Source of the DNA: Gemmobacter nectariphilus
GTDB lineage: Bacteria; Pseudomonadota; Alphaproteobacteria; Rhodobacterales; Rhodobacteraceae
Reading direction: 5' to 3'
NCBI GenBank assembly: GCA_020721445.1
Contig: DYMU01000011.1
Span: forward strand, 1-61,146
DNA length: 61,146 bases
The notes below the pieces were generated by a model that was not told the origin of the DNA, did not search any database, and worked only from the letters and a program-made list of their open reading frames with translations. The position numbers were made by a program, and so were the translations under genes. Below are positions 1-61,146 of this stretch, piece after piece. How positions within the stretch are numbered: position 1 is the first letter of the stretch; each line of letters opens with the position of its first letter.

Positions 1-259
1 CTAGTAAGACCCCCTGCCTAGCTGCCCTACTGCCCTGAAAGGTCAGCCTATCCTGATACCGTCTTCGCCCGGCCTTGCCGGGCGTCCGAATGCCATAACC
101 CTCTGAAGTTACACGGGGCAGTTGGCTGTCTGGACCAAGAAGGGGGCGCGGGGCGGGATCAAGGCGGCGGGAACGGGCGGCCGGAAACGACAGCGGCCCA
201 CCTGCGGCCGTTTCCGGGCGCGCGGGCGGGCCGCAAGGTGGCGGTGAAGGGGCGCGGGG
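1..259. other. Non-coding left edge of the mobile element
   Basis: No convincing reading frame is present. The stretch carries three near-identical 8-bp tandem units (14-37) and a perfect 7-bp hairpin with arms 66-72 and 78-84. The hairpin has no T-run on either side, so it is not a clear intrinsic terminator. It lies downstream of the minus-strand genes ending at 260, and the element probably continues beyond the window. Confidence 0.5.
14..37. repeat. Three 8-bp tandem repeats
   Basis: CTGCCTAG, CTGCCCTA and CTGCCCTG follow each other directly. The role is unknown. They could be remnants of a protein-binding array at the edge of the element. Confidence 0.45.
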
Positions 260-733
260 TCAGGCGGGCGGGTCGGCCGTCCAGACCGCATTGCGGTCCT
301 GATAGTCATAGCTTGCGGCCATCATGCCCGCTTCGCCCTTCGGGTCGGCCTCACGGCAAAGCTGGCGCTGATACAACTCGGACAGGATCATCGGGCGATA
401 GGCCGCAGAGTCCATCTTGGCAAAGTAGCCGCAGGCTTTCAGCACCCGTCGCCGGGTGCCAACCTGTTCGCCAGACGGGTTGCGGTTCAACAGCGCCATC
501 AGCGCGGAAAACAGCGCAAGTTCCGCCTCGGGCATATCTTCAAGCAGCTTGCCAAGTTTTCGCACCGGAAGATCCGTGAAGCCAGCCCGGCGCAGGAAGT
601 CCCCAGCCCGCTGGGCTTCTTCATAGGACACCCCGTCTTCCAGCGGCGGAAGTGTCACCTCGATTCCGCATTCCCGGTTGCGGATGGTCAGCGCGCCGCG
701 CGGCGGCACCGTCATGGCCTTGCCTTCGGTCAT
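260..733 (-). CDS. Hypothetical protein (157 aa), mobile element
   Basis: I do not recognise a family. The start is placed at the ATG at 733 because its ATGA overlaps the TGA of the gene ending at 730, a typical coupled junction; the reading frame stays open further upstream but that part lies inside the neighbour. The protein is soluble, with no signal peptide or membrane segment. It has a short Ala/Leu-rich middle and an Arg/Lys-rich stretch before the end. It is the last visible gene of a minus-strand series running from the integrase. Function unknown. Confidence 0.6.
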   Translation of the reverse strand: MTEGKAMTVPPRGALTIRNRECGIEVTLPPLEDGVSYEEAQRAGDFLRRAGFTDLPVRKLGKLLEDMPEAELALFSALMALLNRNPSGEQVGTRRRVLKACGYFAKMDSAAYRPMILSELYQRQLCREADPKGEAGMMAASYDYQDRNAVWTADPPA

Positions 734-1191
734 TGGATCGCCCCTTCCATCATCTTGTCGGCGGGGGCGGCATTCCACGACAGGCCCGCGAAGACGTGTT
801 GCCCGTTGCTCTTGCGCTTCGGATAGCCCGCCTTGGCGAGGATCGCTTGCACCTCGGCCGAGGTGGCGCATTGGCGAACGCCGGTATCCCGCGCCCAGGC
901 GGTGAAGCGTTGCATGAAGTCGGTCGTCCTGATCCTGCCCTTGTAGTCGGGGAAGGTGTGACCGGCGACGAAGCCGGTAACGGCAAGGATCTTCGGTTCG
1001 GGCGTCAGGGCGGCCGCAATCATCGCGGGCGCACGGCCGCGACGGGGCGGGGGGGCGCTGTAGTGGTGGCGAAGCAGGCCATCCAGCAGCGCAATCTCGT
1101 CGCCTGTCATGGTCTGGATCAGCGCGGCGGCCTTCAGCCCCACCTGAAGGACGGTCGGGCGCGGCGGGGTGTTGTCGGGTTCGGGTGTCAT
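730..1191 (-). CDS. Hypothetical protein (153 aa), mobile element
   Basis: No family recognised. It is a soluble protein with an N-terminal Pro-rich tail and a mixed alpha/beta-looking body. It contains FAGLSWN near the C-terminus and a basic KRKSNGQ patch that could contact nucleic acid; that is a guess from composition only. It overlaps the next gene by 4 bp, so the two are probably translated together. About 620 bp of non-coding DNA lies upstream, so it may have its own promoter. Confidence 0.6.
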   Translation of the reverse strand: MTPEPDNTPPRPTVLQVGLKAAALIQTMTGDEIALLDGLLRHHYSAPPPRRGRAPAMIAAALTPEPKILAVTGFVAGHTFPDYKGRIRTTDFMQRFTAWARDTGVRQCATSAEVQAILAKAGYPKRKSNGQHVFAGLSWNAAPADKMMEGAIQ

Positions 1192-1513
1192 GTCTTACTC
1201 CGGTTTGGACGTGATGCGTTGGGCATCCAGCCTGCCGGGGATAACTGGGGCAGATCAGGGCGGCGGGATGCCCTCAAAGGGATGCGGGGCAATTGCTAAC
1301 GCTTTTTCTATGGGGCGGGCGGCCACGTCATTGGCGCGGCAACACATCGGAAATGAAGCGGCCCGCGTGTCCCTCTGCCAAGGATCACGCGGGCCGCAAG
1401 CTGCCTTCCGGGGCAGGACGTGACAGCATCAAGCGGGCCAAAAGGTTAAGGTTTCTGGCGCGAAGCGCGCGGGCCGCGCATCTGGCCCACTCGGGACGCC
1501 ACGCCAAAAAAAG

Positions 1514-1569
1514 GTGGGACAAAAATCCTGAAAAACCCTGACAATCAGTGCAAGATTTGAGTGTCCCAC
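1514..1569. repeat. Inverted repeat GTGGGACA / TGTCCCAC
   Basis: Perfect 8-bp arms at 1514-1521 and 1562-1569 are separated by a 40-bp A/T-rich spacer. The wide spacing argues against a terminator. It could be a protein-binding site or part of an attachment region. Confidence 0.4.
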
Positions 1570-1608
1570 TTTCTGATAACGTGTTGATTTCACGAAATAT
1601 GTGCAGCC

Positions 1609-1624
1609 CCCTACGGGCTGCCAC
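1609..1624 (+). repeat. 16-bp direct repeat, copy 1 (possible att-like site)
   Basis: The sequence CCCTACGGGCTGCCAC is identical to 9621-9636, which lies just outside the integrase start. Both copies include a small dyad (AGCCC..GGGCT). If these were the attachment cores, the element would span about 8 kb and exclude the two genes at 260-1191. The match is short, so this is tentative. Confidence 0.3.
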
Positions 1625-1675
1625 TTCCTTCTGTAAGTTATTGATTTTGCTGCGAAATTTCTAAGCGCCAAAATC

Positions 1676-1695
1676 CTACTACAGAACTACTACAG
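1676..1695 (+). promoter_or_regulatory. Phased CTACTACAG direct repeats
   Basis: Two perfect copies of CTACTACAG (1676-1684 and 1687-1695) start 11 bp apart, about one helical turn. Related CCTACT pairs occur at 4871-4887, 7208-7224 and 9481-9497, with a 22-bp-spaced pair at 5031-5057, so this is probably a binding site for an element-encoded regulator. Confidence 0.5.
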
Positions 1696-1761
1696 CGAAA
1701 AATCAGCCCCTTTTGACCTGCCGAAGCGCCGAAAGCGATCACGCGAACGTGAACGCAATGC

Positions 1762-1791
1762 TTACCCTAAGCGTCGGCTGCGCTGCATAAT
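1762..1791 (+). promoter_or_regulatory. Possible promoter for the 1814 gene
   Basis: CATAAT at 1786-1791 resembles a -10 box and lies 18 bp after TTACCC (1762-1767), a weak -35 match. It is 22 bp upstream of the start codon of the only plus-strand gene in the element. Confidence 0.35.
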
Positions 1792-1813
1792 ACGGCGAAA
1801 AGCAGGGGTTTGC

Positions 1814-2101
1814 ATGGACAACGTGACTTCGGACATTCTTACGGGCTTGGGTTTGGCGATAACCTTGATCGGGGCTTGGATAACCGCCCGCGCGGTCATT
1901 TTGAAGGAAGACGACGCAATCAACGTCGGGCTTGCTAGGTTCTCTGGAAAAGACCGCGAAGAAAACTTGCGCCTGCCTATGGTGCAGAATTTGCTTGCAT
2001 CTTCGCGTGGGGCGCGACGCGGCTTGCTGTTCATCGCGGGCGGAACTGCGCTGCAAATCGTGCCTATTGCCGTTCGGCTAATTTCGCTGGCAATCGCATA
2101 A
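1814..2101 (+). CDS. Small two-helix membrane protein (95 aa), opposite strand
   Basis: The ATG at 1814 has a good ribosome-binding site (AGGGG, 6 bases upstream). The protein has two hydrophobic segments, about residues 9-29 and 70-93, joined by a charged cytosol-like loop of about 40 residues containing KEDD and GKDREE. There is no family I recognise. It is the only gene of the element on the plus strand, has its own likely promoter, and ends at a strong hairpin terminator. That layout is typical of accessory cargo genes in satellites and prophages. A role in exclusion or toxicity is possible but not shown by sequence. Confidence 0.6.
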   Translation: MDNVTSDILTGLGLAITLIGAWITARAVILKEDDAINVGLARFSGKDREENLRLPMVQNLLASSRGARRGLLFIAGGTALQIVPIAVRLISLAIA

Positions 2102-2135
2102 AAAAGACCCCCGAAACCTTGCGGCAACGGGGGTC
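2100..2135 (-). terminator. Intrinsic terminator between convergent genes
   Basis: Perfect 8-bp stem GACCCCCG (2106-2113) / CGGGGGTC (2128-2135). On the minus strand it is followed by six T (2105-2100), so it is a classic rho-independent terminator for the gene ending at 2169. On the plus strand it directly follows the stop of the 1814 gene and may also slow that transcript. Confidence 0.8.
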
Positions 2136-2168
2136 AGGCAGCTTCCATAGTGGCCCTGTGGAAGATCG

Positions 2169-2555
2169 TTAGAAAGCGGCTGCGGGGATGCCCACAAGGG
2201 GCGCGTCGGGGTCGATACCCGCAGCGGTGCAGGCTTGGCGCATGGTGGCCCCTGTGGCGACCCGCAGCACGGCAACAGCGGGGAAATCGGGCCGTCCTGC
2301 CCCTGCAAGCCAAGCGATGTGCTGCGCCCTGTCAGACAGCCGGGGTTGCCCTTCCGGCGCAGCCCATGTGGGCACATAGCCCGGCGTAAGGGTGAACAGG
2401 GGCAGACAGCCCGCAGGCGCTTCCGGCGGCACGTCGTCAAGCCCGACCGTGACCAACTCCCCGAACGGGCCGCGAAGGATCAAGTCGCCCTTGGGGCTGC
2501 GGTCGTTCTGCGGCGAAGCGGCAAGCCATGCGGCGATTTGGGCTGCGGCGGTCAT
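2169..2555 (-). CDS. Hypothetical protein (128 aa), mobile element
   Basis: Start ATG at 2555 overlaps the stop of the upstream 241-aa gene by 4 bp. This is the last gene before a strong terminator at 2100-2135, so it closes the minus-strand transcript. The sequence is soluble, rich in Ala, Pro and Gly, and contains LILRGPFGELVTVGLDDVP, a beta-rich-looking stretch. No known family is recognised. Phage accessory proteins of this size are common next to scaffold-like genes, but nothing specific identifies it. Confidence 0.6.
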   Translation of the reverse strand: MTAAAQIAAWLAASPQNDRSPKGDLILRGPFGELVTVGLDDVPPEAPAGCLPLFTLTPGYVPTWAAPEGQPRLSDRAQHIAWLAGAGRPDFPAVAVLRVATGATMRQACTAAGIDPDAPLVGIPAAAF

Positions 2556-3277
2556 TGCCCTTCCCCGGTCGCAAGGGGCGCGTCAACTTCGACCCGCGAC
2601 GCCATGCCAGCTTCAACGCCGGGACTGTAGAAGCTTCGCGGGATTTCCATTGCGACGCTGGCAAGGCTCCGGTCAAGCCCGGCGATTTCTTGCGCCACCT
2701 TGACCCGTGCGGCGGCGTCGGGCGCGTGGGCAACGGCGGCATCAAAGCGAAGGGTCTTCAAGCGGTCGGCTGACAGGCCAGAGAGCGCAGCGGGGGCTTC
2801 CAGCAAGGCAGATGCAAAGCGAAGGTCACTTTCCACCAAGCCCCGCAGTTCAACCGTAAATTCGGCGGCTTTGTCGCCCGTCAAGGACGCGCGAACGAAC
2901 TGCCTGATTTCGCTTCGCAGAACTTGGGCTGCGGTGCCAATGTCGCCCGTCAACACTCGGTCGATTTCGGCCATTGCGGCGTTCGTTTCGTTTTCCGCAT
3001 AAGCTTTCAGTTCGGCGCGGGTCTTGCTGATTTCGGCAACGACCGCTTCGGCAATCTTGCGCGCGGCTTGGTGGCGCTGCGGTTCCGAACGGGTCTTATC
3101 CCATTCCAGCGCCGAAACACGCTTTACGGCGTCGTCAACGGCATAGTGCAGTTTCGCAAGCTTCGTTCCCGGCGCAGCGTCCAGTTTGGACCAATCGCCC
3201 ATCATGGCTTTTCGCCCGCTATCGGTCGAAAGGAATTGCATCGTTTGCAGGGCTTGGGGCGTTTTAACTGGGGCCAT
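2552..3277 (-). CDS. Alpha-helical hypothetical protein (241 aa), mobile element
   Basis: The start at 3277 has an AAGGA ribosome-binding site 8 bases upstream. The protein looks almost entirely helical, rich in Ala, Glu, Lys and Arg, with heptad-like stretches at about residues 60-100 and 115-160 that could form coiled coils. It has no signal peptide or membrane helix. It is flanked by overlapping small genes of the same transcript. Scaffold-like or DNA-associated roles would fit such composition, but no family is recognised, so the function stays unknown. Confidence 0.6.
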   Translation of the reverse strand: MAPVKTPQALQTMQFLSTDSGRKAMMGDWSKLDAAPGTKLAKLHYAVDDAVKRVSALEWDKTRSEPQRHQAARKIAEAVVAEISKTRAELKAYAENETNAAMAEIDRVLTGDIGTAAQVLRSEIRQFVRASLTGDKAAEFTVELRGLVESDLRFASALLEAPAALSGLSADRLKTLRFDAAVAHAPDAAARVKVAQEIAGLDRSLASVAMEIPRSFYSPGVEAGMASRVEVDAPLATGEGQ

Positions 3278-3280
3278 TTT

Positions 3281-3658
3281 TCAGTTCCTTGTGAGTGTAA
3301 AGGCGTCAATCTCGCGCCCGTGTGCTTCGAAAAATCGTTGGCGCTTCATGCCGGGTTTCAGGGGTGCAGCGGTGCCCACAATGCCGGGGGCTTGGGCGTC
3401 GGCTTCGTTGGTTTCTTCGCCAAGTTGCGCGGCATAGCGGGCAACGTCGGCCATGAGGCTTTGCTGTTGCAGAAGGCAACGGCCTTCAAACTCGCCCGGC
3501 TTAAAGCGAACGCCGCCTATAACGCCGATGAACGGCCCTTCGCCCTTCCATGCGGGCCAATTTTGGCTATCGCAGTAATTCAGGATGCCGATAATCTTCG
3601 ACGGGCTGCGCTTCGCAGCTTCAAGGCGTTCGATACGGGCGGCAAGGTTCCGGGTCAT
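3281..3658 (-). CDS. Hypothetical protein (125 aa), mobile element
   Basis: The N-terminus (NLAARIERLEAA) is a short amphipathic helix of the kind often found at the front of small phage-encoded proteins in alphaproteobacteria. The middle contains IIGILNYCDSQNWPAW followed by a beta-rich stretch. Start ATG at 3658 lies in a 4-bp overlap with the following frame. It ends 3 bp before the 241-aa gene. No family recognised; the overlaps support a single co-translated operon. Confidence 0.6.
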   Translation of the reverse strand: MTRNLAARIERLEAAKRSPSKIIGILNYCDSQNWPAWKGEGPFIGVIGGVRFKPGEFEGRCLLQQQSLMADVARYAAQLGEETNEADAQAPGIVGTAAPLKPGMKRQRFFEAHGREIDAFTLTRN

Positions 3659-3903
3659 TCTGCCAACCCTTCAAGCTTCGCCAAGCGCCCTTCAAATTCG
3701 CCGCTTTCGATCATGCGGGACAGGATAGCCAAAGCGTTCACAAGCCGGGACATATCCTCGATTTTGATTTCGCCTTCCAAGGCGCGACGATACTGCCGGG
3801 CTGCCTCACGCCGCGTGTCGAAGACCGTATCCAGCCGAACACGGCTGCGGCGCAGTTTGACGGGGGGTGTGCCCCAAGGGCCTTGCGTAGCGGGCGTATT
3901 CAT
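3655..3903 (-). CDS. Hypothetical protein (82 aa), mobile element
   Basis: The ATG at 3903 is preferred over an upstream GTG/ATG-like extension to 3990, because that extension has unusual composition and sits in the A+T-rich gap. The protein is basic in its first half (KLRRSRVRLD) and ends in a helical Leu/Glu-rich segment with LVNALAILSRMIESGEFEGRL split over two turns. This looks like a small DNA-associated phage protein, but I cannot name a family. It overlaps the next gene by 4 bp. Confidence 0.55.
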   Translation of the reverse strand: MNTPATQGPWGTPPVKLRRSRVRLDTVFDTRREAARQYRRALEGEIKIEDMSRLVNALAILSRMIESGEFEGRLAKLEGLAE

Positions 3904-4027
3904 CACTTTGAACCGACATTTTTGACCATTTCGACTATCTGAAACCGACAGAATTGCGGGCTGGCAAGGGGGTAAATTGGGGCCAGACAACGGCAGACAA
4001 ACCGGGACAAAAGAAAGTTTCTGCGCC

Positions 4028-4249
4028 CTAACCCCATGCCATTTTCAGCTTGCGAAGGTCGGCCCGGCGCTGCCTTTCAGCGTCATTCCGGGCCTTCCCC
4101 CTATCATCCGACCCGCCCGCGTTTTGCAGACGGTTGCGGCGCTTGGCTGCGGTCGAAGCGTCCTTCTTCATGGCTGCGGCCATTTCGGCAAGGTCAGCTT
4201 CGGTAAGGGCCGCAGGGTTGCCGAAGGCGTTACGAAGACGCGCGTTCAT
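4028..4249 (-). CDS. Small basic protein (73 aa), mobile element
   Basis: A short, highly charged protein with an acidic, helical first third (LTEADLAEMAAAMKK) and a strongly basic second half rich in Arg, Lys and Asn. It starts 1 bp after the stop of the 201-aa gene, so it is translated as part of the same message. The basic tail suggests nucleic-acid binding, which is inference from composition only. No family recognised. Confidence 0.5.
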   Translation of the reverse strand: MNARLRNAFGNPAALTEADLAEMAAAMKKDASTAAKRRNRLQNAGGSDDRGKARNDAERQRRADLRKLKMAWG

Positions 4250-4250
4250 A

Positions 4251-4856
4251 TCAGTTCCCTTTGCCGATCATTCGCCCGGAACTTTCCAGCGCCCGCATAC
4301 GGCGTTCAAGATGCGCGGGGGGAACCTTTGCGGCGTCATAGTTCAAACCACGACGACGCAGTTCGCGGTTGATTTCTTCCCGAACGCCGGGAAGGCTTGC
4401 GGCAGCAAGATGCAAAATGCCGTTCCATCCCGCACCGATCAAAACGCCGTTGTCGGGCCGATGCAGTTCTTCGACATACCTTTGCGTCAAGATTGCACGA
4501 TAGCGCGGGAAATACGTTGCGGTATGAAACGACAACTGATTTCCGCAAGCCCAAAGCCTATTTGGCCTAAGACGCCGCTGCATCGGGTGTGGCTTGTCGG
4601 TGAAGCCGCCGACACACTTCCAAAGGAAGATTTCGGCACCTGCGGTTGCATCCCATTGTATGAAGCACGTTGCACCCTGCACAATTCCGGCGACTTGTTC
4701 GATGTAGAACCTGCAAAGGTATTCTTCGACTTCAACAGGGTCTGGAATTTGCCGTTCAAGTAGTTTGTCTTCGGCGATATTCAGAATTTTCCTGACATAT
4801 TCATGCGACGTGTCGTCAAACAAAGCTTCTTTGTCGCGGTCGATTGTGGCTTTCAT
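4251..4856 (-). CDS. Hypothetical protein (201 aa), first gene of the accessory operon
   Basis: The start at 4856 follows an AAGGAA ribosome-binding site and sits directly downstream of a phased CCTACT repeat pair (4871-4887), so this gene probably begins a separately controlled transcript running through the 73-, 82-, 125-, 241- and 128-aa genes. The protein is soluble. A Cys/Trp-rich centre (FIQWDATAG, FLWKCVGGF) is followed by a helical C-terminus with LRRRGL and ERRMRALE. No family recognised. It might be a replication or packaging accessory factor given its position beside the primase, but nothing in the sequence proves that. Confidence 0.6.
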   Translation of the reverse strand: MKATIDRDKEALFDDTSHEYVRKILNIAEDKLLERQIPDPVEVEEYLCRFYIEQVAGIVQGATCFIQWDATAGAEIFLWKCVGGFTDKPHPMQRRLRPNRLWACGNQLSFHTATYFPRYRAILTQRYVEELHRPDNGVLIGAGWNGILHLAAASLPGVREEINRELRRRGLNYDAAKVPPAHLERRMRALESSGRMIGKGN

Positions 4857-5116
4857 TTCGGCATTTCCTTAGTAGGTATGTAGTAGGTTTCTTCGACGTT
4901 CATTTCGGCCTTATTTCATTGACATACTTGGCAGCCTTGGGTGCTGCCGTGGTGCGCTTGCCCACATGGGGGGCATTGGGTCGCGGCAGCCGTGGCACCG
5001 TGACTTCCGACCGTCAGTTAATTCTGCCCGAGTAGTTCCCCCATACCCCCTGAGTAGAGAACTCACGGGGGGTGTATGGGTTCGAAGTGACGGTATCGTT
5101 AGTTCCGAACTCACGG
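4857..5116. other. Dyad-rich non-coding region downstream of the primase (candidate origin)
   Basis: This 260-bp gap is packed with repeats. It contains an imperfect inverted repeat around 5041-5080 (CCCATAC...CTCA), two copies of GAACTCACGG (5059-5068 and 5107-5116), a near-perfect inverted pair ACCGTGACTTC/GAAGTGACGGT (4998-5008, 5084-5094), a GGCAGC/GCTGCC hairpin near 4930, and AGTAG motifs exactly 22 bp apart (5031, 5053). A cis-acting replication origin for the adjacent primase is the leading interpretation; regulation or termination is the alternative. Confidence 0.45.
4871..4887 (-). promoter_or_regulatory. Phased AGTAGG direct repeats upstream of the 201-aa gene
   Basis: AGTAGG occurs at 4871-4876 and 4882-4887, an exact 11-bp spacing, 15 bp upstream of the start codon at 4856. 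The position suits an operator that controls the accessory operon. Confidence 0.5.
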
Positions 5117-7147
5117 TCACGCCCCCTTGCCATACCGGGGGTCGTCAGGCTGCAAAACACCCCAACTTTGGAAGTCGTTTCCTTTCTTCCATTCTTTTAG
5201 CTTTGTAATGCGACCGCTTGCGAACAGCCGTTCGATTGAAATTCGAACCTTTCGCCGTGTTTCTTTGTCGCCGTCGGGATAGTCCTTTCCGAACATTTCG
5301 GCCAAACACTGATAGAAATTCCTTGACCCTGTTAGCGATGTTCGAATGGGTTCGCCCCGCTTGTAGGCCAATTCGATGTGGGTAAAGACCTGTTCAACAA
5401 ACGGCGACAAGCTTTCGTCAATCGCGTCGGCAATTTCGTGATTGGACAGCGACGATAGAACGCCGTTTTCCGGGTTGCGCTTCAATCGGACAGGTTCGGC
5501 AAGCGCCCCGTAGTTCGTCTTTTCGTGCGACACTACGACGTGTTCGGGAATGCCGTTTTCGGCTGGCACTTTCCGAATGAACATGCGCGACCTGAAAGCA
5601 TTGTTCCAAGCAACCGTGCCCGAATACGTCTTACTGATCGGGCCAAACTTCGTTGAAGCCGTTTCGGCGTTGACGTGCGCTAGAAGCACAATCGCGCAAT
5701 GGTTTTCCCGCGCAATTCGGCGCAGTTCGGTTGCAAAGGCGGTCACTTGAACTTGGTCGTTCGGGTTCGCTTGAAACAAGTTGCTGGCATTGTCCAAGAC
5801 GACAAACCTTGCCGAAGTTGCGCGAATGTCGGCGGCTAGTGCTGCCATTGCGGGCGTAGCTTTCCCCGCCGGATTGTCACGATCAACAACCCACAATGCG
5901 ACCCCTAGCACGTCACGACAATTGATATTGGCTAGACCCTCATGCTTCCATTGACCGCAGCTTGCGATATGGCGCGACTTTTCGATATGCTGAAAACGTT
6001 CGTCTAGGATTTTCAGCGTGTCTTCGGCGGTCCAGATTAAGACGGGGCTAACACGATCAACTTTGCCGATTATTTCGCCCGAACCTGTTCCGACATAAAC
6101 GGCGACTTGCTGCATAAGGTATGTCTTACCCGTGCCGCCATCGCCGGATAGAAGGGTTGCTTCCCCTTCCGGTATTCTGCGCTCGATTACGAATGCCTGC
6201 GGGGGTTCTTTTTCGAACTTGGTTCGCATTTCGACAAGGCTCATAAGCCCATCGCCCGTGGTGCCCCCCTGCCCGCTGGCAGGCTGCCCTATGGCTGCGG
6301 CTATCTGCGCCCCATGCGCCCCTTGTGCGGCTGCCTGTTGCCGTTCCTGCGCCCCCCGGCGGGCTGCCTTGGGGTATTCAGTTGCCCACAGGCGTTCGAC
6401 CTTCTGCGCCCGCGTCTTCCCGTCCTTGGGCGGGCCGTTCTGGACAAGGGGGCTTGCCATGACGACCCGGCGAACCTGTTCTTCGTCGCTGGAAAAGAGG
6501 CATAGGGCAGACAGAACGGGGAAATAGCTTTCCGACCAATCGACAACGTTCTTGCCGTTGAAGTGATCCGCGTTCGCAGGCGAACCGCAGATCAGTTCGA
6601 CAAGCCGTTCGTCAGTGATTGGCGCAGCCGGGTTCGGGTCGTTGATCGGGGTTAAAGGCGTGTGGGCATCGAAGGTCGAAGCCTGTCGTTGCGAAACCCA
6701 TTCGGGGCATGGCGCAGGTTCTGCCCAATTTTCGACCGTGTATATTCCCCCCGCAAATGTCGAAGGGGCAAGCATGATGTAGCCGTTATGCTTGATTTCG
6801 GTCGCTTCGCAGAGTTTGCCGGGATACTTCGCAGCGTCTTCCGCCCGAAAGATCAGGTGAAACCCGCCCCGCGCTGATTTCTGCGTCAGGGTTGCGGGCA
6901 GGTTGCGGCCCTGCATGAAGGCGTTGAACTCGCATTCGGGCTTGTAAATATCGGCATCGACCGCGACCAAACCCGATTTCGCAAGGTTGCAGCCGATATT
7001 CGCGTCAGAATTTTGCGTCCACCATTGTTCAACTTGCGCCAGATCATTCGACGCAACAGTTTGCCAGCCGCCCGCAAGAAGCTTGTCTTTCGTTCCGTTC
7101 TGGACAGGGAAGACGCAAAGGCCAAGTTTGGCCCAATGAAGCGCCAT
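5117..7147 (-). CDS. Primase-polymerase / AAA helicase replication protein
   Basis: Likely replication initiator of the element. The first ~150 residues match the archaeo-eukaryotic Prim-Pol type (bifunctional DNA primase/polymerase), including VAVDADIYKPE with the metal-binding acidic residues and ARGGFHLIFR. A central RecA/AAA-like ATPase follows, with Walker A GDGGTGKT near residue 332 and a Walker B-like VVLDNAS near 449, as in RepA-type hexameric helicases. The start at 7147 is chosen because AAAAGGG lies 5 bases before it; an in-frame ATG at 7192 has no ribosome-binding site. A well-placed ribosome-binding site and ATG at 7236 are in another frame (see finding). At 676 aa it has normal length for such fusions. 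Confidence 0.85.
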   Translation of the reverse strand: MALHWAKLGLCVFPVQNGTKDKLLAGGWQTVASNDLAQVEQWWTQNSDANIGCNLAKSGLVAVDADIYKPECEFNAFMQGRNLPATLTQKSARGGFHLIFRAEDAAKYPGKLCEATEIKHNGYIMLAPSTFAGGIYTVENWAEPAPCPEWVSQRQASTFDAHTPLTPINDPNPAAPITDERLVELICGSPANADHFNGKNVVDWSESYFPVLSALCLFSSDEEQVRRVVMASPLVQNGPPKDGKTRAQKVERLWATEYPKAARRGAQERQQAAAQGAHGAQIAAAIGQPASGQGGTTGDGLMSLVEMRTKFEKEPPQAFVIERRIPEGEATLLSGDGGTGKTYLMQQVAVYVGTGSGEIIGKVDRVSPVLIWTAEDTLKILDERFQHIEKSRHIASCGQWKHEGLANINCRDVLGVALWVVDRDNPAGKATPAMAALAADIRATSARFVVLDNASNLFQANPNDQVQVTAFATELRRIARENHCAIVLLAHVNAETASTKFGPISKTYSGTVAWNNAFRSRMFIRKVPAENGIPEHVVVSHEKTNYGALAEPVRLKRNPENGVLSSLSNHEIADAIDESLSPFVEQVFTHIELAYKRGEPIRTSLTGSRNFYQCLAEMFGKDYPDGDKETRRKVRISIERLFASGRITKLKEWKKGNDFQSWGVLQPDDPRYGKGA

Positions 7148-7207
7148 TCGGCCCTTTTCGGATAGCTGTTGGTTGTGGGTATCGGACTGCATTTCGGGCC
7201 ATTCTTG

Positions 7208-7224
7208 ATTAGGTTCTTAGTAGC
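7208..7224 (-). promoter_or_regulatory. Degenerate phased repeat upstream of the primase
   Basis: Read on the minus strand, GCTACT and CCTAAT start 11 bp apart, matching the spacing of the clearer CCTACT pairs elsewhere in the element. It lies in the leader of the primase gene. Confidence 0.3.
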
Positions 7225-7296
7225 AATCGCGGACATAGCATTTCCCCTTTTGCTTCAATCTCTTAGCGGATGATTGGGCAGCGTATCCGGCTGCCA

Positions 7297-7605
7297 TTAC
7301 GCGCAATGCTTGCGGGCTTCGGTCAGTTGAATGACCAAGGCGCGAATTTCGTCGTCAGACTTTCCGGCGATACGGGCGGCAAGAATGGCGTTCACTTCGA
7401 ACGCGGGCCACGCCGAAGACTTCGACCCCAACTTAATCGGCGGGGTCATAAGCCCGGCGGCAATCCAAGCGTAGATTGTGGCGCGTGAAGCGCGGGCGAC
7501 GTTGCCCAAGTCAGGCACCCCAAGCAAGGCGTTGGGCACAATCTGCATTGCGCCTTTCGGGTGATCGGGCTGCGGGCTGGCAGTCGTGTTGGTAAGGGTG
7601 TTCAT
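7297..7605 (-). CDS. AlpA-like helix-turn-helix regulator / excisionase
   Basis: The 102-aa protein carries a single winged helix-turn-helix of the AlpA/MerR-like excisionase type: RATIYAWIAAGLMTPPIKLG then a basic wing and a C-terminal helix (DEIRALVIQL). In P4-like islands such proteins act as transcriptional switch or recombination directionality factor. The start at 7605 is taken as the first ATG with normal composition; an upstream alternative at 7620 adds five residues. It lies between the primase and the 148-aa gene, with two palindromes just upstream (7615-7632, 7638-7650) that suit autoregulation. Confidence 0.75.
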   Translation of the reverse strand: MNTLTNTTASPQPDHPKGAMQIVPNALLGVPDLGNVARASRATIYAWIAAGLMTPPIKLGSKSSAWPAFEVNAILAARIAGKSDDEIRALVIQLTEARKHCA

Positions 7606-7614
7606 TGGTGCAGT

Positions 7615-7632
7615 CCTCATATGTTTCTGAGG
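7615..7632. promoter_or_regulatory. Small inverted repeat at the alpA-like start
   Basis: CCTCA (7615-7619) and TGAGG (7628-7632) form a short dyad overlapping the 5' end of the regulator gene. Possible operator half of an autoregulatory circuit. Confidence 0.3.
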
Positions 7633-7637
7633 ATCAA

Positions 7638-7650
7638 CCTAGCCGCTAGG
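7638..7650. promoter_or_regulatory. Perfect palindrome CCTAGC-C-GCTAGG
   Basis: A 13-bp perfect dyad lies about 35 bp upstream of the AlpA-like start codon. Its position and symmetry suit an operator for a dimeric regulator. Confidence 0.4.
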
Positions 7651-7673
7651 GCACCAAATCAGGAAGTCGGGGC

Positions 7674-7704
7674 TTGTCCGGCAAAGGCTGGATTTGCCGG
7701 ACAA
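7674..7704. terminator. Strong 12-bp hairpin downstream of the 148-aa gene
   Basis: TTGTCCGGCAAA (7674-7685) and TTTGCCGGACAA (7693-7704) pair perfectly around a 7-base loop. It begins three bases after the minus-strand stop at 7708. There is no T-run after it, so it may be a processing or stabilising structure or a binding site and not a classic terminator. Confidence 0.45.
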
Positions 7705-7707
7705 CTA

Positions 7708-8154
7708 TTATTTTTCAGACACTTGCAGGCGTTCGCGTGAAGGCAGTTGCGAAACAGACGAACGGTCAAGCCATGCGTTGACAGTGCTGCGGCTTGGCAA
7801 GGTCGTGACACCGCCCGCGACCATTTCGCCTATCAGCGTCTTGAAGGCGTTGCGCGGTTTATAGGCTTTCAGTTCGACATATCGCGACGACCAATGCGCC
7901 TTGAATATCGCCGAATACTTCCCGTCGTCGCCGACTGCATTCAACAGCCCCAATGCCCGCATGAAGCGGTCGGCGTTGATTTCGCCTTGTGGCGTCAAAC
8001 CGACTTTCACGGCTTGGAAGAACCAAAGCGCAAGTTCGGGCGGCACGGGTTGCCCACAGGTCATGGCGTTTGCCATTTGCACAAGGCGGTCGCCCGCTTC
8101 TTCACCGGAATGCGGCAAATGCCCGTCGAACCCGCCGAACGGTAGCAGGGTCAT
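7708..8154 (-). CDS. Hypothetical protein (148 aa), coupled to the integrase
   Basis: The ATG at 8154 shares TAATG with the integrase stop, so the two are translationally coupled; that decides the start over an upstream in-frame extension to 8223. The protein is soluble, with no signal or membrane helix. It contains a Trp/Phe-rich core (ELALWFFQAVKVGL) and a C-terminal SRSTVNAWLDRS that resembles a DNA-contacting helix. No family recognised. Its coupling with the integrase suggests a role in integration, excision or early control. Confidence 0.6.
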   Translation of the reverse strand: MTLLPFGGFDGHLPHSGEEAGDRLVQMANAMTCGQPVPPELALWFFQAVKVGLTPQGEINADRFMRALGLLNAVGDDGKYSAIFKAHWSSRYVELKAYKPRNAFKTLIGEMVAGGVTTLPSRSTVNAWLDRSSVSQLPSRERLQVSEK

Positions 8155-9473
8155 TACGCAACCCCCGCCCGCAGTTGAACGACCTTTGCGGCGACCGCTT
8201 CGCCCTGACAGAAGCCCGCCCAAGCCGCCATCATGGCCCGGCGCTGTTCAACAAGATCGGTTCGGCGGTAACGCTGTTCAACTTCGTTGCCGACGCGATG
8301 CGCCAAGGCGATTTCGGATTGAATATTGTCGATACCCGCTTCGGTCGCCCAATCCTTGAAGGTGCTGCGAAGGCCATGCGGCACGGCAGGGCGCGGTTGC
8401 GGTGTTTCGGCGGGGTCTTCGGGTTGTGTCAGAACATGCGGGTCAATCCAGCCCTTGCCGTTCTTCTTCGCCTTGGCTTCGTTCATGCGCTTCATTACGG
8501 CGGAAATTGTGGCGTCTGACATTTCGCCACCACGGGGGGCCGGGAAGACAAGCGCCTTCGGGTCGTTGTGATCGGCTTCGAAGTTCGGAAGCGCCTTCAA
8601 GACGGCAATCGCGGCGTCAGACAAGGGCACCGAATGCGGTTTTTTCATCTTCATGCGAACGGCGGGGATAGTCCAAATCTTCGCCGCAAGGTCAATTTCG
8701 CCCCAAGTCGCCCCGCGAACTTCGCCCGACCGCGACGCGCAAAGGGTCACAAATTCCAGCGCCCGCGCTGCCATGCCTTCACGCTGGCGAAGATCGGCAA
8801 ACCATGTGGGCAAGTCGGCTTGCGGAATAGCAGGATGGTTCTGCGCTTCGGCCTTCTTTTGGTTCCCTATCCAGACTTCAAGCGTCTTCGGCGACGCCGG
8901 GTTGTCTGTTTCGCGGCAACCTTCGTCAATCGCCCAAGCGAACACGCTTTCCATACGACCGCGAACCCGGCGGGCCGTGTCGGTTTTCGTCGCCCAAATC
9001 GGCTTCAAAACTTCCTTCACGTCGTCAATCGTGATGGTGCCCACATCCTTGTCGCCAATCTTCGGCACGGCATGAAGGTCAAGGCTTGCCCGCCATTGCT
9101 TGCGGTGCTTGTCGCTGCGGAAGTCTTCGATGCGACCCGACTTCATGTATTCGTCAAGCGCGTCGGCAAAGGTTACGACCTTTGGCGCGTCGGGCACGAC
9201 CTTCTTTGCGCGGCGTTCTTCAACAGGATCACGCCCTTCCCGAACGACGACCCGCAGCCGATCAACTTCAATGCGGGCTTCTTTCAACGAAACGTCTTCA
9301 TACGACCCAAGGCCCATGCCGCGCATTTTGCCGTTGATGGTGTAGCGGAAGACCCAAGACTTCGTGCCCCAAACCGACACTTGCAGGTAAAGCCCCCTGC
9401 CGTCGCGGTAGTGACCGGGCTTCGTCTTGGCCTTCACCGTCTTGTCGTCCAGAAGATCGGAACCCCGTGCCAT
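8154..9473 (-). CDS. P4-type site-specific tyrosine recombinase (integrase)
   Basis: 439 aa, normal length for the P4 integrase family. The N-terminal arm-type DNA-binding domain (DUF4102-like) shows GHYRDGRGLYLQV and a predicted beta-hairpin. The core-binding domain spans about 100-200. The catalytic domain carries ASRSGEVR (first Arg, about 250), HGLRSTF (His-x-x-Arg, about 366), LAHRVG (His, about 388) and the nucleophile Tyr in RYRRTD (about 402), so the enzyme looks intact. It integrates and excises the element. The gene is the right-most of the island and is transcribed into it, the usual arrangement with an attachment site just upstream of the start. Confidence 0.93.
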   Translation of the reverse strand: MARGSDLLDDKTVKAKTKPGHYRDGRGLYLQVSVWGTKSWVFRYTINGKMRGMGLGSYEDVSLKEARIEVDRLRVVVREGRDPVEERRAKKVVPDAPKVVTFADALDEYMKSGRIEDFRSDKHRKQWRASLDLHAVPKIGDKDVGTITIDDVKEVLKPIWATKTDTARRVRGRMESVFAWAIDEGCRETDNPASPKTLEVWIGNQKKAEAQNHPAIPQADLPTWFADLRQREGMAARALEFVTLCASRSGEVRGATWGEIDLAAKIWTIPAVRMKMKKPHSVPLSDAAIAVLKALPNFEADHNDPKALVFPAPRGGEMSDATISAVMKRMNEAKAKKNGKGWIDPHVLTQPEDPAETPQPRPAVPHGLRSTFKDWATEAGIDNIQSEIALAHRVGNEVEQRYRRTDLVEQRRAMMAAWAGFCQGEAVAAKVVQLRAGVA

Positions 9474-9480
9474 GTGCTAT

Positions 9481-9501
9481 CCTACTCAATTCCTACTACA
9501 G
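9481..9501 (+). promoter_or_regulatory. Phased CCTACT repeats at the integrase start
   Basis: CCTACT at 9481-9486 and 9492-9497 are exactly 11 bp apart; the second extends into CTACTACAG, the same 9-mer found twice at 1676-1695. They lie 8 to 28 bp upstream of the integrase start codon, where arm-type sites or an integrase operator would be expected. Confidence 0.5.
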
Positions 9502-9620
9502 AAATTTGGCAGAAACAGGTGGACAACACAAGACGGCGGCAGACGACACAATGGGGCAAGCAATTGGAAACAATGGGAATTTTAGACTGTCCTAGACGCT
9601 GGCAGACATACCAATGGAAG

Positions 9621-9636
9621 CCCTACGGGCTGCCAC
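9621..9636 (+). repeat. 16-bp direct repeat, copy 2 (possible att-like site)
   Basis: Identical to 1609-1624. It lies about 150 bp outside the integrase start, the place where P4-type elements normally keep an attachment core. Confidence 0.3.
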
Positions 9637-10132
9637 CTTTCCCTGCAAGCTTGTGCTGTATCTGGCCGCTGCTTTATCGGCAGCTCCGGCGTCGGCCCTG
9701 TGCCGATCAAGGCACACGCAGCGTTCCGCGTGGCCACGGATGGCGTTTGACATGTTGGCAGGCATGTTCCTATACCAGTTCCAGATCGCTTCAGATGGGG
9801 TGTGAATGGCTTTGTCGCGATGTAAGCCGCCCGTGTGGCGCTTGCAGATAGCCGGACAGTCTGGGCGAAGTGGCTCGGGTCTTGCGGCGGAGCGGACAAG
9901 CATCCGTCAAGGCGATGGTCCTCGCGATATTTTCGGTCTGGTTTCGATCTTTTCCGCATTGGACTGAACCGTTTTCGACTATTCTGGCCCAGTCTGTCGC
10001 AAGCAGGAAGGATGATTTCGGCCAGCCTGCCACAGCCCTTCTGACAAGACACTGACACTTCAATCCGCGACGGCGACCGCCGACGACATGCCGACGATGC
10101 CGCCGCCTCCTTTAGCTCAGGTGCGGCCGATA

Positions 10133-11854
10133 ATGAAAAACCAGACCCCGACGCCAGACGATGCGCCAAGCTTTGCCGAACTTTTCACCCCGAAACTGAT
10201 CACCGTCCTGCGCGAAGGCTATGGCTTGGCGCAGTTGCGCGCCGATGCTGTGGCCGGACTGACCGTCGCCATCGTTGCCCTGCCATTGTCGATGGCCATT
10301 GCCATCGCTTCGGGCGCGTCCCCGGCGCAGGGACTTTACACCGCCATCGTCGGCGGGTTTCTTGTCTCGATGCTGGGTGGATCGCGCTTCCAGATCGGCG
10401 GGCCGGCGGGCGCTTTCATTGTGCTGGTGGCCAGCACGGTGGCGCTGCACGGGATGGATGGCCTGATCCTGGCGACCTTCCTGTCGGGTCTGATGCTGAT
10501 GGTCGTCGGGTTCTTGCGGCTTGGCACCTTCATCAAGTTCATTCCGTTTCCGGTAACGGTCGGCTTTACCGCCGGGATTGCCGTCATCATCTTCGCCAGC
10601 CAGATCAAGGAATTGTTCGGGCTGACGCTGGAGGGCGAGCCTGGCGCGTTGCTGGAAAAGCTGCCGGCCCTGTGGGAGGTGCGCACCAGCCTCACCCCGG
10701 CCGCGGTTGCGGTGTCATTGGCAACCATCGGCATCATCCTTGGCCTGCGCCGCTGGCGGCCGCATTGGCCCGGCATGCTGATTGCGGTCGGATTGGCGGC
10801 AGGGGCGACGGCGCTGCTGGCGCTGCCCATTCAGACCATCGGCACAAAGTTTGGCGGCATCCCGTCATCGCTGCCTGCCCCCAGCCTGCCTGACTGGTCG
10901 ATGGACAAGATCATGGCCGTCTTGCCGGCGGCCATTTCCTTCACGCTGCTGGGCGCGATAGAATCGCTTCTGTCGGCGGTTGTTGCCGATGGCATGACCG
11001 GACGTCGGCACCGGTCGAACAACGAGTTGGTGGCGCAAGGGGTGGCGAACATCGGGTCATCGGTGTTTGGCGGCTTTTGCGTGACCGGAACCATCGCCCG
11101 GACCGCAACCAATGTGCGCGCCGGTGCCCATGGCCCGGTCGCGGGCATGCTGCATGCCGTGTTCATCCTTTTGTTCATGATGGTGGCAGCGCCGCTGGCG
11201 GGCTTTATCCCGCTGGCCGCCTTGGCCGGGGTTCTGGCGGTTGTTGCCTGGAACATGATCGAGAAACCCGCCATTGCCATCCTGCTGCGGTCGGGCTGGG
11301 GCGAGGCGACGGTTCTGGGGGCCACCTTCTTTCTGACGATCTTCCGCGATCTGACCGAAGCCATCGTGGTGGGCTTTGCGCTTGGCTCGGTCTTGTTCAT
11401 CCACCGGATGAGCCTGACCACGGCCGTGGCAACCGACACACCGTTTGTCGGCCGCGACGAGGCCGATGCCAGCCACCCGCGCAAGGCCTATGACGAGGCG
11501 ATGGCCGCCAATCCCGATGTGGTGATCTACCGGATTTCCGGTGCCTTGTTCTTTGGCGCGACAGCCTCGATCGGGTCGGTGCTGGACCGGATACAAGACA
11601 ACCACAAGGCGCTGATCGTCGATTTTTCGATGGTGCCGTTTCTGGACTCGACAGGGGCCAACATGATCGAGGGTCTGGCGCACAAGGCCCACAAACGGGG
11701 CGTGGCGTTGTGGCTGACAGGTGCAAGCCGCGATATCCAGCGGGTGTTCGTGACCCATGGGCTGAAAAAGCCGCTGGTACATTATGCGGCGAGCATCGAC
11801 GACGCGGTTGCAGGCTTTCGCAACAGCGCCGAGGCGGGGCGTGAGGCGGCCTGA
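10133..11854 (+). CDS. SulP/SLC26 family anion permease with STAS domain
   Basis: 573 aa from the ATG at 10133 (an in-frame ATG at 10088 adds 15 Pro-rich residues and is less likely). The N-terminal two thirds form the multi-pass SulP transport domain, including the family-typical GGSRFQIGGPAGAFIVLVA and the repeated PAAISFTLLGAIESLLSAVV segment. The C-terminal ~110 residues are a STAS domain with VDFSMVPFLDSTGANMIEGL, where the Asp-Ser-Thr motif is the conserved phospho-regulatory site of this fold. Substrate may be sulfate, bicarbonate or another anion; the sequence alone does not decide. First chromosomal gene beyond the element. Confidence 0.9.
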   Translation: MKNQTPTPDDAPSFAELFTPKLITVLREGYGLAQLRADAVAGLTVAIVALPLSMAIAIASGASPAQGLYTAIVGGFLVSMLGGSRFQIGGPAGAFIVLVASTVALHGMDGLILATFLSGLMLMVVGFLRLGTFIKFIPFPVTVGFTAGIAVIIFASQIKELFGLTLEGEPGALLEKLPALWEVRTSLTPAAVAVSLATIGIILGLRRWRPHWPGMLIAVGLAAGATALLALPIQTIGTKFGGIPSSLPAPSLPDWSMDKIMAVLPAAISFTLLGAIESLLSAVVADGMTGRRHRSNNELVAQGVANIGSSVFGGFCVTGTIARTATNVRAGAHGPVAGMLHAVFILLFMMVAAPLAGFIPLAALAGVLAVVAWNMIEKPAIAILLRSGWGEATVLGATFFLTIFRDLTEAIVVGFALGSVLFIHRMSLTTAVATDTPFVGRDEADASHPRKAYDEAMAANPDVVIYRISGALFFGATASIGSVLDRIQDNHKALIVDFSMVPFLDSTGANMIEGLAHKAHKRGVALWLTGASRDIQRVFVTHGLKKPLVHYAASIDDAVAGFRNSAEAGREAA

Positions 11855-11949
11855 CGCCGGGGCCTTGCGCCAGACATGCATCGCTGCGGCCAAGACACCT
11901 GGTGTGCGGTCCTGCCCGCAGCCAGCACCGCAGCCACAGCCCGCCTGAT

Positions 11950-12624
11950 CTAGCCGGTCACCCGCCCGTCACCCACCACGATCTGCCGGGAACAGGTTGC
12001 GGCGATCTTTTCGTCATGGGTCGAGATCAGGAAAGTGGTGCCCTCATCGCGGTTGATCTGGCCGATCAACTCCATCACCTGCAAGGCCGAGGCGCGGTCA
12101 AGGTTGCCGGTGGGTTCGTCGGCCAGCACCAGTTCGGGCGCGTTCATCAGGGCGCGGGCCACGGCGACGCGCTGCTTTTGCCCGCCCGACAGCTTGGTCG
12201 AGGCAAAGTTGATGCGTCCAGCCAGCCCCATCCGGGTCAGCAACTCCTTGCCGCGGGTGCGGGCGGCGGCGGTTTCGCGACCTTCGCGGATGGCGGTGGG
12301 GAAGATCACGTTTTCCAGCGCGGTAAAGTCTGGCAACAGATTGTGGAACTGGAACACAAAGCCGATGTGCCGGTTGCGAAATTGGGTCAGTTCGGCATCG
12401 CTGGCAATGGTCAGGTCCACCCCCAGCATCTGATGCGTGCCCGATGTCGGCTGCATCAGCGTGCCCAGAATGGTCAGCAAGGTGCTTTTGCCCGACCCCG
12501 ATGGCCCCAGAAGCGCCGCCATCTGGCCCTTTTCCAGCGTCAGGTTCAGCCCGCGCAACACATGGGTTGCGGTATCACCTTCCCCGAAGGTCTTGACCAG
12601 ATCGCTGACGCCCAGCAGCATCAT
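11950..12624 (-). CDS. ABC transporter ATP-binding protein (MacB/LolD type)
   Basis: 224 aa, the length of a stand-alone LolD/MacB-type ATPase. Walker A GPSGSGKST (40-48), a Q-loop at VFQFHNLLP, the signature LSGGQKQRVAVA, Walker B LVLADEP followed by TGNLD, and H-loop STHD are all intact. It overlaps the permease gene by 4 bp and forms a three-gene set with it and the adaptor protein: ATPase, FtsX-like permease, periplasmic adaptor. Such sets export peptides, macrolides or lipids by a mechanotransmission mechanism; substrate unknown. Confidence 0.9.
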   Translation of the reverse strand: MMLLGVSDLVKTFGEGDTATHVLRGLNLTLEKGQMAALLGPSGSGKSTLLTILGTLMQPTSGTHQMLGVDLTIASDAELTQFRNRHIGFVFQFHNLLPDFTALENVIFPTAIREGRETAAARTRGKELLTRMGLAGRINFASTKLSGGQKQRVAVARALMNAPELVLADEPTGNLDRASALQVMELIGQINRDEGTTFLISTHDEKIAATCSRQIVVGDGRVTG

Positions 12625-13826
12625 TGGCCGATGGCCGTGACCGGATCGACCCGTGCTGCCGCCCGCGCCGGCAGGATCGACGCAGCGACAGCCCCGATCA
12701 CCGTCAGGATGATGGCAAGGTCATACGAGCCTTGGGTGATGTCCATCGGCAAGGTGCCGGACCGAAACGCCTCACGGGTGGGAAAGGGCAGCAGCGCCAG
12801 GTATCCGACCCCCGCGCCCAACAGCCCGCCCATCACCCCGATCAGCGCGCCTTGCAGCACAAACACCGCCACCACGAAATTGCGCGACGCCCCCATCGCC
12901 CGCATGATCCCGATCTCGGGCCGCCGGCGATAGGTGGACAGCAACAGCGCCGAGGCAACGCCGATGATGATGGTGATCATCGCAAAGGTTTTCAGGAAAT
13001 AACCGGTCTGCGCCTGGGCCTTCAGCGCCTCCAGCAGTTGCGCGCCGTCTTCGGTCCAGGACTTTGCCGCCAGACCGGTCAGCCCTTCGATGCGCAGGGC
13101 GGCGCCATCGGCGGCATAGATGTCGAACAGCTTGATCTCGATCCGGCTGACACCCTGCGGCATGGCAAACAGCGTGCGCGCGGTGGACAGGCTGACATAG
13201 GCCATCCGCCGATCGGGGCCCCCGCCGCTGCCGATCTGGTAGATTCCGGTAAGGGTCAGGGCGGCGTCGATCCCGTCGGTCGATTGCAGTTGCACGGTCT
13301 GGCCCAGCGACAGGCCCATGTCTTCCACCAGACTGCGGCCCAGCACGACAGCCCCGGTGCGCAACCGGGCATCGCCCTGCACAAGGTAGCCGTCCAGATC
13401 CAGGATCGCGGATTCGCGCCCCGGTTCCAGCCCGATGATCGACACCTGCGACACCTGTGTGCCCCGGCGCAGAAACCCCGCCCCGGTGATCTGCGGCGAC
13501 ACCGCCTTGACCTCGGGCAGGGCCTCGATCAGCGGCAGAAAACTGATCGCCGCGCGCAACTCCGGCGTCTCGGTCGAAGGTTCCTGCACCAGCAGCACGG
13601 TGCCGGGCGGCGTGATCAGCAGGGCAGGGTCCGTCGCCTCGGCCTCGATCGTGACATGCGACATGTCCCCCGCCGTGCGCGACAGGATGAATTCGGCCAG
13701 TCCGCCGATCAGGGCCGACGTGAAAATGAAGATGAACACCCCCACCGCGACGCCCACCACCAAAAGTGCTGTCTGCGCCTTGGAGGCGGTCAGATAGCGG
13801 CCAGCGAATTTCAATGCATACAGCAT
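12621..13826 (-). CDS. ABC transporter permease, FtsX/MacB family
   Basis: 401 aa with the MacB layout: one N-terminal membrane helix (about 20-42), a large periplasmic MacB_PCD-like domain (about 45-270), then three C-terminal membrane helices (about 280-400) containing RRPEIGIMRAMGAS, the conserved FtsX-domain coupling motif. The start ATG shares one base with the stop of the adaptor gene (TGATG). Works with the ATPase at 11950 and the adaptor at 13826 in the inner membrane. Confidence 0.88.
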   Translation of the reverse strand: MLYALKFAGRYLTASKAQTALLVVGVAVGVFIFIFTSALIGGLAEFILSRTAGDMSHVTIEAEATDPALLITPPGTVLLVQEPSTETPELRAAISFLPLIEALPEVKAVSPQITGAGFLRRGTQVSQVSIIGLEPGRESAILDLDGYLVQGDARLRTGAVVLGRSLVEDMGLSLGQTVQLQSTDGIDAALTLTGIYQIGSGGGPDRRMAYVSLSTARTLFAMPQGVSRIEIKLFDIYAADGAALRIEGLTGLAAKSWTEDGAQLLEALKAQAQTGYFLKTFAMITIIIGVASALLLSTYRRRPEIGIMRAMGASRNFVVAVFVLQGALIGVMGGLLGAGVGYLALLPFPTREAFRSGTLPMDITQGSYDLAIILTVIGAVAASILPARAAARVDPVTAIGQ

Positions 13827-14893
13827 CAGGGGGCCGCCTGACGGACGGCCAGACTATCCGTTAAACCGGTGCTGTCCACGATGACCTTGTCGCCTTCGGC
13901 CAGCCCTTCGGTCACGATCAGCCGGGCGGCGGGCCAGTCGATCACCGCAACCGGGGTTCGCACGGCGCGGTCGGCCCGCAGTACATAAACCGCGCCGCCT
14001 TGCAGGGCGGTGCGCGGCACCGTCAGCGCATTGCGGGCGTCAACCACGATATTGGCGGTCACGGTCAGGCCGACAGGCGCGCGCACCGGGCTGTCAAAGC
14101 CGATCTTCACCGCCAGCCCGCCCGTCGCCGGATCAACCCGGGGCGAGACAAAGCTGACCGCACCGGCCAGGGTTTCGCGCTGTCCGACCAATTGCAGCGT
14201 CGCCGGCTGACCCAGTGCAATCTGGGTGGCATAGGCCTCGTCGACATCGGTTTCGACCAGCAGCACCGACACATCGGCCAGCGCGAACAGCGGCGTTGTC
14301 GGGTCTACCAACTGGCCCGGATCGACCGAGCGGGTCAGGATCGTGCCCGACATCGCGGCCAGAACCGTAAAGCGCGACAACTGGATCGTGGCCTGATCCA
14401 GCAGGGCGGCCAGCCGGGCCACATCCTGCGCGGCCCCCTCCAGCGCCAGTTGCGCCTCTTCCAGCCGTGATCTTGCGATGATCGCGCCCAGATCGCGGTC
14501 GCGCCCATAGGTGGCGGCGGCCAACGCCTGCTGGGTACGGCCTTGTTCCAGCGCGGATTTGGCCTGCAAGACAACGGCTTGCTGCTGACGGTCGTCCAGC
14601 CGGGCCAGCAACGCGCCGCTTGTGACGCTGTCGCCCTCGGCCACCAGCAATTCCGTCACCGTGCCGCTGACGGCAGACCGGATCAGCACCGACTCGCGCG
14701 CGGCAATCTTGCCGTTCACCGCCAGCACACGGCTGACCGGGCCAAGGGTTGCAACCTCGACCCTGACCTCGGGCACCGCCTGCGACAGGGACTGCCACCA
14801 CAGCGCACCGCCCGCGATCAGGGCTGCTATGACAGCGATCGCGATCCAGCGCGCGCCCCGACGGGTGGGCCTTGGTTTCACCTGTTCAGGCAT
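13826..14893 (-). CDS. Periplasmic adaptor subunit (membrane fusion protein, HlyD/MacA-like)
   Basis: 355 aa from the ATG at 14893. One N-terminal membrane anchor (IAIAVIAALIAGGALWW), then the usual adaptor order: beta-barrel strand, lipoyl half (SAVSGTVTELLVAEGDSV), a helical hairpin (about 100-165), second lipoyl half (AAMSGTILTRSVDPGQLV) and C-terminal barrel. It links the inner-membrane ABC permease to an outer-membrane channel, which is not encoded nearby. First gene of the three-gene operon. Confidence 0.88.
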   Translation of the reverse strand: MPEQVKPRPTRRGARWIAIAVIAALIAGGALWWQSLSQAVPEVRVEVATLGPVSRVLAVNGKIAARESVLIRSAVSGTVTELLVAEGDSVTSGALLARLDDRQQQAVVLQAKSALEQGRTQQALAAATYGRDRDLGAIIARSRLEEAQLALEGAAQDVARLAALLDQATIQLSRFTVLAAMSGTILTRSVDPGQLVDPTTPLFALADVSVLLVETDVDEAYATQIALGQPATLQLVGQRETLAGAVSFVSPRVDPATGGLAVKIGFDSPVRAPVGLTVTANIVVDARNALTVPRTALQGGAVYVLRADRAVRTPVAVIDWPAARLIVTEGLAEGDKVIVDSTGLTDSLAVRQAAP

Positions 14894-15058
14894 CAATGAG
14901 TTTCAATTGGTTTACATCCCCTCAAGGACAAGGTTCTGACAAGGATAAAGGTTCCCGGCGGTCTGGATGCTGATCTGGCGCAAGTCCTGATCGGTTTCTT
15001 GCAGCCCGCCCTGCGCAACCGCGTGCCGAAAACAGCCCTCCAGATCGCCCATGCCCGA

Positions 15059-16192
15059 TCACTTTGGCACCGAAGCCGCCTGAAGGCGACGGGTGCGCAG
15101 CCAGTTGATCGCCAATGCGATCAGGGTGTATCCGGTGGCAAGCCCCAGCAGCACAAGGACTTTGTCGGTCACGGCAGCAAGGCCCGCCCCCATCTGGTCA
15201 AGCTGCACAAAGGCCGACATGGCCGAGGTCGAGGGGACAAGCTGTGCCATCAGATGCAAGGGGGCGGGCATGCTTTCGATCGGCCAGGATATGCCTGACA
15301 GAAAGAACAGCGGCAGCCCCAGCACCACCAGCAAGACGACCACCCCTTCGCGCTGCGGCACCAGTTGCGACAGGGCAAATCCCATCGCGGTCACCGCCAT
15401 CAGGAACGGGATCGCCACGGCATAAAGGTGCCACCAGACACCGATGCGCGGATAGCCATACAGCACCGGCAGGATCATCTGCGTGGCAAGCGTCCACAGA
15501 CTGTAAAGCAGGATATAGGCCAAGGGCGCTGCGATCATCGCAAGCCCCGAGGCAGGCTTGCGGCCGGCATGCAAGATGCCGATCCCCATCAGCAGGGTCT
15601 GCTGCAAGATCAGCACGAAGGCCGCGGGGATCACATAGCTGGCATAGCCGCCCTGCGGATTGAACAGCGCCACCGGGGTGATGGTCACGGGGGCCACCAG
15701 AACCTGCGCCAAGCCGGGGTCGATGCCGGTGGCGGTCAGCCGGGCATACTGGATTTCGGCGCCAAGGCTGCGCGCGGCGCTGGTGACCGCGCCCATCATC
15801 GCGCCATAAAGCAAGAAATAGCCCGCATCGCCATAGGCGGCGATCGGGGCCGCCTGACCGTTCAACAGGTCACGTTCAAAATGCGGCGGCACGATCACGA
15901 TGCCCGAAACCTCGCGCGCAAAGAAAAGGGCCTGTGCCTTGGGCAGGTCGGTGGGGGTTGCAGCCACATCGGCGCTTTCGGCGGCGTCGATGCGGCGGGT
16001 CAATTCGCGACTGGCGGTTGATCCATCCAGATCCACCACCGCCACCGGCACATCGCGCACCACCTCGGCGATGTAGGGTTGCGGATACAGCGCCGCATAA
16101 ATCAGGATCGACACGATCATGGTTGATCGCGCCGCGGCATCGGCAAACAGGGCGCGCAGGGCGGCCAAAATCTCGCGGATCAGCGCCATCAT
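15059..16192 (-). CDS. ABC-2 type permease (second of a pair)
   Basis: 377 aa. The long in-frame extension upstream of 16192 is rejected because it lies inside the preceding permease gene and has shadow-frame composition; the ATG at 16192 overlaps the neighbour's TGA (ATGA). Topology is typical ABC2_membrane_3: one N-terminal helix, a large extracytoplasmic domain (VPVAVVDLDGS... to about 190), then five or six helices. Close sequence relation to the next gene suggests duplication. No ATP-binding subunit lies beside the pair. Confidence 0.85.
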   Translation of the reverse strand: MMALIREILAALRALFADAAARSTMIVSILIYAALYPQPYIAEVVRDVPVAVVDLDGSTASRELTRRIDAAESADVAATPTDLPKAQALFFAREVSGIVIVPPHFERDLLNGQAAPIAAYGDAGYFLLYGAMMGAVTSAARSLGAEIQYARLTATGIDPGLAQVLVAPVTITPVALFNPQGGYASYVIPAAFVLILQQTLLMGIGILHAGRKPASGLAMIAAPLAYILLYSLWTLATQMILPVLYGYPRIGVWWHLYAVAIPFLMAVTAMGFALSQLVPQREGVVVLLVVLGLPLFFLSGISWPIESMPAPLHLMAQLVPSTSAMSAFVQLDQMGAGLAAVTDKVLVLLGLATGYTLIALAINWLRTRRLQAASVPK

Positions 16193-17391
16193 GCCGTGAC
16201 CTTTGCAGGCTGCGGGACCAAGGCGCCCGTGCCCTGCGCCTGACGCGCCAGCAGCCAAAGTGCCAGACCGAAGTAAAGGAAAAACAGCGCCGCCAGCCAT
16301 GCAAGGGCCGGCAGCGACACCGCCACATCGGCCCCCCGCACCACCTGATCGGTGCGCAGGTGCAGATAGGGCGTCAGCGGTGACATCGCACCCCAGGCCT
16401 GGGAAAACCCGTTCATCGCAAAGCGCGGAAAGCTGATCCCGGCAAAGCCGAAGGCCGGGGCGGTCAGCACCCCGGTCAGGCCAAGCGCTGCCACGGTATC
16501 GCCCGCCACCAGCGCCAGCAGCGCCCCAAGCGACAGGCAGGTCGCGACAAACAGCACCGAATAGACCAGATGCAGGCCAAGGCTGCCCAGAAACGGTGCC
16601 TCGAAGGTGCCAAAGATGATGGCATCGGCGCAAAACAGCGTGATCATGCCCGCGATGCCATAGGGCACAAGCTTGCCCGCCAGCGCGCGGATCGGCGTGC
16701 CGCCCAACCGCACCAGCCGCGCCATGCCGCCAAGGCTGTGGCGGTCGCGGGCGATGCACAAGACGGCGCTGACGCAGATGAAGATGTGCAAGACCGTTGG
16801 CATGACCGTTGCCAGCAGAAACTGGGTGTAATCCAGCGCCGGGTTGAAGAGCGGGCTTTGCTGGATCGGGATCGGGGTGACGCCGATCAGGGCGTCTTCG
16901 GTGCTTTGGCCGCGTGCCTGGCGCATCTGCACCGACAAGCCAACTGAAAACGTGCCGATCGCCGTGCCCGTTGCCCGCGCGACGATGCCGCCCACGGTCA
17001 GCATCTGGTTGTTGTAGAAGGTCACGATCTCGGGCGCAGTGCCGCTTAACACATCGCGCTCGGCATGTTCGGGGATCAGCAAGATGCCGTAGACCTTGCC
17101 CGCCAGCAGCGATTGCTTGGCTGCCGCAAGCGTCGGCAGCTGTGCCGTCACCGTCAGTTCCGGCGTGTCGTCCACCATGCGGGTGATCTGGCGCGAAATC
17201 TGGCTGCGGTCCAGATCGACCACCGCCACCGGCAGGCTGGTGGGCAGGCCCGCCCAGAACACCGTCGCCAGCAGCACAAACAGCAAAAGCGGGTAAGGCC
17301 CCAGCAGGAAGGCCAGCGCCGGGCGGGCCGCAATCTGGCGCAGCTCGCGGCGCAAGACCCGCTGGAAACCCGGCCGCAGGGGGCGTTTCAT
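16189..17391 (-). CDS. ABC-2 type permease (first of a pair)
   Basis: 400 aa, same architecture as its neighbour: N-terminal helix (about 28-48), periplasmic domain beginning LPVAVVDLDRSQISRQ, and a C-terminal bundle of about six membrane helices. Together with the HlyD-like protein (2 bp upstream) and the second permease it resembles the YbhG-YbhS-YbhR or YhiI-YhhJ export sets of enterobacteria, which normally include an ATPase gene. That gene is missing here, so the ATPase would have to be encoded elsewhere. Confidence 0.85.
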   Translation of the reverse strand: MKRPLRPGFQRVLRRELRQIAARPALAFLLGPYPLLLFVLLATVFWAGLPTSLPVAVVDLDRSQISRQITRMVDDTPELTVTAQLPTLAAAKQSLLAGKVYGILLIPEHAERDVLSGTAPEIVTFYNNQMLTVGGIVARATGTAIGTFSVGLSVQMRQARGQSTEDALIGVTPIPIQQSPLFNPALDYTQFLLATVMPTVLHIFICVSAVLCIARDRHSLGGMARLVRLGGTPIRALAGKLVPYGIAGMITLFCADAIIFGTFEAPFLGSLGLHLVYSVLFVATCLSLGALLALVAGDTVAALGLTGVLTAPAFGFAGISFPRFAMNGFSQAWGAMSPLTPYLHLRTDQVVRGADVAVSLPALAWLAALFFLYFGLALWLLARQAQGTGALVPQPAKVTA

Positions 17392-17393
17392 CG

Positions 17394-18371
17394 TCAGTTC
17401 CGGTCGAAATCGACCAGCGCGCTCATGCCTGGTCGCAGGTCAGGGGTCGGCACGACCGGCACCGCCCGGATCGAAAAGGAGCGCAGATCAAAGTCGCCCG
17501 TCGCCTTGGTTGCGCGCCAGTTGGCATAGCTGCCTTGCGCATTGATCGCCGTCACCTTCGCGGTCACCACCCGGTCTTGCAGCGCGGGCACCCGCACGGC
17601 CAGATCATCGCCGATCCGCAGCCCGCCCAGAATATCTTCGCGCAAGTTGAAGGTGAACCAGGCGTTGTCGACATCGACGACCGACACAAGCGGGGCGCCT
17701 GCGGCAAAGTTCTTGCCGGGTTCGGCCATGCGCGCGGTGATCTGCCCGTCGATCGGGGCCTTGACGGTCAGCTCGGCAATATCGGCGATGGTCTGCTGCA
17801 CCGATGCCTGGGCCTGCACGACCTGCGCCTGTGCCACCGCGCGCTGTTCGGGGCTGTTGCCGTTGCGGGCCAGCAGCAGATTGGCCTCGGCGGCCTCTTT
17901 GCCGCGCAGGGCGGCGGTCAGCTTGTTCGACACCTCGTCAAGGGTCTGTGCCGAGGCCGACACCCCGCCTTGCAGCCGGGCGAACCGGTCATAGGTCTTT
18001 TGCGCCAGGTCCAGATCGGCCACGGCCTTGGCAAATTCCGCCTCGCGCGCTGCAATGGTTTCGGGGCGGGTCGCATTGGCCAGATCGCGGTTCGCCTCGG
18101 CCACCATCAGGGCCGCTTGCGCCGTGCCCAGACCGGCCTGCAACTGCGGGCTGTCCAGCATCACGACGACCTGACCTGTGGTCACCCGGTCGCCGAAATC
18201 CACCGGCACCTCGGCCACCCGGCCCGACACCCTTGCCGCCAGATCAATGCGGGTCGCTTCCACCTCGCCCTGCACCAGCAGCGTTGGGGCACTGGTCATT
18301 GCCCACAAGGCATAGCCCCCCGACGCGGCGGCGGCCACGACGGCAACAGCGATCAGGATACGGGTCGACAT
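17394..18371 (-). CDS. HlyD family secretion/adaptor protein
   Basis: 325 aa. The ATG at 18371 is chosen because AAAGGA lies about 9 bases upstream; the longer frame to 18578 runs through the neighbouring pseudogene. An N-terminal membrane anchor (ILIAVAVVAAAASGGYALW) is followed by lipoyl half VSGRVAEVPVDFGDRV, a long coiled-coil hairpin (about 85-195) and second lipoyl half KAPIDGQITARMAEPGKNF. Probable periplasmic partner of the two ABC-2 permeases downstream. Confidence 0.88.
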   Translation of the reverse strand: MSTRILIAVAVVAAAASGGYALWAMTSAPTLLVQGEVEATRIDLAARVSGRVAEVPVDFGDRVTTGQVVVMLDSPQLQAGLGTAQAALMVAEANRDLANATRPETIAAREAEFAKAVADLDLAQKTYDRFARLQGGVSASAQTLDEVSNKLTAALRGKEAAEANLLLARNGNSPEQRAVAQAQVVQAQASVQQTIADIAELTVKAPIDGQITARMAEPGKNFAAGAPLVSVVDVDNAWFTFNLREDILGGLRIGDDLAVRVPALQDRVVTAKVTAINAQGSYANWRATKATGDFDLRSFSIRAVPVVPTPDLRPGMSALVDFDRN

Positions 18372-18393
18372 GGGGTCTGTCCTTTCGTCGCGA

Positions 18394-19281
18394 TCAGGTC
18401 GCGGCTTGCGCTGTGTCGGGGGCATCGGGCGTGTCGGCCTGCAAATCGACCCCGCGCAGCAAGGATACCCGACATATCCCGCCGTGGGCAATGCCTGCGT
18501 GCCGCAAGCGCAGGTCCGGCGCAAGGGGCGCGCCCTTGCCACGGTCTTGCGCATCACCGAAGGCGCGGTGGTTTTCAACCGTGCGCTGGTTGATGCCCCC
18601 AGCGGCCGAGATGATCTTGTTGGGCTGACCGGCCAAGACGCGGGCCAGCCCGTCGTGTTCGCGCGGGGTCAGGCTGGCAAACGCGCTCAGGCTGGCAAAT
18701 TGCGTCTGCGCCGCCCGCCGTTGGCCCGCCACGGGCAGCATGGTCTTGTCGGACTTGATCGCCTGATGCAGGCAGGCCAAAAGCTTGGCCGCGCTGGCGG
18801 TTGTTTCGATCAGGTCCGAGGCCCCGGCCTTCAGGGCGGCGACCGCCATGGCGGCATCGCCATGGGCAGTCAGCATGACGGCGGGCACGGTCAACCGCAC
18901 GGCGCGCAATTGTGTGATCAGCGAAACCCCATCCATCCCGGGCAGCACCGCATCGGCCAGAAGGCAGGCCGTGCCAAACGGGCAGGGCCGGGCCTGCTTG
19001 TTTTGGGTAGCAAGGAAGGTGTCGGTTTGCCCCGGCATTTCGGCCGCGCCCAGCAGCAAAAGCCCGCCGTCCGAGGCCCCGATCGTGATGACGGGCAGGG
19101 CCGATCGCAGTGTCGTGTCCGACTTGGTCTTCTTTGGGATGATCTGCCTGTCGGGGTATCTGTCGCAGCCGGTCTGTATGGCTGTCTTTGCCGTGGTGAC
19201 AACCTGATCGTCAATACCGCAGGTCAGCAAGGTCTGACGCGGCTGGATAGCGATCGCACCGGTGCCGGGCAGATTGCGCAC
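18394..19281 (-). pseudogene. Decayed FixJ/NarL-type response regulator
   Basis: The middle keeps a receiver-domain core: LLADAVLPGMDG with the phosphoacceptor Asp, then MLTAHGD. The N-terminal acidic pair is absent and the conserved Lys-Pro is replaced (DLIETTAS). A LuxR-type helix-turn-helix follows (LTPRE...AGQPNKII...QRTVENHRA). Right after VENHRA the frame breaks: the expected SVMRKTVARA sits one base out of frame near 18550, and the original frame resumes with PDLRLRHAGI. Loss of key residues and two compensating shifts indicate a pseudogene. It lies between an export operon and the stress block it may once have controlled. Confidence 0.7.
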
Positions 19282-19613
19282 CTGCCCCGGGCTGTGCGTC
19301 TGAATAGATCCCGATGCTGTCCGAGGCGCGCCTGCAAGCGTGGCTTGGTCCTACGACCCGTGACCTGCGACACGCGTACCGACAGACTGGGTGGCTGGTT
19401 GAAATCTGTGGCTGGGTGGGAACCCTTTGTGCCCTGCCGCGTTGAAAAATCGACTGGCCAGAGACCAAGCCGTCTAGTCGCCTTGCGGTCGCCGCGCTTG
19501 CCAGATCGCAGGGCGGCGTCCGCCAAGAACCACCAAGGCAATGCCTTGGGGATGGGACCACGCGGTCCTGCCTGATCACACGTGCATGTGCAGAATATTA
19601 AAGGAAAACAATC
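19282..19613. other. Intergenic region containing an EcfG-type promoter
   Basis: No gene is supported. A GGAAC-N16-CGTT promoter occurs at 19419-19443, about 170 bp upstream of the first small gene of the stress block. The remainder has no clear motif. Confidence 0.5.
19419..19443 (+). promoter_or_regulatory. EcfG-type general stress promoter
   Basis: GGAAC (19419-19423), 16-bp spacer, CGTT (19440-19443). This is the consensus recognised by the general stress sigma factor EcfG in alphaproteobacteria. It faces the small-peptide/PhnA-like/YciF genes. An identical element stands in front of the CsbD-like/ndvB pair. Confidence 0.6.
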
Positions 19614-19688
19614 ATGAATCAGATCATCTACATCGTCGGCGCGGTTGTCATCGTTTTGGCATTGCTCAGCTTTGTCGGCCTGCGCTGA
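19614..19688 (+). CDS. 24-residue single-helix membrane peptide
   Basis: ATG at 19614 preceded by AAAGGAA, then 24 codons and TGA. The peptide MNQIIYIVGAVVIVLALLSF plus VGLR is one hydrophobic helix with a short polar start and an Arg end, a pattern I know from tiny membrane proteins found beside stress genes in Rhodobacteraceae. It is followed after 29 bp by the PhnA-like gene and probably shares its transcript from the EcfG-type promoter. Too short for most gene callers. Confidence 0.65.
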   Translation: MNQIIYIVGAVVIVLALLSFVGLR

Positions 19689-19717
19689 ACGCGCGTCACA
19701 ACCAAAGGATCATTCCC

Positions 19718-20626
19718 ATGATGTCAAATACCACAGGCCGCCGCCCCGTCGCGGCCACCCTTTCTGGGCCCGATGCGATGACCGGGTCTTATATCGACTG
19801 GGCCGCCATTCTGGCCGGAAGCGTCTTTGCGCTTGCCCTGTCATTCTTGCTGATCAGCTTTGGTGCCAGCCTCGGGCTGTCGCTGACCTCACCCTATGAC
19901 GGTGAGGGCATGACGGCTGCATGGTTCGCCATTGCGGCCGGGATCTGGTTTGCCTGGGTTATGGTCACCGCCTTTGGCGCGGGCGGTTACATCGCCGGGC
20001 GGATGCGCCGCCGGGCCGGAGATGCCTCGGAACCCGAGGTTGAAGCCCGCGACGGCATGCACGGGCTGATGGTCTGGGCCACGGGTGCCCTGATCAGCAC
20101 TGTTCTGGCCACCATGGGCGCGGGCGGCCTGATCAGCGCCGGTGCCTCAACGGTTGGCGGTGCGGCCGAACTTGCCACCGAAGCGGCATCGCAAGCGGCC
20201 TCGTCCGACTACTTCGCCAATCTGATGCTGCGCAACACCGCGGCGGCGACACCCGGTGCCGCGACTGTCCCGACGATCGCGCGGGAAACCCAGCAGCAGG
20301 TGGCCAGCATTCTGGCACGCTCGGCGATGAATGGTGACATGGCCGAACGCGACAGCGCCTATTTGGCGCAGGTCGTGGCCGCCAACACCACGATGGACGA
20401 AACCGCCGCTCGCGCGCGTGTCGATGAGGTGAATGCCGAGATTGCCGAGGTCCGTGCCGCGGCGCTGGCAGCGGTCGAAAAGGCCCGTGTTGCGGGCGTG
20501 ATCTTCGGCTTCATCGCTGCCGCCACCCTGCTGGTTGGCGCGGTCGCTGCGTTCTTTGCCGCCACCGCCGGCGGACGCCACCGCGACGAAGGCCTTGGCT
20601 TCGACATTTCCGCGGCGCGGCGCTGA
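19718..20626 (+). CDS. PhnA-like multi-pass membrane protein, stress block
   Basis: 302 aa. Start ATG at 19718 (or 19721) has AAAGGA nine bases upstream; the longer frame from 19541 is rejected. Four hydrophobic segments: two near the N-terminus (IDWAAILAGSVFALALSFLL and AWFAIAAGIWFAWVMVTAFG), one at about 110-135, and one at the C-terminus (VIFGFIAAATLLVGAVAAFF). A polar Ala-rich periplasmic-like loop of about 120 residues separates the last two. Proteins of this type are often labelled PhnA-like without biochemical support. Context (EcfG-type promoter, YciF) points to stress physiology of the envelope. Confidence 0.7.
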   Translation: MMSNTTGRRPVAATLSGPDAMTGSYIDWAAILAGSVFALALSFLLISFGASLGLSLTSPYDGEGMTAAWFAIAAGIWFAWVMVTAFGAGGYIAGRMRRRAGDASEPEVEARDGMHGLMVWATGALISTVLATMGAGGLISAGASTVGGAAELATEAASQAASSDYFANLMLRNTAAATPGAATVPTIARETQQQVASILARSAMNGDMAERDSAYLAQVVAANTTMDETAARARVDEVNAEIAEVRAAALAAVEKARVAGVIFGFIAAATLLVGAVAAFFAATAGGRHRDEGLGFDISAARR

Positions 20627-20666
20627 TGCGCCGCCCGCCCTTGCAAGACCAAAAAGGATAACCCCG

Positions 20667-20738
20667 ATGCCCGCCCTTATTGCCTGGCTTCTCGGCGCCC
20701 CGCTGCTTGTCGTCGTGATCATCGCGCTGCTGCTCTGA
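20667..20738 (+). CDS. 23-residue membrane peptide
   Basis: ATG at 20667 follows AAAAAGGA. The product MPALIAWLLGAPLLVVVIIA plus LLL is a single Leu/Val/Ile-rich helix. It starts 40 bp after the PhnA-like gene and has its own ribosome-binding site, so it is likely translated. It is the second tiny hydrophobic peptide of this block. Confidence 0.6.
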   Translation: MPALIAWLLGAPLLVVVIIALLL

Positions 20739-20793
20739 TCGCCCGCTTCCATTGACCCGCGTCACGTTACGCCAACCCAGAAGGGGACAGTCC

Positions 20794-21018
20794 ATGCCCC
20801 GAAAATAACAGGCCGAGATCTTCATCGACACCCTGACCCAACTGGTGGACGCGGAACGTGACCGCGAAAAGGCCCGGCTGCGCGGCCAGCAAAAGGCCCG
20901 CGCCGAACGCCACATCAAGGGGTTCCGGGGCGGTTTTGACGAAACCCGCCGCGCTGTGCAGGCGACGCACAGCCAGCGTTTCGGCCAAATCACCATGATG
21001 CTTGGCGACCACGACTGA
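20794..21018 (+). pseudogene. Small charged protein with TAA at codon 5
   Basis: ATG at 20794 has a strong AAGGGGA ribosome-binding site, but codon 5 is TAA (20806-20808). The frame then stays open for 69 codons and reads as a natural, highly charged helical protein (AERDREKARLRGQQKARAE ... FRGGFDETRRAVQ) ending at TGA 21018, just before the YciF gene. Most simply, a one-base change of a Lys or Gln codon has broken it. Alternatively a GTG start at about 20848 could still give a shorter product, or the base is a sequencing error. Family unknown. Confidence 0.6.
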
Positions 21019-21076
21019 TCGTTGACGCCAAACACCCAACGTTCCAAGGCCCCAAGTGCCCTAAAGGAGAGACCCG

Positions 21077-21568
21077 ATGACCATCACAACTCTGGACGAT
21101 CTGTTTTTGCACACCCTGAAAGACGTGCTCTATGCCGAGCGCAAGATCCTGAAAGCCCTGCCGAAAATGGAACGCAAGGCCGCTGACCCAAAGCTGAAGG
21201 CCGCCCTGCTGTCGCATCGCGATGAAACCGAAGAACAGGTCGTGCGGCTGGAAGAAGTGTTCGACCTGCTGGGCAAACCCGCACGTGGCGCGAAATGCGA
21301 CGCGATGGTTGGCCTGATTGACGAGGCCGAAGGCCTGATGGCCGAGATTGACGATCCCGAAACCATGGACGCCGCACTCATCTCTCTGGCGCAGGCTGTC
21401 GAGCATTACGAGATCGCCCGTTACGGCACGTTGGTGGCCTGGGCCAAGCAGCTTGGCCATACCGAGGCGGCAACGCTGCTGAAAACGACGCTGGACGAAG
21501 AATACGGCGCCGACAAGGCGCTGTCGAAATTGGCCGAAGAAAGACTGAACAGCGCAGCAGCGGCCTAG
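21077..21568 (+). CDS. YciF/YciE-type ferritin-like protein (DUF892)
   Basis: 163 aa with an AAAGGAGAG ribosome-binding site. It is an all-helical ferritin-like four-helix bundle; the DUF892 pattern DLFLHTLKDVLYAERKILKA and the metal-ligand Glu/His positions (DETEEQ, AVEHYEIARYG, LDEEYGADKAL) are all present. Members bind iron or manganese and are induced by osmotic, oxidative or stationary-phase stress. Its place behind an EcfG-type promoter and tiny membrane peptides agrees with a general-stress role. Confidence 0.9.
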   Translation: MTITTLDDLFLHTLKDVLYAERKILKALPKMERKAADPKLKAALLSHRDETEEQVVRLEEVFDLLGKPARGAKCDAMVGLIDEAEGLMAEIDDPETMDAALISLAQAVEHYEIARYGTLVAWAKQLGHTEAATLLKTTLDEEYGADKALSKLAEERLNSAAAA

Positions 21569-21760
21569 GGCGCAAGCTGCCTTGTGCGGGGGGGCGCGCG
21601 CGTCCCTCCGCCGAACCAGTCGGGAAATCTGCCTCGGGCCGGGCGGGTTGACCGCCGGACTGTCCGCTTTCGCGACCCTTTCGGGGGCCAGTCTTTGTGG
21701 GGCAGTCGCTAAACAACCGGCGCGATGGCCTGAACTTCTGCCCTAACGTGAGACGCACCC

Positions 21761-22357
21761 GTGACCCGGGCCCATCGCCTCCATGATCTGCTGCCCCGGC
21801 AGGCTGCGTCCCTGCGCCACCGTGCCCTGAAACTGACCGGCAACGAACATCGGGCCGAGGATCTGGTTCAGGCCATGTTCCTGAAAGTCTGCGAAAAGCG
21901 CGACAGCTTCATACCGGACACCCATCTTCGGGCCTGACTGTTCACCATCTTGCGCAACACGTTCGTTTCGGAGCTTCGCAAATACCGGCGCGAGGTGGCC
22001 AATGTTGACGGGGCGATAGCGATCATCCTGTTTGAAGAACCGCGCCAAGAGTATGCGCTTGCGCTGAAGGAACTGATCTTGGCCATGGCGCGCTTGCCGG
22101 ACAGCCAGTGTCGGCCACTGGTGTTGATCGGGGAATAGGGCTGTTCGCAGCACATATCCGCCGAAACCCGCGGCTGCACCATCGGCACGATCAAAAGCCG
22201 GTTCAGCCGTGGTCGTGTGCTGCTTGCCAGCAGGTTTGGCGATGACCGCGCGTTGGCAGAAGCGACCGTGCCAAATGGAAAACCCGAAACCGGCCGCGCA
22301 TTGATGCCGCGCCGTTCTGGGGTGTCGGTGTTCCCGGCGGAACGGGCCGTGTTTTGA
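21761..22357 (+). pseudogene. Decayed ECF sigma factor gene (two in-frame stops)
   Basis: From a GTG at 21761 one frame reads as an EcfG/RpoE-like sigma factor: ALKLTGNEHRAEDLVQAMFL (region 2.1-2.2), LFTILRNTFVSELRKYRRE (2.3-2.4), MARLPDSQCRPLVLIGE and GCTIGTIKSRFSRGR (region 4). Two nonsense codons break it: TGA at 21935-21937 where Trp is conserved before LFTILRN, and TAG at 22136-22138 before region 4.2. Beyond about 22250 the frame runs into unrelated sequence. The gene sits inside the block whose promoters carry the cognate type of sequence. Confidence 0.8.
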
Positions 22358-22465
22358 TGCAGCACCGGCCCTGATCCGGGCCCCACGCGTCGCCCGTGTT
22401 GGCACGGTCCACCCTTGGGCTGCAAATCTGTAACTGCGCACACGCGAAACCGTGGTCGGCGCAGG

Positions 22466-22490
22466 GGAACGAAATCCGTAAAAGCGCGTT
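22466..22490 (+). promoter_or_regulatory. EcfG-type general stress promoter
   Basis: GGAAC (22466-22470), 16-bp spacer, CGTT (22487-22490), 56 bp upstream of the CsbD-like start. Same spacing as the site at 19419. It would place the CsbD-like gene and ndvB under general stress control. Confidence 0.65.
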
Positions 22491-22546
22491 GACACTGCGC
22501 GGGTGGCGACCGCCCGGCCCCCGCCTGATCCGAAAAGGAAACTGAC

Positions 22547-22741
22547 ATGGACTGGAACCAGATCGAATACAAATGGGCCGCCATGACACGGCGCGTGCGC
22601 GGCGGCATGACTTCGGCCGCTGCCCAAACACCATCACCGGCTGGAACGGGTGCCACTTTGGCCGATGTCCTGCCGTCACTGCTGTCGGATCGACACGCCA
22701 CGGTCGGCGTCGAGACGCGGCCTGAGACATCCACAGAGTGA
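22547..22741 (+). CDS. CsbD-like small stress protein
   Basis: 64 aa. The N-terminus MDWNQIEYKWAAMTRRVRGG resembles the CsbD signature (M-N/D-W-x-Q-I-E-x-x-W), a family of general-stress proteins of unknown biochemical role. The second half is Ala/Thr/Pro-rich and does not match the usual CsbD C-terminus, so it may be a divergent or truncated member. A stress promoter lies 56 bp upstream. Its TGA overlaps the GTG start of ndvB (GTGA at 22738-22741), which implies translational coupling. Confidence 0.6.
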   Translation: MDWNQIEYKWAAMTRRVRGGMTSAAAQTPSPAGTGATLADVLPSLLSDRHATVGVETRPETSTE

Positions 22742-25700
22742 AGCTTTCCGAGATACGGACCAATGTCTTGCCCCGGTGGCTGGCAAGAGGGCCTGCCGAA
22801 ACAGCAGAGGTCTGGCTGGACACGGCACCCATCCGGGCAGACCTGTTCGGCACCGAACGGCTGGAACATCACGCCCAAACCCTTGCCTCGGCGCAGCGGG
22901 TTGCCAGCGGAACGCCGCTGCGGGTCCGCAATCTGGCCAGCCGGGTTCAGGACAATGCCGACCTTCTGCTGGACGCCTACAAGACCTGCGCCCGGGGGTT
23001 GCGGGCCGGTCAGGCGATGACGCCTGCCGCAGAATGGCTGCTGGACAATTTCCACCTTGTCGAGCAGCAGTTGCGCCAGATCCGCGATGATCTTCCGCCC
23101 GGCTATTACCGGCAATTGCCAAAGCTGGCCGAGGGCCCGTTTGCCGGCTATCCGCGGGTTTTTGGCCTGGCCTGGGCCTATGTCGCCCATACCGACAGTC
23201 TGATGTCGGGGCCGGTGCTGGCGCGCTTTGTGCGGGCCTATCAGCAGGTTCAACCGCTGATGATCGGCGAGCTTTGGGCCGTCGCCATCACCTTGCGCAT
23301 CGTGTTGATCGAGAACATGCGCCGTCTGACCGTGCAGATTGTCGAGGGCCACGCCCTGCGGTTGCAAGCCGATGCCATTGTCGATGCGGTGATGGCCGCT
23401 GGCCAGACTGCGGGCCAAAATCCGGGCCAGACCCCCAACCCGTTGCCTCTGTCGGTGATGCAGCAGGCGGTGGCGCCGTTTGAAGCAGCACCCTTGTCGC
23501 CGATCATCGCCGCCCAGATCGCCAAGCGTTTGCGCGGCTTTGATCCGCTGCAAACCCCTCTGTTCGGCTGGCTGGAAGATCGGCTGAACCGTCAGGGCAC
23601 CAGCATCGACGATGTGGTGACGGCCACGCAGGTCCGGCTTGGCGCGTCAAACGTGACGATGCGCAATATCGTCACCTCGATGCGGCTGTTGTCGGAAATG
23701 GATTGGGCCGATTTCTTTGAAGAGGTCAGTCTGGTGGATGCGCGTCTGCGCGACTCGGCGACCTATGCCGCCACGGATTTTGCCACCCGCAACCGCTATC
23801 GCACCGAAATCGAGGTATTGGCGCGCGGATCGGACCACACCGAAACCGCCGTCACCGAAACCTGTCTGGCGCTTGCCGCCAAGGCCGAGGGCGATTTTCA
23901 GGGCGTTGTCGGCCATTGGCTGATCGGGGCCGGACGCGCAAAGCTGGAAGCGCTGATCGGATTTCGCCCGCCGTTGCGGATGCGGGTGATGCGCAAGATC
24001 GGGCGGGTGGGCCTGCCCGGCTATCTGGGGGCGATGGCGGCGGTGGCCCTGGGCCTTGTCGCCGTGGCTTTGTCCCTGATGGCGGCTGCGGGGGCCGGGC
24101 CGCTGGTTCTGGCGCTGTTGGGGGTCGTGGGCTTTCCGGTTGCCTTCGATCTGGCCACGGCCATTGTCAACACCACCGTCAGCCGGATGGTCGGGCCAAA
24201 ACCCTTGCCGGGTCTTGATCTTGCCAAGGGTATTCCGCCCCATCTGCGCACGCTGGTGGCCGTTCCGGTCATGCTGAACGATGCGGGCGATATCGCGGCG
24301 CAGATCGAACAGCTTGAGGTGCATCATCTGTCCAGCGTCGGCGGGGCCGTGCATTTTGCCTTGCTGTCCGACACCTTGGACAGCGCAACCCAAACCAGCC
24401 CGAAGGACGAGCGGCTTGTTGCCCATGCCGTGGCGGCCGTCGCCCGGCTGAACGCCCGTTACCCGACTGACAAGGCTGCGCGGTTCTTCCTTTTGCACCG
24501 CCGCCGGTTGTGGAACCCCGCCGAAGGGGTCTGGATGGGCTGGGAACGCAAGCGTGGCAAGCTGGCGGAATTGAACCGGCTGCTGCGCGGCGCGACCGAC
24601 ACCAGCTTTGCCGTCATCAGCAGCGCCTTGCCGGACGATATCCGCTATGTCATCACGCTGGACGCCGACACCCGCCTGCTGCGCGGCACGGTTGCGCAGA
24701 TGGTCGGCAAGATGGCCCATCCGCTGAACCGGGCGCGGCTTGACCCGGTGACCCGGCAGGTCACCAGCGGTTATGGCATCTTGCAACCGCGCGTCAGTGC
24801 CACCCTGCCGATGGGGCAGAACGGTTCGGTCTACCAGCAGCTGTTTTCGGCGCCCGGCGGGATCGAGCCCTATGCGGCGGCGGTGTCGGATGTCTATCAG
24901 GATCTGTTCGGCGAAGGCTCGTTCACCGGCAAGGGGATCTATGATGTCGATGCCTTTTCGGAGGCTCTGGCCGGTCGCGTGCCGGAAAACACGATGCTGA
25001 GCCATGATCTGTTTGAAGGCAGCCTTGCCCGGGCCGGCCTGACCTCGGATGTCGAAGTGGTCGAGGATTTTCCGGTCCGCCATGATGTGGATATCCGCCG
25101 TCAGCACCGCTGGGTGCGGGGCGACTGGCAGCTTTGGCCGTGGATCTTCGGGGCAAGACGGCGTGAGCAGGGCGGCATCCCGCCGGTGGGCCGCTGGAAG
25201 ATGATCGACAACCTGCGCCGGTCCTTGCTGGCGCCCTTGGCGCTGCTGGCGCTGTTTGCGGGGTGGATGCTGCCGCTGCCGCTGGCTTTGGCCTGGACGG
25301 CTGTCGTGGTTGTGCTGCTGGCCCTGCCGCGCCTGCTGTCGCTGCCGTTTGATCTGGTGCCAACCCGCACCGGGGTGACGTTGCGCAGCCATTTTGCCGC
25401 CCTTTGGTCGGATGCCCTGTCGGCGCTGGGCCAGATCGCGCTGAACCTTGTTCTGCTGGCCGACACGGCGGCCACCATGCTGGATGCCATTTTGCGCACC
25501 TTGTGGCGCTTGACGGTGTCGCGCCGGCATCTGCTGGAATGGATGACGGCGGCGCAGGCGGGCAGCGGCGCGCAGCCGACCTTGGCAAGGCACTATCTGC
25601 GGATGATGCCCGGCCTTGTGCTGGGCCTTGGCACGCTTGGCGCGGCGGTGGTGTTGAACCCGGTGGTCTGGCCGGTCCTGATCCCGTTTGGCCTTGTCTG

Positions 25701-28700
25701 GCTGGCCGCACCCGCCATTGCCCGTGCCATCAGCCAGCCAAGCCTGCGCCAGCCCACCGATGCGCTGACCCCTGTGCAAGCCCGGCAATTGCGGCTGATC
25801 GGCCGCAGCACATGGCGGTTTTTCGAGACCTTCGTGACGGCCGAGGAAAACCACCTGCCGCCCGACAATTTTCAGGAAACGCCAAGACCCGCCATCGCGC
25901 CGCGCACTTCGCCCACCAATATCGGCTTGTATCTTCTGTCCACCGTCGCCGCGCATGACATGGGCTGGATCGGTCGCAGGGCGGCATTGCACCGGCTGAA
26001 GGATACGCTGGAAACCGTTCACCGGATGCCGCGCTATCGGGGGCATTTGTACAACTGGCACCACACCCGCGATCTGCGGGTGCTGGACCCGGCCTATGTC
26101 TCGTCGGTGGACAGTGGCAATCTGGCCGGGCATCTGATCGCCGTGGCGCAAACCTGCCGCGACTGGGCGACGGACCCCGCCCCCGACGCAGCCCCCGACG
26201 CAGCCGTGGTGCGCCAAGCGCTTGGCGACACGGTCGCTCTGGCGCAAACCGCCGTGCGGGCCAGCCGCAACGATGCCGATCTGCTGGCCGCGCTGGACGC
26301 GGTGGCAAAGGCCGCCGCCGACCCGGGGTTGCCGCTGTCTGCCGGGGTGGCCGCCATCGACCGGGCGGTTTTGCTGGCGTCCGGCACCGCGTCGCCCGAT
26401 GTGGCCTTCTGGACCGCCGCCCTGCGCGCGACGCTGACCCAGCACCTTTACGACCTGTCGCACCCCGCCGACCATGCCTTGTTGGCCGAGGTCGAGGGTC
26501 TGGCCCGTGGCCTTGCGATGGCGATGGACTTCGGCTTTTTGCTGGAGCCGGACAAGAAACTGCTGTCGATCGGCTTTTCCGTCGCCACCAACCGGCGTGA
26601 CACCAATTGCTATGACCTGCTGGCCTCCGAGGCCCGGCTGGCCAGCCTGTTTGCCATTGCCAAGGGTGACGTGGAAACCCGCCACTGGTTCCGGCTGGGT
26701 CGCCCCGCCACGCCCATCGGTGCCGGTTCGGCGCTGATCTCGTGGTCGGGCAGCATGTTCGAATATCTGATGCCGTCACTGGTGATGCGGGCCCCGGCAG
26801 GTTCGGTGCTGGAACAGACCACCCGGCTGATCGTGGCCCGGCAGCAAACCTATGCCGAGGGTCTTGGCATCCCTTGGGGGATATCCGAGTCGTCCTACAA
26901 TGCCCGCGATCTGGAAATGACCTACCAGTATTCCAACTTTGGTGTGCCGGGGCTTGGCCTGAAACGCGGGCTGAGCGAAAATCGGGTGATCGCGCCCTAT
27001 GCCACCGGGCTTGCGGCGATGATCGACCCGGTTGCCGCCGTGCAGAACTATGCGCGGCTGGCCACGCTGGGGGCCGAAGGGCGCTATGGGTTTTACGAGG
27101 CGGTCGATTTCACCCCGACCCGCCTGCCGGAAAAGGGCGGCCCTGCGATTGTGCGCAGCTTCATGGCGCACCATCAGGGCATGACCATCACCGCCATCGC
27201 CAATGTCTTGCAACAGGGCCGCCTGCGCGACAGGTTTCACGCCGAGCCGATGATTCAGGGTGTCGAGCTTTTGCTGCAAGAGCGGTTGCCGCGCGACATT
27301 GCCAGTGCGCCGCCCCGCGCCACCGAAGTGCTGGTCAGCGTGTCCGAGCCAGCCGACGAACCCGCCGTGCGCAGCTTTGACGCCCCGGCCACCGCCGCAG
27401 CCACCGGGCATCTTTTGTCGAACGGCAACTATGGTGTCATGCTGACGCCTGCCGGCGAAGGCTTCAGCCGCTGGCGTGACCTTGCGATCACCCGCTGGCG
27501 GGCCGAGGCGACGCAGGCCGCGCACGGGTCGTTCCTGTTTTTGCGCGATGTCGGCACGGGCGCGATCTGGTCGGCTGCCGTGCAGCCGACCCGCGCTGAC
27601 CCCGACCACCATAGCGCGGTGTTTTGCGAACACATCGCCAGTTTCAGCCACACTGCACAGCGCCTGACCACGATGACCGAAGTCGTGGTGTCCGCCGAAG
27701 ACGATGCCGAGGCCCGCCGGGTGACCTTTACCAATTCCGGCCGCCGCCCGCGTGAAATTGACGTAACCTCTTACGCCGAACTGGTGCTGGCACCGCAGGC
27801 GTCCGATCAGGCGCATCCGGCGTTTTCCAAGCTGTTCGTGGTCACCGATTATCTGCCCGAACTGGGCGTGATCATCGCCACCCGCCGGCGCCGCTCGCCA
27901 CACGACCCCGAGGTCTGGGCCGCCCATATCGCCGTGGTCGAGGGCCAGGAAACCGCCCCGATCCAGATTGAAACCGACCGGGCCGCGTTCATCGGGCGCG
28001 GGCGCGACATGGCCACGGCGGCGGCCTTGGACAAGCCGCTGACGGGCAGCACCGGCACCGTGCTTGACCCGATCTTTTCGATCCGCCGCAGGGTCAGCGT
28101 CCCCGCCGGGGGGGGTGCCCGGGTGACGTTCTGGACCATGGTCGCCGCCACGCCCGAAGCCCTGCTGGACCTTGTCGACCGCCACCGCGATCCGTCGGCC
28201 TTTGCCCGTGCCGCGACCCTGGCCTGGACGCAGACGCAGGTGCAATTGCGCCACCTTGGGGTCACCCATGCCGATGCGGTGGATTTCCAGACGCTGGGCG
28301 GCATGGTGCTGCGCAACGACCCCGCCTTGCGCGCCAGCCCGGTGCAGATCATCGCCGGGGCTGCACCGCAATCGGCCCTTTGGGCGCTGGGCATCTCGGG
28401 CGATCTGCCGATCGTCTTGTTGCAGATCGACGATGCCGAGGACATCGCCGTGCTGCATCAGGTGCTTGGCGCGCATGAATATTGGGAAATGCGCCAGTTG
28501 GCGGTGGATCTGGTGATCCTGAACGACCGCGCGTCATCTTATGTGCAGGACTTGCAGATTGCCATCGACAGTGCCGTGCGTGCCGCGCAGTCGCGGCCGC
28601 GCGCCTTTGGTATTCATTCGCCGGTCAAGGGGGCGATCTACACCCTGCGCAGCGATTTGTTGAACCCGGGCGCCCGCGCGCAGTTGTTGTCGATGGCGCG

Positions 28701-31296
28701 TGCCGTTCTGGTTGCCAGCCGGGGCGATCTGGGTCAGCAAATGGCGCTTGCGACCAGCCAGCGCCGTCTTCCACCCCTGCTGTTGCTGCCCGCCCCGACG
28801 GCAACCCCGACGGCGCCACAGCCACTTGCCGCACCCTTTGCTGCCGAACCCGCCTTGCCAGAGCTGGAGTTTTTCAACGGCACCGGCGGCTTTGCCGAAG
28901 ATGGGCGCGAATACGTCACGGTCCTGCGCCATGGCAAGACCACGCCCGCGCCTTGGATCAACGTCATCGCCAACCCGAACTTCGGCTTTCAGGTCTCGGC
29001 CGAAGGCAGCGGGCATGTCTGGTCGGAAAACAGCCGCGAAAACCAGTTGACCCCATGGTCGAACGATCCGGTCACCGACCCTGCCGGCGAGGCGATCTTT
29101 CTGCATGATCTGGAGCAGGGCCACGTTTGGACGCCGACCGCCCTGCCGATCCGTGGGCAGGGCACCTACATCGCCCGGCACGGCTTTGGCTATTCGACGT
29201 TTCAGCATGAAAGCCATGGCATCGCCGCCGACATGGTGCAATTCGTGCCGCTGGATGCGCCGGCCAAGATCACCCGGTTGCGGCTGCACAACACCGGCAC
29301 CACGACGCGCCATCTGTCTGTCACCGCCTATGCCGAATGGGTGCTGGGGGCGGCGCGCAGCGCAACCGCCCCATTCATCATCACCCGCATTGACCCCGCG
29401 ACCGGGGCAATCCTTGCGCAAAACACCTTCGGCACCGCCTTTCCCGGTCGCGTCGCCTTTGCCGATTTCGGCGCAGGCACCACCAGCCTGACCGCCGACC
29501 GGGCCGAGGTCATCGGCCCCGGTGGCAGCTTGCGCGCGCCCGCTGGCATCCGCAACGCGCCCTTGTCCGGCACCACCGGCCCGGCGCTGGACCCCTGCGC
29601 CGCCTTGCAGCGCCGCCTGACCCTGCGCCCCGGCGAAACCGCCGAACTGACGGTCCTGCTGGGCCAGGCCGAGTCGGATGCCGCCGCCAGTGCGCTGATC
29701 CTGCGCCTGCGGGCGGCTGACCTTGCCGCCACGCTTGCGGGCGTCAAACAGCATTGGGCCGATCTGCTGACCACGGTGCAGGTCACCACACCGGACCGGG
29801 CGATGGATATCATGCTGAACGGCTGGCTTTTGTATCAGACCCTTGCCTGCCGGGTGTGGGCGCGGGCCGGGTTCTATCAGGCCAGCGGCGCCTATGGCTT
29901 TCGTGACCAGTTGCAAGACGGCATGGCGCTGACCTTTGCCCGGCCCGAAATGACCCGGGCGCACCTTTTGCGCGCCGCCGCGCGGCAGTTCCCCGAAGGT
30001 GATGTGCAGCATTGGTGGCTGCCACACTCCGGCCAGGGTGTGCGCACCCGGATTTCCGATGACCGGGTCTGGCTGGGTTACGGTGTTGCGCAATACGTTG
30101 CGGTGTCGGGCGATGTGGCCATCCTTGACGCGCAGGTGCCGTTCCTGAACGGCCCGCCGGTGCCGCCCGGCGCGCATGACGACTTCTTTCTGCCGCAGGT
30201 GTCGGATGCCACCGAAACCCTGTTTGAACATTGCGCGCGCGGGCTGGATCAGGCGGTCGCGCTGACCGGCGCCAACGGCATGCCGCTGATCGGCACCGGC
30301 GACTGGAACGATGGCATGAACCGGGTCGGCGAGGCCGGGCAGGGCACCAGCGTCTGGCTGGGCTGGCTGCTGATTGCCACCATCAACCGTATGGCACCCC
30401 TGGCCGATGCCCGCGACCCGGCCCGCGCCGCCCGCTGGCGGGGTCACGCGCGCAAGGTGCTGACGGCGATCGAAACCCATGGCTGGGATGGCGCGTGGTA
30501 TCGGCGCGGCACCTATGATGATGGCACGCTGCTTGGGTCTGCCAGTTCGGACGAATGCCGCATCGACAGTATCGCCCAATCCTGGGCGGTTCTGTCCGGG
30601 GCGGCGGACCCTGCGCGCGCGCGGATGGCAATGGCCTCGGTGACCGAACATCTGGTGCGACCAGACCCCGGCCTTGCCCTGCTGTTCACCCCGCCGTTCG
30701 ACACCACGCCGATGGACCCCGGCTATATCAAGGGCTATCCGCCGGGCCTGCGTGAAAACGGTGGCCAATACAGCCATGCCGCAATGTGGGCCATTCTGGC
30801 GGTTGCTGGGCTGGGGGATGGCGACGCCGCACACCGGTTGTTTGCGATGCTGAACCCGATCAATCACGCCCGCACCGCGCAAGCGGCCGACCGCTACAAG
30901 GTGGAACCCTATGTCGTTGCCGCCGATGTCTATTCCACCGCACCGCATGCCGGGCGGGGTGGCTGGACGTGGTACACGGGGTCTGCCGGGTGGATGCACC
31001 GCGCCGGGATCGAGGGTCTGCTGGGCCTGACCCGCACCGGCAAAACCCTGCACCTGAACCCCTGTATCCCGAAGGCGTGGCCCGAGTTGACCGCCACGGT
31101 CAGGCTGGGTGGGGCCAGCTACAAGATTGTGATCCGCAATCCCGCAGGCGCCGGGCAGGGCATCCAAAGCGCCACGTTGAACGGCACCGCCGTGTTGGCC
31201 GGTGCGGGTGGCCTGATACTCCGGGTGCAGGACGGCGCGCATGATCTTGCGGTCACCTTGGGACCAAGGCCAGCCGCAGGGCCCGCGGCGGTCTGA
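22738..31296 (+). CDS. ndvB: Cyclic beta-1,2-glucan synthase
   Basis: 2852 aa, the length of NdvB/ChvB. Order: a long N-terminal region, membrane helices at about 425-480, a GT84 catalytic domain with DADTR (about 641) and QHRWVRGDWQ (about 784), more helices (about 830-1010), a middle glucoamylase-like/Glyco_transf_36 region, and a C-terminal GH94 phosphorylase domain with IGTGDWNDGM (about 2521, catalytic Asp). It makes osmoregulated periplasmic cyclic glucans from UDP-glucose, with the GH94 part setting ring size. The start is GTG overlapping the CsbD-like stop. No NdvA exporter is nearby. Control by the stress promoter at 22466 would be a natural fit for an osmoprotectant. Confidence 0.9.
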   Translation: MKLSEIRTNVLPRWLARGPAETAEVWLDTAPIRADLFGTERLEHHAQTLASAQRVASGTPLRVRNLASRVQDNADLLLDAYKTCARGLRAGQAMTPAAEWLLDNFHLVEQQLRQIRDDLPPGYYRQLPKLAEGPFAGYPRVFGLAWAYVAHTDSLMSGPVLARFVRAYQQVQPLMIGELWAVAITLRIVLIENMRRLTVQIVEGHALRLQADAIVDAVMAAGQTAGQNPGQTPNPLPLSVMQQAVAPFEAAPLSPIIAAQIAKRLRGFDPLQTPLFGWLEDRLNRQGTSIDDVVTATQVRLGASNVTMRNIVTSMRLLSEMDWADFFEEVSLVDARLRDSATYAATDFATRNRYRTEIEVLARGSDHTETAVTETCLALAAKAEGDFQGVVGHWLIGAGRAKLEALIGFRPPLRMRVMRKIGRVGLPGYLGAMAAVALGLVAVALSLMAAAGAGPLVLALLGVVGFPVAFDLATAIVNTTVSRMVGPKPLPGLDLAKGIPPHLRTLVAVPVMLNDAGDIAAQIEQLEVHHLSSVGGAVHFALLSDTLDSATQTSPKDERLVAHAVAAVARLNARYPTDKAARFFLLHRRRLWNPAEGVWMGWERKRGKLAELNRLLRGATDTSFAVISSALPDDIRYVITLDADTRLLRGTVAQMVGKMAHPLNRARLDPVTRQVTSGYGILQPRVSATLPMGQNGSVYQQLFSAPGGIEPYAAAVSDVYQDLFGEGSFTGKGIYDVDAFSEALAGRVPENTMLSHDLFEGSLARAGLTSDVEVVEDFPVRHDVDIRRQHRWVRGDWQLWPWIFGARRREQGGIPPVGRWKMIDNLRRSLLAPLALLALFAGWMLPLPLALAWTAVVVVLLALPRLLSLPFDLVPTRTGVTLRSHFAALWSDALSALGQIALNLVLLADTAATMLDAILRTLWRLTVSRRHLLEWMTAAQAGSGAQPTLARHYLRMMPGLVLGLGTLGAAVVLNPVVWPVLIPFGLVWLAAPAIARAISQPSLRQPTDALTPVQARQLRLIGRSTWRFFETFVTAEENHLPPDNFQETPRPAIAPRTSPTNIGLYLLSTVAAHDMGWIGRRAALHRLKDTLETVHRMPRYRGHLYNWHHTRDLRVLDPAYVSSVDSGNLAGHLIAVAQTCRDWATDPAPDAAPDAAVVRQALGDTVALAQTAVRASRNDADLLAALDAVAKAAADPGLPLSAGVAAIDRAVLLASGTASPDVAFWTAALRATLTQHLYDLSHPADHALLAEVEGLARGLAMAMDFGFLLEPDKKLLSIGFSVATNRRDTNCYDLLASEARLASLFAIAKGDVETRHWFRLGRPATPIGAGSALISWSGSMFEYLMPSLVMRAPAGSVLEQTTRLIVARQQTYAEGLGIPWGISESSYNARDLEMTYQYSNFGVPGLGLKRGLSENRVIAPYATGLAAMIDPVAAVQNYARLATLGAEGRYGFYEAVDFTPTRLPEKGGPAIVRSFMAHHQGMTITAIANVLQQGRLRDRFHAEPMIQGVELLLQERLPRDIASAPPRATEVLVSVSEPADEPAVRSFDAPATAAATGHLLSNGNYGVMLTPAGEGFSRWRDLAITRWRAEATQAAHGSFLFLRDVGTGAIWSAAVQPTRADPDHHSAVFCEHIASFSHTAQRLTTMTEVVVSAEDDAEARRVTFTNSGRRPREIDVTSYAELVLAPQASDQAHPAFSKLFVVTDYLPELGVIIATRRRRSPHDPEVWAAHIAVVEGQETAPIQIETDRAAFIGRGRDMATAAALDKPLTGSTGTVLDPIFSIRRRVSVPAGGGARVTFWTMVAATPEALLDLVDRHRDPSAFARAATLAWTQTQVQLRHLGVTHADAVDFQTLGGMVLRNDPALRASPVQIIAGAAPQSALWALGISGDLPIVLLQIDDAEDIAVLHQVLGAHEYWEMRQLAVDLVILNDRASSYVQDLQIAIDSAVRAAQSRPRAFGIHSPVKGAIYTLRSDLLNPGARAQLLSMARAVLVASRGDLGQQMALATSQRRLPPLLLLPAPTATPTAPQPLAAPFAAEPALPELEFFNGTGGFAEDGREYVTVLRHGKTTPAPWINVIANPNFGFQVSAEGSGHVWSENSRENQLTPWSNDPVTDPAGEAIFLHDLEQGHVWTPTALPIRGQGTYIARHGFGYSTFQHESHGIAADMVQFVPLDAPAKITRLRLHNTGTTTRHLSVTAYAEWVLGAARSATAPFIITRIDPATGAILAQNTFGTAFPGRVAFADFGAGTTSLTADRAEVIGPGGSLRAPAGIRNAPLSGTTGPALDPCAALQRRLTLRPGETAELTVLLGQAESDAAASALILRLRAADLAATLAGVKQHWADLLTTVQVTTPDRAMDIMLNGWLLYQTLACRVWARAGFYQASGAYGFRDQLQDGMALTFARPEMTRAHLLRAAARQFPEGDVQHWWLPHSGQGVRTRISDDRVWLGYGVAQYVAVSGDVAILDAQVPFLNGPPVPPGAHDDFFLPQVSDATETLFEHCARGLDQAVALTGANGMPLIGTGDWNDGMNRVGEAGQGTSVWLGWLLIATINRMAPLADARDPARAARWRGHARKVLTAIETHGWDGAWYRRGTYDDGTLLGSASSDECRIDSIAQSWAVLSGAADPARARMAMASVTEHLVRPDPGLALLFTPPFDTTPMDPGYIKGYPPGLRENGGQYSHAAMWAILAVAGLGDGDAAHRLFAMLNPINHARTAQAADRYKVEPYVVAADVYSTAPHAGRGGWTWYTGSAGWMHRAGIEGLLGLTRTGKTLHLNPCIPKAWPELTATVRLGGASYKIVIRNPAGAGQGIQSATLNGTAVLAGAGGLILRVQDGAHDLAVTLGPRPAAGPAAV

Positions 31297-31415
31297 CGCG
31301 ACACCCCGCCTTTGCACGCGCACACGCCGATCCGCACGCTGCCGCAGGGGTCTGCCACCCTTGGGCGGGGGGGGCAGCGCCACCGCAAAACGGCGGCTTT
31401 GGCATGATAGGAGGA

Positions 31416-31756
31416 TCAGGCGACAAGGATATCCGGCCCAGCCCCGGCAGGGGCGGCGGCATTGCTGGCGGTGATGCCCCCGGCGGCGACGCGGCGGCGC
31501 GCGCCGCACAGGGCTTTGGTCACCCGCGCCAAAGCGTCGGGCGAGACCATTTCCGCCTGCACCACATCTGCCCCCCATGCCGCGGCGGGCAGGCGCAGCA
31601 CTTGGCCCTTCAGGTCGCCCCCCGCAAAGGCGCCGTGTTCAGGGAACACCCGCACAGTGTCGGACAGCCCCGCGCAATGGATTGCCCCGCCCCGATCAGA
31701 CCGCCCGCCGTGCCGACGATGGTGCCAAGACCAAGGCTAAGCGGGCGCGCGGTCAT
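31416..31756 (-). pseudogene. modD: Remnant of modD (NadC-like molybdenum-operon protein)
   Basis: The ATG at 31756 still overlaps the modC stop (ATGA), as in intact modC-modD pairs. Only the C-terminal part of a ModD/quinolinate phosphoribosyltransferase-like protein is recognisable: GLSDTVRVFPEHGAF, GADVVQAEMVSPDALARV and RVAAGGITASNAAA. The first ~25 codons are in another frame, breaking near 31685, most of the N-terminal half is missing, and a stop at 31416 cuts the last residues, which continue after it. The gene is therefore deleted and frameshifted. Confidence 0.7.
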
Positions 31757-32853
31757 TCGGCGGCCTCCCCAATGGCCCCCACGTCATCGGGGGCGGGGGC
31801 CACGGATTTGATGATGGCATAGGCGATGACACCGGGTTCCAGACCCAGCATCTGGGCCGAGCGGCGGGTGACGCGGGCAAGCACCGCCCCTGCGGGTGTG
31901 GTCAGCCGGATCATCGCGCCGGGGCCGTCGCCGTGATGCACTGCCTCAACCGTGCCGGGCAGGATGTTCAGCGCCGACAGGCCTGTGGGGGCCTCACGCG
32001 ACAGGATCACATCATGCGCCGCGATGCGCAGGCGGATGGCGCTGCCAATCGCGGCCTCGACCCGCGGCAGGAACAGGGCAATGCCGCCCGCTGCCAGCTC
32101 GCTTAGGCCGTCGTCATGCTGGCGCACCAGCGTTGCCGTGATCACCGCCCCCGCACCGCGCACCCCCATCGGGGTCAGCGCCGGGTCGCCCAGCACCTCT
32201 GCCGCGGTGCCGATGCGGCTGACGCGGCCCGCGTCCAGCGCCACCACAGTGGTGGCGACCCGCGCCACCTCGGTGGGCGAATGGCTGACAAACAGGATCG
32301 GCACGCGAACTTCATCGCGCAACCGCTCGAAATACGGCAGGATTTCGGCCTTGCGCTCTTCATCCAGCGCCGACAGCGGCTCATCGGCCAGGATCAGGCG
32401 CGGGGCCGCCAGCAGCGCGCGACCGATGGCCACCCGTTGCCGCTCGCCACCCGACAACCCGGCGGGACGCCGTGCCAGCAGCGGGCCGATCCCCAGCATC
32501 TCGACCACCCGGCCCATATCTTCGCGCGGGGCATCCTTGGGCGCGAACCACGCGCCATAGGCCAGATTCTGCCGCACCGTCAGATGCGGAAACAGCCGGC
32601 CTTCCTGAAAGATATAGCCCAGACGGCGGCGCCAGGGGGGCAGGCAAAGACCCGCCTCGGTATCCACAAGCACCCAATCGCCTACTGAGACCCGGCCACT
32701 TTCGGGCCGCATCAAGCCTGCCACGGCATTGGCAATGCTGGTCTTGCCGGACCCCGAGCGGCCAAACAGCACGGTCACGCCGGGCGGGGCGGCAAAGGTG
32801 ACGTTCAGCCGGAAGTCGCCGAAACCATGGGCAAGACGAACCCGCAGCATCAT
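31753..32853 (-). CDS. modC: Molybdate ABC transporter ATP-binding protein
   Basis: 366 aa from the ATG at 32853, which overlaps the modB stop by 4 bp; the longer frame to 33522 is modB's shadow. Walker A GRSGSGKT (31-38), signature LSGGERQRVAIG, Walker B LILADEPLSALD and the switch His in SHSPTEVAR are intact. The C-terminal ~130 residues form a TOBE/Mop-like molybdate-binding domain (SALNILPGTVEAV... AQMLGLEPG). It energises molybdate uptake through ModB. Confidence 0.95.
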   Translation of the reverse strand: MMLRVRLAHGFGDFRLNVTFAAPPGVTVLFGRSGSGKTSIANAVAGLMRPESGRVSVGDWVLVDTEAGLCLPPWRRRLGYIFQEGRLFPHLTVRQNLAYGAWFAPKDAPREDMGRVVEMLGIGPLLARRPAGLSGGERQRVAIGRALLAAPRLILADEPLSALDEERKAEILPYFERLRDEVRVPILFVSHSPTEVARVATTVVALDAGRVSRIGTAAEVLGDPALTPMGVRGAGAVITATLVRQHDDGLSELAAGGIALFLPRVEAAIGSAIRLRIAAHDVILSREAPTGLSALNILPGTVEAVHHGDGPGAMIRLTTPAGAVLARVTRRSAQMLGLEPGVIAYAIIKSVAPAPDDVGAIGEAAE

Positions 32854-33554
32854 GCGCCCCCGATCCGGCGGGCCACGGCACGGCCCACCCATTCCGACAG
32901 CAACAAGGCTGTCATCGCGATGACGATGGCGACAATCACCAGCCGCGACGCCTGCACCTCGCCGCCCGGCACCTGCAGGAAACTGTAGATGGCCGAGGGC
33001 AGGGTCTGGGTCTGGCCCGGAATGTTCGACACGAAGGTGATCGTCGCGCCAAACTCGCCCATCGCCTTGGCAAAGGCCAGGATCACCCCGGCGATGATGC
33101 CGGGCAGAATCAGCGGCAAGGTCACGGTCAAGAACACCCAAGCGCGCGACGCGCCCAAGGTGCCCGCCGCCTGTTCCAGCTTGGGGTCCACCGCCTCGAT
33201 CGCCAGACGGATGGCGCGCACCATCAGCGGAAAGGCCATCACCGCCGCCGCCAACGCCGCCCCGGTCCAGCGAAAGGCAAAGACGATGCCGAACCACTGG
33301 TCCAGAAACTGGCCAACCATGCCCCTGCGCCCAAAGGTCAGCAGCAGCAGATACCCGGTCACCACTGGCGGCAGGATCAGCGGCAGATGCACCAGGCCGT
33401 TCAGCACCTGCTTGCCCGGAAATTCCCACCGTGCCAGTGCATGGGCGGTAAGGATGCCCAGCGGCAGGCTGACCAGCACCGCCCAGAACGATACTTTCAG
33501 CGACAGCGCAACTGCGCGCCATTCGTCAGGGGAAAGCCAGTCAGCCACGCGCAC
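32850..33554 (-). CDS. modB: Molybdate ABC transporter permease
   Basis: 234 aa, five to six membrane helices, with the binding-protein-dependent permease EAA loop (EQAAGTLGASRAWVFLTVTLP), which docks on ModC. The sequence LVHLPLILPPVVTGYLLL is typical of ModB. It starts 7 bp after modA and overlaps modC by 4 bp. Confidence 0.95.
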   Translation of the reverse strand: MRVADWLSPDEWRAVALSLKVSFWAVLVSLPLGILTAHALARWEFPGKQVLNGLVHLPLILPPVVTGYLLLLTFGRRGMVGQFLDQWFGIVFAFRWTGAALAAAVMAFPLMVRAIRLAIEAVDPKLEQAAGTLGASRAWVFLTVTLPLILPGIIAGVILAFAKAMGEFGATITFVSNIPGQTQTLPSAIYSFLQVPGGEVQASRLVIVAIVIAMTALLLSEWVGRAVARRIGGA

Positions 33555-33561
33555 GTTTCCT

Positions 33562-34326
33562 TCAGTTCAGGATCAGGAAGCCTTGCGCCGCAAACCTTGC
33601 ATCGCCAGCGTCCGAGGTGATGGCGTCAAAAAACGCGCGGTCGGCCGCGTCTGCCGCCCCGGTCAGCAGCGCGCCGGGGTAGATCACCGTCGGGTAGCTG
33701 TCCACCGGAAAGCTGCCGACCACCGACACCTTCGGGTCGGCGGCGGCATCGGTGGCGTAGACAATGCCATAAGGCGCCTCGCCCAACGACACCAGCGCAA
33801 GGGCGGCGCGCACCGTATCGGCCTGTGCAACCATCGGCGCCACGGCGTCCCAGATGCCAAGCGATGTCAGTGCCGCCTTGCCGTATTGGCCCGCCGGCAC
33901 CGAATCGACCAGCGCCATCGCCAGCTTGCCATCGCCAACCAGCCCCTTCAGATCAAATCCGGGCACAATCTCGACCGGGGCCGCACCGGCCGCACCGATC
34001 AGCACCATCGTATTGCCGAACATGTCGCGCCGGGTGCCCGCGACCACCATCCCGGCCTTTTCTACCTCGTCCATCCAGTTGACGGCGGCAGACACGAAGA
34101 TATCGGCCGGCGCGCCTTCAATGATCTGCTTGGCCAACTGGTTCGACCCGGCATAGCTGATGGTGACCGTGTGGCCGGTTGCGGCCTGAAAATCGGTGGC
34201 CACCGCATCCAGCGCATTTTTCATCGAGGCGGCGGCAAACACCACCACCTCTTCGGCCAGAACTGGCGAGGCAGACAGGCAATGGGCAAGCGCAAGTGCC
34301 ATCAAAGAGGTTTGCGTGCGAATCAT
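33562..34326 (-). CDS. modA: Molybdate-binding periplasmic protein
   Basis: 254 aa with a signal peptide ending near residue 24 (SPVLA-EE). The mature start VVVFAAASMKNAL, the SYAGSNQLAKQI segment and ADIFVSA supply the Ser residues that bind molybdate or tungstate in ModA. First gene of modABC; the 26-bp dyad at 34341-34366 lies 15 bp upstream of its start. Confidence 0.95.
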   Translation of the reverse strand: MIRTQTSLMALALAHCLSASPVLAEEVVVFAAASMKNALDAVATDFQAATGHTVTISYAGSNQLAKQIIEGAPADIFVSAAVNWMDEVEKAGMVVAGTRRDMFGNTMVLIGAAGAAPVEIVPGFDLKGLVGDGKLAMALVDSVPAGQYGKAALTSLGIWDAVAPMVAQADTVRAALALVSLGEAPYGIVYATDAAADPKVSVVGSFPVDSYPTVIYPGALLTGAADAADRAFFDAITSDAGDARFAAQGFLILN

Positions 34327-34340
34327 GACAGGTCTCCGAT

Positions 34341-34366
34341 GTGATATGTTTGTAAAAACATATCAC
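34341..34366. promoter_or_regulatory. ModE-type operator (perfect 11-bp dyad)
   Basis: GTGATATGTTT (34341-34351) and AAACATATCAC (34356-34366) are perfect inverted copies around GTAA. Its place between modA and the ModE-like gene and its similarity in kind to ModE boxes (TATAT-centred dyads) support repression of modABC under molybdate sufficiency. Confidence 0.75.
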
Positions 34367-34391
34367 GAGCAAAGCCGCCCTCGCGCAAGCG

Positions 34392-34763
34392 CTATTTTTC
34401 TTCGGGAATATCCCTTAGCAGCGCGCAGAGCCCCTCCAGCTGTGGCGCACCCGCGCGGGCCGCCTCGGCCTCAAAGTCGCGATACAGCCGCAAGATCTGG
34501 CGCCCCATGTCGGTCAGCACCGCGCCACCGCCCCCCGGCCCGCCCCGGGTGCTGACCACCACCGGGGCCTCGAACATGGCGTTCAGGGTGCCGATCAACT
34601 CCCACGCGCGCTTGTAACTCATGTCCATTTCGCGGCCCGCCGCCGCGATCGACCCGGTGCGGTCAATCCGCTCCAGCAATTCGGCCTTGCCGGGGCCGAT
34701 CATCTCGGCCTCGCCAAAGTGGATGCGGATACGCAGGCGTGGGCGGCGGGGTGCTGGGTCCAT
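34392..34763 (-). CDS. ModE-like molybdenum-responsive regulator, HTH domain only
   Basis: About 123 aa from the ATG at 34763 (a TTG six codons upstream is possible). It consists of the ModE N-terminal winged helix-turn-helix: GKAELLERIDRTGSIAAAGR, MSYKRAWELIGTLN and the VVSTRGGPGGGGAVLTDMGR wing. The C-terminal di-Mop molybdate-binding half of classical ModE is absent, so metal sensing would need another route. It is upstream of modA in the same orientation, with the dyad operator between the two genes. Confidence 0.85.
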   Translation of the reverse strand: MDPAPRRPRLRIRIHFGEAEMIGPGKAELLERIDRTGSIAAAGREMDMSYKRAWELIGTLNAMFEAPVVVSTRGGPGGGGAVLTDMGRQILRLYRDFEAEAARAGAPQLEGLCALLRDIPEEK

Positions 34764-35024
34764 GGCGACAGAGTCCGGCAAATCAGGTCAAAGGGCAAGG
34801 CCCGCGCGCAGCCGCAGGTCTGATGTCGCAGGGGGTGTGGTGCTGAAACTTCACGCAAGATGCGACAGGTTTCATCGCTGGCCGGTTTGACCCCGTTCGG
34901 CGGCAGGCGGATTTGGCCCGATGGGGGCTTGCGGCGCGCGGGCTTGGTCTTGCAGCGTGGCAGGCCAGACCCGAGCGCGATCAGCAAGGGGCGCTGCCCC
35001 TCGGCGGCGATGCCGCATCACCCC

Positions 35025-35046
35025 GGAGTATTTTTCCAAGCAGCAA
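35025..35046 (+). repeat. Dispersed intergenic repeat, copy 1
   Basis: GGAGTATTTTTCCAAGCAGC plus AA. Related copies lie at 35069-35089 (inverted) and 50532-50552. The GGAGTATTT core is a pattern I associate with intergenic repeats of Rhodobacteraceae genomes. Confidence 0.6.
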
Positions 35047-35068
35047 GCCCAAAGGCGACAGGCCGGAT

Positions 35069-35089
35069 TTGCTGCTTTGCAAATACTCC
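35069..35089 (-). repeat. Dispersed intergenic repeat, copy 2 (inverted)
   Basis: Reverse complement reads GGAGTATTTGCAAAGCAGCA plus A. It faces copy 1, 22 bp away, so the pair can form a hairpin. Confidence 0.6.
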
Positions 35090-35131
35090 CGCGCGGAGCG
35101 CATGCAACGGTCGCGCAAGCCGACGCGCCGA

Positions 35132-35560
35132 TCAATGCGCCTTGCGTCTGGGCAGGAACGGCAAGGGTGCCACCGGCACGCCGTCTTCGATCAGTTTGCG
35201 GGCCTCGTCTGGCCGGGCCTCGCCATAGATGGCGCGTTCAGGCAGATCGCCGGTGTGCATCTTGCGGGCTTCACTGGCAAAGTTCAGGCCGACATAGTCC
35301 GAATTGGCCTCGACCTGCGCCCGCAGCGCGGCGAGGGCTTTTTCCACCTCGGTTTCGGGCTGGGCAAGCGGCGCAGGCGGGTTTGACCCGGCCCGCGCCG
35401 GCTGCACCGAAGGCGCCATCAGATCCTTGTCGATGGTGGTGGAGCCGCAGACCGGACACGCGACCTGCCCCGAGGCGCGCAGCCCGTCATAGGCGGCGCC
35501 GGATTGAAACCAACTGTCAAAGGCATGCGCGTTGGCGCATTTCAGACTGAAGCGGATCAT
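35132..35560 (-). CDS. DUF1178 family protein
   Basis: 142 aa. The family pattern is clear: MIRFSLKCANAHAFDSWF at the start, then a CPVCGS zinc-ribbon-like pair, a Pro/Ala-rich linker, and the C-terminal NFASEARKMHTGDLPERAIYG block. DUF1178 proteins are conserved in alphaproteobacteria; their role is not known. It lies 60 bp downstream of the NUDIX gene on the same strand. Confidence 0.9.
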   Translation of the reverse strand: MIRFSLKCANAHAFDSWFQSGAAYDGLRASGQVACPVCGSTTIDKDLMAPSVQPARAGSNPPAPLAQPETEVEKALAALRAQVEANSDYVGLNFASEARKMHTGDLPERAIYGEARPDEARKLIEDGVPVAPLPFLPRRKAH

Positions 35561-35620
35561 CGGCGTTCCGAGCGGTGCGATATGCCCATCGTGGCACAGC
35601 TAGACATTTCGCAGACAAGT

Positions 35621-36109
35621 TCAAGCGCCGCTTTTTGCGGTTTCCGGCAGCAGCGTTGCGGGGGCCTTGTCAAGTTGCCGCAGGATCGCGCGCAGGTCAG
35701 GCTCGGCCACCTTGCGGGCGGCCTTGCAGGCGTCGAACCACTTGCGCCGGCGCTGTTTGCGTTCGGGGAACTTGTCGGCCAGGGTTGCGACGCGCACGCC
35801 AAAGACGCTGACCACGCAGGGCAGCGGATCGTGCACCGCCTCGATCTTGTCATAGGTGAACAGCCCTATCAGCGCATCGCTGACCGTGCCTTTGACACCG
35901 GCCTCTTCCCAGGCCTCTTGCGCGGCTGTCTGGGCCGGGGTCAGCCCGTCGATTGGCCAGCCTTTGGGAATGATCCAGCGACCGGTGTCGCGGCTGGTGG
36001 CCAGCAGAACCTGCACCTTGCCCCGATGCATGCGCCAACACAGCGCCGCGTATTGGCTGCAACGCACGACCGACGCCGTCGCAAAACCACCCACTCGATC
36101 ACGCGCCAT
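35621..36109 (-). CDS. NUDIX hydrolase
   Basis: 162 aa. The Nudix box is recognisable as GLTPAQTAAQEAWEEAGV, with the REUxEE core replaced by QEAWEE; the Glu pair that binds metal is kept. The IIPKGWPIDG run before the box resembles diphosphoinositol polyphosphate or diadenosine phosphohydrolases of alphaproteobacteria. Substrate unknown. The ATG at 36109 is clean. Confidence 0.85.
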   Translation of the reverse strand: MARDRVGGFATASVVRCSQYAALCWRMHRGKVQVLLATSRDTGRWIIPKGWPIDGLTPAQTAAQEAWEEAGVKGTVSDALIGLFTYDKIEAVHDPLPCVVSVFGVRVATLADKFPERKQRRRKWFDACKAARKVAEPDLRAILRQLDKAPATLLPETAKSGA

Positions 36110-36215
36110 CTGCTACCCGCTGCCTGCCTGTCACCTGCCCGACTTGAATGTCGGGCCATTGCATTACCTGATCAAATGTAAGCATCAGATGCAGCAAAGA
36201 ACAGGGCCTGAGGCT

Positions 36216-36243
36216 TTGACCTTTGGCTAATCCGGTCTAATCT
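36216..36243 (+). promoter_or_regulatory. Sigma-70-type promoter of the glutathione peroxidase gene
   Basis: TTGACC (36216-36221), 16-bp spacer, TAATCT (36238-36243), 31 bp upstream of the start codon. Confidence 0.55.
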
Positions 36244-36274
36244 TTGTGTCTTCGGTAAAGAAATGGGGGAAGAC

Positions 36275-36805
36275 ATGCGGCGTTTTGCTTTGGGTTTTGC
36301 GGGATTGGCACTTGGCTGTGCGGGTCTGTCTGCGCCGGCACAGGCGGCGGGCTTTTCCTTTGCATCGATTGACGGCGGGGAAATCGACCTTGACGCATGG
36401 CGCGGCACCCCGGTTCTGGTGGTCAACACCGCGTCGATGTGCGGCTTTACCCGGCAGTATGACGACCTTCAGGCGCTGCAAGACCGCTATGGCGCGCGCG
36501 GGCTGAAGGTGCTGGCGGTGCCCTCGGATGACTTCAAGCAGGAACTGTCCGATGCCGGTGCGGTGAAAGAGTTCTGCGAGACCAATTTCAACCTGACCCT
36601 GCCGATGACCGACATCACCCATGTGCGCGGGGCGCAGGCGCACCCGTTCTACAAATGGATGGCCGCCGAGCATGGCTTTACCCCCGGCTGGAACTTCAAC
36701 AAGGTGCTGATCGGGCCGCAGGGTGAGGTGCTGGGCACCTGGGGGTCAACGGTCAAGCCGACCGCGGGGGCCATTACCAAGGCCATCGAGCCGCATCTGA
36801 ACTGA
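36275..36805 (+). CDS. Glutathione peroxidase family protein, exported
   Basis: 176 aa from the ATG at 36275, which follows GGGGGAAG; an ATG four codons upstream overlaps that site and is rejected. A signal peptide ends near residue 24 (APAQA). The active site NTASMCGFTRQY carries a peroxidatic Cys (residue 56), and the WNFNKVLIG block supplies the conserved Trp and Asn. It is a Cys-type, thioredoxin-fold peroxidase acting in the periplasm. The HDAC-like gene starts 2 bp later. Confidence 0.9.
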   Translation: MRRFALGFAGLALGCAGLSAPAQAAGFSFASIDGGEIDLDAWRGTPVLVVNTASMCGFTRQYDDLQALQDRYGARGLKVLAVPSDDFKQELSDAGAVKEFCETNFNLTLPMTDITHVRGAQAHPFYKWMAAEHGFTPGWNFNKVLIGPQGEVLGTWGSTVKPTAGAITKAIEPHLN

Positions 36806-36807
36806 CC

Positions 36808-37932
36808 GTGACCGCTGCTGACGTGCCGCTGTTCGTGGGCTCCGAGGTTTATCGCGGCTCGTCTTACGGCGCGGGGCATCCGTTGCGGGTGCCGCGGGTG
36901 TCGACGGTGATGGATCTGTCACGCGCCTTGGGCTGGTTGCCACCCGGCCAGTTCCGCGCCAGCCCGCGCGCCAAGCCAGCTGCACTGACGCTGTGGCACA
37001 CGCCGGACTATGTCGACGCCCTGCACCGCGCCGAGGCACAGGGCCGTGTCAGCGACGCGTTGCGCGCCCGCCATCACCTTGGCACGCTGTCGAACCCGGT
37101 GTTTGGCCAGATGTTTTCGCGCCCCGCCACCGGCGCGGGCGGTGTCATGCTGGCGGCCGAATTGCTGGCGGCGGCACCGGGGGCGATCCATGTGCCCGGC
37201 GGCGGCACCCATCACGGGCTGCCCGACCGCGCCAACGGGTTTTGCTATCTGAACGACCCGGTTCTGGCGATGCTGGCGATGCGCCGGGCCGGGCTGCGGC
37301 GTATCGCCTATGTCGATATCGACGCGCATCATTGCGACGGGGTGCAGCACGGCTTTGCGGGGGATGCTGACGCGCTGCTGATCTCGACGCATGAAGAAAA
37401 CCGCTGGCCGATGACCGGCGCGCTGGACGATGATGGCGGCGGCAACTGCATCAACCTGCCGGTGCCGCGCGGGTTGAATGACACCGAGATGCAGGCGATC
37501 CTGCACGAGGTGATCTTGCCCGGTGTGGCGGCCTTCCGCCCCGAGGTGATCATCTTGCAGGCCGGCGCGGATGCGCTGGCCGAAGACCCGTTGTCGCGGC
37601 TGGCCCTGTCGAACCGGGCCTATGTCGAGGTGCTGCGCGCCTTGCGCCCGATGGCCGCGCGGTTTTTGTTGCTGGGGGGCGGCGGCTATAACCCGTGGTC
37701 GGTGGGGCGCTGCTGGACGGCGCTGTGGGGCACCTTGGCCGGATATGACATGCCCGACCGTCTGCCGGATGCCGCGCAGGCCGTGCTGTCGGCGCTGTCC
37801 TGGGGCGGGGGCGGGCGGCCACTGCCTGCGCCGGACCTGCTGACCACGCTGCTGGATGCGCCACGCCCCGGCCCAGTGCGCCCGGAATTACGCGCGCGCA
37901 TAGCCCGTCTGGCGCAAAGGTGCCCGGCATAG
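36808..37932 (+). CDS. Histone deacetylase/AcuC-like zinc deacetylase
   Basis: 374 aa with a GTG start 2 bp after the peroxidase stop. Zinc and catalytic motifs of the arginase/deacetylase fold are present: GGGTHHGLPDRANGFCYLND, YVDIDAHHCDGVQ (Asp-x-His zinc ligands) and a C-terminal LLGGGGYN loop. Bacterial members remove acyl groups from small molecules such as acetylpolyamines or from acetyl-CoA synthetase; the substrate here is unknown. It precedes neuB by 61 bp and could also act on an acylated sugar, which is speculation. Confidence 0.88.
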   Translation: MTAADVPLFVGSEVYRGSSYGAGHPLRVPRVSTVMDLSRALGWLPPGQFRASPRAKPAALTLWHTPDYVDALHRAEAQGRVSDALRARHHLGTLSNPVFGQMFSRPATGAGGVMLAAELLAAAPGAIHVPGGGTHHGLPDRANGFCYLNDPVLAMLAMRRAGLRRIAYVDIDAHHCDGVQHGFAGDADALLISTHEENRWPMTGALDDDGGGNCINLPVPRGLNDTEMQAILHEVILPGVAAFRPEVIILQAGADALAEDPLSRLALSNRAYVEVLRALRPMAARFLLLGGGGYNPWSVGRCWTALWGTLAGYDMPDRLPDAAQAVLSALSWGGGGRPLPAPDLLTTLLDAPRPGPVRPELRARIARLAQRCPA

Positions 37933-37993
37933 GGCTTCCCTTGCGCAGCTTCGGGCGGTAGATCGGTGCGTAAATCGTGCAAAGGGGCGCCCC

Positions 37994-39022
37994 ATGAAAA
38001 TCGGCAACCGCGACATCGGCCCCGGCCATCCGCCGCTGGTGATTGCAGAGATCGGCATCAACCACGGCGGCAGCCTTGCGGTGGCCAAGGACATGGTGCG
38101 TCTGGCCGCGGGGGCCGGTTGCGAAATGATCAAGCACCAGACCCATATCATCGAAGACGAGATGACCGAAGAGGCCAAGTCGATCTTTCCGCCGAATGCC
38201 GATGTGTCGATCTGGCACGTGATGGAACGCTGCGCCTTGTCTTTGACAGACGAAGCCGAATTGAAGCGCTACACCGAAAGCCTCGGGATGATCTGGATTT
38301 CCACCCCGTTTTCGCGCGCGGCGGCGGATTTTCTGGAAACCCTCGATGTGCCCGCCTACAAGATCGGGTCGGGGGAGGCCGACAATCTGCCGCTGATCCG
38401 CCACATCGCGAAGAAGGGCAAGCCGGTGATCCTGTCCACCGGGATGCAGACCATCGACACCATCCGCGCATCGGTGGCCATTCTGGACGCGGCCGGGGTG
38501 GACTATGCGCTGCTGGAATGCACCAACCTGTACCCCAGCCCGCCCGAGATTGTGTCCTTGCGCGGCGTGACCGACCTGAAACAGGCGTTTCCCCGTGCCG
38601 TGGTCGGCTTTTCCGACCACTCCATCGGGCCGGACATGGCGCTTGCCAGCGTGGCCTTGGGGGCCTGCATCCTTGAGCGGCACTATACCGACAGCCGCTA
38701 TCGCAAGGGTCCGGACATCATCAACTCGATGGACCCGGCAGAGTTGCGCTTCCTGATTGACCGGAGCCGCGAAATCTGGATTGCCGCCAACACCCCAAAG
38801 CAACGCTCGGCGCCCGAGGAAGACGTCTATCGCTTTGCGCGGGGGTCCGTCGTGGCCGATGCCGATCTGGCGCAAGGCCATGTCATCACCGAGGCCGATA
38901 TCTGGGCGCGCAGGCCGGGGTCAGGTGAGATTGCCGCCTATGACTTTGACCGCGTTGTGGGCAAGCGCCTGACCCGCGCGGTCACGCGCAACACCCAGTT
39001 GAAGTGGGGGGATCTGGGGTGA
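37994..39022 (+). CDS. neuB: N-acylneuraminate (nonulosonate) synthase
   Basis: 342 aa. NeuB TIM-barrel with VIAEIGINHGGSLAVAKDM, EMIKHQTHI, KIGSGEADNLPLI, ILSTGMQ and VVGFSDHS, then a C-terminal antifreeze/SAF domain (RGSVVADADLAQGHVITEAD). It condenses PEP with ManNAc or a diacetamido hexose to sialic, legionaminic or pseudaminic acid; which one cannot be read from the sequence. AAAGGGG precedes the ATG. The stop overlaps the next GTG start (GTGA). Confidence 0.93.
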   Translation: MKIGNRDIGPGHPPLVIAEIGINHGGSLAVAKDMVRLAAGAGCEMIKHQTHIIEDEMTEEAKSIFPPNADVSIWHVMERCALSLTDEAELKRYTESLGMIWISTPFSRAAADFLETLDVPAYKIGSGEADNLPLIRHIAKKGKPVILSTGMQTIDTIRASVAILDAAGVDYALLECTNLYPSPPEIVSLRGVTDLKQAFPRAVVGFSDHSIGPDMALASVALGACILERHYTDSRYRKGPDIINSMDPAELRFLIDRSREIWIAANTPKQRSAPEEDVYRFARGSVVADADLAQGHVITEADIWARRPGSGEIAAYDFDRVVGKRLTRAVTRNTQLKWGDLG

Positions 39023-39798
39023 CGCTGACCCGCGCAGATATTGGGATCTGGCTGATCAACCTGCCGCGTGATACTGCGCGCCGCGAAAAGATGGAAACGC
39101 AACTGGCAGCCATGGGTTTGGATTGGCAGCTTTTTGCCGCCATCGACGGCCGCGCGCACGAGGCAGAACTGCTTCGCCACGCGGATAAAAATGCCTATGC
39201 CCGCAATATGGGCAGCCCGATCCTGCCCGGCAAACTGGGCGTCTATGCCAGCCATCTTGCGGTCTGGCGCGCGTTTCTGGAAACCCCGCACAAGGCCGCG
39301 TTGATCCTTGAAGACGATGTCGTGTTCCACGATGATTTCCTGACGGCGCTGGATACCGCCCTGGCCCATGCCGATGACTGGGATCTGGTGCGCTTCAACT
39401 GCATCCGGGCCAAAATGCCCGCGACCCAGCGACGCCTTGGTGCCTATCGCCTGAACGCCTATGTTGGCCCGTTCACTGGCAACGCGGCCTATCTGCTTCA
39501 CCGCGAAGTCGCCGCACGCCTGTTGCCGGGCCTATGGCCGCAAACCCGCGCCCTCGACCATGAGCTGAACCGCTTTTACCGGCACGACTACCGCCAGTTG
39601 GGGCTGGAGCCGTGGTCAAGCCACCCCGATGACGGCGGGGTCAGCACCATCACCGGCACCGGCTTTGCGGCGGTGAAAAAGTTCAAATGGTATCGCCGCC
39701 TGCCGCACTATGGGCTGAAGCTAGCGAATTATTTCAGGCGCGCCGTCTGGCTATGGCGTAACGGTATGTTGTCGGCGCCCCGCAGGAGTAAATTGTGA
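39019..39798 (+). CDS. Glycosyltransferase family 25 protein
   Basis: 259 aa from the GTG at 39019, in a 4-bp overlap with neuB. The GT25 pattern is clear: INLPRDTARREKMETQLAAM, LGVYASHLAVWRAFLE and LILEDDVVF, where the acidic residues bind the sugar nucleotide. Family members add galactose or glucose to lipooligosaccharide. It should act at the cytoplasmic face of the inner membrane during surface glycan assembly. Confidence 0.9.
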   Translation: MTLTRADIGIWLINLPRDTARREKMETQLAAMGLDWQLFAAIDGRAHEAELLRHADKNAYARNMGSPILPGKLGVYASHLAVWRAFLETPHKAALILEDDVVFHDDFLTALDTALAHADDWDLVRFNCIRAKMPATQRRLGAYRLNAYVGPFTGNAAYLLHREVAARLLPGLWPQTRALDHELNRFYRHDYRQLGLEPWSSHPDDGGVSTITGTGFAAVKKFKWYRRLPHYGLKLANYFRRAVWLWRNGMLSAPRRSKL

Positions 39799-40550
39799 CC
39801 GTTCCCCCCCTTCCCGTCCTGACCTTCCCAAGAGAGGTTGCCGCCGCGGTTCGGAAAACCTATGCAGCCGCTCGGGTGATCCTGGAGTATGGCTCCGGCG
39901 GATCCACCTTTGTTGCGGCGACTGTTCCGGGCCGACGCATAACTTCGGTGGAAAGTGATCCTCGTTGGGCTAATCGAATGCGCGAGATTGCCGATGCCCA
40001 TGATCTGCCTTCGCCCCCGGACGTTGTCTATGTCGATATTGGGCCGGTCGAGGCCTGGGCGCGCGCGCGCGACCACACCCATCTTAACGATTTCATCGGA
40101 TATGCCCAGTCGGTGTGGCACCGTCCCGGTTTCGAGCACCCGGATGTGGTTCTGGTCGATGGCCGGTTCCGTGCGGCATGTTTCATGGCCGCATACCTGA
40201 ACCTTGATCGCCCTATTACTCTGCTGTTCGACGATTACACCAAGCGGCGAGAATATCATGTAATTGAGAGGCTTGTCAAACCCACACACTTGGTGGGGCG
40301 CATGGCGGTATTCGAATTGCACCCCGACGACCGGCTGAAAATTGCGCCTTGGCTGCTTGTCGCGACCTATTTCGACGCGGTCTGTTCCTTCCGGGTTGGT
40401 GGTGCCAGGCGGCGTCCCAAGCTGAAACGGCGGATTGCAAGCGCCATCCGGCGTCTGTACCAGTCCCCAAACCCGGATACCACCGGTGCGCAGGAGGCTG
40501 CGCAATTTGACTTTCGCCTCCGCTCCAGACCGGCGAAATCGTCGGGATGA
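39795..40550 (+). CDS. Methyltransferase-like protein
   Basis: 251 aa; GTG start overlapping the GT25 stop by 4 bp. ILEYGSGGSTFVAA resembles motif I of class I SAM-dependent methyltransferases, followed by an acidic position at the end of the next strand (TSVESDPRW) and DVVYVDIGPVE and VVLVDGRFRAA strands. The C-terminus is basic. It may methylate a sugar of the glycan; the family is usually unnamed. It lies in an unbroken chain of overlapping glycan genes. Confidence 0.65.
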   Translation: MTVPPLPVLTFPREVAAAVRKTYAAARVILEYGSGGSTFVAATVPGRRITSVESDPRWANRMREIADAHDLPSPPDVVYVDIGPVEAWARARDHTHLNDFIGYAQSVWHRPGFEHPDVVLVDGRFRAACFMAAYLNLDRPITLLFDDYTKRREYHVIERLVKPTHLVGRMAVFELHPDDRLKIAPWLLVATYFDAVCSFRVGGARRRPKLKRRIASAIRRLYQSPNPDTTGAQEAAQFDFRLRSRPAKSSG

Positions 40551-41674
40551 TTGCGAGGTACACCCTGTCTTGTCTTGACCTTCCATCAGCGTCCGGACTT
40601 CTGAGGGACTATCCCCGGCGTGTCGACCACAAGGCGATAACCGATGACGTGTGGAGGCATTATGATCGCAGCACCCTCGTCTATGACGTTGTTCATCTGG
40701 CAGGTGCGGGGGTTGTCAGACTGTATCTGCCCCGCATGCTGAACCTTGGCGTGCTGCTGGCGAATGCCGGCTTCGCGCTTGACGGCAGACCGGGCAAACC
40801 CTTGCGCCACCGGGTGTATCGTCGGTTCGAGACCATGGATTTGCGGTGTAGCACGGCCAATGTACGGACCCTTGGCCTGATCCTTCCGCAGCTTGGCCGG
40901 TTTGACCTGCCTGTCAGCACAACTTCCGAAAAAATGTTTTCGGGCCGCCGGGTAATCTATACGCTGCTTCACAACGAAAACCTTGAATGGGTGCAAGACT
41001 GGATGCTGTTTCATAATCGGATGCATGGCGCCGATGCGGCGCTTATTGCAGACAATGGAAGCTCCAGCTACACGTCGGAACAGTTGCTGCACGCCTTGCA
41101 GGCCGTGCAAGGCTATGATGCGACGGCGGTACTTTCCGTGCCCCTGCCTTGGGGGCCGCGCGGCCGTGGCAGGGGCGTCGATGATGGAAAATTCCTGCAG
41201 ACAACGCTGCTGAACCTTACCCGTGACAGGTTCTTCGGCACTGCTTGCGGGGTTCTTAACTTGGACGTGGACGAAATCCTCTTGCGGCGCCGCGAACAGT
41301 CTGCATTTGACAAGGCTGGGCGCCTGGGTTTCGTGACCTTTCCCGGAGAGTGGCGGTATCCGGCCGATGACAAAAGGCCGGTGCGCCATCGTGATCATCG
41401 CTTTTTTGACCCTGCGGATAAGCCTTGCGCGACCAAATATTGTTATCGGCCTCGGTCCTTCTTTGGCCGCATGTGTCTGTCGGTGCATGGGCTGGAGCGG
41501 GTCAACCGCAAGCTTTTCCTTGCGGCGCGTGATTTCGTCTTTCTTCACTGCAGGAACATTTCGACTTCGTGGAAATATGATCGGCTGAAAGTGGCGAGTC
41601 CTCGGATGCAACCAGACAGCGAAGCGGCCAAGGCGTTTGACTCGGTGTTTGATGAGCGACGGTCACATGGCTAA
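40547..41674 (+). CDS. Glycosyltransferase family 2/92-like protein
   Basis: 375 aa. The catalytic half begins IYTLLHNENLEWVQDWMLFH, followed by ALIADNGSSSYTSEQLL and LNLDVDEILL, the last carrying the DxD-type acidic motif. This is the Glyco_tranf_2_4/GT92-like pattern. About 125 residues precede the domain and have no recognisable family. It overlaps both neighbours and belongs to the nonulosonate-glycan operon. Confidence 0.75.
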   Translation: MIARYTLSCLDLPSASGLLRDYPRRVDHKAITDDVWRHYDRSTLVYDVVHLAGAGVVRLYLPRMLNLGVLLANAGFALDGRPGKPLRHRVYRRFETMDLRCSTANVRTLGLILPQLGRFDLPVSTTSEKMFSGRRVIYTLLHNENLEWVQDWMLFHNRMHGADAALIADNGSSSYTSEQLLHALQAVQGYDATAVLSVPLPWGPRGRGRGVDDGKFLQTTLLNLTRDRFFGTACGVLNLDVDEILLRRREQSAFDKAGRLGFVTFPGEWRYPADDKRPVRHRDHRFFDPADKPCATKYCYRPRSFFGRMCLSVHGLERVNRKLFLAARDFVFLHCRNISTSWKYDRLKVASPRMQPDSEAAKAFDSVFDERRSHG

Positions 41675-42797
41675 ATTGACCCGCCACCTCCTCTTCCTCA
41701 CCGGCACCCGTGCCGATTTCGGCAAGCTGGAACCGCTCGCCGCTGCGGCCCGTGACGCAGGCCATCAGGTGACGTTCTTTGTCACCGGCATGCACATGAT
41801 GGACCGTTACGGCCTGACCAAGCTGGAGGTGCAGCGCATGCCCGCCGTGCGGGTGCATGAGTTTTTGAACCAGCGCCCCGGCGACGGGCAGGATATCGTG
41901 CTGGCGAAAACGGTGGTGGGGTTTTCCGACTACATCACCGAACACAAGCCCGACCTGATCGTCATCCACGGTGACCGGATCGAGGCTTTGGCCGGCGCCT
42001 TGGTGGCGGCGACCAATTACATCGCCTCGGCCCATATCGAAGGGGGTGAGGTGTCGGGCACGATCGATGAGATGTTCCGCCATTGCAACACCAAGCTGGC
42101 CACGCATCACTTCGTGTCGTCCGACGTGGCCAAACGCCGGGTGATGGCACTGGGAGAGCCGGAAGAGGCGATCCATGTCATCGGCTCGCCCGAGCTGGAT
42201 TTTCATGCCGGGCCGTCGGGCGTGACGCTGGATCAGGTGCGCGCGCGCTATGACATTCCCTTTGCCGATTACGGGATTGCGGTGTTTCACTCGGTGACCA
42301 GCGAACAGGCCACGATGGGCGCGCAGGCGCAGGCGCTGTTTGGCGCGCTTGCGGCCTCGGGCCGGGCCTTTGTGGTGGTCGCCCCCAACAATGACCCGGG
42401 GTCCGAGGCGATTTTCACGGTGCTGGAAGGCTTGCCGAAAGACCGGTTCCGGCTGATCCCGTCGATGCGGTTTGCGCATTTTTCCGAGTTGATGAAGAAC
42501 GCCGCCTGCATGGTGGGCAATTCCAGCGCCGGCGTGCGCGAAGCGCCGTTTCTGGGGGTGCCGTCGCTGGATGTGGGCACCCGGCAGACCAACCGGGCGC
42601 AGGCGGCCTCGGTCGCCTTCAGCGCGGCGCAGGACGCACCGGCCATTGCCGCGTTCCTGAACCAACATTGGGGCAAACGTCATGCGCCCGATACCGGCTT
42701 TGGCGAAGGCCGCGCGGCGGACCGCTTTGTTGCGGCGCTGGCACGGCCCGCATTCTGGGCACAGGGGCTGCAAAAGGCCTTTCGCGACAGTGACTGA
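41667..42797 (+). CDS. neuC: UDP-N-acetylglucosamine 2-epimerase (hydrolysing)
   Basis: 376 aa. The ATG at 41667 gives the canonical NeuC start (LLFLTGTRADFGKLEPL); in-frame upstream ATGs lie inside the previous gene. Family motifs LIVIHGDRIEALAGALVA, HIEGGEVSGTIDEMFRH, VIGSPELD and MVGNSSAGVREAPF are intact. The enzyme makes ManNAc from UDP-GlcNAc, or the 2,4-diacetamido analogue in the LegG branch. It supplies NeuB's substrate. Confidence 0.92.
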   Translation: MAKLTRHLLFLTGTRADFGKLEPLAAAARDAGHQVTFFVTGMHMMDRYGLTKLEVQRMPAVRVHEFLNQRPGDGQDIVLAKTVVGFSDYITEHKPDLIVIHGDRIEALAGALVAATNYIASAHIEGGEVSGTIDEMFRHCNTKLATHHFVSSDVAKRRVMALGEPEEAIHVIGSPELDFHAGPSGVTLDQVRARYDIPFADYGIAVFHSVTSEQATMGAQAQALFGALAASGRAFVVVAPNNDPGSEAIFTVLEGLPKDRFRLIPSMRFAHFSELMKNAACMVGNSSAGVREAPFLGVPSLDVGTRQTNRAQAASVAFSAAQDAPAIAAFLNQHWGKRHAPDTGFGEGRAADRFVAALARPAFWAQGLQKAFRDSD

Positions 42798-44076
42798 CGC
42801 GGGGGGCCCCTCTGCGCCCAAAGGCTTGATGTTGCGGGCCTATCTGCTGGTTAGCCCGCTGATCGGTCTGGCTGCGCCCGCGCTGCTGAAACGGCGGTTG
42901 GCGCGCGGCAAGGAAGACGCCGGCCGGATGGCCGAAAAGCTGGGGCAACCCGGGGCGGCACGGCCCAAGGGGCGGCTGGTCTGGCTGCATGCGGTGGGTC
43001 TGGGCGAGGTTCTGGCGCTGCGCGGCCTGATCGGGGCGATGGCGCAGCACGACCCGGGCCTGTCGTTTCTGGTCACCTCCTCGGCGCGGTCTTCGGCGCA
43101 GGTGATGGCGGCCAATCTGCCGCCCGCAACGCAGCACCAATACCTGCCGCTGGACGCCCCCGGCTTTCTGGCCCGGTTTCTGGACCATTGGCAGCCCGAC
43201 CTGTCGGTCTGGGCCGAGCAGGAACTCTGGCCCGGCGCGGTGGTGGCGACCCATGCCCGCGGGATCCGGCTGGCGCTGGTCAACGCGCGGATGACCGAAG
43301 GCGGCTTTGCCCGCCGGGCACGGGCGGGGCGGCTCTATGGTGATCTCTTGGCGCGGTTTGCGCTGATCGCCGCGCAGGAAGATGGCACGGCTGCGCGCCT
43401 GCGGGCCTTGGGGGCGCGTGATGTGCGGGTGACGGGGTCGCTGAAATCGGCTGCTCCGCCCTTGGGGGTGGATGCCGCGACCCATGCAGATGTTCAGCGC
43501 GCCTTGGCCGGGCGGCGGGTCTGGGTTGCGGCCTCCACCCATCCGGGGGATGAGGCCGAGGCGATGGCGGCACAGGCCGCGCTGTGGGGCGCAGATCGCC
43601 GCTGGCTCTTGATCCTTGTGCCGCGTGATCCGCCACGGGCCGCGGCGATTTCGCAGACGCTTGCGACGCAAGCCCTGCCGCATGTTCGGCGCAGCGCGGG
43701 GCAGGTGCCGGGTCTGGAGGATGCGGTCTGGCTGGCCGACAGCTATGGCGAGTTGGGGCTGTGGTATCGGCTGGCGCGGGCCGCGCTGATCGGTGGCGGC
43801 TTTGACGCCATCGGCGGCCACAACCCGTGGGAGGCGGCACATTTGGGGGCAGCCATTCTGCACGGCCCGGATGTGGCAAACTTTGCGCAAGATTACAGTG
43901 CCTTGCATCAGGCACAGGCAGCGGTGACGGTGGCGAGGGGCGGGCTGGCCACCGCCCTGCAAAGCCCCGATCTGCCGGCACAGGCCGACCGGGCGCAAGC
44001 CCTTGTGCAAGCGGCAAGCGGCGCTTTGGCCCCTTTGGCCGCTGATCTGTTGGCGCTGATCAAGGGGCGGCCATGA
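42790..44076 (+). CDS. waaA: Kdo transferase-like protein, first of a tandem pair
   Basis: 428 aa from the GTG at 42790 (8-bp overlap with neuC); an ATG 13 codons later is possible. One N-terminal membrane-associated helix, then the GT30 pattern: VWLHAVGLGEVLALRGLI, LVTSSARSS, WAEQELWPGAVV, LVNARM and the C-terminal GGGFDAIGGHNPWEAAHLG. It transfers 3-deoxy-D-manno-octulosonate from CMP-Kdo to an acceptor at the inner membrane. Since a second copy follows immediately, one may have a glycan acceptor other than lipid A. Confidence 0.88.
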   Translation: MTDAGGPSAPKGLMLRAYLLVSPLIGLAAPALLKRRLARGKEDAGRMAEKLGQPGAARPKGRLVWLHAVGLGEVLALRGLIGAMAQHDPGLSFLVTSSARSSAQVMAANLPPATQHQYLPLDAPGFLARFLDHWQPDLSVWAEQELWPGAVVATHARGIRLALVNARMTEGGFARRARAGRLYGDLLARFALIAAQEDGTAARLRALGARDVRVTGSLKSAAPPLGVDAATHADVQRALAGRRVWVAASTHPGDEAEAMAAQAALWGADRRWLLILVPRDPPRAAAISQTLATQALPHVRRSAGQVPGLEDAVWLADSYGELGLWYRLARAALIGGGFDAIGGHNPWEAAHLGAAILHGPDVANFAQDYSALHQAQAAVTVARGGLATALQSPDLPAQADRAQALVQAASGALAPLAADLLALIKGRP

Positions 44077-45389
44077 CGCTGCGGCTGTTCCTTTGGCTTT
44101 GGGCGGCGCTGTGGCATCTGGGCCTGCCGCTGGTGCTGTTCTATCTTTGGCAGCGCGGGCGCAAAGACCCCGATTACAGCGCGCATCTGGCCGAACGCTT
44201 TGGCCGCTACCCCGCGCCCTTGCCGGGGGCTGTGTGGGTTCACGCGGTCAGTCTGGGCGAGTTGCGGTCAGCCGTGCCGCTGATCCGGGCGCTGCTGGAC
44301 CGGGGAGAGCGCATCGTGACCACCCTTTTCACCCCCGCCGGACGGCGCGAGGCCGAACGGGTGTTTGCCGCAGATATCACGGCGGGCCGGATGCGCGTGG
44401 TCTGGGTGCCGCTGGAAACGTCCTGGGCGTTTGCCGGGTTCTTCCGGGCCTATCGTCCCCGCTACGGGCTGGTGATGGAAATCGAGATCTGGCCGCGCAT
44501 GGTGTTTGCCGCCCGTGCCGCAGGGGTGCCCCTGTTGATGTGCAACGCGCAATACCCCAGCCGGGCCTTGGCGCGTGACAGCAAGGGCTGGCGCCTGCGC
44601 CAAGCGGTGATGCGCGGCTTTGCCGGGGCCTTGGTCAAGTCTGACCTGCAAGCGCGGCGCTTTGCCAGTGTCGGGGTGCGCAACATCGCCGTGACCGGGG
44701 AATTGCGCTTTGACCAACCGGTTCCGCCCGCGCAAGTGGCGGCGGGATTGGCCGCGCGGGCGTGGATCGGGGCCAGCGAACGGCGGGTGATCACCATCGC
44801 CAGCGCGGTGGAAGGCGAAGACGCCACCTATCTGCAGGCCATCCGCGCTTTGCGGGCCGACCATGCCGCCAAGGCCCTGCCGATGCCGTTGTTCGTCTAT
44901 GTGCCGCGCCGGCCCGAGCGGTTTGACGACGTGGCCCAACACCTTGTCGCAGAAGGGTTTTCCGTTCTGCGCCGGTCTGTGGTCTGGCCTTCGCTGGACC
45001 CAATGGGTTGGGGGCCGAAGCCTGCCTGCCCTGACATCTTTCTGGGCGATTCCCTTGGGGAAATGTATGCCTATCTGGCCATGGCCGATCAGGTGATTGT
45101 CGGCGGTGGCTTTACCGCCAAGGGCGCGCACAACATTTCCGAGGCGCTGGTTCTGGGCAAGCCGGTGCTGACCGGCCCGCAGACATGGACGATCGAATAC
45201 CCCTTTGCCGAGGCCGAGGCGGCAGGCGTTGCATTGTCGGTGCCGGATGCAGACGGGTTGGCGCAGGCGCTGATCGGCGGCTTTGCACCCGCGCCGTCAC
45301 AGATTGCGGCCTTTGTCCAAGAAAGTCAGGGTGGCGTTGCCCGCACCCTGACTGCGATCCCGCAGCTTATTGCAAGCGCGCGCCGCTGA
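44073..45389 (+). CDS. waaA: Kdo transferase-like protein, second of a tandem pair
   Basis: 438 aa, 4-bp overlap with the first copy. An N-terminal membrane helix (LFLWLWAALWHLGLPLVLFY) and GT30 motifs VWVHAVSLGELRSAVPLI, TTLFTPAGRREAE, LVMEIEIWPRM, MCNAQYPS and GGGFTAKGAHNISEAL are present. The two copies are clearly diverged from each other. Last gene of the plus operon; it meets the oppositely transcribed oxidoreductase gene with a 4-bp gap. Confidence 0.88.
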   Translation: MTLRLFLWLWAALWHLGLPLVLFYLWQRGRKDPDYSAHLAERFGRYPAPLPGAVWVHAVSLGELRSAVPLIRALLDRGERIVTTLFTPAGRREAERVFAADITAGRMRVVWVPLETSWAFAGFFRAYRPRYGLVMEIEIWPRMVFAARAAGVPLLMCNAQYPSRALARDSKGWRLRQAVMRGFAGALVKSDLQARRFASVGVRNIAVTGELRFDQPVPPAQVAAGLAARAWIGASERRVITIASAVEGEDATYLQAIRALRADHAAKALPMPLFVYVPRRPERFDDVAQHLVAEGFSVLRRSVVWPSLDPMGWGPKPACPDIFLGDSLGEMYAYLAMADQVIVGGGFTAKGAHNISEALVLGKPVLTGPQTWTIEYPFAEAEAAGVALSVPDADGLAQALIGGFAPAPSQIAAFVQESQGGVARTLTAIPQLIASARR

Positions 45390-45393
45390 CGCC

Positions 45394-46338
45394 TCAGCCC
45401 ATGTCGTGCGACAGTTGCGCGGTAAAGGTCCGTGCCTCCCACGCCGCGGCGATCAGGTGGGTCGAGGTTTCCATCCGGTCAAAGCGCGGCAAAAGCGGGT
45501 TGCCTGATGGCGCGCGGCCATCGACCAGCGCCAGAAAATCGCGCATCGCGGACAGGAACATGTCATTGCGATCAAAGCTGTAGCGCAGCGTTTCGCTGCC
45601 CTTTGGCGTGGCATGGGTCAGCGCCGGGGCCAGAAAATCAAGGTCCAGAATGCCGTCCATGCCGCGCAAACCGGCGCGGCGCAGCGACACCGGCGACAGA
45701 TAATCCATCGCCACCGTGCCCGCAGGCCCATTTGGGGCGGCAAGCGCGATGCGGGTGGCGAAATCGACGCCGGGAAAGCCCAGATGCCCAATGCTTTGCG
45801 CGCTTTGCACGGTCAGGCCGGGGAACAGCGCCAGCGCCATGTCCAACTCGTGGCTCAGGTCCAACAGCACACCGCCGCCCTGCGGCTTCGCGGCATAGCT
45901 GTCGGCAAAGCGCCAGTTGGCCCGCCATTGCCGCACGTCATGACCGATTTCAAAGGAAAAGCCGTAGATATGGGACAGGTCGCGCGCCACCAGATCCTGC
46001 ACCGCCGGATGATAGCGCATCATGAATCCCACCATGCTGCGCGCGGCCACCGGGGCGGCCGCCGCATGGATGGCCTGCGCCTGATCGACCCGCCATGCCA
46101 GCGGCTTTTCGGCGTAGAAAGGCCAGCCTTTCTGCGCACATAGCTGGACAAGTTCAAGTCGGATCTGGGTCGCCGTGGCGATCACCATCGCTGTCACATC
46201 GGTGCGCTTGGCAATGTCGTGCAAATCGCAGGCGCGCCATGGCATCTGCTCGACCCGCGCGCCCAGACGCTCCAGATTGCCGGCGTGGCGTTTGCCGATT
46301 GATCCCGCGCCAATGACAAGGATCGTGCCGCTTACCAT
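45394..46338 (-). CDS. Gfo/Idh/MocA family oxidoreductase (PtmF-like context)
   Basis: 314 aa; the ATG at 46338 overlaps the SDR stop by 7 bp and has the Rossmann start ILVIGAGSIGKRHAGNLERL directly after it. EKPLAWRVDQA and the LDLSHELDMALALF block are the standard catalytic Lys and His regions. Family members oxidise or reduce sugar derivatives with NAD(P). Its place after neuA and the SDR mirrors PtmF in the Campylobacter legionaminate locus. Confidence 0.85.
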   Translation of the reverse strand: MVSGTILVIGAGSIGKRHAGNLERLGARVEQMPWRACDLHDIAKRTDVTAMVIATATQIRLELVQLCAQKGWPFYAEKPLAWRVDQAQAIHAAAAPVAARSMVGFMMRYHPAVQDLVARDLSHIYGFSFEIGHDVRQWRANWRFADSYAAKPQGGGVLLDLSHELDMALALFPGLTVQSAQSIGHLGFPGVDFATRIALAAPNGPAGTVAMDYLSPVSLRRAGLRGMDGILDLDFLAPALTHATPKGSETLRYSFDRNDMFLSAMRDFLALVDGRAPSGNPLLPRFDRMETSTHLIAAAWEARTFTAQLSHDMG

Positions 46339-47123
46339 CCGGAAAAGCCGCCATCGACGTTGACCAGTTGCCCGGTCATGTAGCCCGCCTGCGCGCTGCA
46401 CAAAAACAGCATCGCATCGGCAATCTCATCGGGTTTTGCCATGCGGTTCATCATGATCAACTCGCCCACCCGGCGCTGAAATTCGTCCGAGTGGCCGTTG
46501 AACACAGCACCAGGGGCAATGGTGTTGACGGTCGCCTGCCGCCGCGCCCAATAGCCCGCCAACCACAGCGTCAGGCCATGGATGCCCGCCTTGGTGGTGG
46601 AATAGGCCGAAAAGCTTTTGAATGGCATGCCTTCGTAAATCTGGTGATGCGGGCCGTTCAGCGCATACATCGAGGCGACGTTGATCAGCGTCGCCGGATA
46701 GCGTCCGACAATGTCGCGGTCCATCTGGCGGGCGATCATGAAGGCCCCGGTCAGGTTGGTGCGCAAGGTGCGCTCCCAATCCGACACCGAGGTGTTGGCA
46801 AAATCGGGAAAGGGCTTGCCCGCGCCCATCAAAAGCTCGCCGGTGATGGCGGCGTTGTTCAGCACCACATTCGGCTCCCAGCCGTCGGCCATGATGCGCT
46901 GAAAGATGCCAGTGACCTGATCTTCGTCCGCAACATCAAGGTCATAGAAGCGGAAGTTCATGTTTCCGTCATGCGCGGCCTTCAGTGCGTCGGCGCGATG
47001 ACCGGGCAGGTCAGAGGCGACCACGCGCGCGCCCATGTCCAGCATCCGCCGAACATAGGTTGACCCCAGAACCCCGCCTGACCCGGTGATAAAGATCGTG
47101 CGGCCCGTCAGTTGTTTGGTCAT
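46332..47123 (-). CDS. Short-chain dehydrogenase/reductase (PtmA-like context)
   Basis: 263 aa classical SDR: TGSGGVLGSTY (variant of TGxxxGxG), NNAAITGE, catalytic Ser in NVASMYALN, and the YSTTKAG Tyr-x-x-x-Lys. It ends VNVDGGFSGW, as many sugar-linked SDRs do. It overlaps neuA by 4 bp and the next oxidoreductase by 7 bp. By analogy with PtmA it may help make a hexosamine precursor of a nonulosonate; this is inference from position. Confidence 0.87.
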   Translation of the reverse strand: MTKQLTGRTIFITGSGGVLGSTYVRRMLDMGARVVASDLPGHRADALKAAHDGNMNFRFYDLDVADEDQVTGIFQRIMADGWEPNVVLNNAAITGELLMGAGKPFPDFANTSVSDWERTLRTNLTGAFMIARQMDRDIVGRYPATLINVASMYALNGPHHQIYEGMPFKSFSAYSTTKAGIHGLTLWLAGYWARRQATVNTIAPGAVFNGHSDEFQRRVGELIMMNRMAKPDEIADAMLFLCSAQAGYMTGQLVNVDGGFSGW

Positions 47124-47824
47124 TGGCTTGCCTCCTTCAGGCGTTCCGACATCAGAAATTCCACCAGCTTGAAATCAAACGGAGAGTCGATATCGATACA
47201 GCGCTCGGGTGGCATTTCAAACGGGATCACCCGACCTTCGTAGATGGTCTTGGCCCGCAGCAGATAGTCGGGGTCCACCACATAGGTTGAGGCCGCGTGT
47301 TCATAAACCTTTGGTGCGGTCTGGCGCGACCAGACCCCGCCGGGCAGCGGTTTGGACACATGCAGCGCGCCGGTGGCGTCAGGCTCGACAAGGTTGAAAT
47401 AGGGATTCTTTCGGGCCTCACACACGCTCATAACCATGTCGGGATGTTCGTTTATGAAAAGACTCAGCGCGCCGTCGATGTCTTCGGGCAGCCGCAGGGG
47501 CGCGGTGCAGTCAAGGTCCAGAAAGGCCGAAACCGGGCCGCACAGCGCCTGTGATGCGGTCAGCGCATGCTGCCAGACGCCCCATTTCGGGGCGGCATCG
47601 GTGGCCAGATGCGCGGGCCTAAGGCCGATGTCCAGGGCCCCCCGCGTGACCGCGTGATCGTAAATCGCCTCGTCATCGGTTGACACCACCACCGCGCCCA
47701 CACGCGGGTTGGCAAACAACTGGTCCAGCGACCAGTCGATCAGCGGCTTGCCGCACAGTGGGCGAAAGTTCTTGCCCGGCACCCCCTTGGAGCCTTTGCG
47801 CGCCCCGATATGGCCAAGGATCAT
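47120..47824 (-). CDS. neuA: CMP-nonulosonate (acylneuraminate) cytidylyltransferase
   Basis: 234 aa. The N-terminal IGARKGSKGVPGKNFRPLCG is the nucleotide-binding signature; VVSTDDEAI, LDLDCTAPLR and DIDSPFDFKLVEF follow as in NeuA/PtmB proteins. It activates the nonulosonic acid with CTP for transfer. Four-base overlaps with both neighbours show a single operon. Confidence 0.9.
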   Translation of the reverse strand: MILGHIGARKGSKGVPGKNFRPLCGKPLIDWSLDQLFANPRVGAVVVSTDDEAIYDHAVTRGALDIGLRPAHLATDAAPKWGVWQHALTASQALCGPVSAFLDLDCTAPLRLPEDIDGALSLFINEHPDMVMSVCEARKNPYFNLVEPDATGALHVSKPLPGGVWSRQTAPKVYEHAASTYVVDPDYLLRAKTIYEGRVIPFEMPPERCIDIDSPFDFKLVEFLMSERLKEASQ

Positions 47825-48708
47825 GTCGCCTCCTGAATGCTGTCGTGCAGTGCGCGGTAATATGCCGTCAGCTTTGCCTTGACCACGCCCAAGGCCGCCT
47901 CGGACCAGATCAGCCTGCGGCCCTTGCGGTCGATGATTTCCGCGCCGTCAGGCAGGGTCAGCAGCGCCTCGCCCTTGACCTCGCCCCCCGGCAGGGTCAC
48001 CGCGATCAGCCCGGCCCAGCGGCGGCGGACCCAAGGCAGGCTTGCCCGAAGGTGGATCATCCAGCGCCAGGGCAGCATGAACTCGGTCGGCAGCTTCACC
48101 GCCATGCTGTGCGGAATGGCCCGCATCTGCGGCTGGTTTGCCCAGCTGATGAAGCGTTCATCCGCGATCATCGGGCGGATGCCGTTAAAGCCGTGCCGGG
48201 CATGCAAATCGCGATACAGGCTTGCGATATGGGCACATGCGGCAGGGTGAAAGACCACGATCGACGAATTGCCGCGCGCATAGCGACGGCCCTTGGTCAG
48301 CCGGTAAATCGCCCGGGCCACCGCGCCAAAGGGCAGGACCGCGCTTTGGAACATCGCAACGGTCTGCGGCGTGGTTTGCAGCGCCAGAAACTGCGCCATG
48401 TCGCCGATTACCACGGTGTCGATGTCGATGAACACGGCGGGCAGATCATCGGGCACCACGCCGGCTTCGAACATCGAGAGCTTGGCCTGACAGCCGCCCA
48501 TGCGCAGCTCTGGCTGGTCAAAGAACGCAGGCATCGGGCGTTGCACGACACCGTCGATCAGCCCGTCGCGCGCACGGTCGGTGATCAGCACCACGCGGGG
48601 CGGGCGGCTGGCCAGACGGCGAACGGTGGCGATCAGATGGTTGACCTCGGCCACCGGGTATTTGGTGCCCCACAGCACCAGAACCAACTGCCAGTCGGGC
48701 GCGGCCAT
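47821..48708 (-). CDS. Putative glycosyltransferase with DxD motif
   Basis: 295 aa from the ATG at 48708, 5 bp after metG; a longer frame to 48852 lies inside metG. VLVLWGTKYPVAEVNHLIAT, VFIDIDTVVIGDM (DxD) and RGNSSIVVFHPAACAHI look like a GT8/GT-A fold glycosyltransferase. It is coupled to neuA by a 4-bp overlap. Acceptor and donor unknown; it could be the enzyme that uses the CMP-nonulosonate, though such enzymes usually belong to other families. Confidence 0.65.
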   Translation of the reverse strand: MAAPDWQLVLVLWGTKYPVAEVNHLIATVRRLASRPPRVVLITDRARDGLIDGVVQRPMPAFFDQPELRMGGCQAKLSMFEAGVVPDDLPAVFIDIDTVVIGDMAQFLALQTTPQTVAMFQSAVLPFGAVARAIYRLTKGRRYARGNSSIVVFHPAACAHIASLYRDLHARHGFNGIRPMIADERFISWANQPQMRAIPHSMAVKLPTEFMLPWRWMIHLRASLPWVRRRWAGLIAVTLPGGEVKGEALLTLPDGAEIIDRKGRRLIWSEAALGVVKAKLTAYYRALHDSIQEAT

Positions 48709-48713
48709 GGCGT

Positions 48714-50432
48714 TCAGTCCCGCGTGCCGGCAAAGCGCACCTGCCAATCGGCGCGCTCTTCGTCGGTGATCTTGCGAAACAGATTGTCCGGCACGGCAAA
48801 GGGCTGGCCCGGCGGCAAGGCGCGCATCGCGGCGGGCAGATCGTCGGGCCATGTCCAGTCATCCGACCCCAGCGCCGCCATCATGGCAGCGCTGGCATCG
48901 GGGATGAACGGCTGTGACAGGATCGCATAGACCCGGATCAGGTTCAGCGACAGCCGGATCTGCGCCTGCGCACGCTCGGGGTCGGTCTTGACCACGGTCC
49001 AGGGGGCCGCCGCTTGCAGGTATTCGTTGCCGATCACCCAGATCGCGCGCAACTCGGCAGCGGATTTGCGCACCTCCATCTGCGCCATCAGGGTTTCATA
49101 GTCACGGATGCGCGCGCCCAGATCAGCGATCAGCGCGGTTTCCTGCGCGCCGAACGCGCCACCAGCGGGCACGGTGGTGCCGAACTTGGCCACGGCAAAC
49201 TTCGTCACGCGGCTGACCAGATTGCCCAGCACATCCGCCAGATCCTTGTTCACCGCCGTCTGGAAATTCTCCCAGGTGAACTCGGCATCCGAGGATTCCG
49301 GCGCATGCGACAGCAGCCACCAGCGCCAGTAGTCTGAGGGCAGGATCGACAGCGCCTGATCCATGAACACCCCGCGCCCGCGCGAGGTGCTGAACTGGCC
49401 GCCATCATAATTGAGGTAATTGAAGGACTTGAGGTAATCGACCAGCTTCCACGGCTCGCCCGAACCCAGAATCGTGGCGGGGAAGGACAGGGTGTGGAAC
49501 GGCACGTTGTCCTTGCCCATGAACTGGTAATAGGTCACGTCACCCGCACCCATGTCGGTGCGCCACCAGCGTTGCCATGCGGCATCGGGCAGGCCTTTCG
49601 CATCGGCCCATTCGGCGGTGGCGGCGATGTATTCGATCGGGGCGTCGAACCAGACGTAGAACACCTTGCCTTCCATCCCCGGCCAGGGCTGGTCGCCCTT
49701 TTTCACCGGAATGCCCCAGTGCAGATCGCGGGTGATGCCGCGGTCTTGCAACCCGTCACCATCGTTCAGCCATTTCTTGGCAATCGAGGTGGTCAGGATC
49801 GGCCAGTCGTGCTTGGAGTCGATCCACGCCTCCAGCCGGTCGCGCAAGGACCGCTGCATCAGGTACAGGTGTTTGGTCTCGCGCACCTCAAGGTTGGTGC
49901 TGCCCGAAATGGTGGAATGCGGGTTGATCAGGTCGGTCGGGTCAAGCTGCTTGGTGCAGTTGTCGCACTGGTCGCCGCGCGCCGAGGTATAGCCGCAGTT
50001 CGGGCAGGTGCCTTCGATATAGCGGTCGGGCAGGAAGCGGCCGTCGTCAATGGAATAGATCTGACGCTCGGACACTTCGCGGATCAGGCCCGCGTCGGCC
50101 AGTTTGCCGGCAAAGTGCTGGGTCAGGCGGTGGTTGCGCTGCGACGACGAGCGCCCGAAATGGTCAAACGACAGCCGGAAGCCGCGGGCGATGTCGGCCT
50201 GCACCTGATGCATTTCGGCGCAGTAGTCGGCCACCGGCTTGCCGGCCTTGGCGGCGGCCAGCTCGGCCGGGGTGCCATGTTCGTCGGTGGCGCAGATGAA
50301 CATCACCTCGTGCCCGCGGGCACGCATGTAGCGGGCGAACAGATCGGCGGGAAGCTGGCTGCCGACAAGGTTGCCCAGATGCTTGATCCCGTTGATGTAG
50401 GGAATGGCCGAGGTGATGAGAATCCGTGCCAT
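48714..50432 (-). CDS. metG: Methionyl-tRNA synthetase
   Basis: 572 aa. Class I signatures: HIGH region [14 protein letters not shown] near the N-terminus, KMSKS position as [10 protein letters not shown] (a common alphaproteobacterial variant) around residue 350, and a zinc knuckle CPNCGY...CDNC. It has the length of the form without the C-terminal tRNA-binding domain. It charges tRNA-Met. It is the first gene of the operon that continues into four glycan genes. Confidence 0.95.
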
Positions 50433-50531
50433 GAAGGTGCCTTTGCGTGGTGGTGTCGCCCGTTTAGCGCAAGGTTTCGCGCCATGCCAGAGGATGCGCC
50501 TGGGGTTGATGGTGGAATGCCCTCCGGGCGG

Positions 50532-50552
50532 GGAGTATTTTCAAAGCAGCAA
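50532..50552 (+). repeat. Dispersed intergenic repeat, copy 3
   Basis: GGAGTATTTTCAAAGCAGCA plus A, nearly identical to the two copies around 35.05 kb, in the gap between imuA and metG. Confidence 0.6.
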
Positions 50553-50564
50553 TACGCAAGGGTG

Positions 50565-51200
50565 TCAGGCGGGGTTGGCGGTGACGCGGCCTGTTGGGCT
50601 GCGGGTCAGCGACCAGGCGGCCACGGGCGCGCGGCGGTCGCGGCGACGCTCCAGCCGCCAGGCGGGGCCTGCCTCATCGGTCAGGCTGGACGGCGTCGGG
50701 CTGGGGCGGATGTGCCAGCGGCTTTCGACGCCTTGCGCGCCGCCGTCGCCGGGACACAGGATCAGCGCCAGCGGGGCCGGGCCAAGCCCTGCGTGATGCG
50801 CGGCCTCGGCCCCGGCCTGGGCGGCAAGGTGCATCCGGCGCACGGCGGTCAGGCCGGGGGGGCGTGGCATTTCGACCAGCACCACGGGGGCGGCACCCGC
50901 ACGCAACGCCTCTTCCGCGGCCCATTGCAGGTCTTCGGGGCGGCGGGTTTGGGCAAAGATCAGCCGGCCGGGATGAAGATAGCCGGCAAGGCCGCAGGCA
51001 TGCGGCCGCTCGGGCAGCCAGGACGGCAGGATCCAGATCACCGGGCCTTCGGTGCGGGCGGCCAGCAAAAGCGCCAAGGCCACCCGTGAGGGGCCACACA
51101 GTTCATGCGCGCGGGCGCGGGCCAGACCGGGGCCGATGCCTGCGGGCAAGGGCTGGTCGGGCAAGGGCTGGCGCGACGGGGCGTGGTTTGGCAGAATCAT
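50565..51200 (-). CDS. imuA: ImuA-like SOS mutagenesis protein
   Basis: 211 aa from the ATG at 51200. RecA-related ImuA/SulA-like fold: HELCGPSRVALALLLAA, VIWILPSWLPERPHACGL, GRLIFAQTRRPEDLQWAAEE and LRAGAAPVVLVEM. No Walker A, as usual for ImuA. A LexA box (51217-51231) lies directly upstream, which supports the call. ImuA normally works with ImuB and DnaE2 in translesion synthesis; neither is next to it here. Confidence 0.75.
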   Translation of the reverse strand: MILPNHAPSRQPLPDQPLPAGIGPGLARARAHELCGPSRVALALLLAARTEGPVIWILPSWLPERPHACGLAGYLHPGRLIFAQTRRPEDLQWAAEEALRAGAAPVVLVEMPRPPGLTAVRRMHLAAQAGAEAAHHAGLGPAPLALILCPGDGGAQGVESRWHIRPSPTPSSLTDEAGPAWRLERRRDRRAPVAAWSLTRSPTGRVTANPA

Positions 51201-51216
51201 GACCACAGGGTAAGTT

Positions 51217-51231
51217 GTTCGTTAAATGTTC
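51217..51231 (-). promoter_or_regulatory. LexA (SOS) box
   Basis: GTTC (51217-51220), 7-bp spacer, GTTC (51228-51231): the direct-repeat LexA site of alphaproteobacteria. It sits 17 bp upstream of the imuA start. Confidence 0.75.
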
Positions 51232-51316
51232 TCAACGCGTTTCATGCGCTTGTGGCTTGCCCTGACGCGCGCGATGGCTAGGTTGGGCGCGAATGACGCA
51301 GCGAAAGGGCAAGGCG

Positions 51317-52360
51317 ATGGAACGGGTTCGCTTGGGGCGCACGGGGATCGAGGTGTCACGCCTGTGTCTGGGCACCATGACCTGGGGCAGCCAGAACACG
51401 CAAAGTGAGGGCCATGCCCAGGCCGACATGGCGCTGGATCATGGGGTTACCTTCTGGGACACCGCCGAGATGTATCCGACCAACCCGGTCCGGGCCGAGA
51501 CCGTGGGCGATACCGAAACCATCATCGGCACCTGGCTGGCCAGCCGGGGCGGGAGGTCGCGGTTGCAGATCGCGACCAAGATCACCGGGGCCGGGCAGGC
51601 GGCGGTGCGCGGCGGTGCGCCGATCACGGGTGCTGCGATGCGCGCGGCGGTCGAGGCCAGCCTGCAGCGGTTGCAGACCGACTACATCGACCTTTACCAA
51701 CTGCATTGGCCCAACCGCGGCAGCTATCACTTTCGGCAGGTCTGGCGGTTTGCCCCGCGCGTCACCGACCGCGCGCAGGTTGAGGCGCATATGCTGGACG
51801 TGCTGGAGACCGCGCGCGATCTGGTGGCCGAGGGCAAGATCCGCGCGATTGGCCTGTCGAACGAAAGCGTCTGGGGCGCGGGTTTGTGGCTGTCACTGGC
51901 CGAGCGGCATGGCTTGCCGCGCATGGCATCGGTGCAGAACGAATATTCGCTGCTGTGCCGCCAGTTCGACACTGACTGGTGCGAGCTGAGCCTGATCGAG
52001 GATATGCCACTGCTGGCGTTCTCGCCGCTTGCGGCGGGGCTGTTGTCGGGCAAATACGCGGGCGATGTGGTGCCTGACGGCACGCGGCGCAGCTTCAGCC
52101 CCGATCTGGGCGGGCGGATCACGCCGCAGGTGTTTCCGGCCGTCGCCGCCTATCTGGGCATTGCCGCCACGCATGGGCTGGACCCGTGCCAGATGGCCAT
52201 CGCGTTTTGCCTGACCCGGCCGTTCCCCTGCATCCCGATCATCGGTGCCACCTCGACCGCGCAACTGGCGGTGAACATCGCCGCGGCAGACCTGCGCCTG
52301 TCTGATGCCGTGCTGGCCGATATCGCGGTGGCGCATCGGCTGTATCCGATGCCGTATTAA
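51317..52360 (+). CDS. Aldo/keto reductase
   Basis: 347 aa from the ATG at 51317 (an ATG eight codons upstream is less likely). AKR barrel with VSRLCLGTMTWGSQN, FWDTAEMYPTN (catalytic Asp and Tyr), IATKITGAG (Lys), DLYQLHWP (His) and the NADPH site PIIGATSTAQL near the end. Closest in layout to E. coli Tas-type reductases. Substrate unknown. Confidence 0.88.
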   Translation: MERVRLGRTGIEVSRLCLGTMTWGSQNTQSEGHAQADMALDHGVTFWDTAEMYPTNPVRAETVGDTETIIGTWLASRGGRSRLQIATKITGAGQAAVRGGAPITGAAMRAAVEASLQRLQTDYIDLYQLHWPNRGSYHFRQVWRFAPRVTDRAQVEAHMLDVLETARDLVAEGKIRAIGLSNESVWGAGLWLSLAERHGLPRMASVQNEYSLLCRQFDTDWCELSLIEDMPLLAFSPLAAGLLSGKYAGDVVPDGTRRSFSPDLGGRITPQVFPAVAAYLGIAATHGLDPCQMAIAFCLTRPFPCIPIIGATSTAQLAVNIAAADLRLSDAVLADIAVAHRLYPMPY

Positions 52361-52419
52361 CGCTTGCGCGGGGCAGGGGTTTGGGGCCTTGTAGCGCCCT
52401 ATGGGGTTTGTGGGGTCTG

Positions 52420-52965
52420 ATGCGGGTTTGGCTGATCGCTGTGCTGATGCTGGCCTTGGGCGGCTGCCAGATGGCGCTGCCCGGCAAATCCGGCAAGGCC
52501 GAGGTCAGCGAAAACCCGATCACCGGGGGCCAGATCGAGGTGACCTCGCTTGACGATGCAGCACCCGCTGCCCCCCCATCGGTGGAAGACGCAGCTGCTT
52601 CCGCTGCAACTTTGGCAGAGGCACCCGCCGCAGCGCCGGGGTCAAAGACCGCCCAGCCTGAGACGACGGCAGAAGAACCCGCGCCCAAGGTTGAAACCGC
52701 TGCCCCCGTCGCACCAGTGGCGATCAAGTCCGCCGCACACCTCGCGTGCGAAAAGCGCCGTGGGGTATGGAGCAGCACCGGCGCGGGCAAGGCGGCGTTT
52801 TGCCAGACCCCCACCCGCGACGGCGGCAAATCCTGCCGCGCGGCATCAGACTGCACCGGGTATTGCCTTGCGAAATCAGGCACCTGTGCGCCGGTCTCGC
52901 CCATGCTGGGCTGTCATGACATTCTGGACGATGCCGGACGGATGCTGACCCAATGCATCAACTGA
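52420..52965 (+). CDS. Putative lipoprotein, Ala/Pro-rich with Cys-rich end
   Basis: 181 aa. Signal peptide with lipobox LGGC (Cys16), then a low-complexity Ala/Pro/Glu linker (about 45-105) and a compact C-terminal region with eight Cys in about 65 residues, suggesting disulfide bonds. No family recognised. Its end overlaps the next lipoprotein gene by 13 bp. Confidence 0.7.
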   Translation: MRVWLIAVLMLALGGCQMALPGKSGKAEVSENPITGGQIEVTSLDDAAPAAPPSVEDAAASAATLAEAPAAAPGSKTAQPETTAEEPAPKVETAAPVAPVAIKSAAHLACEKRRGVWSSTGAGKAAFCQTPTRDGGKSCRAASDCTGYCLAKSGTCAPVSPMLGCHDILDDAGRMLTQCIN

Positions 52966-53468
52966 AGGCTGCCTTGGCCCTGCTGGTGCTGGCGGCCTGT
53001 GTGCCAGCCACACCCGTTGCGCCGGTGATGCCCTATCGCATGGCAAGCGCGCCGATCTGGTCGAATGCGCAGCTTGACCCGGCGCGGCTGCGGGGCACTT
53101 GGCGGCAGGCGGCGGCCTTTGCCGCCACGCCGGGGGGCTGTGCGCCGGGGGGCGCGCAGATCGGCGGGCAGCCTGGCGCGCTGACCCTTGCCGCGCGGCT
53201 GTGCCTGTCGGGGCAAGAGGTGCGGCTGTCGGGGCCGCTGCTGGCAACCGGGCCGGGGCGGTTTCGCGCCGGAACGGGGGCGGGCGGGCAGGACTGGTGG
53301 GTGATCTGGGTCGATACCGATTATCGCACGCTGGCGATTGGCACACCCTCGGGCGCGTTCGGGTTCATTCTGAACCGGGGCGGCGCCTTGCCGCCTGATC
53401 GCTTTCGCGCCGCACGCGAGATCTTTGATTTCAACGGCTATGACACCCGCAGCCTGAGGCCGCTTTAG
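52953..53468 (+). CDS. Lipocalin-like lipoprotein
   Basis: 171 aa with lipobox LAAC (Cys16). The mature part has the lipocalin GxW-type start (RLRGTWRQAAAF) and WVIWVDTDYRTLAIGTPS, matching the Blc/apolipoprotein D-like group that binds hydrophobic ligands at the outer membrane. Start lies within the end of the previous lipoprotein gene. Confidence 0.75.
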   Translation: MHQLKAALALLVLAACVPATPVAPVMPYRMASAPIWSNAQLDPARLRGTWRQAAAFAATPGGCAPGGAQIGGQPGALTLAARLCLSGQEVRLSGPLLATGPGRFRAGTGAGGQDWWVIWVDTDYRTLAIGTPSGAFGFILNRGGALPPDRFRAAREIFDFNGYDTRSLRPL

Positions 53469-53481
53469 GCGACCGGGCAGC

Positions 53482-54111
53482 CTAGAGGATGCGCCGAAAG
53501 CAGGGCACATCGCCGGAATTGTCAAAGAACGGCACGCCCTGATCGGTGGCGCCGTGCAGCAGTGCGGTGACTTCGGACAGCACCACCTCGGTGATGAAGG
53601 GCAGGTCCAGCGCGCGGGCCTGAGCCAGACCGATCCAGTGCAGATGCGACAGCTCATCCCCGGCGGCGCTGAAATCGTCCGGGTCGCAGCAAAGATGGCT
53701 GGCCTGCATCAGGAAGAACCGCGCATCAAACCGGCGCGGTCGGCCCGGCGGGGTGATGGCGCGAAACACGAATCGCAAGACGGGGGCATCGGTCGGGGCG
53801 GCGATCAGCCCGGTTTCCTCGCGCAATTCGCGCAAGGCGGCCCCGGCAAGGGCACCGGGTGGCGGTGCCTCGGCGGGGCACATCGCGCGCAACCGTGCCG
53901 CGCACAGCGGCGACATCGGCAGCGGGGCGGCCCCCCCATCGCCCCCATCGCCCCCGTCGCCCGGATCGACCGCACCGCCCGGAAAGACATATTTCGACGG
54001 CATGAACGCTGCTGCCGCGCCACGCTGGCCCATCAGCACCCGCGGCCCCTGGGGGCCGGTGCGCCACAAGATCACCGTGGCCGCCGCGCGCAGGGGGCTT
54101 TGCTCACTCAC
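53482..54111 (-). CDS. NUDIX hydrolase with a Gly-Asp repeat insert
   Basis: 209 aa; GTG start in an 8-bp overlap with the DUF983 stop. Nudix box ALAGAALRELREETGL contains the intact RELREE core. A GDGGDGGDGG insert after YVFPGGAVDP is encoded by three 9-bp repeats (53935-53961), a likely slippage tract. Resembles NUDT7/NUDT8-like CoA or broad-specificity hydrolases; substrate not determined. Confidence 0.87.
   Translation of the reverse strand: MSEQSPLRAAATVILWRTGPQGPRVLMGQRGAAAAFMPSKYVFPGGAVDPGDGGDGGDGGAAPLPMSPLCAARLRAMCPAEAPPPGALAGAALRELREETGLIAAPTDAPVLRFVFRAITPPGRPRRFDARFFLMQASHLCCDPDDFSAAGDELSHLHWIGLAQARALDLPFITEVVLSEVTALLHGATDQGVPFFDNSGDVPCFRRIL
53935..53961 (-). repeat. Three 9-bp tandem repeats inside the NUDIX gene
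   Basis: CCCATCGCC, CCCATCGCC, CCCGTCGCC. In-frame units encode the Gly-Gly-Asp repeat, so copy number could vary without a frameshift. Confidence 0.75.
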
Positions 54112-54508
54112 CCGGTGTCACCGTCCCGAAACCGTGCTGGCGCCTGGCCCATTGGATGCCCACCCACATGCCTTTCAGCCGTGGCATCAGCCACAACGAC
54201 AGCCCGACAGCGCCAACCGAAACCACCGACGCCAGGATCAGCGGGTCGGGGCGATAGGCGGTGACGACATACAGGATCATCGGGGCCATCAGGTGCCCGA
54301 CGATCAGCAGGGTCAAGTAGGCCGGGCCGTCATCGGCCCGGTGATGGTGCAAGGCCTCGCCGCAGACAGCACAGCTTTCGCGCACGTTCAGATAGCCGCG
54401 CAGCATTGGCCCCGCGCCACAGTTCGGGCATCTGCCCCGCCATCCGCGCAGCATGGCCGGGCGCACCGGGCGGTCATCGGCAGGGGGGGCAGCGTTTGAC
54501 GTCATCAT
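54104..54508 (-). CDS. DUF983 family membrane protein
   Basis: 134 aa. A zinc-ribbon-like N-terminal part (RCPNCGAGPMLRGYL, ESCAVCGEAL) is followed by two membrane helices (about 65-105). This is the DUF983 pattern, often near cytochrome oxidase assembly genes in alphaproteobacteria; that context is absent here. Coupled to the NUDIX gene by an 8-bp overlap. Confidence 0.9.
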   Translation of the reverse strand: MMTSNAAPPADDRPVRPAMLRGWRGRCPNCGAGPMLRGYLNVRESCAVCGEALHHHRADDGPAYLTLLIVGHLMAPMILYVVTAYRPDPLILASVVSVGAVGLSLWLMPRLKGMWVGIQWARRQHGFGTVTPGE

Positions 54509-54541
54509 CGGACGATACCTTCTTTGCAGGGCGCGAACACC

Positions 54542-54582
54542 GGGGTTAAATCATGTAATTTCGTCACATGATTACCAACCCC
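54542..54582. promoter_or_regulatory. Long imperfect palindrome upstream of DUF983
   Basis: GGGGTT-A-AATCATGT (54542-54556) and ACATGATT-ACC-AACCCC (54566-54582) around a 9-bp spacer. The inner 8 bp are perfect. It lies 34 bp upstream of the DUF983 start, in the divergent gap to the EF-hand gene, and may be an operator. Confidence 0.45.
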
Positions 54583-54749
54583 GCGCCGGAAAGAGGAGGC
54601 CGCAGTCGGCGCTTGTGCGGCTTTGTCGCAAGATGGCCATGACGGTGTGCTGAAAAAACTGGCGACGGAAGTGATCCGCGGTGGCGTTAGACCATCACAA
54701 GGCCCAAAGCACAGCAGCGGGCCGAGGTTCAGAAAAAGGGAACAGACCG

Positions 54750-55325
54750 ATGATCGACAAGAACAAACTCTTTGGTGCGTCGCTGGTGGCTTTGGCGATT
54801 GCCCTGACCGGAAGTGTGGCTTTGGCCGAACGTGGGGATCGGATGGGTGGCGACCAGATGGGCATGGGCGGGCCGGATGCAATGGGCGGGCCGATGGCAG
54901 CCTTTGACTTTGCCGCGGTCGATGCCGACAAGGATGGCAAGATCACCCAGGCCGAGATCGACACCTATCGCGCCGCGCAGACCAAGGCGCTGGATCTGGA
55001 TGGCGACGGGCTGATGAGCGCCGAAGAGCTGACCGCGATGCAGATGAAGGGCGTGCAGGCCCGCGTCGAACAGCGCGTCAAGGCGATGATCGACCGGATG
55101 GACGGTGACAAGGACGGCAAGCTTTCGGCGGCTGAACTGGCACAGCGCCCGGTCCCGGCGATGATGTTCGACCGACTTGATGCCGACAAAGATGGCGCGC
55201 TGAGCGAGGCCGAAATCGCGGCGGCCAAAGAGCGGATGGCGAACGGCATGCAAGAGCGTGGCGAACGTTGGGATCGTGACGACCGTGGCGAGCGCGGCGG
55301 GATGCGCGGTCACGGTCGCAACTGA
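54750..55325 (+). CDS. Exported EF-hand calcium-binding protein
   Basis: 191 aa from the ATG at 54750 (AAAAAGGGAA upstream). A signal peptide ends near VALA (residue 26). Four EF-hand loops at about 58-69, 82-93, 118-129 and 144-155, each D-x-D-x-D-G type, followed by an Arg/Asp/Gly-rich tail. A Met/Gly-rich stretch after the signal could bind metal. It precedes the ECF sigma gene and is followed by a terminator. Confidence 0.85.
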   Translation: MIDKNKLFGASLVALAIALTGSVALAERGDRMGGDQMGMGGPDAMGGPMAAFDFAAVDADKDGKITQAEIDTYRAAQTKALDLDGDGLMSAEELTAMQMKGVQARVEQRVKAMIDRMDGDKDGKLSAAELAQRPVPAMMFDRLDADKDGALSEAEIAAAKERMANGMQERGERWDRDDRGERGGMRGHGRN

Positions 55326-55340
55326 TCTGACCCAGCAAAC

Positions 55341-55368
55341 AAGGGCCGCGTCCCGCGGTGCGGCCCTT
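55341..55368 (+). terminator. Hairpin terminator after the EF-hand gene
   Basis: Perfect 9-bp stem AAGGGCCGC (55341-55349) / GCGGCCCTT (55360-55368), followed by TTC. It separates the EF-hand gene from the sigma gene, probably partially. Confidence 0.65.
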
Positions 55369-55404
55369 TCGGTGCAGCCCGAAAGTCGATAAGCCAGACG
55401 CAGG

Positions 55405-56001
55405 ATGGATATGCCCCGCGACATGTTAGCCCCGCTTTCGGACGAGGCGCTTTTGGTGCTTTACGCCAATGGTGACCCTGCGGCGGCGCGGGCGTTGACG
55501 TTGCGGCTTGCCCCGCGCGCCATGGCCCATGCCGCCCGCATGCTGGGCGACAGGTCCGAGGCCGAGGATGTGGCACAAGAGGCCTTGCTGCGGCTGTGGC
55601 GGATCGCCCCCGACTGGCGGCAGGGCGAGGCGCAGGTTTCAACCTGGCTTTACCAGGTGGTGGGCAATCTGGCGACCGACCGATTGCGCGCCCGCAAACG
55701 CCGCAGGGCCGACGCGCTGGACGATGCGCCCGAACCGGCCGATGATGCGCCGGGCGTGGTGGCGGCAATGATCGAGGCCGATCGCATGGCCGCGCTGCAA
55801 TCCGCGCTGGATGCGCTGCCCGACCGGCAGCGGCAGGCGGTGGTGCTGCGCCATATCGAAGGGCTGGCCAACCCCGAAATCGCCCGGATCATGGAGATCG
55901 GGGTCGAGGCGGTGGAAAGCCTGACAGCACGCGGCAAACGCGCCTTGGTCAGCCTTCTGGCAGGCCGACGCGCGGATCTGGGATACGAGGATGCGGAGTA
56001 G
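55405..56001 (+). CDS. ECF-type RNA polymerase sigma factor
   Basis: 198 aa. Region 2: LGDRSEAEDVAQEALLRLWR and WLYQVVGNLATDRLRARKRR. Region 4: LPDRQRQAVVLRHIEGLANP then an HTH (EIARIMEIGVEAVESLTARG). The next gene begins 4 bp after the stop and encodes a small membrane protein, the usual place for an anti-sigma factor. Signal unknown; the ZraP-like gene that follows hints at metal or envelope stress. Confidence 0.9.
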   Translation: MDMPRDMLAPLSDEALLVLYANGDPAAARALTLRLAPRAMAHAARMLGDRSEAEDVAQEALLRLWRIAPDWRQGEAQVSTWLYQVVGNLATDRLRARKRRRADALDDAPEPADDAPGVVAAMIEADRMAALQSALDALPDRQRQAVVLRHIEGLANPEIARIMEIGVEAVESLTARGKRALVSLLAGRRADLGYEDAE

Positions 56002-56005
56002 AACC

Positions 56006-56362
56006 ATGACACAGCACGATGATACGCTTGAAGACCTGTTCCGCGCCGCCCGGGCCACCCCGCCGGTGGCCGACGATGATTTCATGGCCCGCGTGCTGAA
56101 CGATGCCCTCGCGGCGCAACCGGCGGCCCGGCGCATAAGACCGGCACCCCCGCGCAGCCTGTGGACCAGACTTGCCGCGGCTTTGGGGGGCGCGGTGGCG
56201 GTGGCCGGGATCGGCACCGCCGCGATGGCAGGGTTGGTGATCGGCTATGTCCAACCCGAACCGATGCTGACGCTGGCCGGATCATTCGGCGTGCAAAGCG
56301 TGGAAAGCCTTGAGCTGTTGCCGGGTTTTGACGCGCTCTTGACCGAGGATCTGATGCAATGA
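56006..56362 (+). CDS. Small membrane protein, candidate anti-sigma factor
   Basis: 118 aa from the ATG at 56006. An acidic N-terminal cytoplasmic part (DDTLEDLFRAARA, DDDFMARVLNDALAA) precedes one membrane helix (about 56-83) and a short periplasmic tail. Arrangement and neighbours fit a membrane anti-sigma factor, but no zinc-binding ASD motif is seen. Overlaps the next gene by 4 bp. Confidence 0.65.
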   Translation: MTQHDDTLEDLFRAARATPPVADDDFMARVLNDALAAQPAARRIRPAPPRSLWTRLAAALGGAVAVAGIGTAAMAGLVIGYVQPEPMLTLAGSFGVQSVESLELLPGFDALLTEDLMQ

Positions 56363-56877
56363 CCGACCTTCCCCCGCCCTTGCCAGCCCCGGCCCCGAAA
56401 TCCGGCATGGGCCTTAAAATCCTGCTGGCGGTGTCGCTGGCGCTGAACCTTGCGGTTGTCGGCACTGTGGCGGGTGCCATGTTGCGTGGCCATGACGACC
56501 ACAGGCCACCACCGTTCGCGGTGCGCGATTTCAGCTTTGGCCCCTTCACCGAGGCGCTGACCCGCGACCAGCGCCGGGCCATGCTGCGCGATTTTGCCAG
56601 CAAAGGTCCGGGCCTGCACGACATGCGCGCCCAGATGCGCGGCGATCTTGATGCGGTTCTGGCCAGTCTGCGGGCATCGCCCTTTGACCCGGCGGCATTT
56701 CAGGCGGCGGTCGTGCGGCAGGGCGAGGGCATTGCCGCGCGCACCGATGCCGCGCGCACTGCCTTGGTGACGCTGATCGTCGGCATGTCCGAAACCGAAC
56801 GGGCCGAGTTTGCCGCGCGGCTGGAAAACGCCCTGACGCGCAAGGGTGGCAAGGACAAGGACGAGCGTCGGCCCTGA
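56359..56877 (+). CDS. Periplasmic heavy-metal sensor, CpxP/ZraP-like
   Basis: 172 aa. N-terminal membrane helix (ILLAVSLALNLAVVGTVAGA), then a helical periplasmic domain with the Metal_resist-type FTEALTRDQRRAMLRDF and LVGMSETERAEFAARL-like repeats. Two His (GHDDH) just after the membrane might bind metal. Such proteins sense periplasmic metal or misfolded protein. Ends the sigma operon. Confidence 0.8.
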   Translation: MTDLPPPLPAPAPKSGMGLKILLAVSLALNLAVVGTVAGAMLRGHDDHRPPPFAVRDFSFGPFTEALTRDQRRAMLRDFASKGPGLHDMRAQMRGDLDAVLASLRASPFDPAAFQAAVVRQGEGIAARTDAARTALVTLIVGMSETERAEFAARLENALTRKGGKDKDERRP

Positions 56878-56920
56878 GCCGGCACCCCCCTGATCCAGCA
56901 CGCCCCGGTCTGCACCGGCG

Positions 56921-58318
56921 TCAGGCGGCGCTGCAACTCAGGGTAATCTGATTGCGTCCCGCCTGTTTTGACAGCAACAGCGCCCGGTCGGCGCGGTCAA
57001 TCACCTCGGTCATCAGGTCAGACCCGGTCTGGCGCTGGTGCGGCGGCAGATCGTCGGACAGCGCCAGACCGATCGAGACGGTGACCTGCAATGCCTCGCC
57101 CCCCGGCAGCAGGATCGGTCGTTCCTGAATGTGCTGGCACAGGCGGCTGCCGATGGCCCGCGCGTCGGCAAGGCCGGTGGCGGGCAGGGCGATCAGAAAC
57201 TCTTCGCCACCGATGCGCGCCAGCAGATCGTCGCTGCGCAGGTTGGCGGCAAGCCTTTGGCTGACCTCACGCAAGACATGGTCGCCTGCGGCATGGCCGA
57301 AACGGTCATTGACCGATTTGAAGCGGTCGATATCGGCGATCATCACCGCCAGCCCGATCTTGCCGGCACAGGCCTGATCGGCCATCACCGAAAGCCGGGC
57401 CGTGGCATAGCGCCGATTGTACAGCCCGGTCAGCGGGTCCACCATCGCCAGACGCAAGCCGTCTTGCAGCTGTTCACGCCGCACATCCGCCCGCCGTTTG
57501 CGGCGCATCACGCTGCGCAGGCGCATGGCGACCTCGGCCATTGTCATCTCGGCGGAAACAAGGGCGTTGGCCCCCATGTCATAGGCCATCAACGCCTCGG
57601 GCGGCAGGCGGGGCCCGGTCATCAGGCAAATCCCGGCATGGCGGGTGGCGGTGCGGCTGCGCAGGTCCGACACCTGCCGCAGCGCCCGGTCAAGCTGCGC
57701 GCCGGTTGCGTCGATCATGTAGACATCGGCACCCGGACGCCCCGGCTCAACCTCGCTCAGCGTGTCCGATTGGCCCAGCACCACCATGCGGTCGCGGATC
57801 AGCGTCGCCAGATCCCGCCGCAGCCTAAGTGCGACGTCCGGCCGGTCGGTGACCAGCGCCAGCACGCCCGGTTGCGAAAACTCGGCCCCCGGTTCGGCAA
57901 GGCCGAACATCAGCGGATCATGGCCTTCGGTCAGATCGGCCATCTCTTGACGACTGCGCAACAGATTGCGCACCCGGGCCATCAGCAGATCGTCATCATA
58001 GGGTTTGAAAAACACATCATCCGCCCCAGCGGCAAAGGCCGACAGCCGGTCTTCCAGCAGGGTTGAAGACGACACCACGACCACCGGAATATCACGGGTG
58101 GCGGGGTCTTCGCGCAGGTGGCGGATGACCTCGACCCCCGGCAGATCGGGCAACGTCAGGTCCAGCAAGATCAGGTCAGGGTGTTCGCTGCGGGCGATGC
58201 GCAGGCAATCCATCCCGCTGGCGGCCATCAGGGGCCGATAACAGGCCGCGCCAAGTTTGACCTTGAACACAATCCGGTTTGTTGCCACGTCGTCTACAAT
58301 GAGTATCTTGCCATCCAT
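56921..58318 (-). CDS. PleD-like diguanylate cyclase (REC-REC-GGDEF)
   Basis: 465 aa from the ATG at 58318. First receiver intact (ILIVDD, phosphoacceptor Asp53 in LLDLTLPD, Lys in FFKPYDDD). A second, degenerate receiver covers about 150-275. The C-terminal GGDEF domain has RIGGEEF and, five residues before it, the RSDD inhibitory-site (RxxD). It makes cyclic di-GMP from GTP when phosphorylated. The DUF3572 gene diverges from it, as in other alphaproteobacteria. Confidence 0.92.
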   Translation of the reverse strand: MDGKILIVDDVATNRIVFKVKLGAACYRPLMAASGMDCLRIARSEHPDLILLDLTLPDLPGVEVIRHLREDPATRDIPVVVVSSSTLLEDRLSAFAAGADDVFFKPYDDDLLMARVRNLLRSRQEMADLTEGHDPLMFGLAEPGAEFSQPGVLALVTDRPDVALRLRRDLATLIRDRMVVLGQSDTLSEVEPGRPGADVYMIDATGAQLDRALRQVSDLRSRTATRHAGICLMTGPRLPPEALMAYDMGANALVSAEMTMAEVAMRLRSVMRRKRRADVRREQLQDGLRLAMVDPLTGLYNRRYATARLSVMADQACAGKIGLAVMIADIDRFKSVNDRFGHAAGDHVLREVSQRLAANLRSDDLLARIGGEEFLIALPATGLADARAIGSRLCQHIQERPILLPGGEALQVTVSIGLALSDDLPPHQRQTGSDLMTEVIDRADRALLLSKQAGRNQITLSCSAA

Positions 58319-58454
58319 GACGGATACCCTGCCCAAGGTCACCTTTCCTGTGATGCTACCTTTTGGTTAAGAAATCCTTGCCAAACTAGTAAGGGATTCC
58401 GTTCCATTCTTGTAAAACTGTCGCTAACCTGTCGACAACCATGGGGATAACGCA

Positions 58455-58736
58455 ATGTATCGGCAGGATTCCGCTGAAATGCTGGCGTTGCAGGCGCTGG
58501 GCTGGCTGGTGGCCAACGAAGATTTGCTGCCGGTGTTTCTGGGGTCCACCGGGGTTGCGCCGTCCGAGCTTGCCGAACGCGCGACGGATGCCGATTTTCT
58601 GGGATCGGTTCTGGATTTCATCTTGATGGACGATGCTTGGGTGATCGGCTTTTGCGACTCGGCGGGGCTGCGCTATGAGGCACCGATGCAGGCCCGCGCC
58701 GCCCTGCCGGGGGGCGCGGTCGAGCATTGGACGTGA
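58455..58736 (+). CDS. DUF3572 family protein
   Basis: 93 aa. The family pattern is clear: DSAEMLALQALGWLVANEDL, FLGSTGVAPSEL, DADFLGSVLDFILMDDAWVI. Helical, cytosolic, function unknown; conserved in alphaproteobacteria next to divK/pleD-type genes. Confidence 0.88.
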   Translation: MYRQDSAEMLALQALGWLVANEDLLPVFLGSTGVAPSELAERATDADFLGSVLDFILMDDAWVIGFCDSAGLRYEAPMQARAALPGGAVEHWT

Positions 58737-58755
58737 TGCAAGGGGAACACAGCGC

Positions 58756-59448
58756 GTGATACACGGGGTCATCTTCGACAAGGACGGCACGCTGTTCGAT
58801 TTTCGCCGCAGTTGGGGGGCGTGGGCAACCGGCTTCCTGCGCCAGATCGCCCGCGAAGAGGGCCATGCCGCGGCGCTGGGGCAGGCCATCGGCTTTGATC
58901 TGGCGACGGGGGTATTTGCGCCCGACAGCCCGGTGATTGCGGCCACAGCCGCCGATATCGCGGCGGCGCTGGCACCCTTGCTGCCGGGGCAAAGTCTGGC
59001 CAGTGTCGAAGACCGGATCAACGCCGCCGCAACCCTGGCCGTGATGGTGCCCGCCGTGCCGTTGCGCCCGCTGTTGCAGGGCCTGCGCGCCGGTGGCCTG
59101 CGGCTGGGTCTGGCCACCAATGATACCGAAGCACCCGCCCGCGCGCATCTGGCAGCGCATGACCTGACGGATCTGTTCGATTTCGTCGCAGGCCACGATT
59201 CCGGCCATGGCGCCAAGCCCGGTCCCGGCATGTGTCTGGCCTTTGCGCAGGCCACGGGCCTGTCGCCGGGCCGGGTGGTGATGGTGGGCGACAGCTTGCA
59301 CGACCTGCACGCCGGGCGCGCGGCGGGGATGATCTGCGTCGCGGTGCTGACCGGGGTGGCCCCGGCGGCGGTGCTTGGCCCGCATGCCGATGCGGTCTTG
59401 CCCGATATCGGCGCACTGCCCGGCTGGCTTGCGACGCGCGCTGGCTGA
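58756..59448 (+). CDS. HAD-family phosphatase (phosphoglycolate phosphatase-like)
   Basis: 230 aa from the GTG at 58756 (AGGGGAA upstream). HAD motif I is FDKDGTLFDF, motif II GLATNDTE, motif III Lys in GAKPGPG and motif IV MVGDSLHDL. The cap lies between I and II. It resembles Gph-type phosphatases, though the substrate is not fixed by sequence. It starts 19 bp after DUF3572. Confidence 0.87.
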   Translation: MIHGVIFDKDGTLFDFRRSWGAWATGFLRQIAREEGHAAALGQAIGFDLATGVFAPDSPVIAATAADIAAALAPLLPGQSLASVEDRINAAATLAVMVPAVPLRPLLQGLRAGGLRLGLATNDTEAPARAHLAAHDLTDLFDFVAGHDSGHGAKPGPGMCLAFAQATGLSPGRVVMVGDSLHDLHAGRAAGMICVAVLTGVAPAAVLGPHADAVLPDIGALPGWLATRAG

Positions 59449-59548
59449 AAACGACGCAGTCACGTCGCCCGCATAGTGCCAATTGCCGCCTGCTTTCGTC
59501 CATCCTGCGCCCAGTCGCCCGCGATGGCGATCGTCAGGGGGATGCGTG

Positions 59549-61105
59549 ATGAAGGACGATCAAACCCGCAAGCGCCGTGCCGGGGGCCGCGCGGGCAACA
59601 AGGCGCGGGCAGGTTCGGCGGTGATCGACCAGATGCCCTGGCGCATCCCGGTCAACCCCGACCGGCCGACCGAACCCCTGGATGCCGAAGGCGTGCAGCG
59701 CATCCACCGCGGTGCGATGAAGATCCTGTCCGAGATCGGGATCGAGTTCCTGAATCCCGAAGCGGTCGGGATCTTGCGCAAAGCGGGCTGCATCGTGAAC
59801 GGCACCAACGTGCGCATGGACGAAGCCTTTGTGATGGAAATGCTGGGCCACGCGCCTGCGACGTTCACCATCACCCCGCGCAACCCTGCGCGCGAGGTGA
59901 TCATGGGCGGCAAGCACATGCTGTTTGTCAGTGTAAGCTCGCCCCCCAACGCCTGGGATCTGGAGCGCGGCAAACGCAGTGGCGATTTCCAGACGTTCAA
60001 GGAGTTCATGAAGCTGACGCAGTATTTCAACTGCATCCACATTGCGGGCGGCTATCCGGTTGAACCGATCGACATTCACGCCTCAGTCCGGCATCTGGAC
60101 TGCCTGCATGAAAAGCTGACGCTGACCGACAAGGTGGTGCACACCTACAGCCTTGGGGCCGAGCGGGTGGAAGACGTGATGGAGATGGTGCGCCTTGCGG
60201 GCGGCCTGACCCATGCCGAGTTCGATGCCAAACCCCGGATGTATACCAACATCAACTCGGTCAGTCCCTTGAAGCATGATTTCCCGATGCTGGATGGCGC
60301 GATGCGACTGGCGCGGCGCGGCCAACCCGTGGTGGTGACGCCGTTCACGCTGGCGGGGGCGATGGCCCCGGTCACCATGGCGGGGGCAGTCGCGCTGTCA
60401 CTGGCCGAGGCTTTGGCAGCGGTGGCCTTGCTGCAATACATCAAGCCGGGCTGTCCAGTGGCGATTGGTACCTTTACCAGCAACGTCGACATGAAGTCGG
60501 GCGCGCCTGCCTTTGGCACGCCGGAATACATGCGCGCCACGCAGATGACCGGACAGTTGGTGCGCCACTACAAACTGCCCTTGCGGTCATCAGGCGTCTG
60601 CGCCGCCAACGTGCCCGATGGCCAGGCGATGTGGGAAACCTCGAACAGCCTGTGGGCGGCGGTGCAAAGTCGGACGAACATGGTCTATCACGCGGCGGGC
60701 TGGCTGGAGGGCGGGCTGATCGCATCCCCCGAAAAGTTCGTGATGGATTGCGAAGTGCTGCAAATGATCCAGCGCTATTTTGAGGACGCCACCTTCGCCA
60801 CCTCTGACGACGACATCGCGCTGGATGCCATCCGCGAGGTCGGGCCGTCGGGGCATTACTTCGGCTGCCAGCACACGCAAGACCGCTATCAGACCGCCTT
60901 CTATGCCCCCTTTGTCAGCGATTGGCGCAATTATGAGGCCTGGGAGCAGGATGGCGCGGTGGAAACGCCAGAACGCGCGCACCGCATCTACAAACAGATA
61001 TTGGCCGAGTTCGAGGCCCCCGCCATGGATCACACCGCGTGCGAGGAATTGACCCGCTTCGTCGCACGGCGCAAGCAAGAGGGCGGGGCGCCAACCGATT
61101 TCTGA
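59549..61105 (+). CDS. MttB superfamily methyltransferase, non-pyrrolysine
   Basis: 518 aa from the ATG at 59549. Trimethylamine methyltransferase fold, with HRGAMKILSEIGIEFLNPEAV near the start, TPFTLAGAMAPVTMAGAVAL in the centre and HYFGCQHTQDRY near the end. The frame has no internal TAG, so no pyrrolysine; such proteins (MtgB-like) demethylate glycine betaine or other quaternary amines and pass the methyl group to a corrinoid protein. No corrinoid protein is next to it within the window. Basic N-terminal tail (RKRRAGGRAGNK). Confidence 0.85.
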   Translation: MKDDQTRKRRAGGRAGNKARAGSAVIDQMPWRIPVNPDRPTEPLDAEGVQRIHRGAMKILSEIGIEFLNPEAVGILRKAGCIVNGTNVRMDEAFVMEMLGHAPATFTITPRNPAREVIMGGKHMLFVSVSSPPNAWDLERGKRSGDFQTFKEFMKLTQYFNCIHIAGGYPVEPIDIHASVRHLDCLHEKLTLTDKVVHTYSLGAERVEDVMEMVRLAGGLTHAEFDAKPRMYTNINSVSPLKHDFPMLDGAMRLARRGQPVVVTPFTLAGAMAPVTMAGAVALSLAEALAAVALLQYIKPGCPVAIGTFTSNVDMKSGAPAFGTPEYMRATQMTGQLVRHYKLPLRSSGVCAANVPDGQAMWETSNSLWAAVQSRTNMVYHAAGWLEGGLIASPEKFVMDCEVLQMIQRYFEDATFATSDDDIALDAIREVGPSGHYFGCQHTQDRYQTAFYAPFVSDWRNYEAWEQDGAVETPERAHRIYKQILAEFEAPAMDHTACEELTRFVARRKQEGGAPTDF

Positions 61106-61146
61106 CGCCGCAGCGCGGGCGTCGCACCCGCAACATCCGGCCCGCA

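Follow-up and report, generated by a model that had tools for sequence, protein, structure and literature searches.

The window analyzed here is a stretch of 61,146 nucleotides from Gemmobacter nectariphilus, whose left edge coincides with the start of its contig. It carries a unit of 8,028 bp (positions 1609-9636, hereafter element A) with a 16-bp direct repeat at either end. The left (1609-1624, plus strand) and right (9621-9636, plus strand) attachment cores are identical and consist of the last 15 nucleotides of tRNA-Glu(UUC) and one additional base. This repeat is the longest exact direct word common to 1-2169 and 9474-10061, and none of 2000 first-order Markov shuffles gave a repeat of 16. 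At 23 of the 28 places scanned, the core was the 3' end of a tRNA-Glu. An Rfam search gave no match across the window.

Gene content of element A

Ten genes lie on the minus strand between the cores. They encode a tyrosine integrase (int), a 148-aa protein, an AlpA-like protein, a Prim-Pol/AAA protein (rep), and proteins of 201, 73, 111, 125, 241 and 128 aa, in this order, with successive intergenic gaps of -1, 87, 104, 260, 1, 37, -4, 3 and -4 nt. The integrase (439 aa, 8154-9473) was identified by Pfam and PHROGs, has an N-terminal arm-binding domain and matches Arm-DNA-bind_3 (E 4.6e-23), Phage_int_M (1.6e-23) and Phage_integrase (2.9e-15) in Pfam. The 148-aa gene (7708-8154), without family match, is in the position of iolg in PICMI satellites. 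The AlpA-like excisionase/regulator (107 aa, 7297-7620) falls slightly below the Pfam cut-off (8.4e-4, 19.6 versus 21 bits) but reaches 1e-6 with phrog_66 of PHROGs (excisionase and regulator). The replication protein (691 aa, 5117-7192; Pfam and PHROGs) has Prim-Pol (5.4e-23) and AAA_25 (3e-25) matches in Pfam and none among PDB sequences. An earlier note, made from the letters of this DNA, had named these three functions and a gene coupled to int; the ORFs it named are present on the minus strand, Pfam and PHROGs back its assignments (with AlpA sub-threshold in Pfam), and the coupling is a measured overlap of 1 nt.

The downstream operon is headed by the 201-aa gene (4251-4856), the tail of which is kept in the relative L037 and the first residues in L023. 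It continues with the 73-aa gene (4028-4249; the copy in the relative L104 is 56% identical) and the 111-aa gene (3655-3990), which is listed with a TTG start and is distantly DUF5681-like in its C-terminal part. The 125-aa gene (3281-3658) overlaps the 111-aa gene by 4 nt. The all-helical 241-aa protein (2552-3277) and the 128-aa gene (2169-2555), which is closest to the left core and persists in pieces near tRNA-Glu in relatives, complete the series. The 111-, 125-, 241- and 128-aa genes read as a conserved module, of which the 241-aa protein is the most widely found member. The predicted model was usable for the 241-aa protein (pLDDT 70.6, pTM 0.60) and poor for the 128-aa protein (pLDDT 41.2). 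The structure search that the earlier note had proposed yielded no match for the 241-aa model in PDB or BFVD at E <= 0.001; weak structural matches of its long helices were taken as chance, and its PHROGs match (phrog_14440, E 0.024) was within chance level.

None of the ten genes had a convincing match to capsid, portal, terminase or conjugation families in Pfam, PHROGs and NCBIfam, and no relaxase or conjugation family was matched in Pfam and NCBIfam. PADLOC, run with 10 proteins, gave 0 matches. NCBIfam, likewise for 10 proteins, returned nothing except weak acetyltransferase matches, far under the cut-off, of a 153-aa protein encoded to the left of element A.

Relatives of element A

A complete relative, L104, is found in another genus at tRNA-Glu between two cores; its gene order is similar and the arms are conserved. 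L105 is a variant with a different replication gene and is sited at tRNA-Met, and DUF3987 is present in the relative L023.

Of 394 genomes in the family, two gave a match to the 201-aa protein (P0001) at E <= 0.001; within the genus, it was detected in 2 of 16 genomes. One of the two family genomes is its own and the match in the other, G384, was judged to be chance, as it runs antisense to a host ORF; the protein was thus dropped as a family marker. Virus contigs scanned with P0001, P0002, P0003 and the 111-aa alignment gave no match. Annotated phages contained 32 records matching the replication protein at 1e-8, 0 of them covering 80% of the protein, and annotated plasmids none at 1e-20; the 111-aa protein was found in neither collection. 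The proteins run against these two annotated collections were the replication protein, the 111-aa protein and, for plasmids, the 153- and 157-aa proteins. Two fecal virus clones (MT836812.1 and MT837765.1), available as ORF lists only, were left out of the comparison. Contig C28 carries the stretch that in genome G015 stands left of a transporter, and then runs on into other host genes, so that an empty-site comparison through G015 was impossible.

Paired sites at the attachment arms and promoters

A pattern scan located four paired sites with 11-bp phasing in element A. They lie 67 bp inward from the core within the left att arm (1676-1692, plus strand), directly upstream of the 201-aa gene (4871-4886, minus strand), directly upstream of rep (7208-7223, minus strand, with a degenerate second half) and, within the right att arm, ahead of int (9482-9499, plus strand). 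The pattern, which was drawn up after the sites had been seen, has 4 matches in the 61 kb of the window versus 0.01 expected; in L104, there were 3 versus 0.04 expected. In L105, L023 and L032, different words are paired at int and rep. The site before the downstream operon was found in two of the four elements inspected there (A and L104, its closest relative), being absent from L105 and from the examined part of L023.

A test for common pairs at int and rep began with 37 integrase loci, of which 16 without an AlpA-like match were dropped and 21 were scored, using int starts estimated by script. The outcome was convincing for 5 loci, borderline for 1 and negative for 15. Shuffles scored at least as high as the real sequence in 2 of 200 cases for the window and in 0 of 200 for each of L104, L105, L032 and L023, compared with 6 of 200 for the borderline locus, L161.

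Integrase arm domain or AlpA as reader of the sites

The integrases of the window and L023 are 42% identical before residue 92 and 99% identical after it, and their paired words differ. The window and L104 have one common word, and their arm domains are 86% identical. The word thus tracks the arm-binding domain of the integrase and not AlpA, which suggests, from five elements, that the paired words are putative arm-type sites of the integrase, and that regulation of the element is a further role of this enzyme. The window/L023 pair further suggests that arm domain and sites may be exchanged together by recombination, giving a new regulatory specificity with an unchanged catalytic domain. On a tentative and somewhat doubtful extension, the integrase would be a master repressor whose arm domain reads element-specific pairs at the att arms, int, rep and the downstream operon, making integration state and expression a single switch.

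The same repeats could instead be operators of AlpA, the excisionase, which would then also control transcription of int, rep and the downstream operon in its own element. In Gram-negative PICIs, the role of master regulator is reported to fall to AlpA (PMC11773190), and the sites are located at promoters and att arms. We nevertheless consider this unlikely. The AlpA proteins of L104 and L023 are 70% identical, with a putative recognition helix that is the same by eye, yet the words are unlike; conversely, the window and L104 have one word although their AlpA proteins are only 53% identical. In addition, alpA expression did not alter gene expression of the PICMI115 satellite (PMC10803314).

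Comparison with known satellites

P4-like satellites combine a P4-type integrase, an AlpA-like protein, a primase-helicase and a tRNA site, and all of these are seen in element A. It differs from them in that P4 packaging and capsid-size families are unmatched among its ten proteins (Pfam, PHROGs).

PICMIs of Vibrionaceae (PMC10803314) are likewise small, with int, an int-overlapping gene, alpA, a primase-type rep and no recognized capsid gene. The int-overlapping gene occurs in 21 of 35 PICMI subfamilies, with overlaps of 1, 4 or 13 nt; element A shares this trait, as well as the pairing of integrase and AlpA. PICMIs use a fis site and a DUF3987/DUF5906 primase, whereas element A has a tRNA-Glu core and Prim-Pol with AAA_25, adds four conserved small genes and resides in Rhodobacteraceae. 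PICMIs are activated and packaged by a helper phage, a role that would be presumed for element A. Without the fis site, with a different primase and with extra conserved genes, element A is not a PICMI. The Gram-negative PICI EcCIMP1 (PMC11773190) resembles it in having AlpA downstream of the integrase and a replication module; by contrast, TerS and capsid-remodelling genes are unrecognized in element A, and its paired sites track the integrase arm domain instead of AlpA. For KplE1 IntS (PMC2951348), arm-type sites overlap the int promoter and the integrase is under negative autoregulation; here, like sites also precede rep and, in two elements, the downstream operon.

Nature of the element and its neighbor

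We favor, at roughly 60%, a reading of element A as a phage-satellite-like integrative element, both minimal and complete, sited at tRNA-Glu, PICMI-like in action, and with paired sites for an integrase that has a regulatory role. It would attach at the tRNA-Glu 3' end. In the integrated state, integrase on the arm-type sites would silence int, rep and the downstream operon; AlpA, once expressed, would turn the complex toward excision, releasing all three. Integrase, the product of the overlapping 148-aa gene and AlpA would excise the element, the Prim-Pol/AAA protein would copy the excised circle, and a helper phage would presumably provide particles. The 111/125/241/128-aa module possibly serves packaging, which is the least supported step of this explanation.

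The earlier note had treated 260-9636 as one satellite-like island. Its satellite-like character was borne out by gene order, size, tRNA sites, the lack of a convincing structural or conjugation match and L104, but its extent was not, as two elements had been merged. Accordingly, its 201-, 241-, 125-, 128- and 148-aa proteins belong to element A, its 153- and 157-aa proteins (730-1191 and 260-733, minus strand) lie outside, and the 73- and 111-aa genes had been omitted. Although the genes share a strand, a single island is very improbable: core and arms fall at 1609-1692, L104 ends against tRNA-Glu at the equivalent point, and the 153/157-aa pair recurs on contig C35 of the same genome beside capsid and tail genes and a different integrase. 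Judged from sequence, the genes at 260-1191 are the end of a second, phage-like element (element B), whose paralog in this genome encodes a capsid-protease fusion of the HK97 type along with a major tail protein. A second small element, bearing capsid and tail genes, probably precedes element A in a tandem arrangement in this genome. The single terminase family searched in this genome, PF03354, gave no match; the 153- and 157-aa proteins, searched among annotated plasmids, had none there.

A phage-independent mode of movement, such as that of an integrated replicon taken along by conjugation or transformation, is an alternative to the satellite reading of element A. In its favor are the lack of above-chance capsid, portal or terminase matches in Pfam and PHROGs and the lack of virus-contig relatives, other than one weak match of 33 residues to the replication protein. 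It appears rather unlikely to us, since gene order agrees with PICMIs, other elements at tRNA-Glu (neighbors and site-mates of element A) bear head genes, and relaxase and conjugation families are unmatched in Pfam and NCBIfam. Decay into an immobile remnant, as seen in related ends beside tRNA-Glu in several genomes, is less probable still for element A, in which 10 of 10 ORFs are open, the cores are identical and the arms are retained.

The new feature is the occurrence of 11-bp-phased paired words at attL, before int and before rep, and before the 201-aa operon in element A and one relative. Complete PICMIs have been reported from Vibrio only; here, PICMI-like elements are found at tRNA genes of Rhodobacteraceae, where they stand amid head-gene-bearing elements that share their attachment site. 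With a common catalytic domain, unlike arm domains and correspondingly unlike sites, two of the integrases offer a directly testable case of an integrase that may regulate its whole element.

Element A and its attachment site

The window comprises bases 1-61146 of the 83,639-bp contig C44 (own genome: 53 contigs, 3.07 Mb), and its left edge coincides with the contig end. A direct repeat of 16 bp was found at 1609-1624 and 9621-9636, and a shared word of this length was reached in none of 2000 shuffles. The 16-mer, made up of the final 15 nt of tRNA-Glu(UUC) plus one base, is present in all 16 genus genomes (1-3 copies each, 31 places in total), and its reversed pattern occurs at no place in the same genomes. 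Among the 28 places covered by the tRNA scan (two of the three omitted being the window's own), 23 had a tRNA-Glu(UUC) and the other 5 had none; the window itself has no tRNA. On the right side, DNA resembling that of other genomes (host) is back by 10061-10066, ahead of a 588-aa ORF that by eye looks like a SulP-type transporter; a weak match of 41 bp to the upstream region in G015, a genus genome, starts at 9734. The unit is 1609-9636, which we name element A.

All genes of element A are on the minus strand. The integrase (439 aa) and the Prim-Pol/AAA replication protein (691 aa) have clear Pfam matches, and the AlpA-like protein (107 aa) is slightly below the Pfam cut-off, with a phrog_66 match at 1e-6. 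A 148-aa gene overlaps int by one base, and genes for 201, 73, 111, 125, 241 and 128 aa follow downstream in that order. These remaining seven proteins gave nothing above chance level in family searches (Pfam, PHROGs, NCBIfam). Beyond the window, at 82578-83495, C44 encodes another integrase from the same broad family (40% identity).

A neighbouring element, probably at the same tRNA

The earlier note had proposed a single island from 260 to 9636. The stretch from core to core (1609-9636) does form one unit, but the 153-aa and 157-aa genes (1191-730 and 733-260) belong to another element, B, as judged from similarity to C35, another contig of the same genome. Window 681-1476 is 84% identical to C35, which encodes homologs of the 153-aa (80% identity) and 157-aa proteins (33%). 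It further has an integrase different from A's (phrog_1, 3.2e-21). A capsid-protease fusion matches phrog_617 (7.6e-118) and a major tail protein matches phrog_1407 (4.2e-25), but no terminase or portal was found among the C35 ORFs tested. An identical 48-bp tRNA-Phe 3' end is located close to both ends of this contig (1-8901). C35 may be a small but complete element that was assembled separately.

The sole assembled tRNA-Glu with the 16-mer end in the own genome is on contig C29. Beside it lie an integrase of a different type and then, up to the contig end, ORFs that are excisionase-like, of 129 aa, of 624 aa (capsid-like) and of 213 aa. These C29 ORFs were compared by eye and DNA; the one of 129 aa reads identical to the C35 tail protein. 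In C35, the next genes in line are those with which the window opens. C29 and C44 would thus each carry half of a single element B located between the tRNA and A, and a C35-like order would leave a gap of about 0.4-0.5 kb. Two tRNA-Glu genes with the 16-mer end are present in several relatives, so the own genome may also have a second, unassembled copy.

Other occupants of this site were seen in other genomes. In G015 (contig C75, 1772-13707), an element with TerL (phrog_9, 1e-50) and head protease (phrog_80, 2.1e-20), whose integrase is 38% identical to A's, lies between two tRNA-Glu cores, with another integrase beyond the second core. This arrangement is a tandem build-up at the tRNA-Glu site. 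In G006 (C23, 2153-17228), a 15-kb stretch has a 16-mer copy on each side, the first with tRNA-Glu; its integrase is of a different type, and the remaining ORFs are restriction- or defence-like by eye. In G002 (C23, 801-2180), a tRNA-Glu core and an arm pair, together with a split ORF pair and part of the 128-aa gene, have the look of a scar left by a relative since lost.

Relatives of element A

A profile of the 241-aa protein matched in 13 of 394 family genomes, own genome counted. One relative, L104 (in G291), is complete, with tRNA-Glu and cores at 4211 and 12522. From the tRNA-Glu core at 4211 it has homologs of the 128-, 241-, 125-, 111- and 73-aa proteins; the place of the 201-aa gene is taken by a 181-aa gene (no BLASTP match between them), followed by a replication protein split over two ORFs, AlpA, a 103-aa gene with a 1-nt overlap with int, and int (78%). 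L105 (G184) is bounded by 15-bp repeats at 7435 and at a tRNA-Met end (14714). Its int (53%) shares 4 nt with a 134-aa gene; a 194-aa gene, AlpA and homologs of the 111- and 241-aa proteins are also present, as are a 269-aa gene named nuclease-like by eye and a small gene matching one in L037. In the replication position L105 has a protein that shares 32% identity with the DUF3987 protein encoded in L023 (G013), a locus with int (82%), AlpA and, at the contig end, 18 residues of a 201-aa homolog. L037, from a Rhodobacteraceae MAG, has the 201-aa gene tail, homologs of the 111-aa (69%), 241- and 128-aa proteins, an HNH endonuclease (phrog_119, 5e-11), tRNA-Asn and a 73-aa gene like the 125-aa gene in position and first residues only. 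Pieces of the 128-aa gene close to tRNA-Glu or the 16-mer were found at seven loci (L089, L090, L108, L109, L110, L112, L176). The module is thus a mobile unit that recurs with differing replication genes.

At E <= 0.01, a profile built from four 111-aa sequences had matches in 15 of the 394 genomes, strong ones in 4, own included. All three ORFs tested at weaker matches had DUF5681 above the Pfam cut-off. By eye, L132 and L135 have a small protein after the DUF5681 ORF whose start resembles the 125-aa protein, and L135 has phage-like ORFs downstream. In L137, int shares 4 nt with an overlapping gene, and an AlpA-like match, an AAA_25 protein and DUF5681 are present as well. That the 111-aa protein is terminase-small-subunit-like is only a guess. 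L032 (G252 C64, 18-12580) has a related int, an overlapping gene, AlpA, a replication protein and a DUF5681-like ORF, together with ORFs that by eye resemble McrBC, a methylase and a PIN protein.

Paired sites in 11-bp phase

CTACTA occurs six times in A and six times, at matching places, in the L104 element, and not at all in window 10000-61146. Shuffles of A (500) had a mean of 0.31 copies and a maximum of 4, and none had an 11-bp pair, versus two in A. The pattern CTACTA-N5-CTAMT with at most one mismatch, devised after the sites had been seen in the window, has 4 matches in 61 kb versus 0.01 expected: in the attL arm and ahead of the 201-aa gene, rep and int. L104 has 3 matches (0.04 expected), with one half only retained ahead of rep. 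The exact pair was present in 13 of 175 loci, namely copies of the window, of L104, and of ends on the tRNA side in G002 and G314. One pair begins 67 bp inside the core in 4/4 genomes (own, L104's, G002, G314).

Other words are paired elsewhere: CTACCC at attL, rep and int in L105, GCCTAAG at int and rep in L023, and CCTAAC at int with CCTAAC/CCTAAG at rep in L032. In all five elements, the word has reverse orientation at int and forward orientation at rep. After 16 of 37 integrase loci without an AlpA-like match were left out, 21 were scored for a shared int/rep pair, of which 5 were convincing, 1 borderline and 15 negative.

Past residue 92, the integrases of the window and L023 share 99% identity, and before it 42%, DNA identity jumping at ~9180-9200, just beyond the Arm-DNA-bind_3 domain, and the words differ. 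Window and L104 have a common word, with arm domains 86% and AlpA 53% identical. AlpA identity between L104 and L023 is 70%, and by eye the putative recognition helix is the same in both; their words are different. Based on these comparisons, the word seems to track the integrase arm domain, and not AlpA or the catalytic domain, which for five elements is suggestive, not proof.

P4 integrase is autoregulated via sites overlapping the int promoter. The same is described for KplE1 IntS (PMC2951348). Among the matches listed in searches of open-access literature, no such sites ahead of a replication gene were found.

Comparison with PICMI

According to PMC10803314, PICMI, the minimalist phage satellites of Vibrionaceae, have int, alpA and a primase, often with a further gene that shares 1, 4 or 13 nt with int; excision requires int, alpA and this overlapping gene, fis is the hallmark integration site, and complete PICMIs were found in Vibrio only, with incomplete variants elsewhere. 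As to a helper phage, a search covering the PF03354 terminase family alone found no member in the own genome and members in 5 of 16 genus genomes. Element A matches PICMI by anatomy, but differs in both the fis site and the primase. We therefore use the label PICMI-like, and regard helper dependence as putative.
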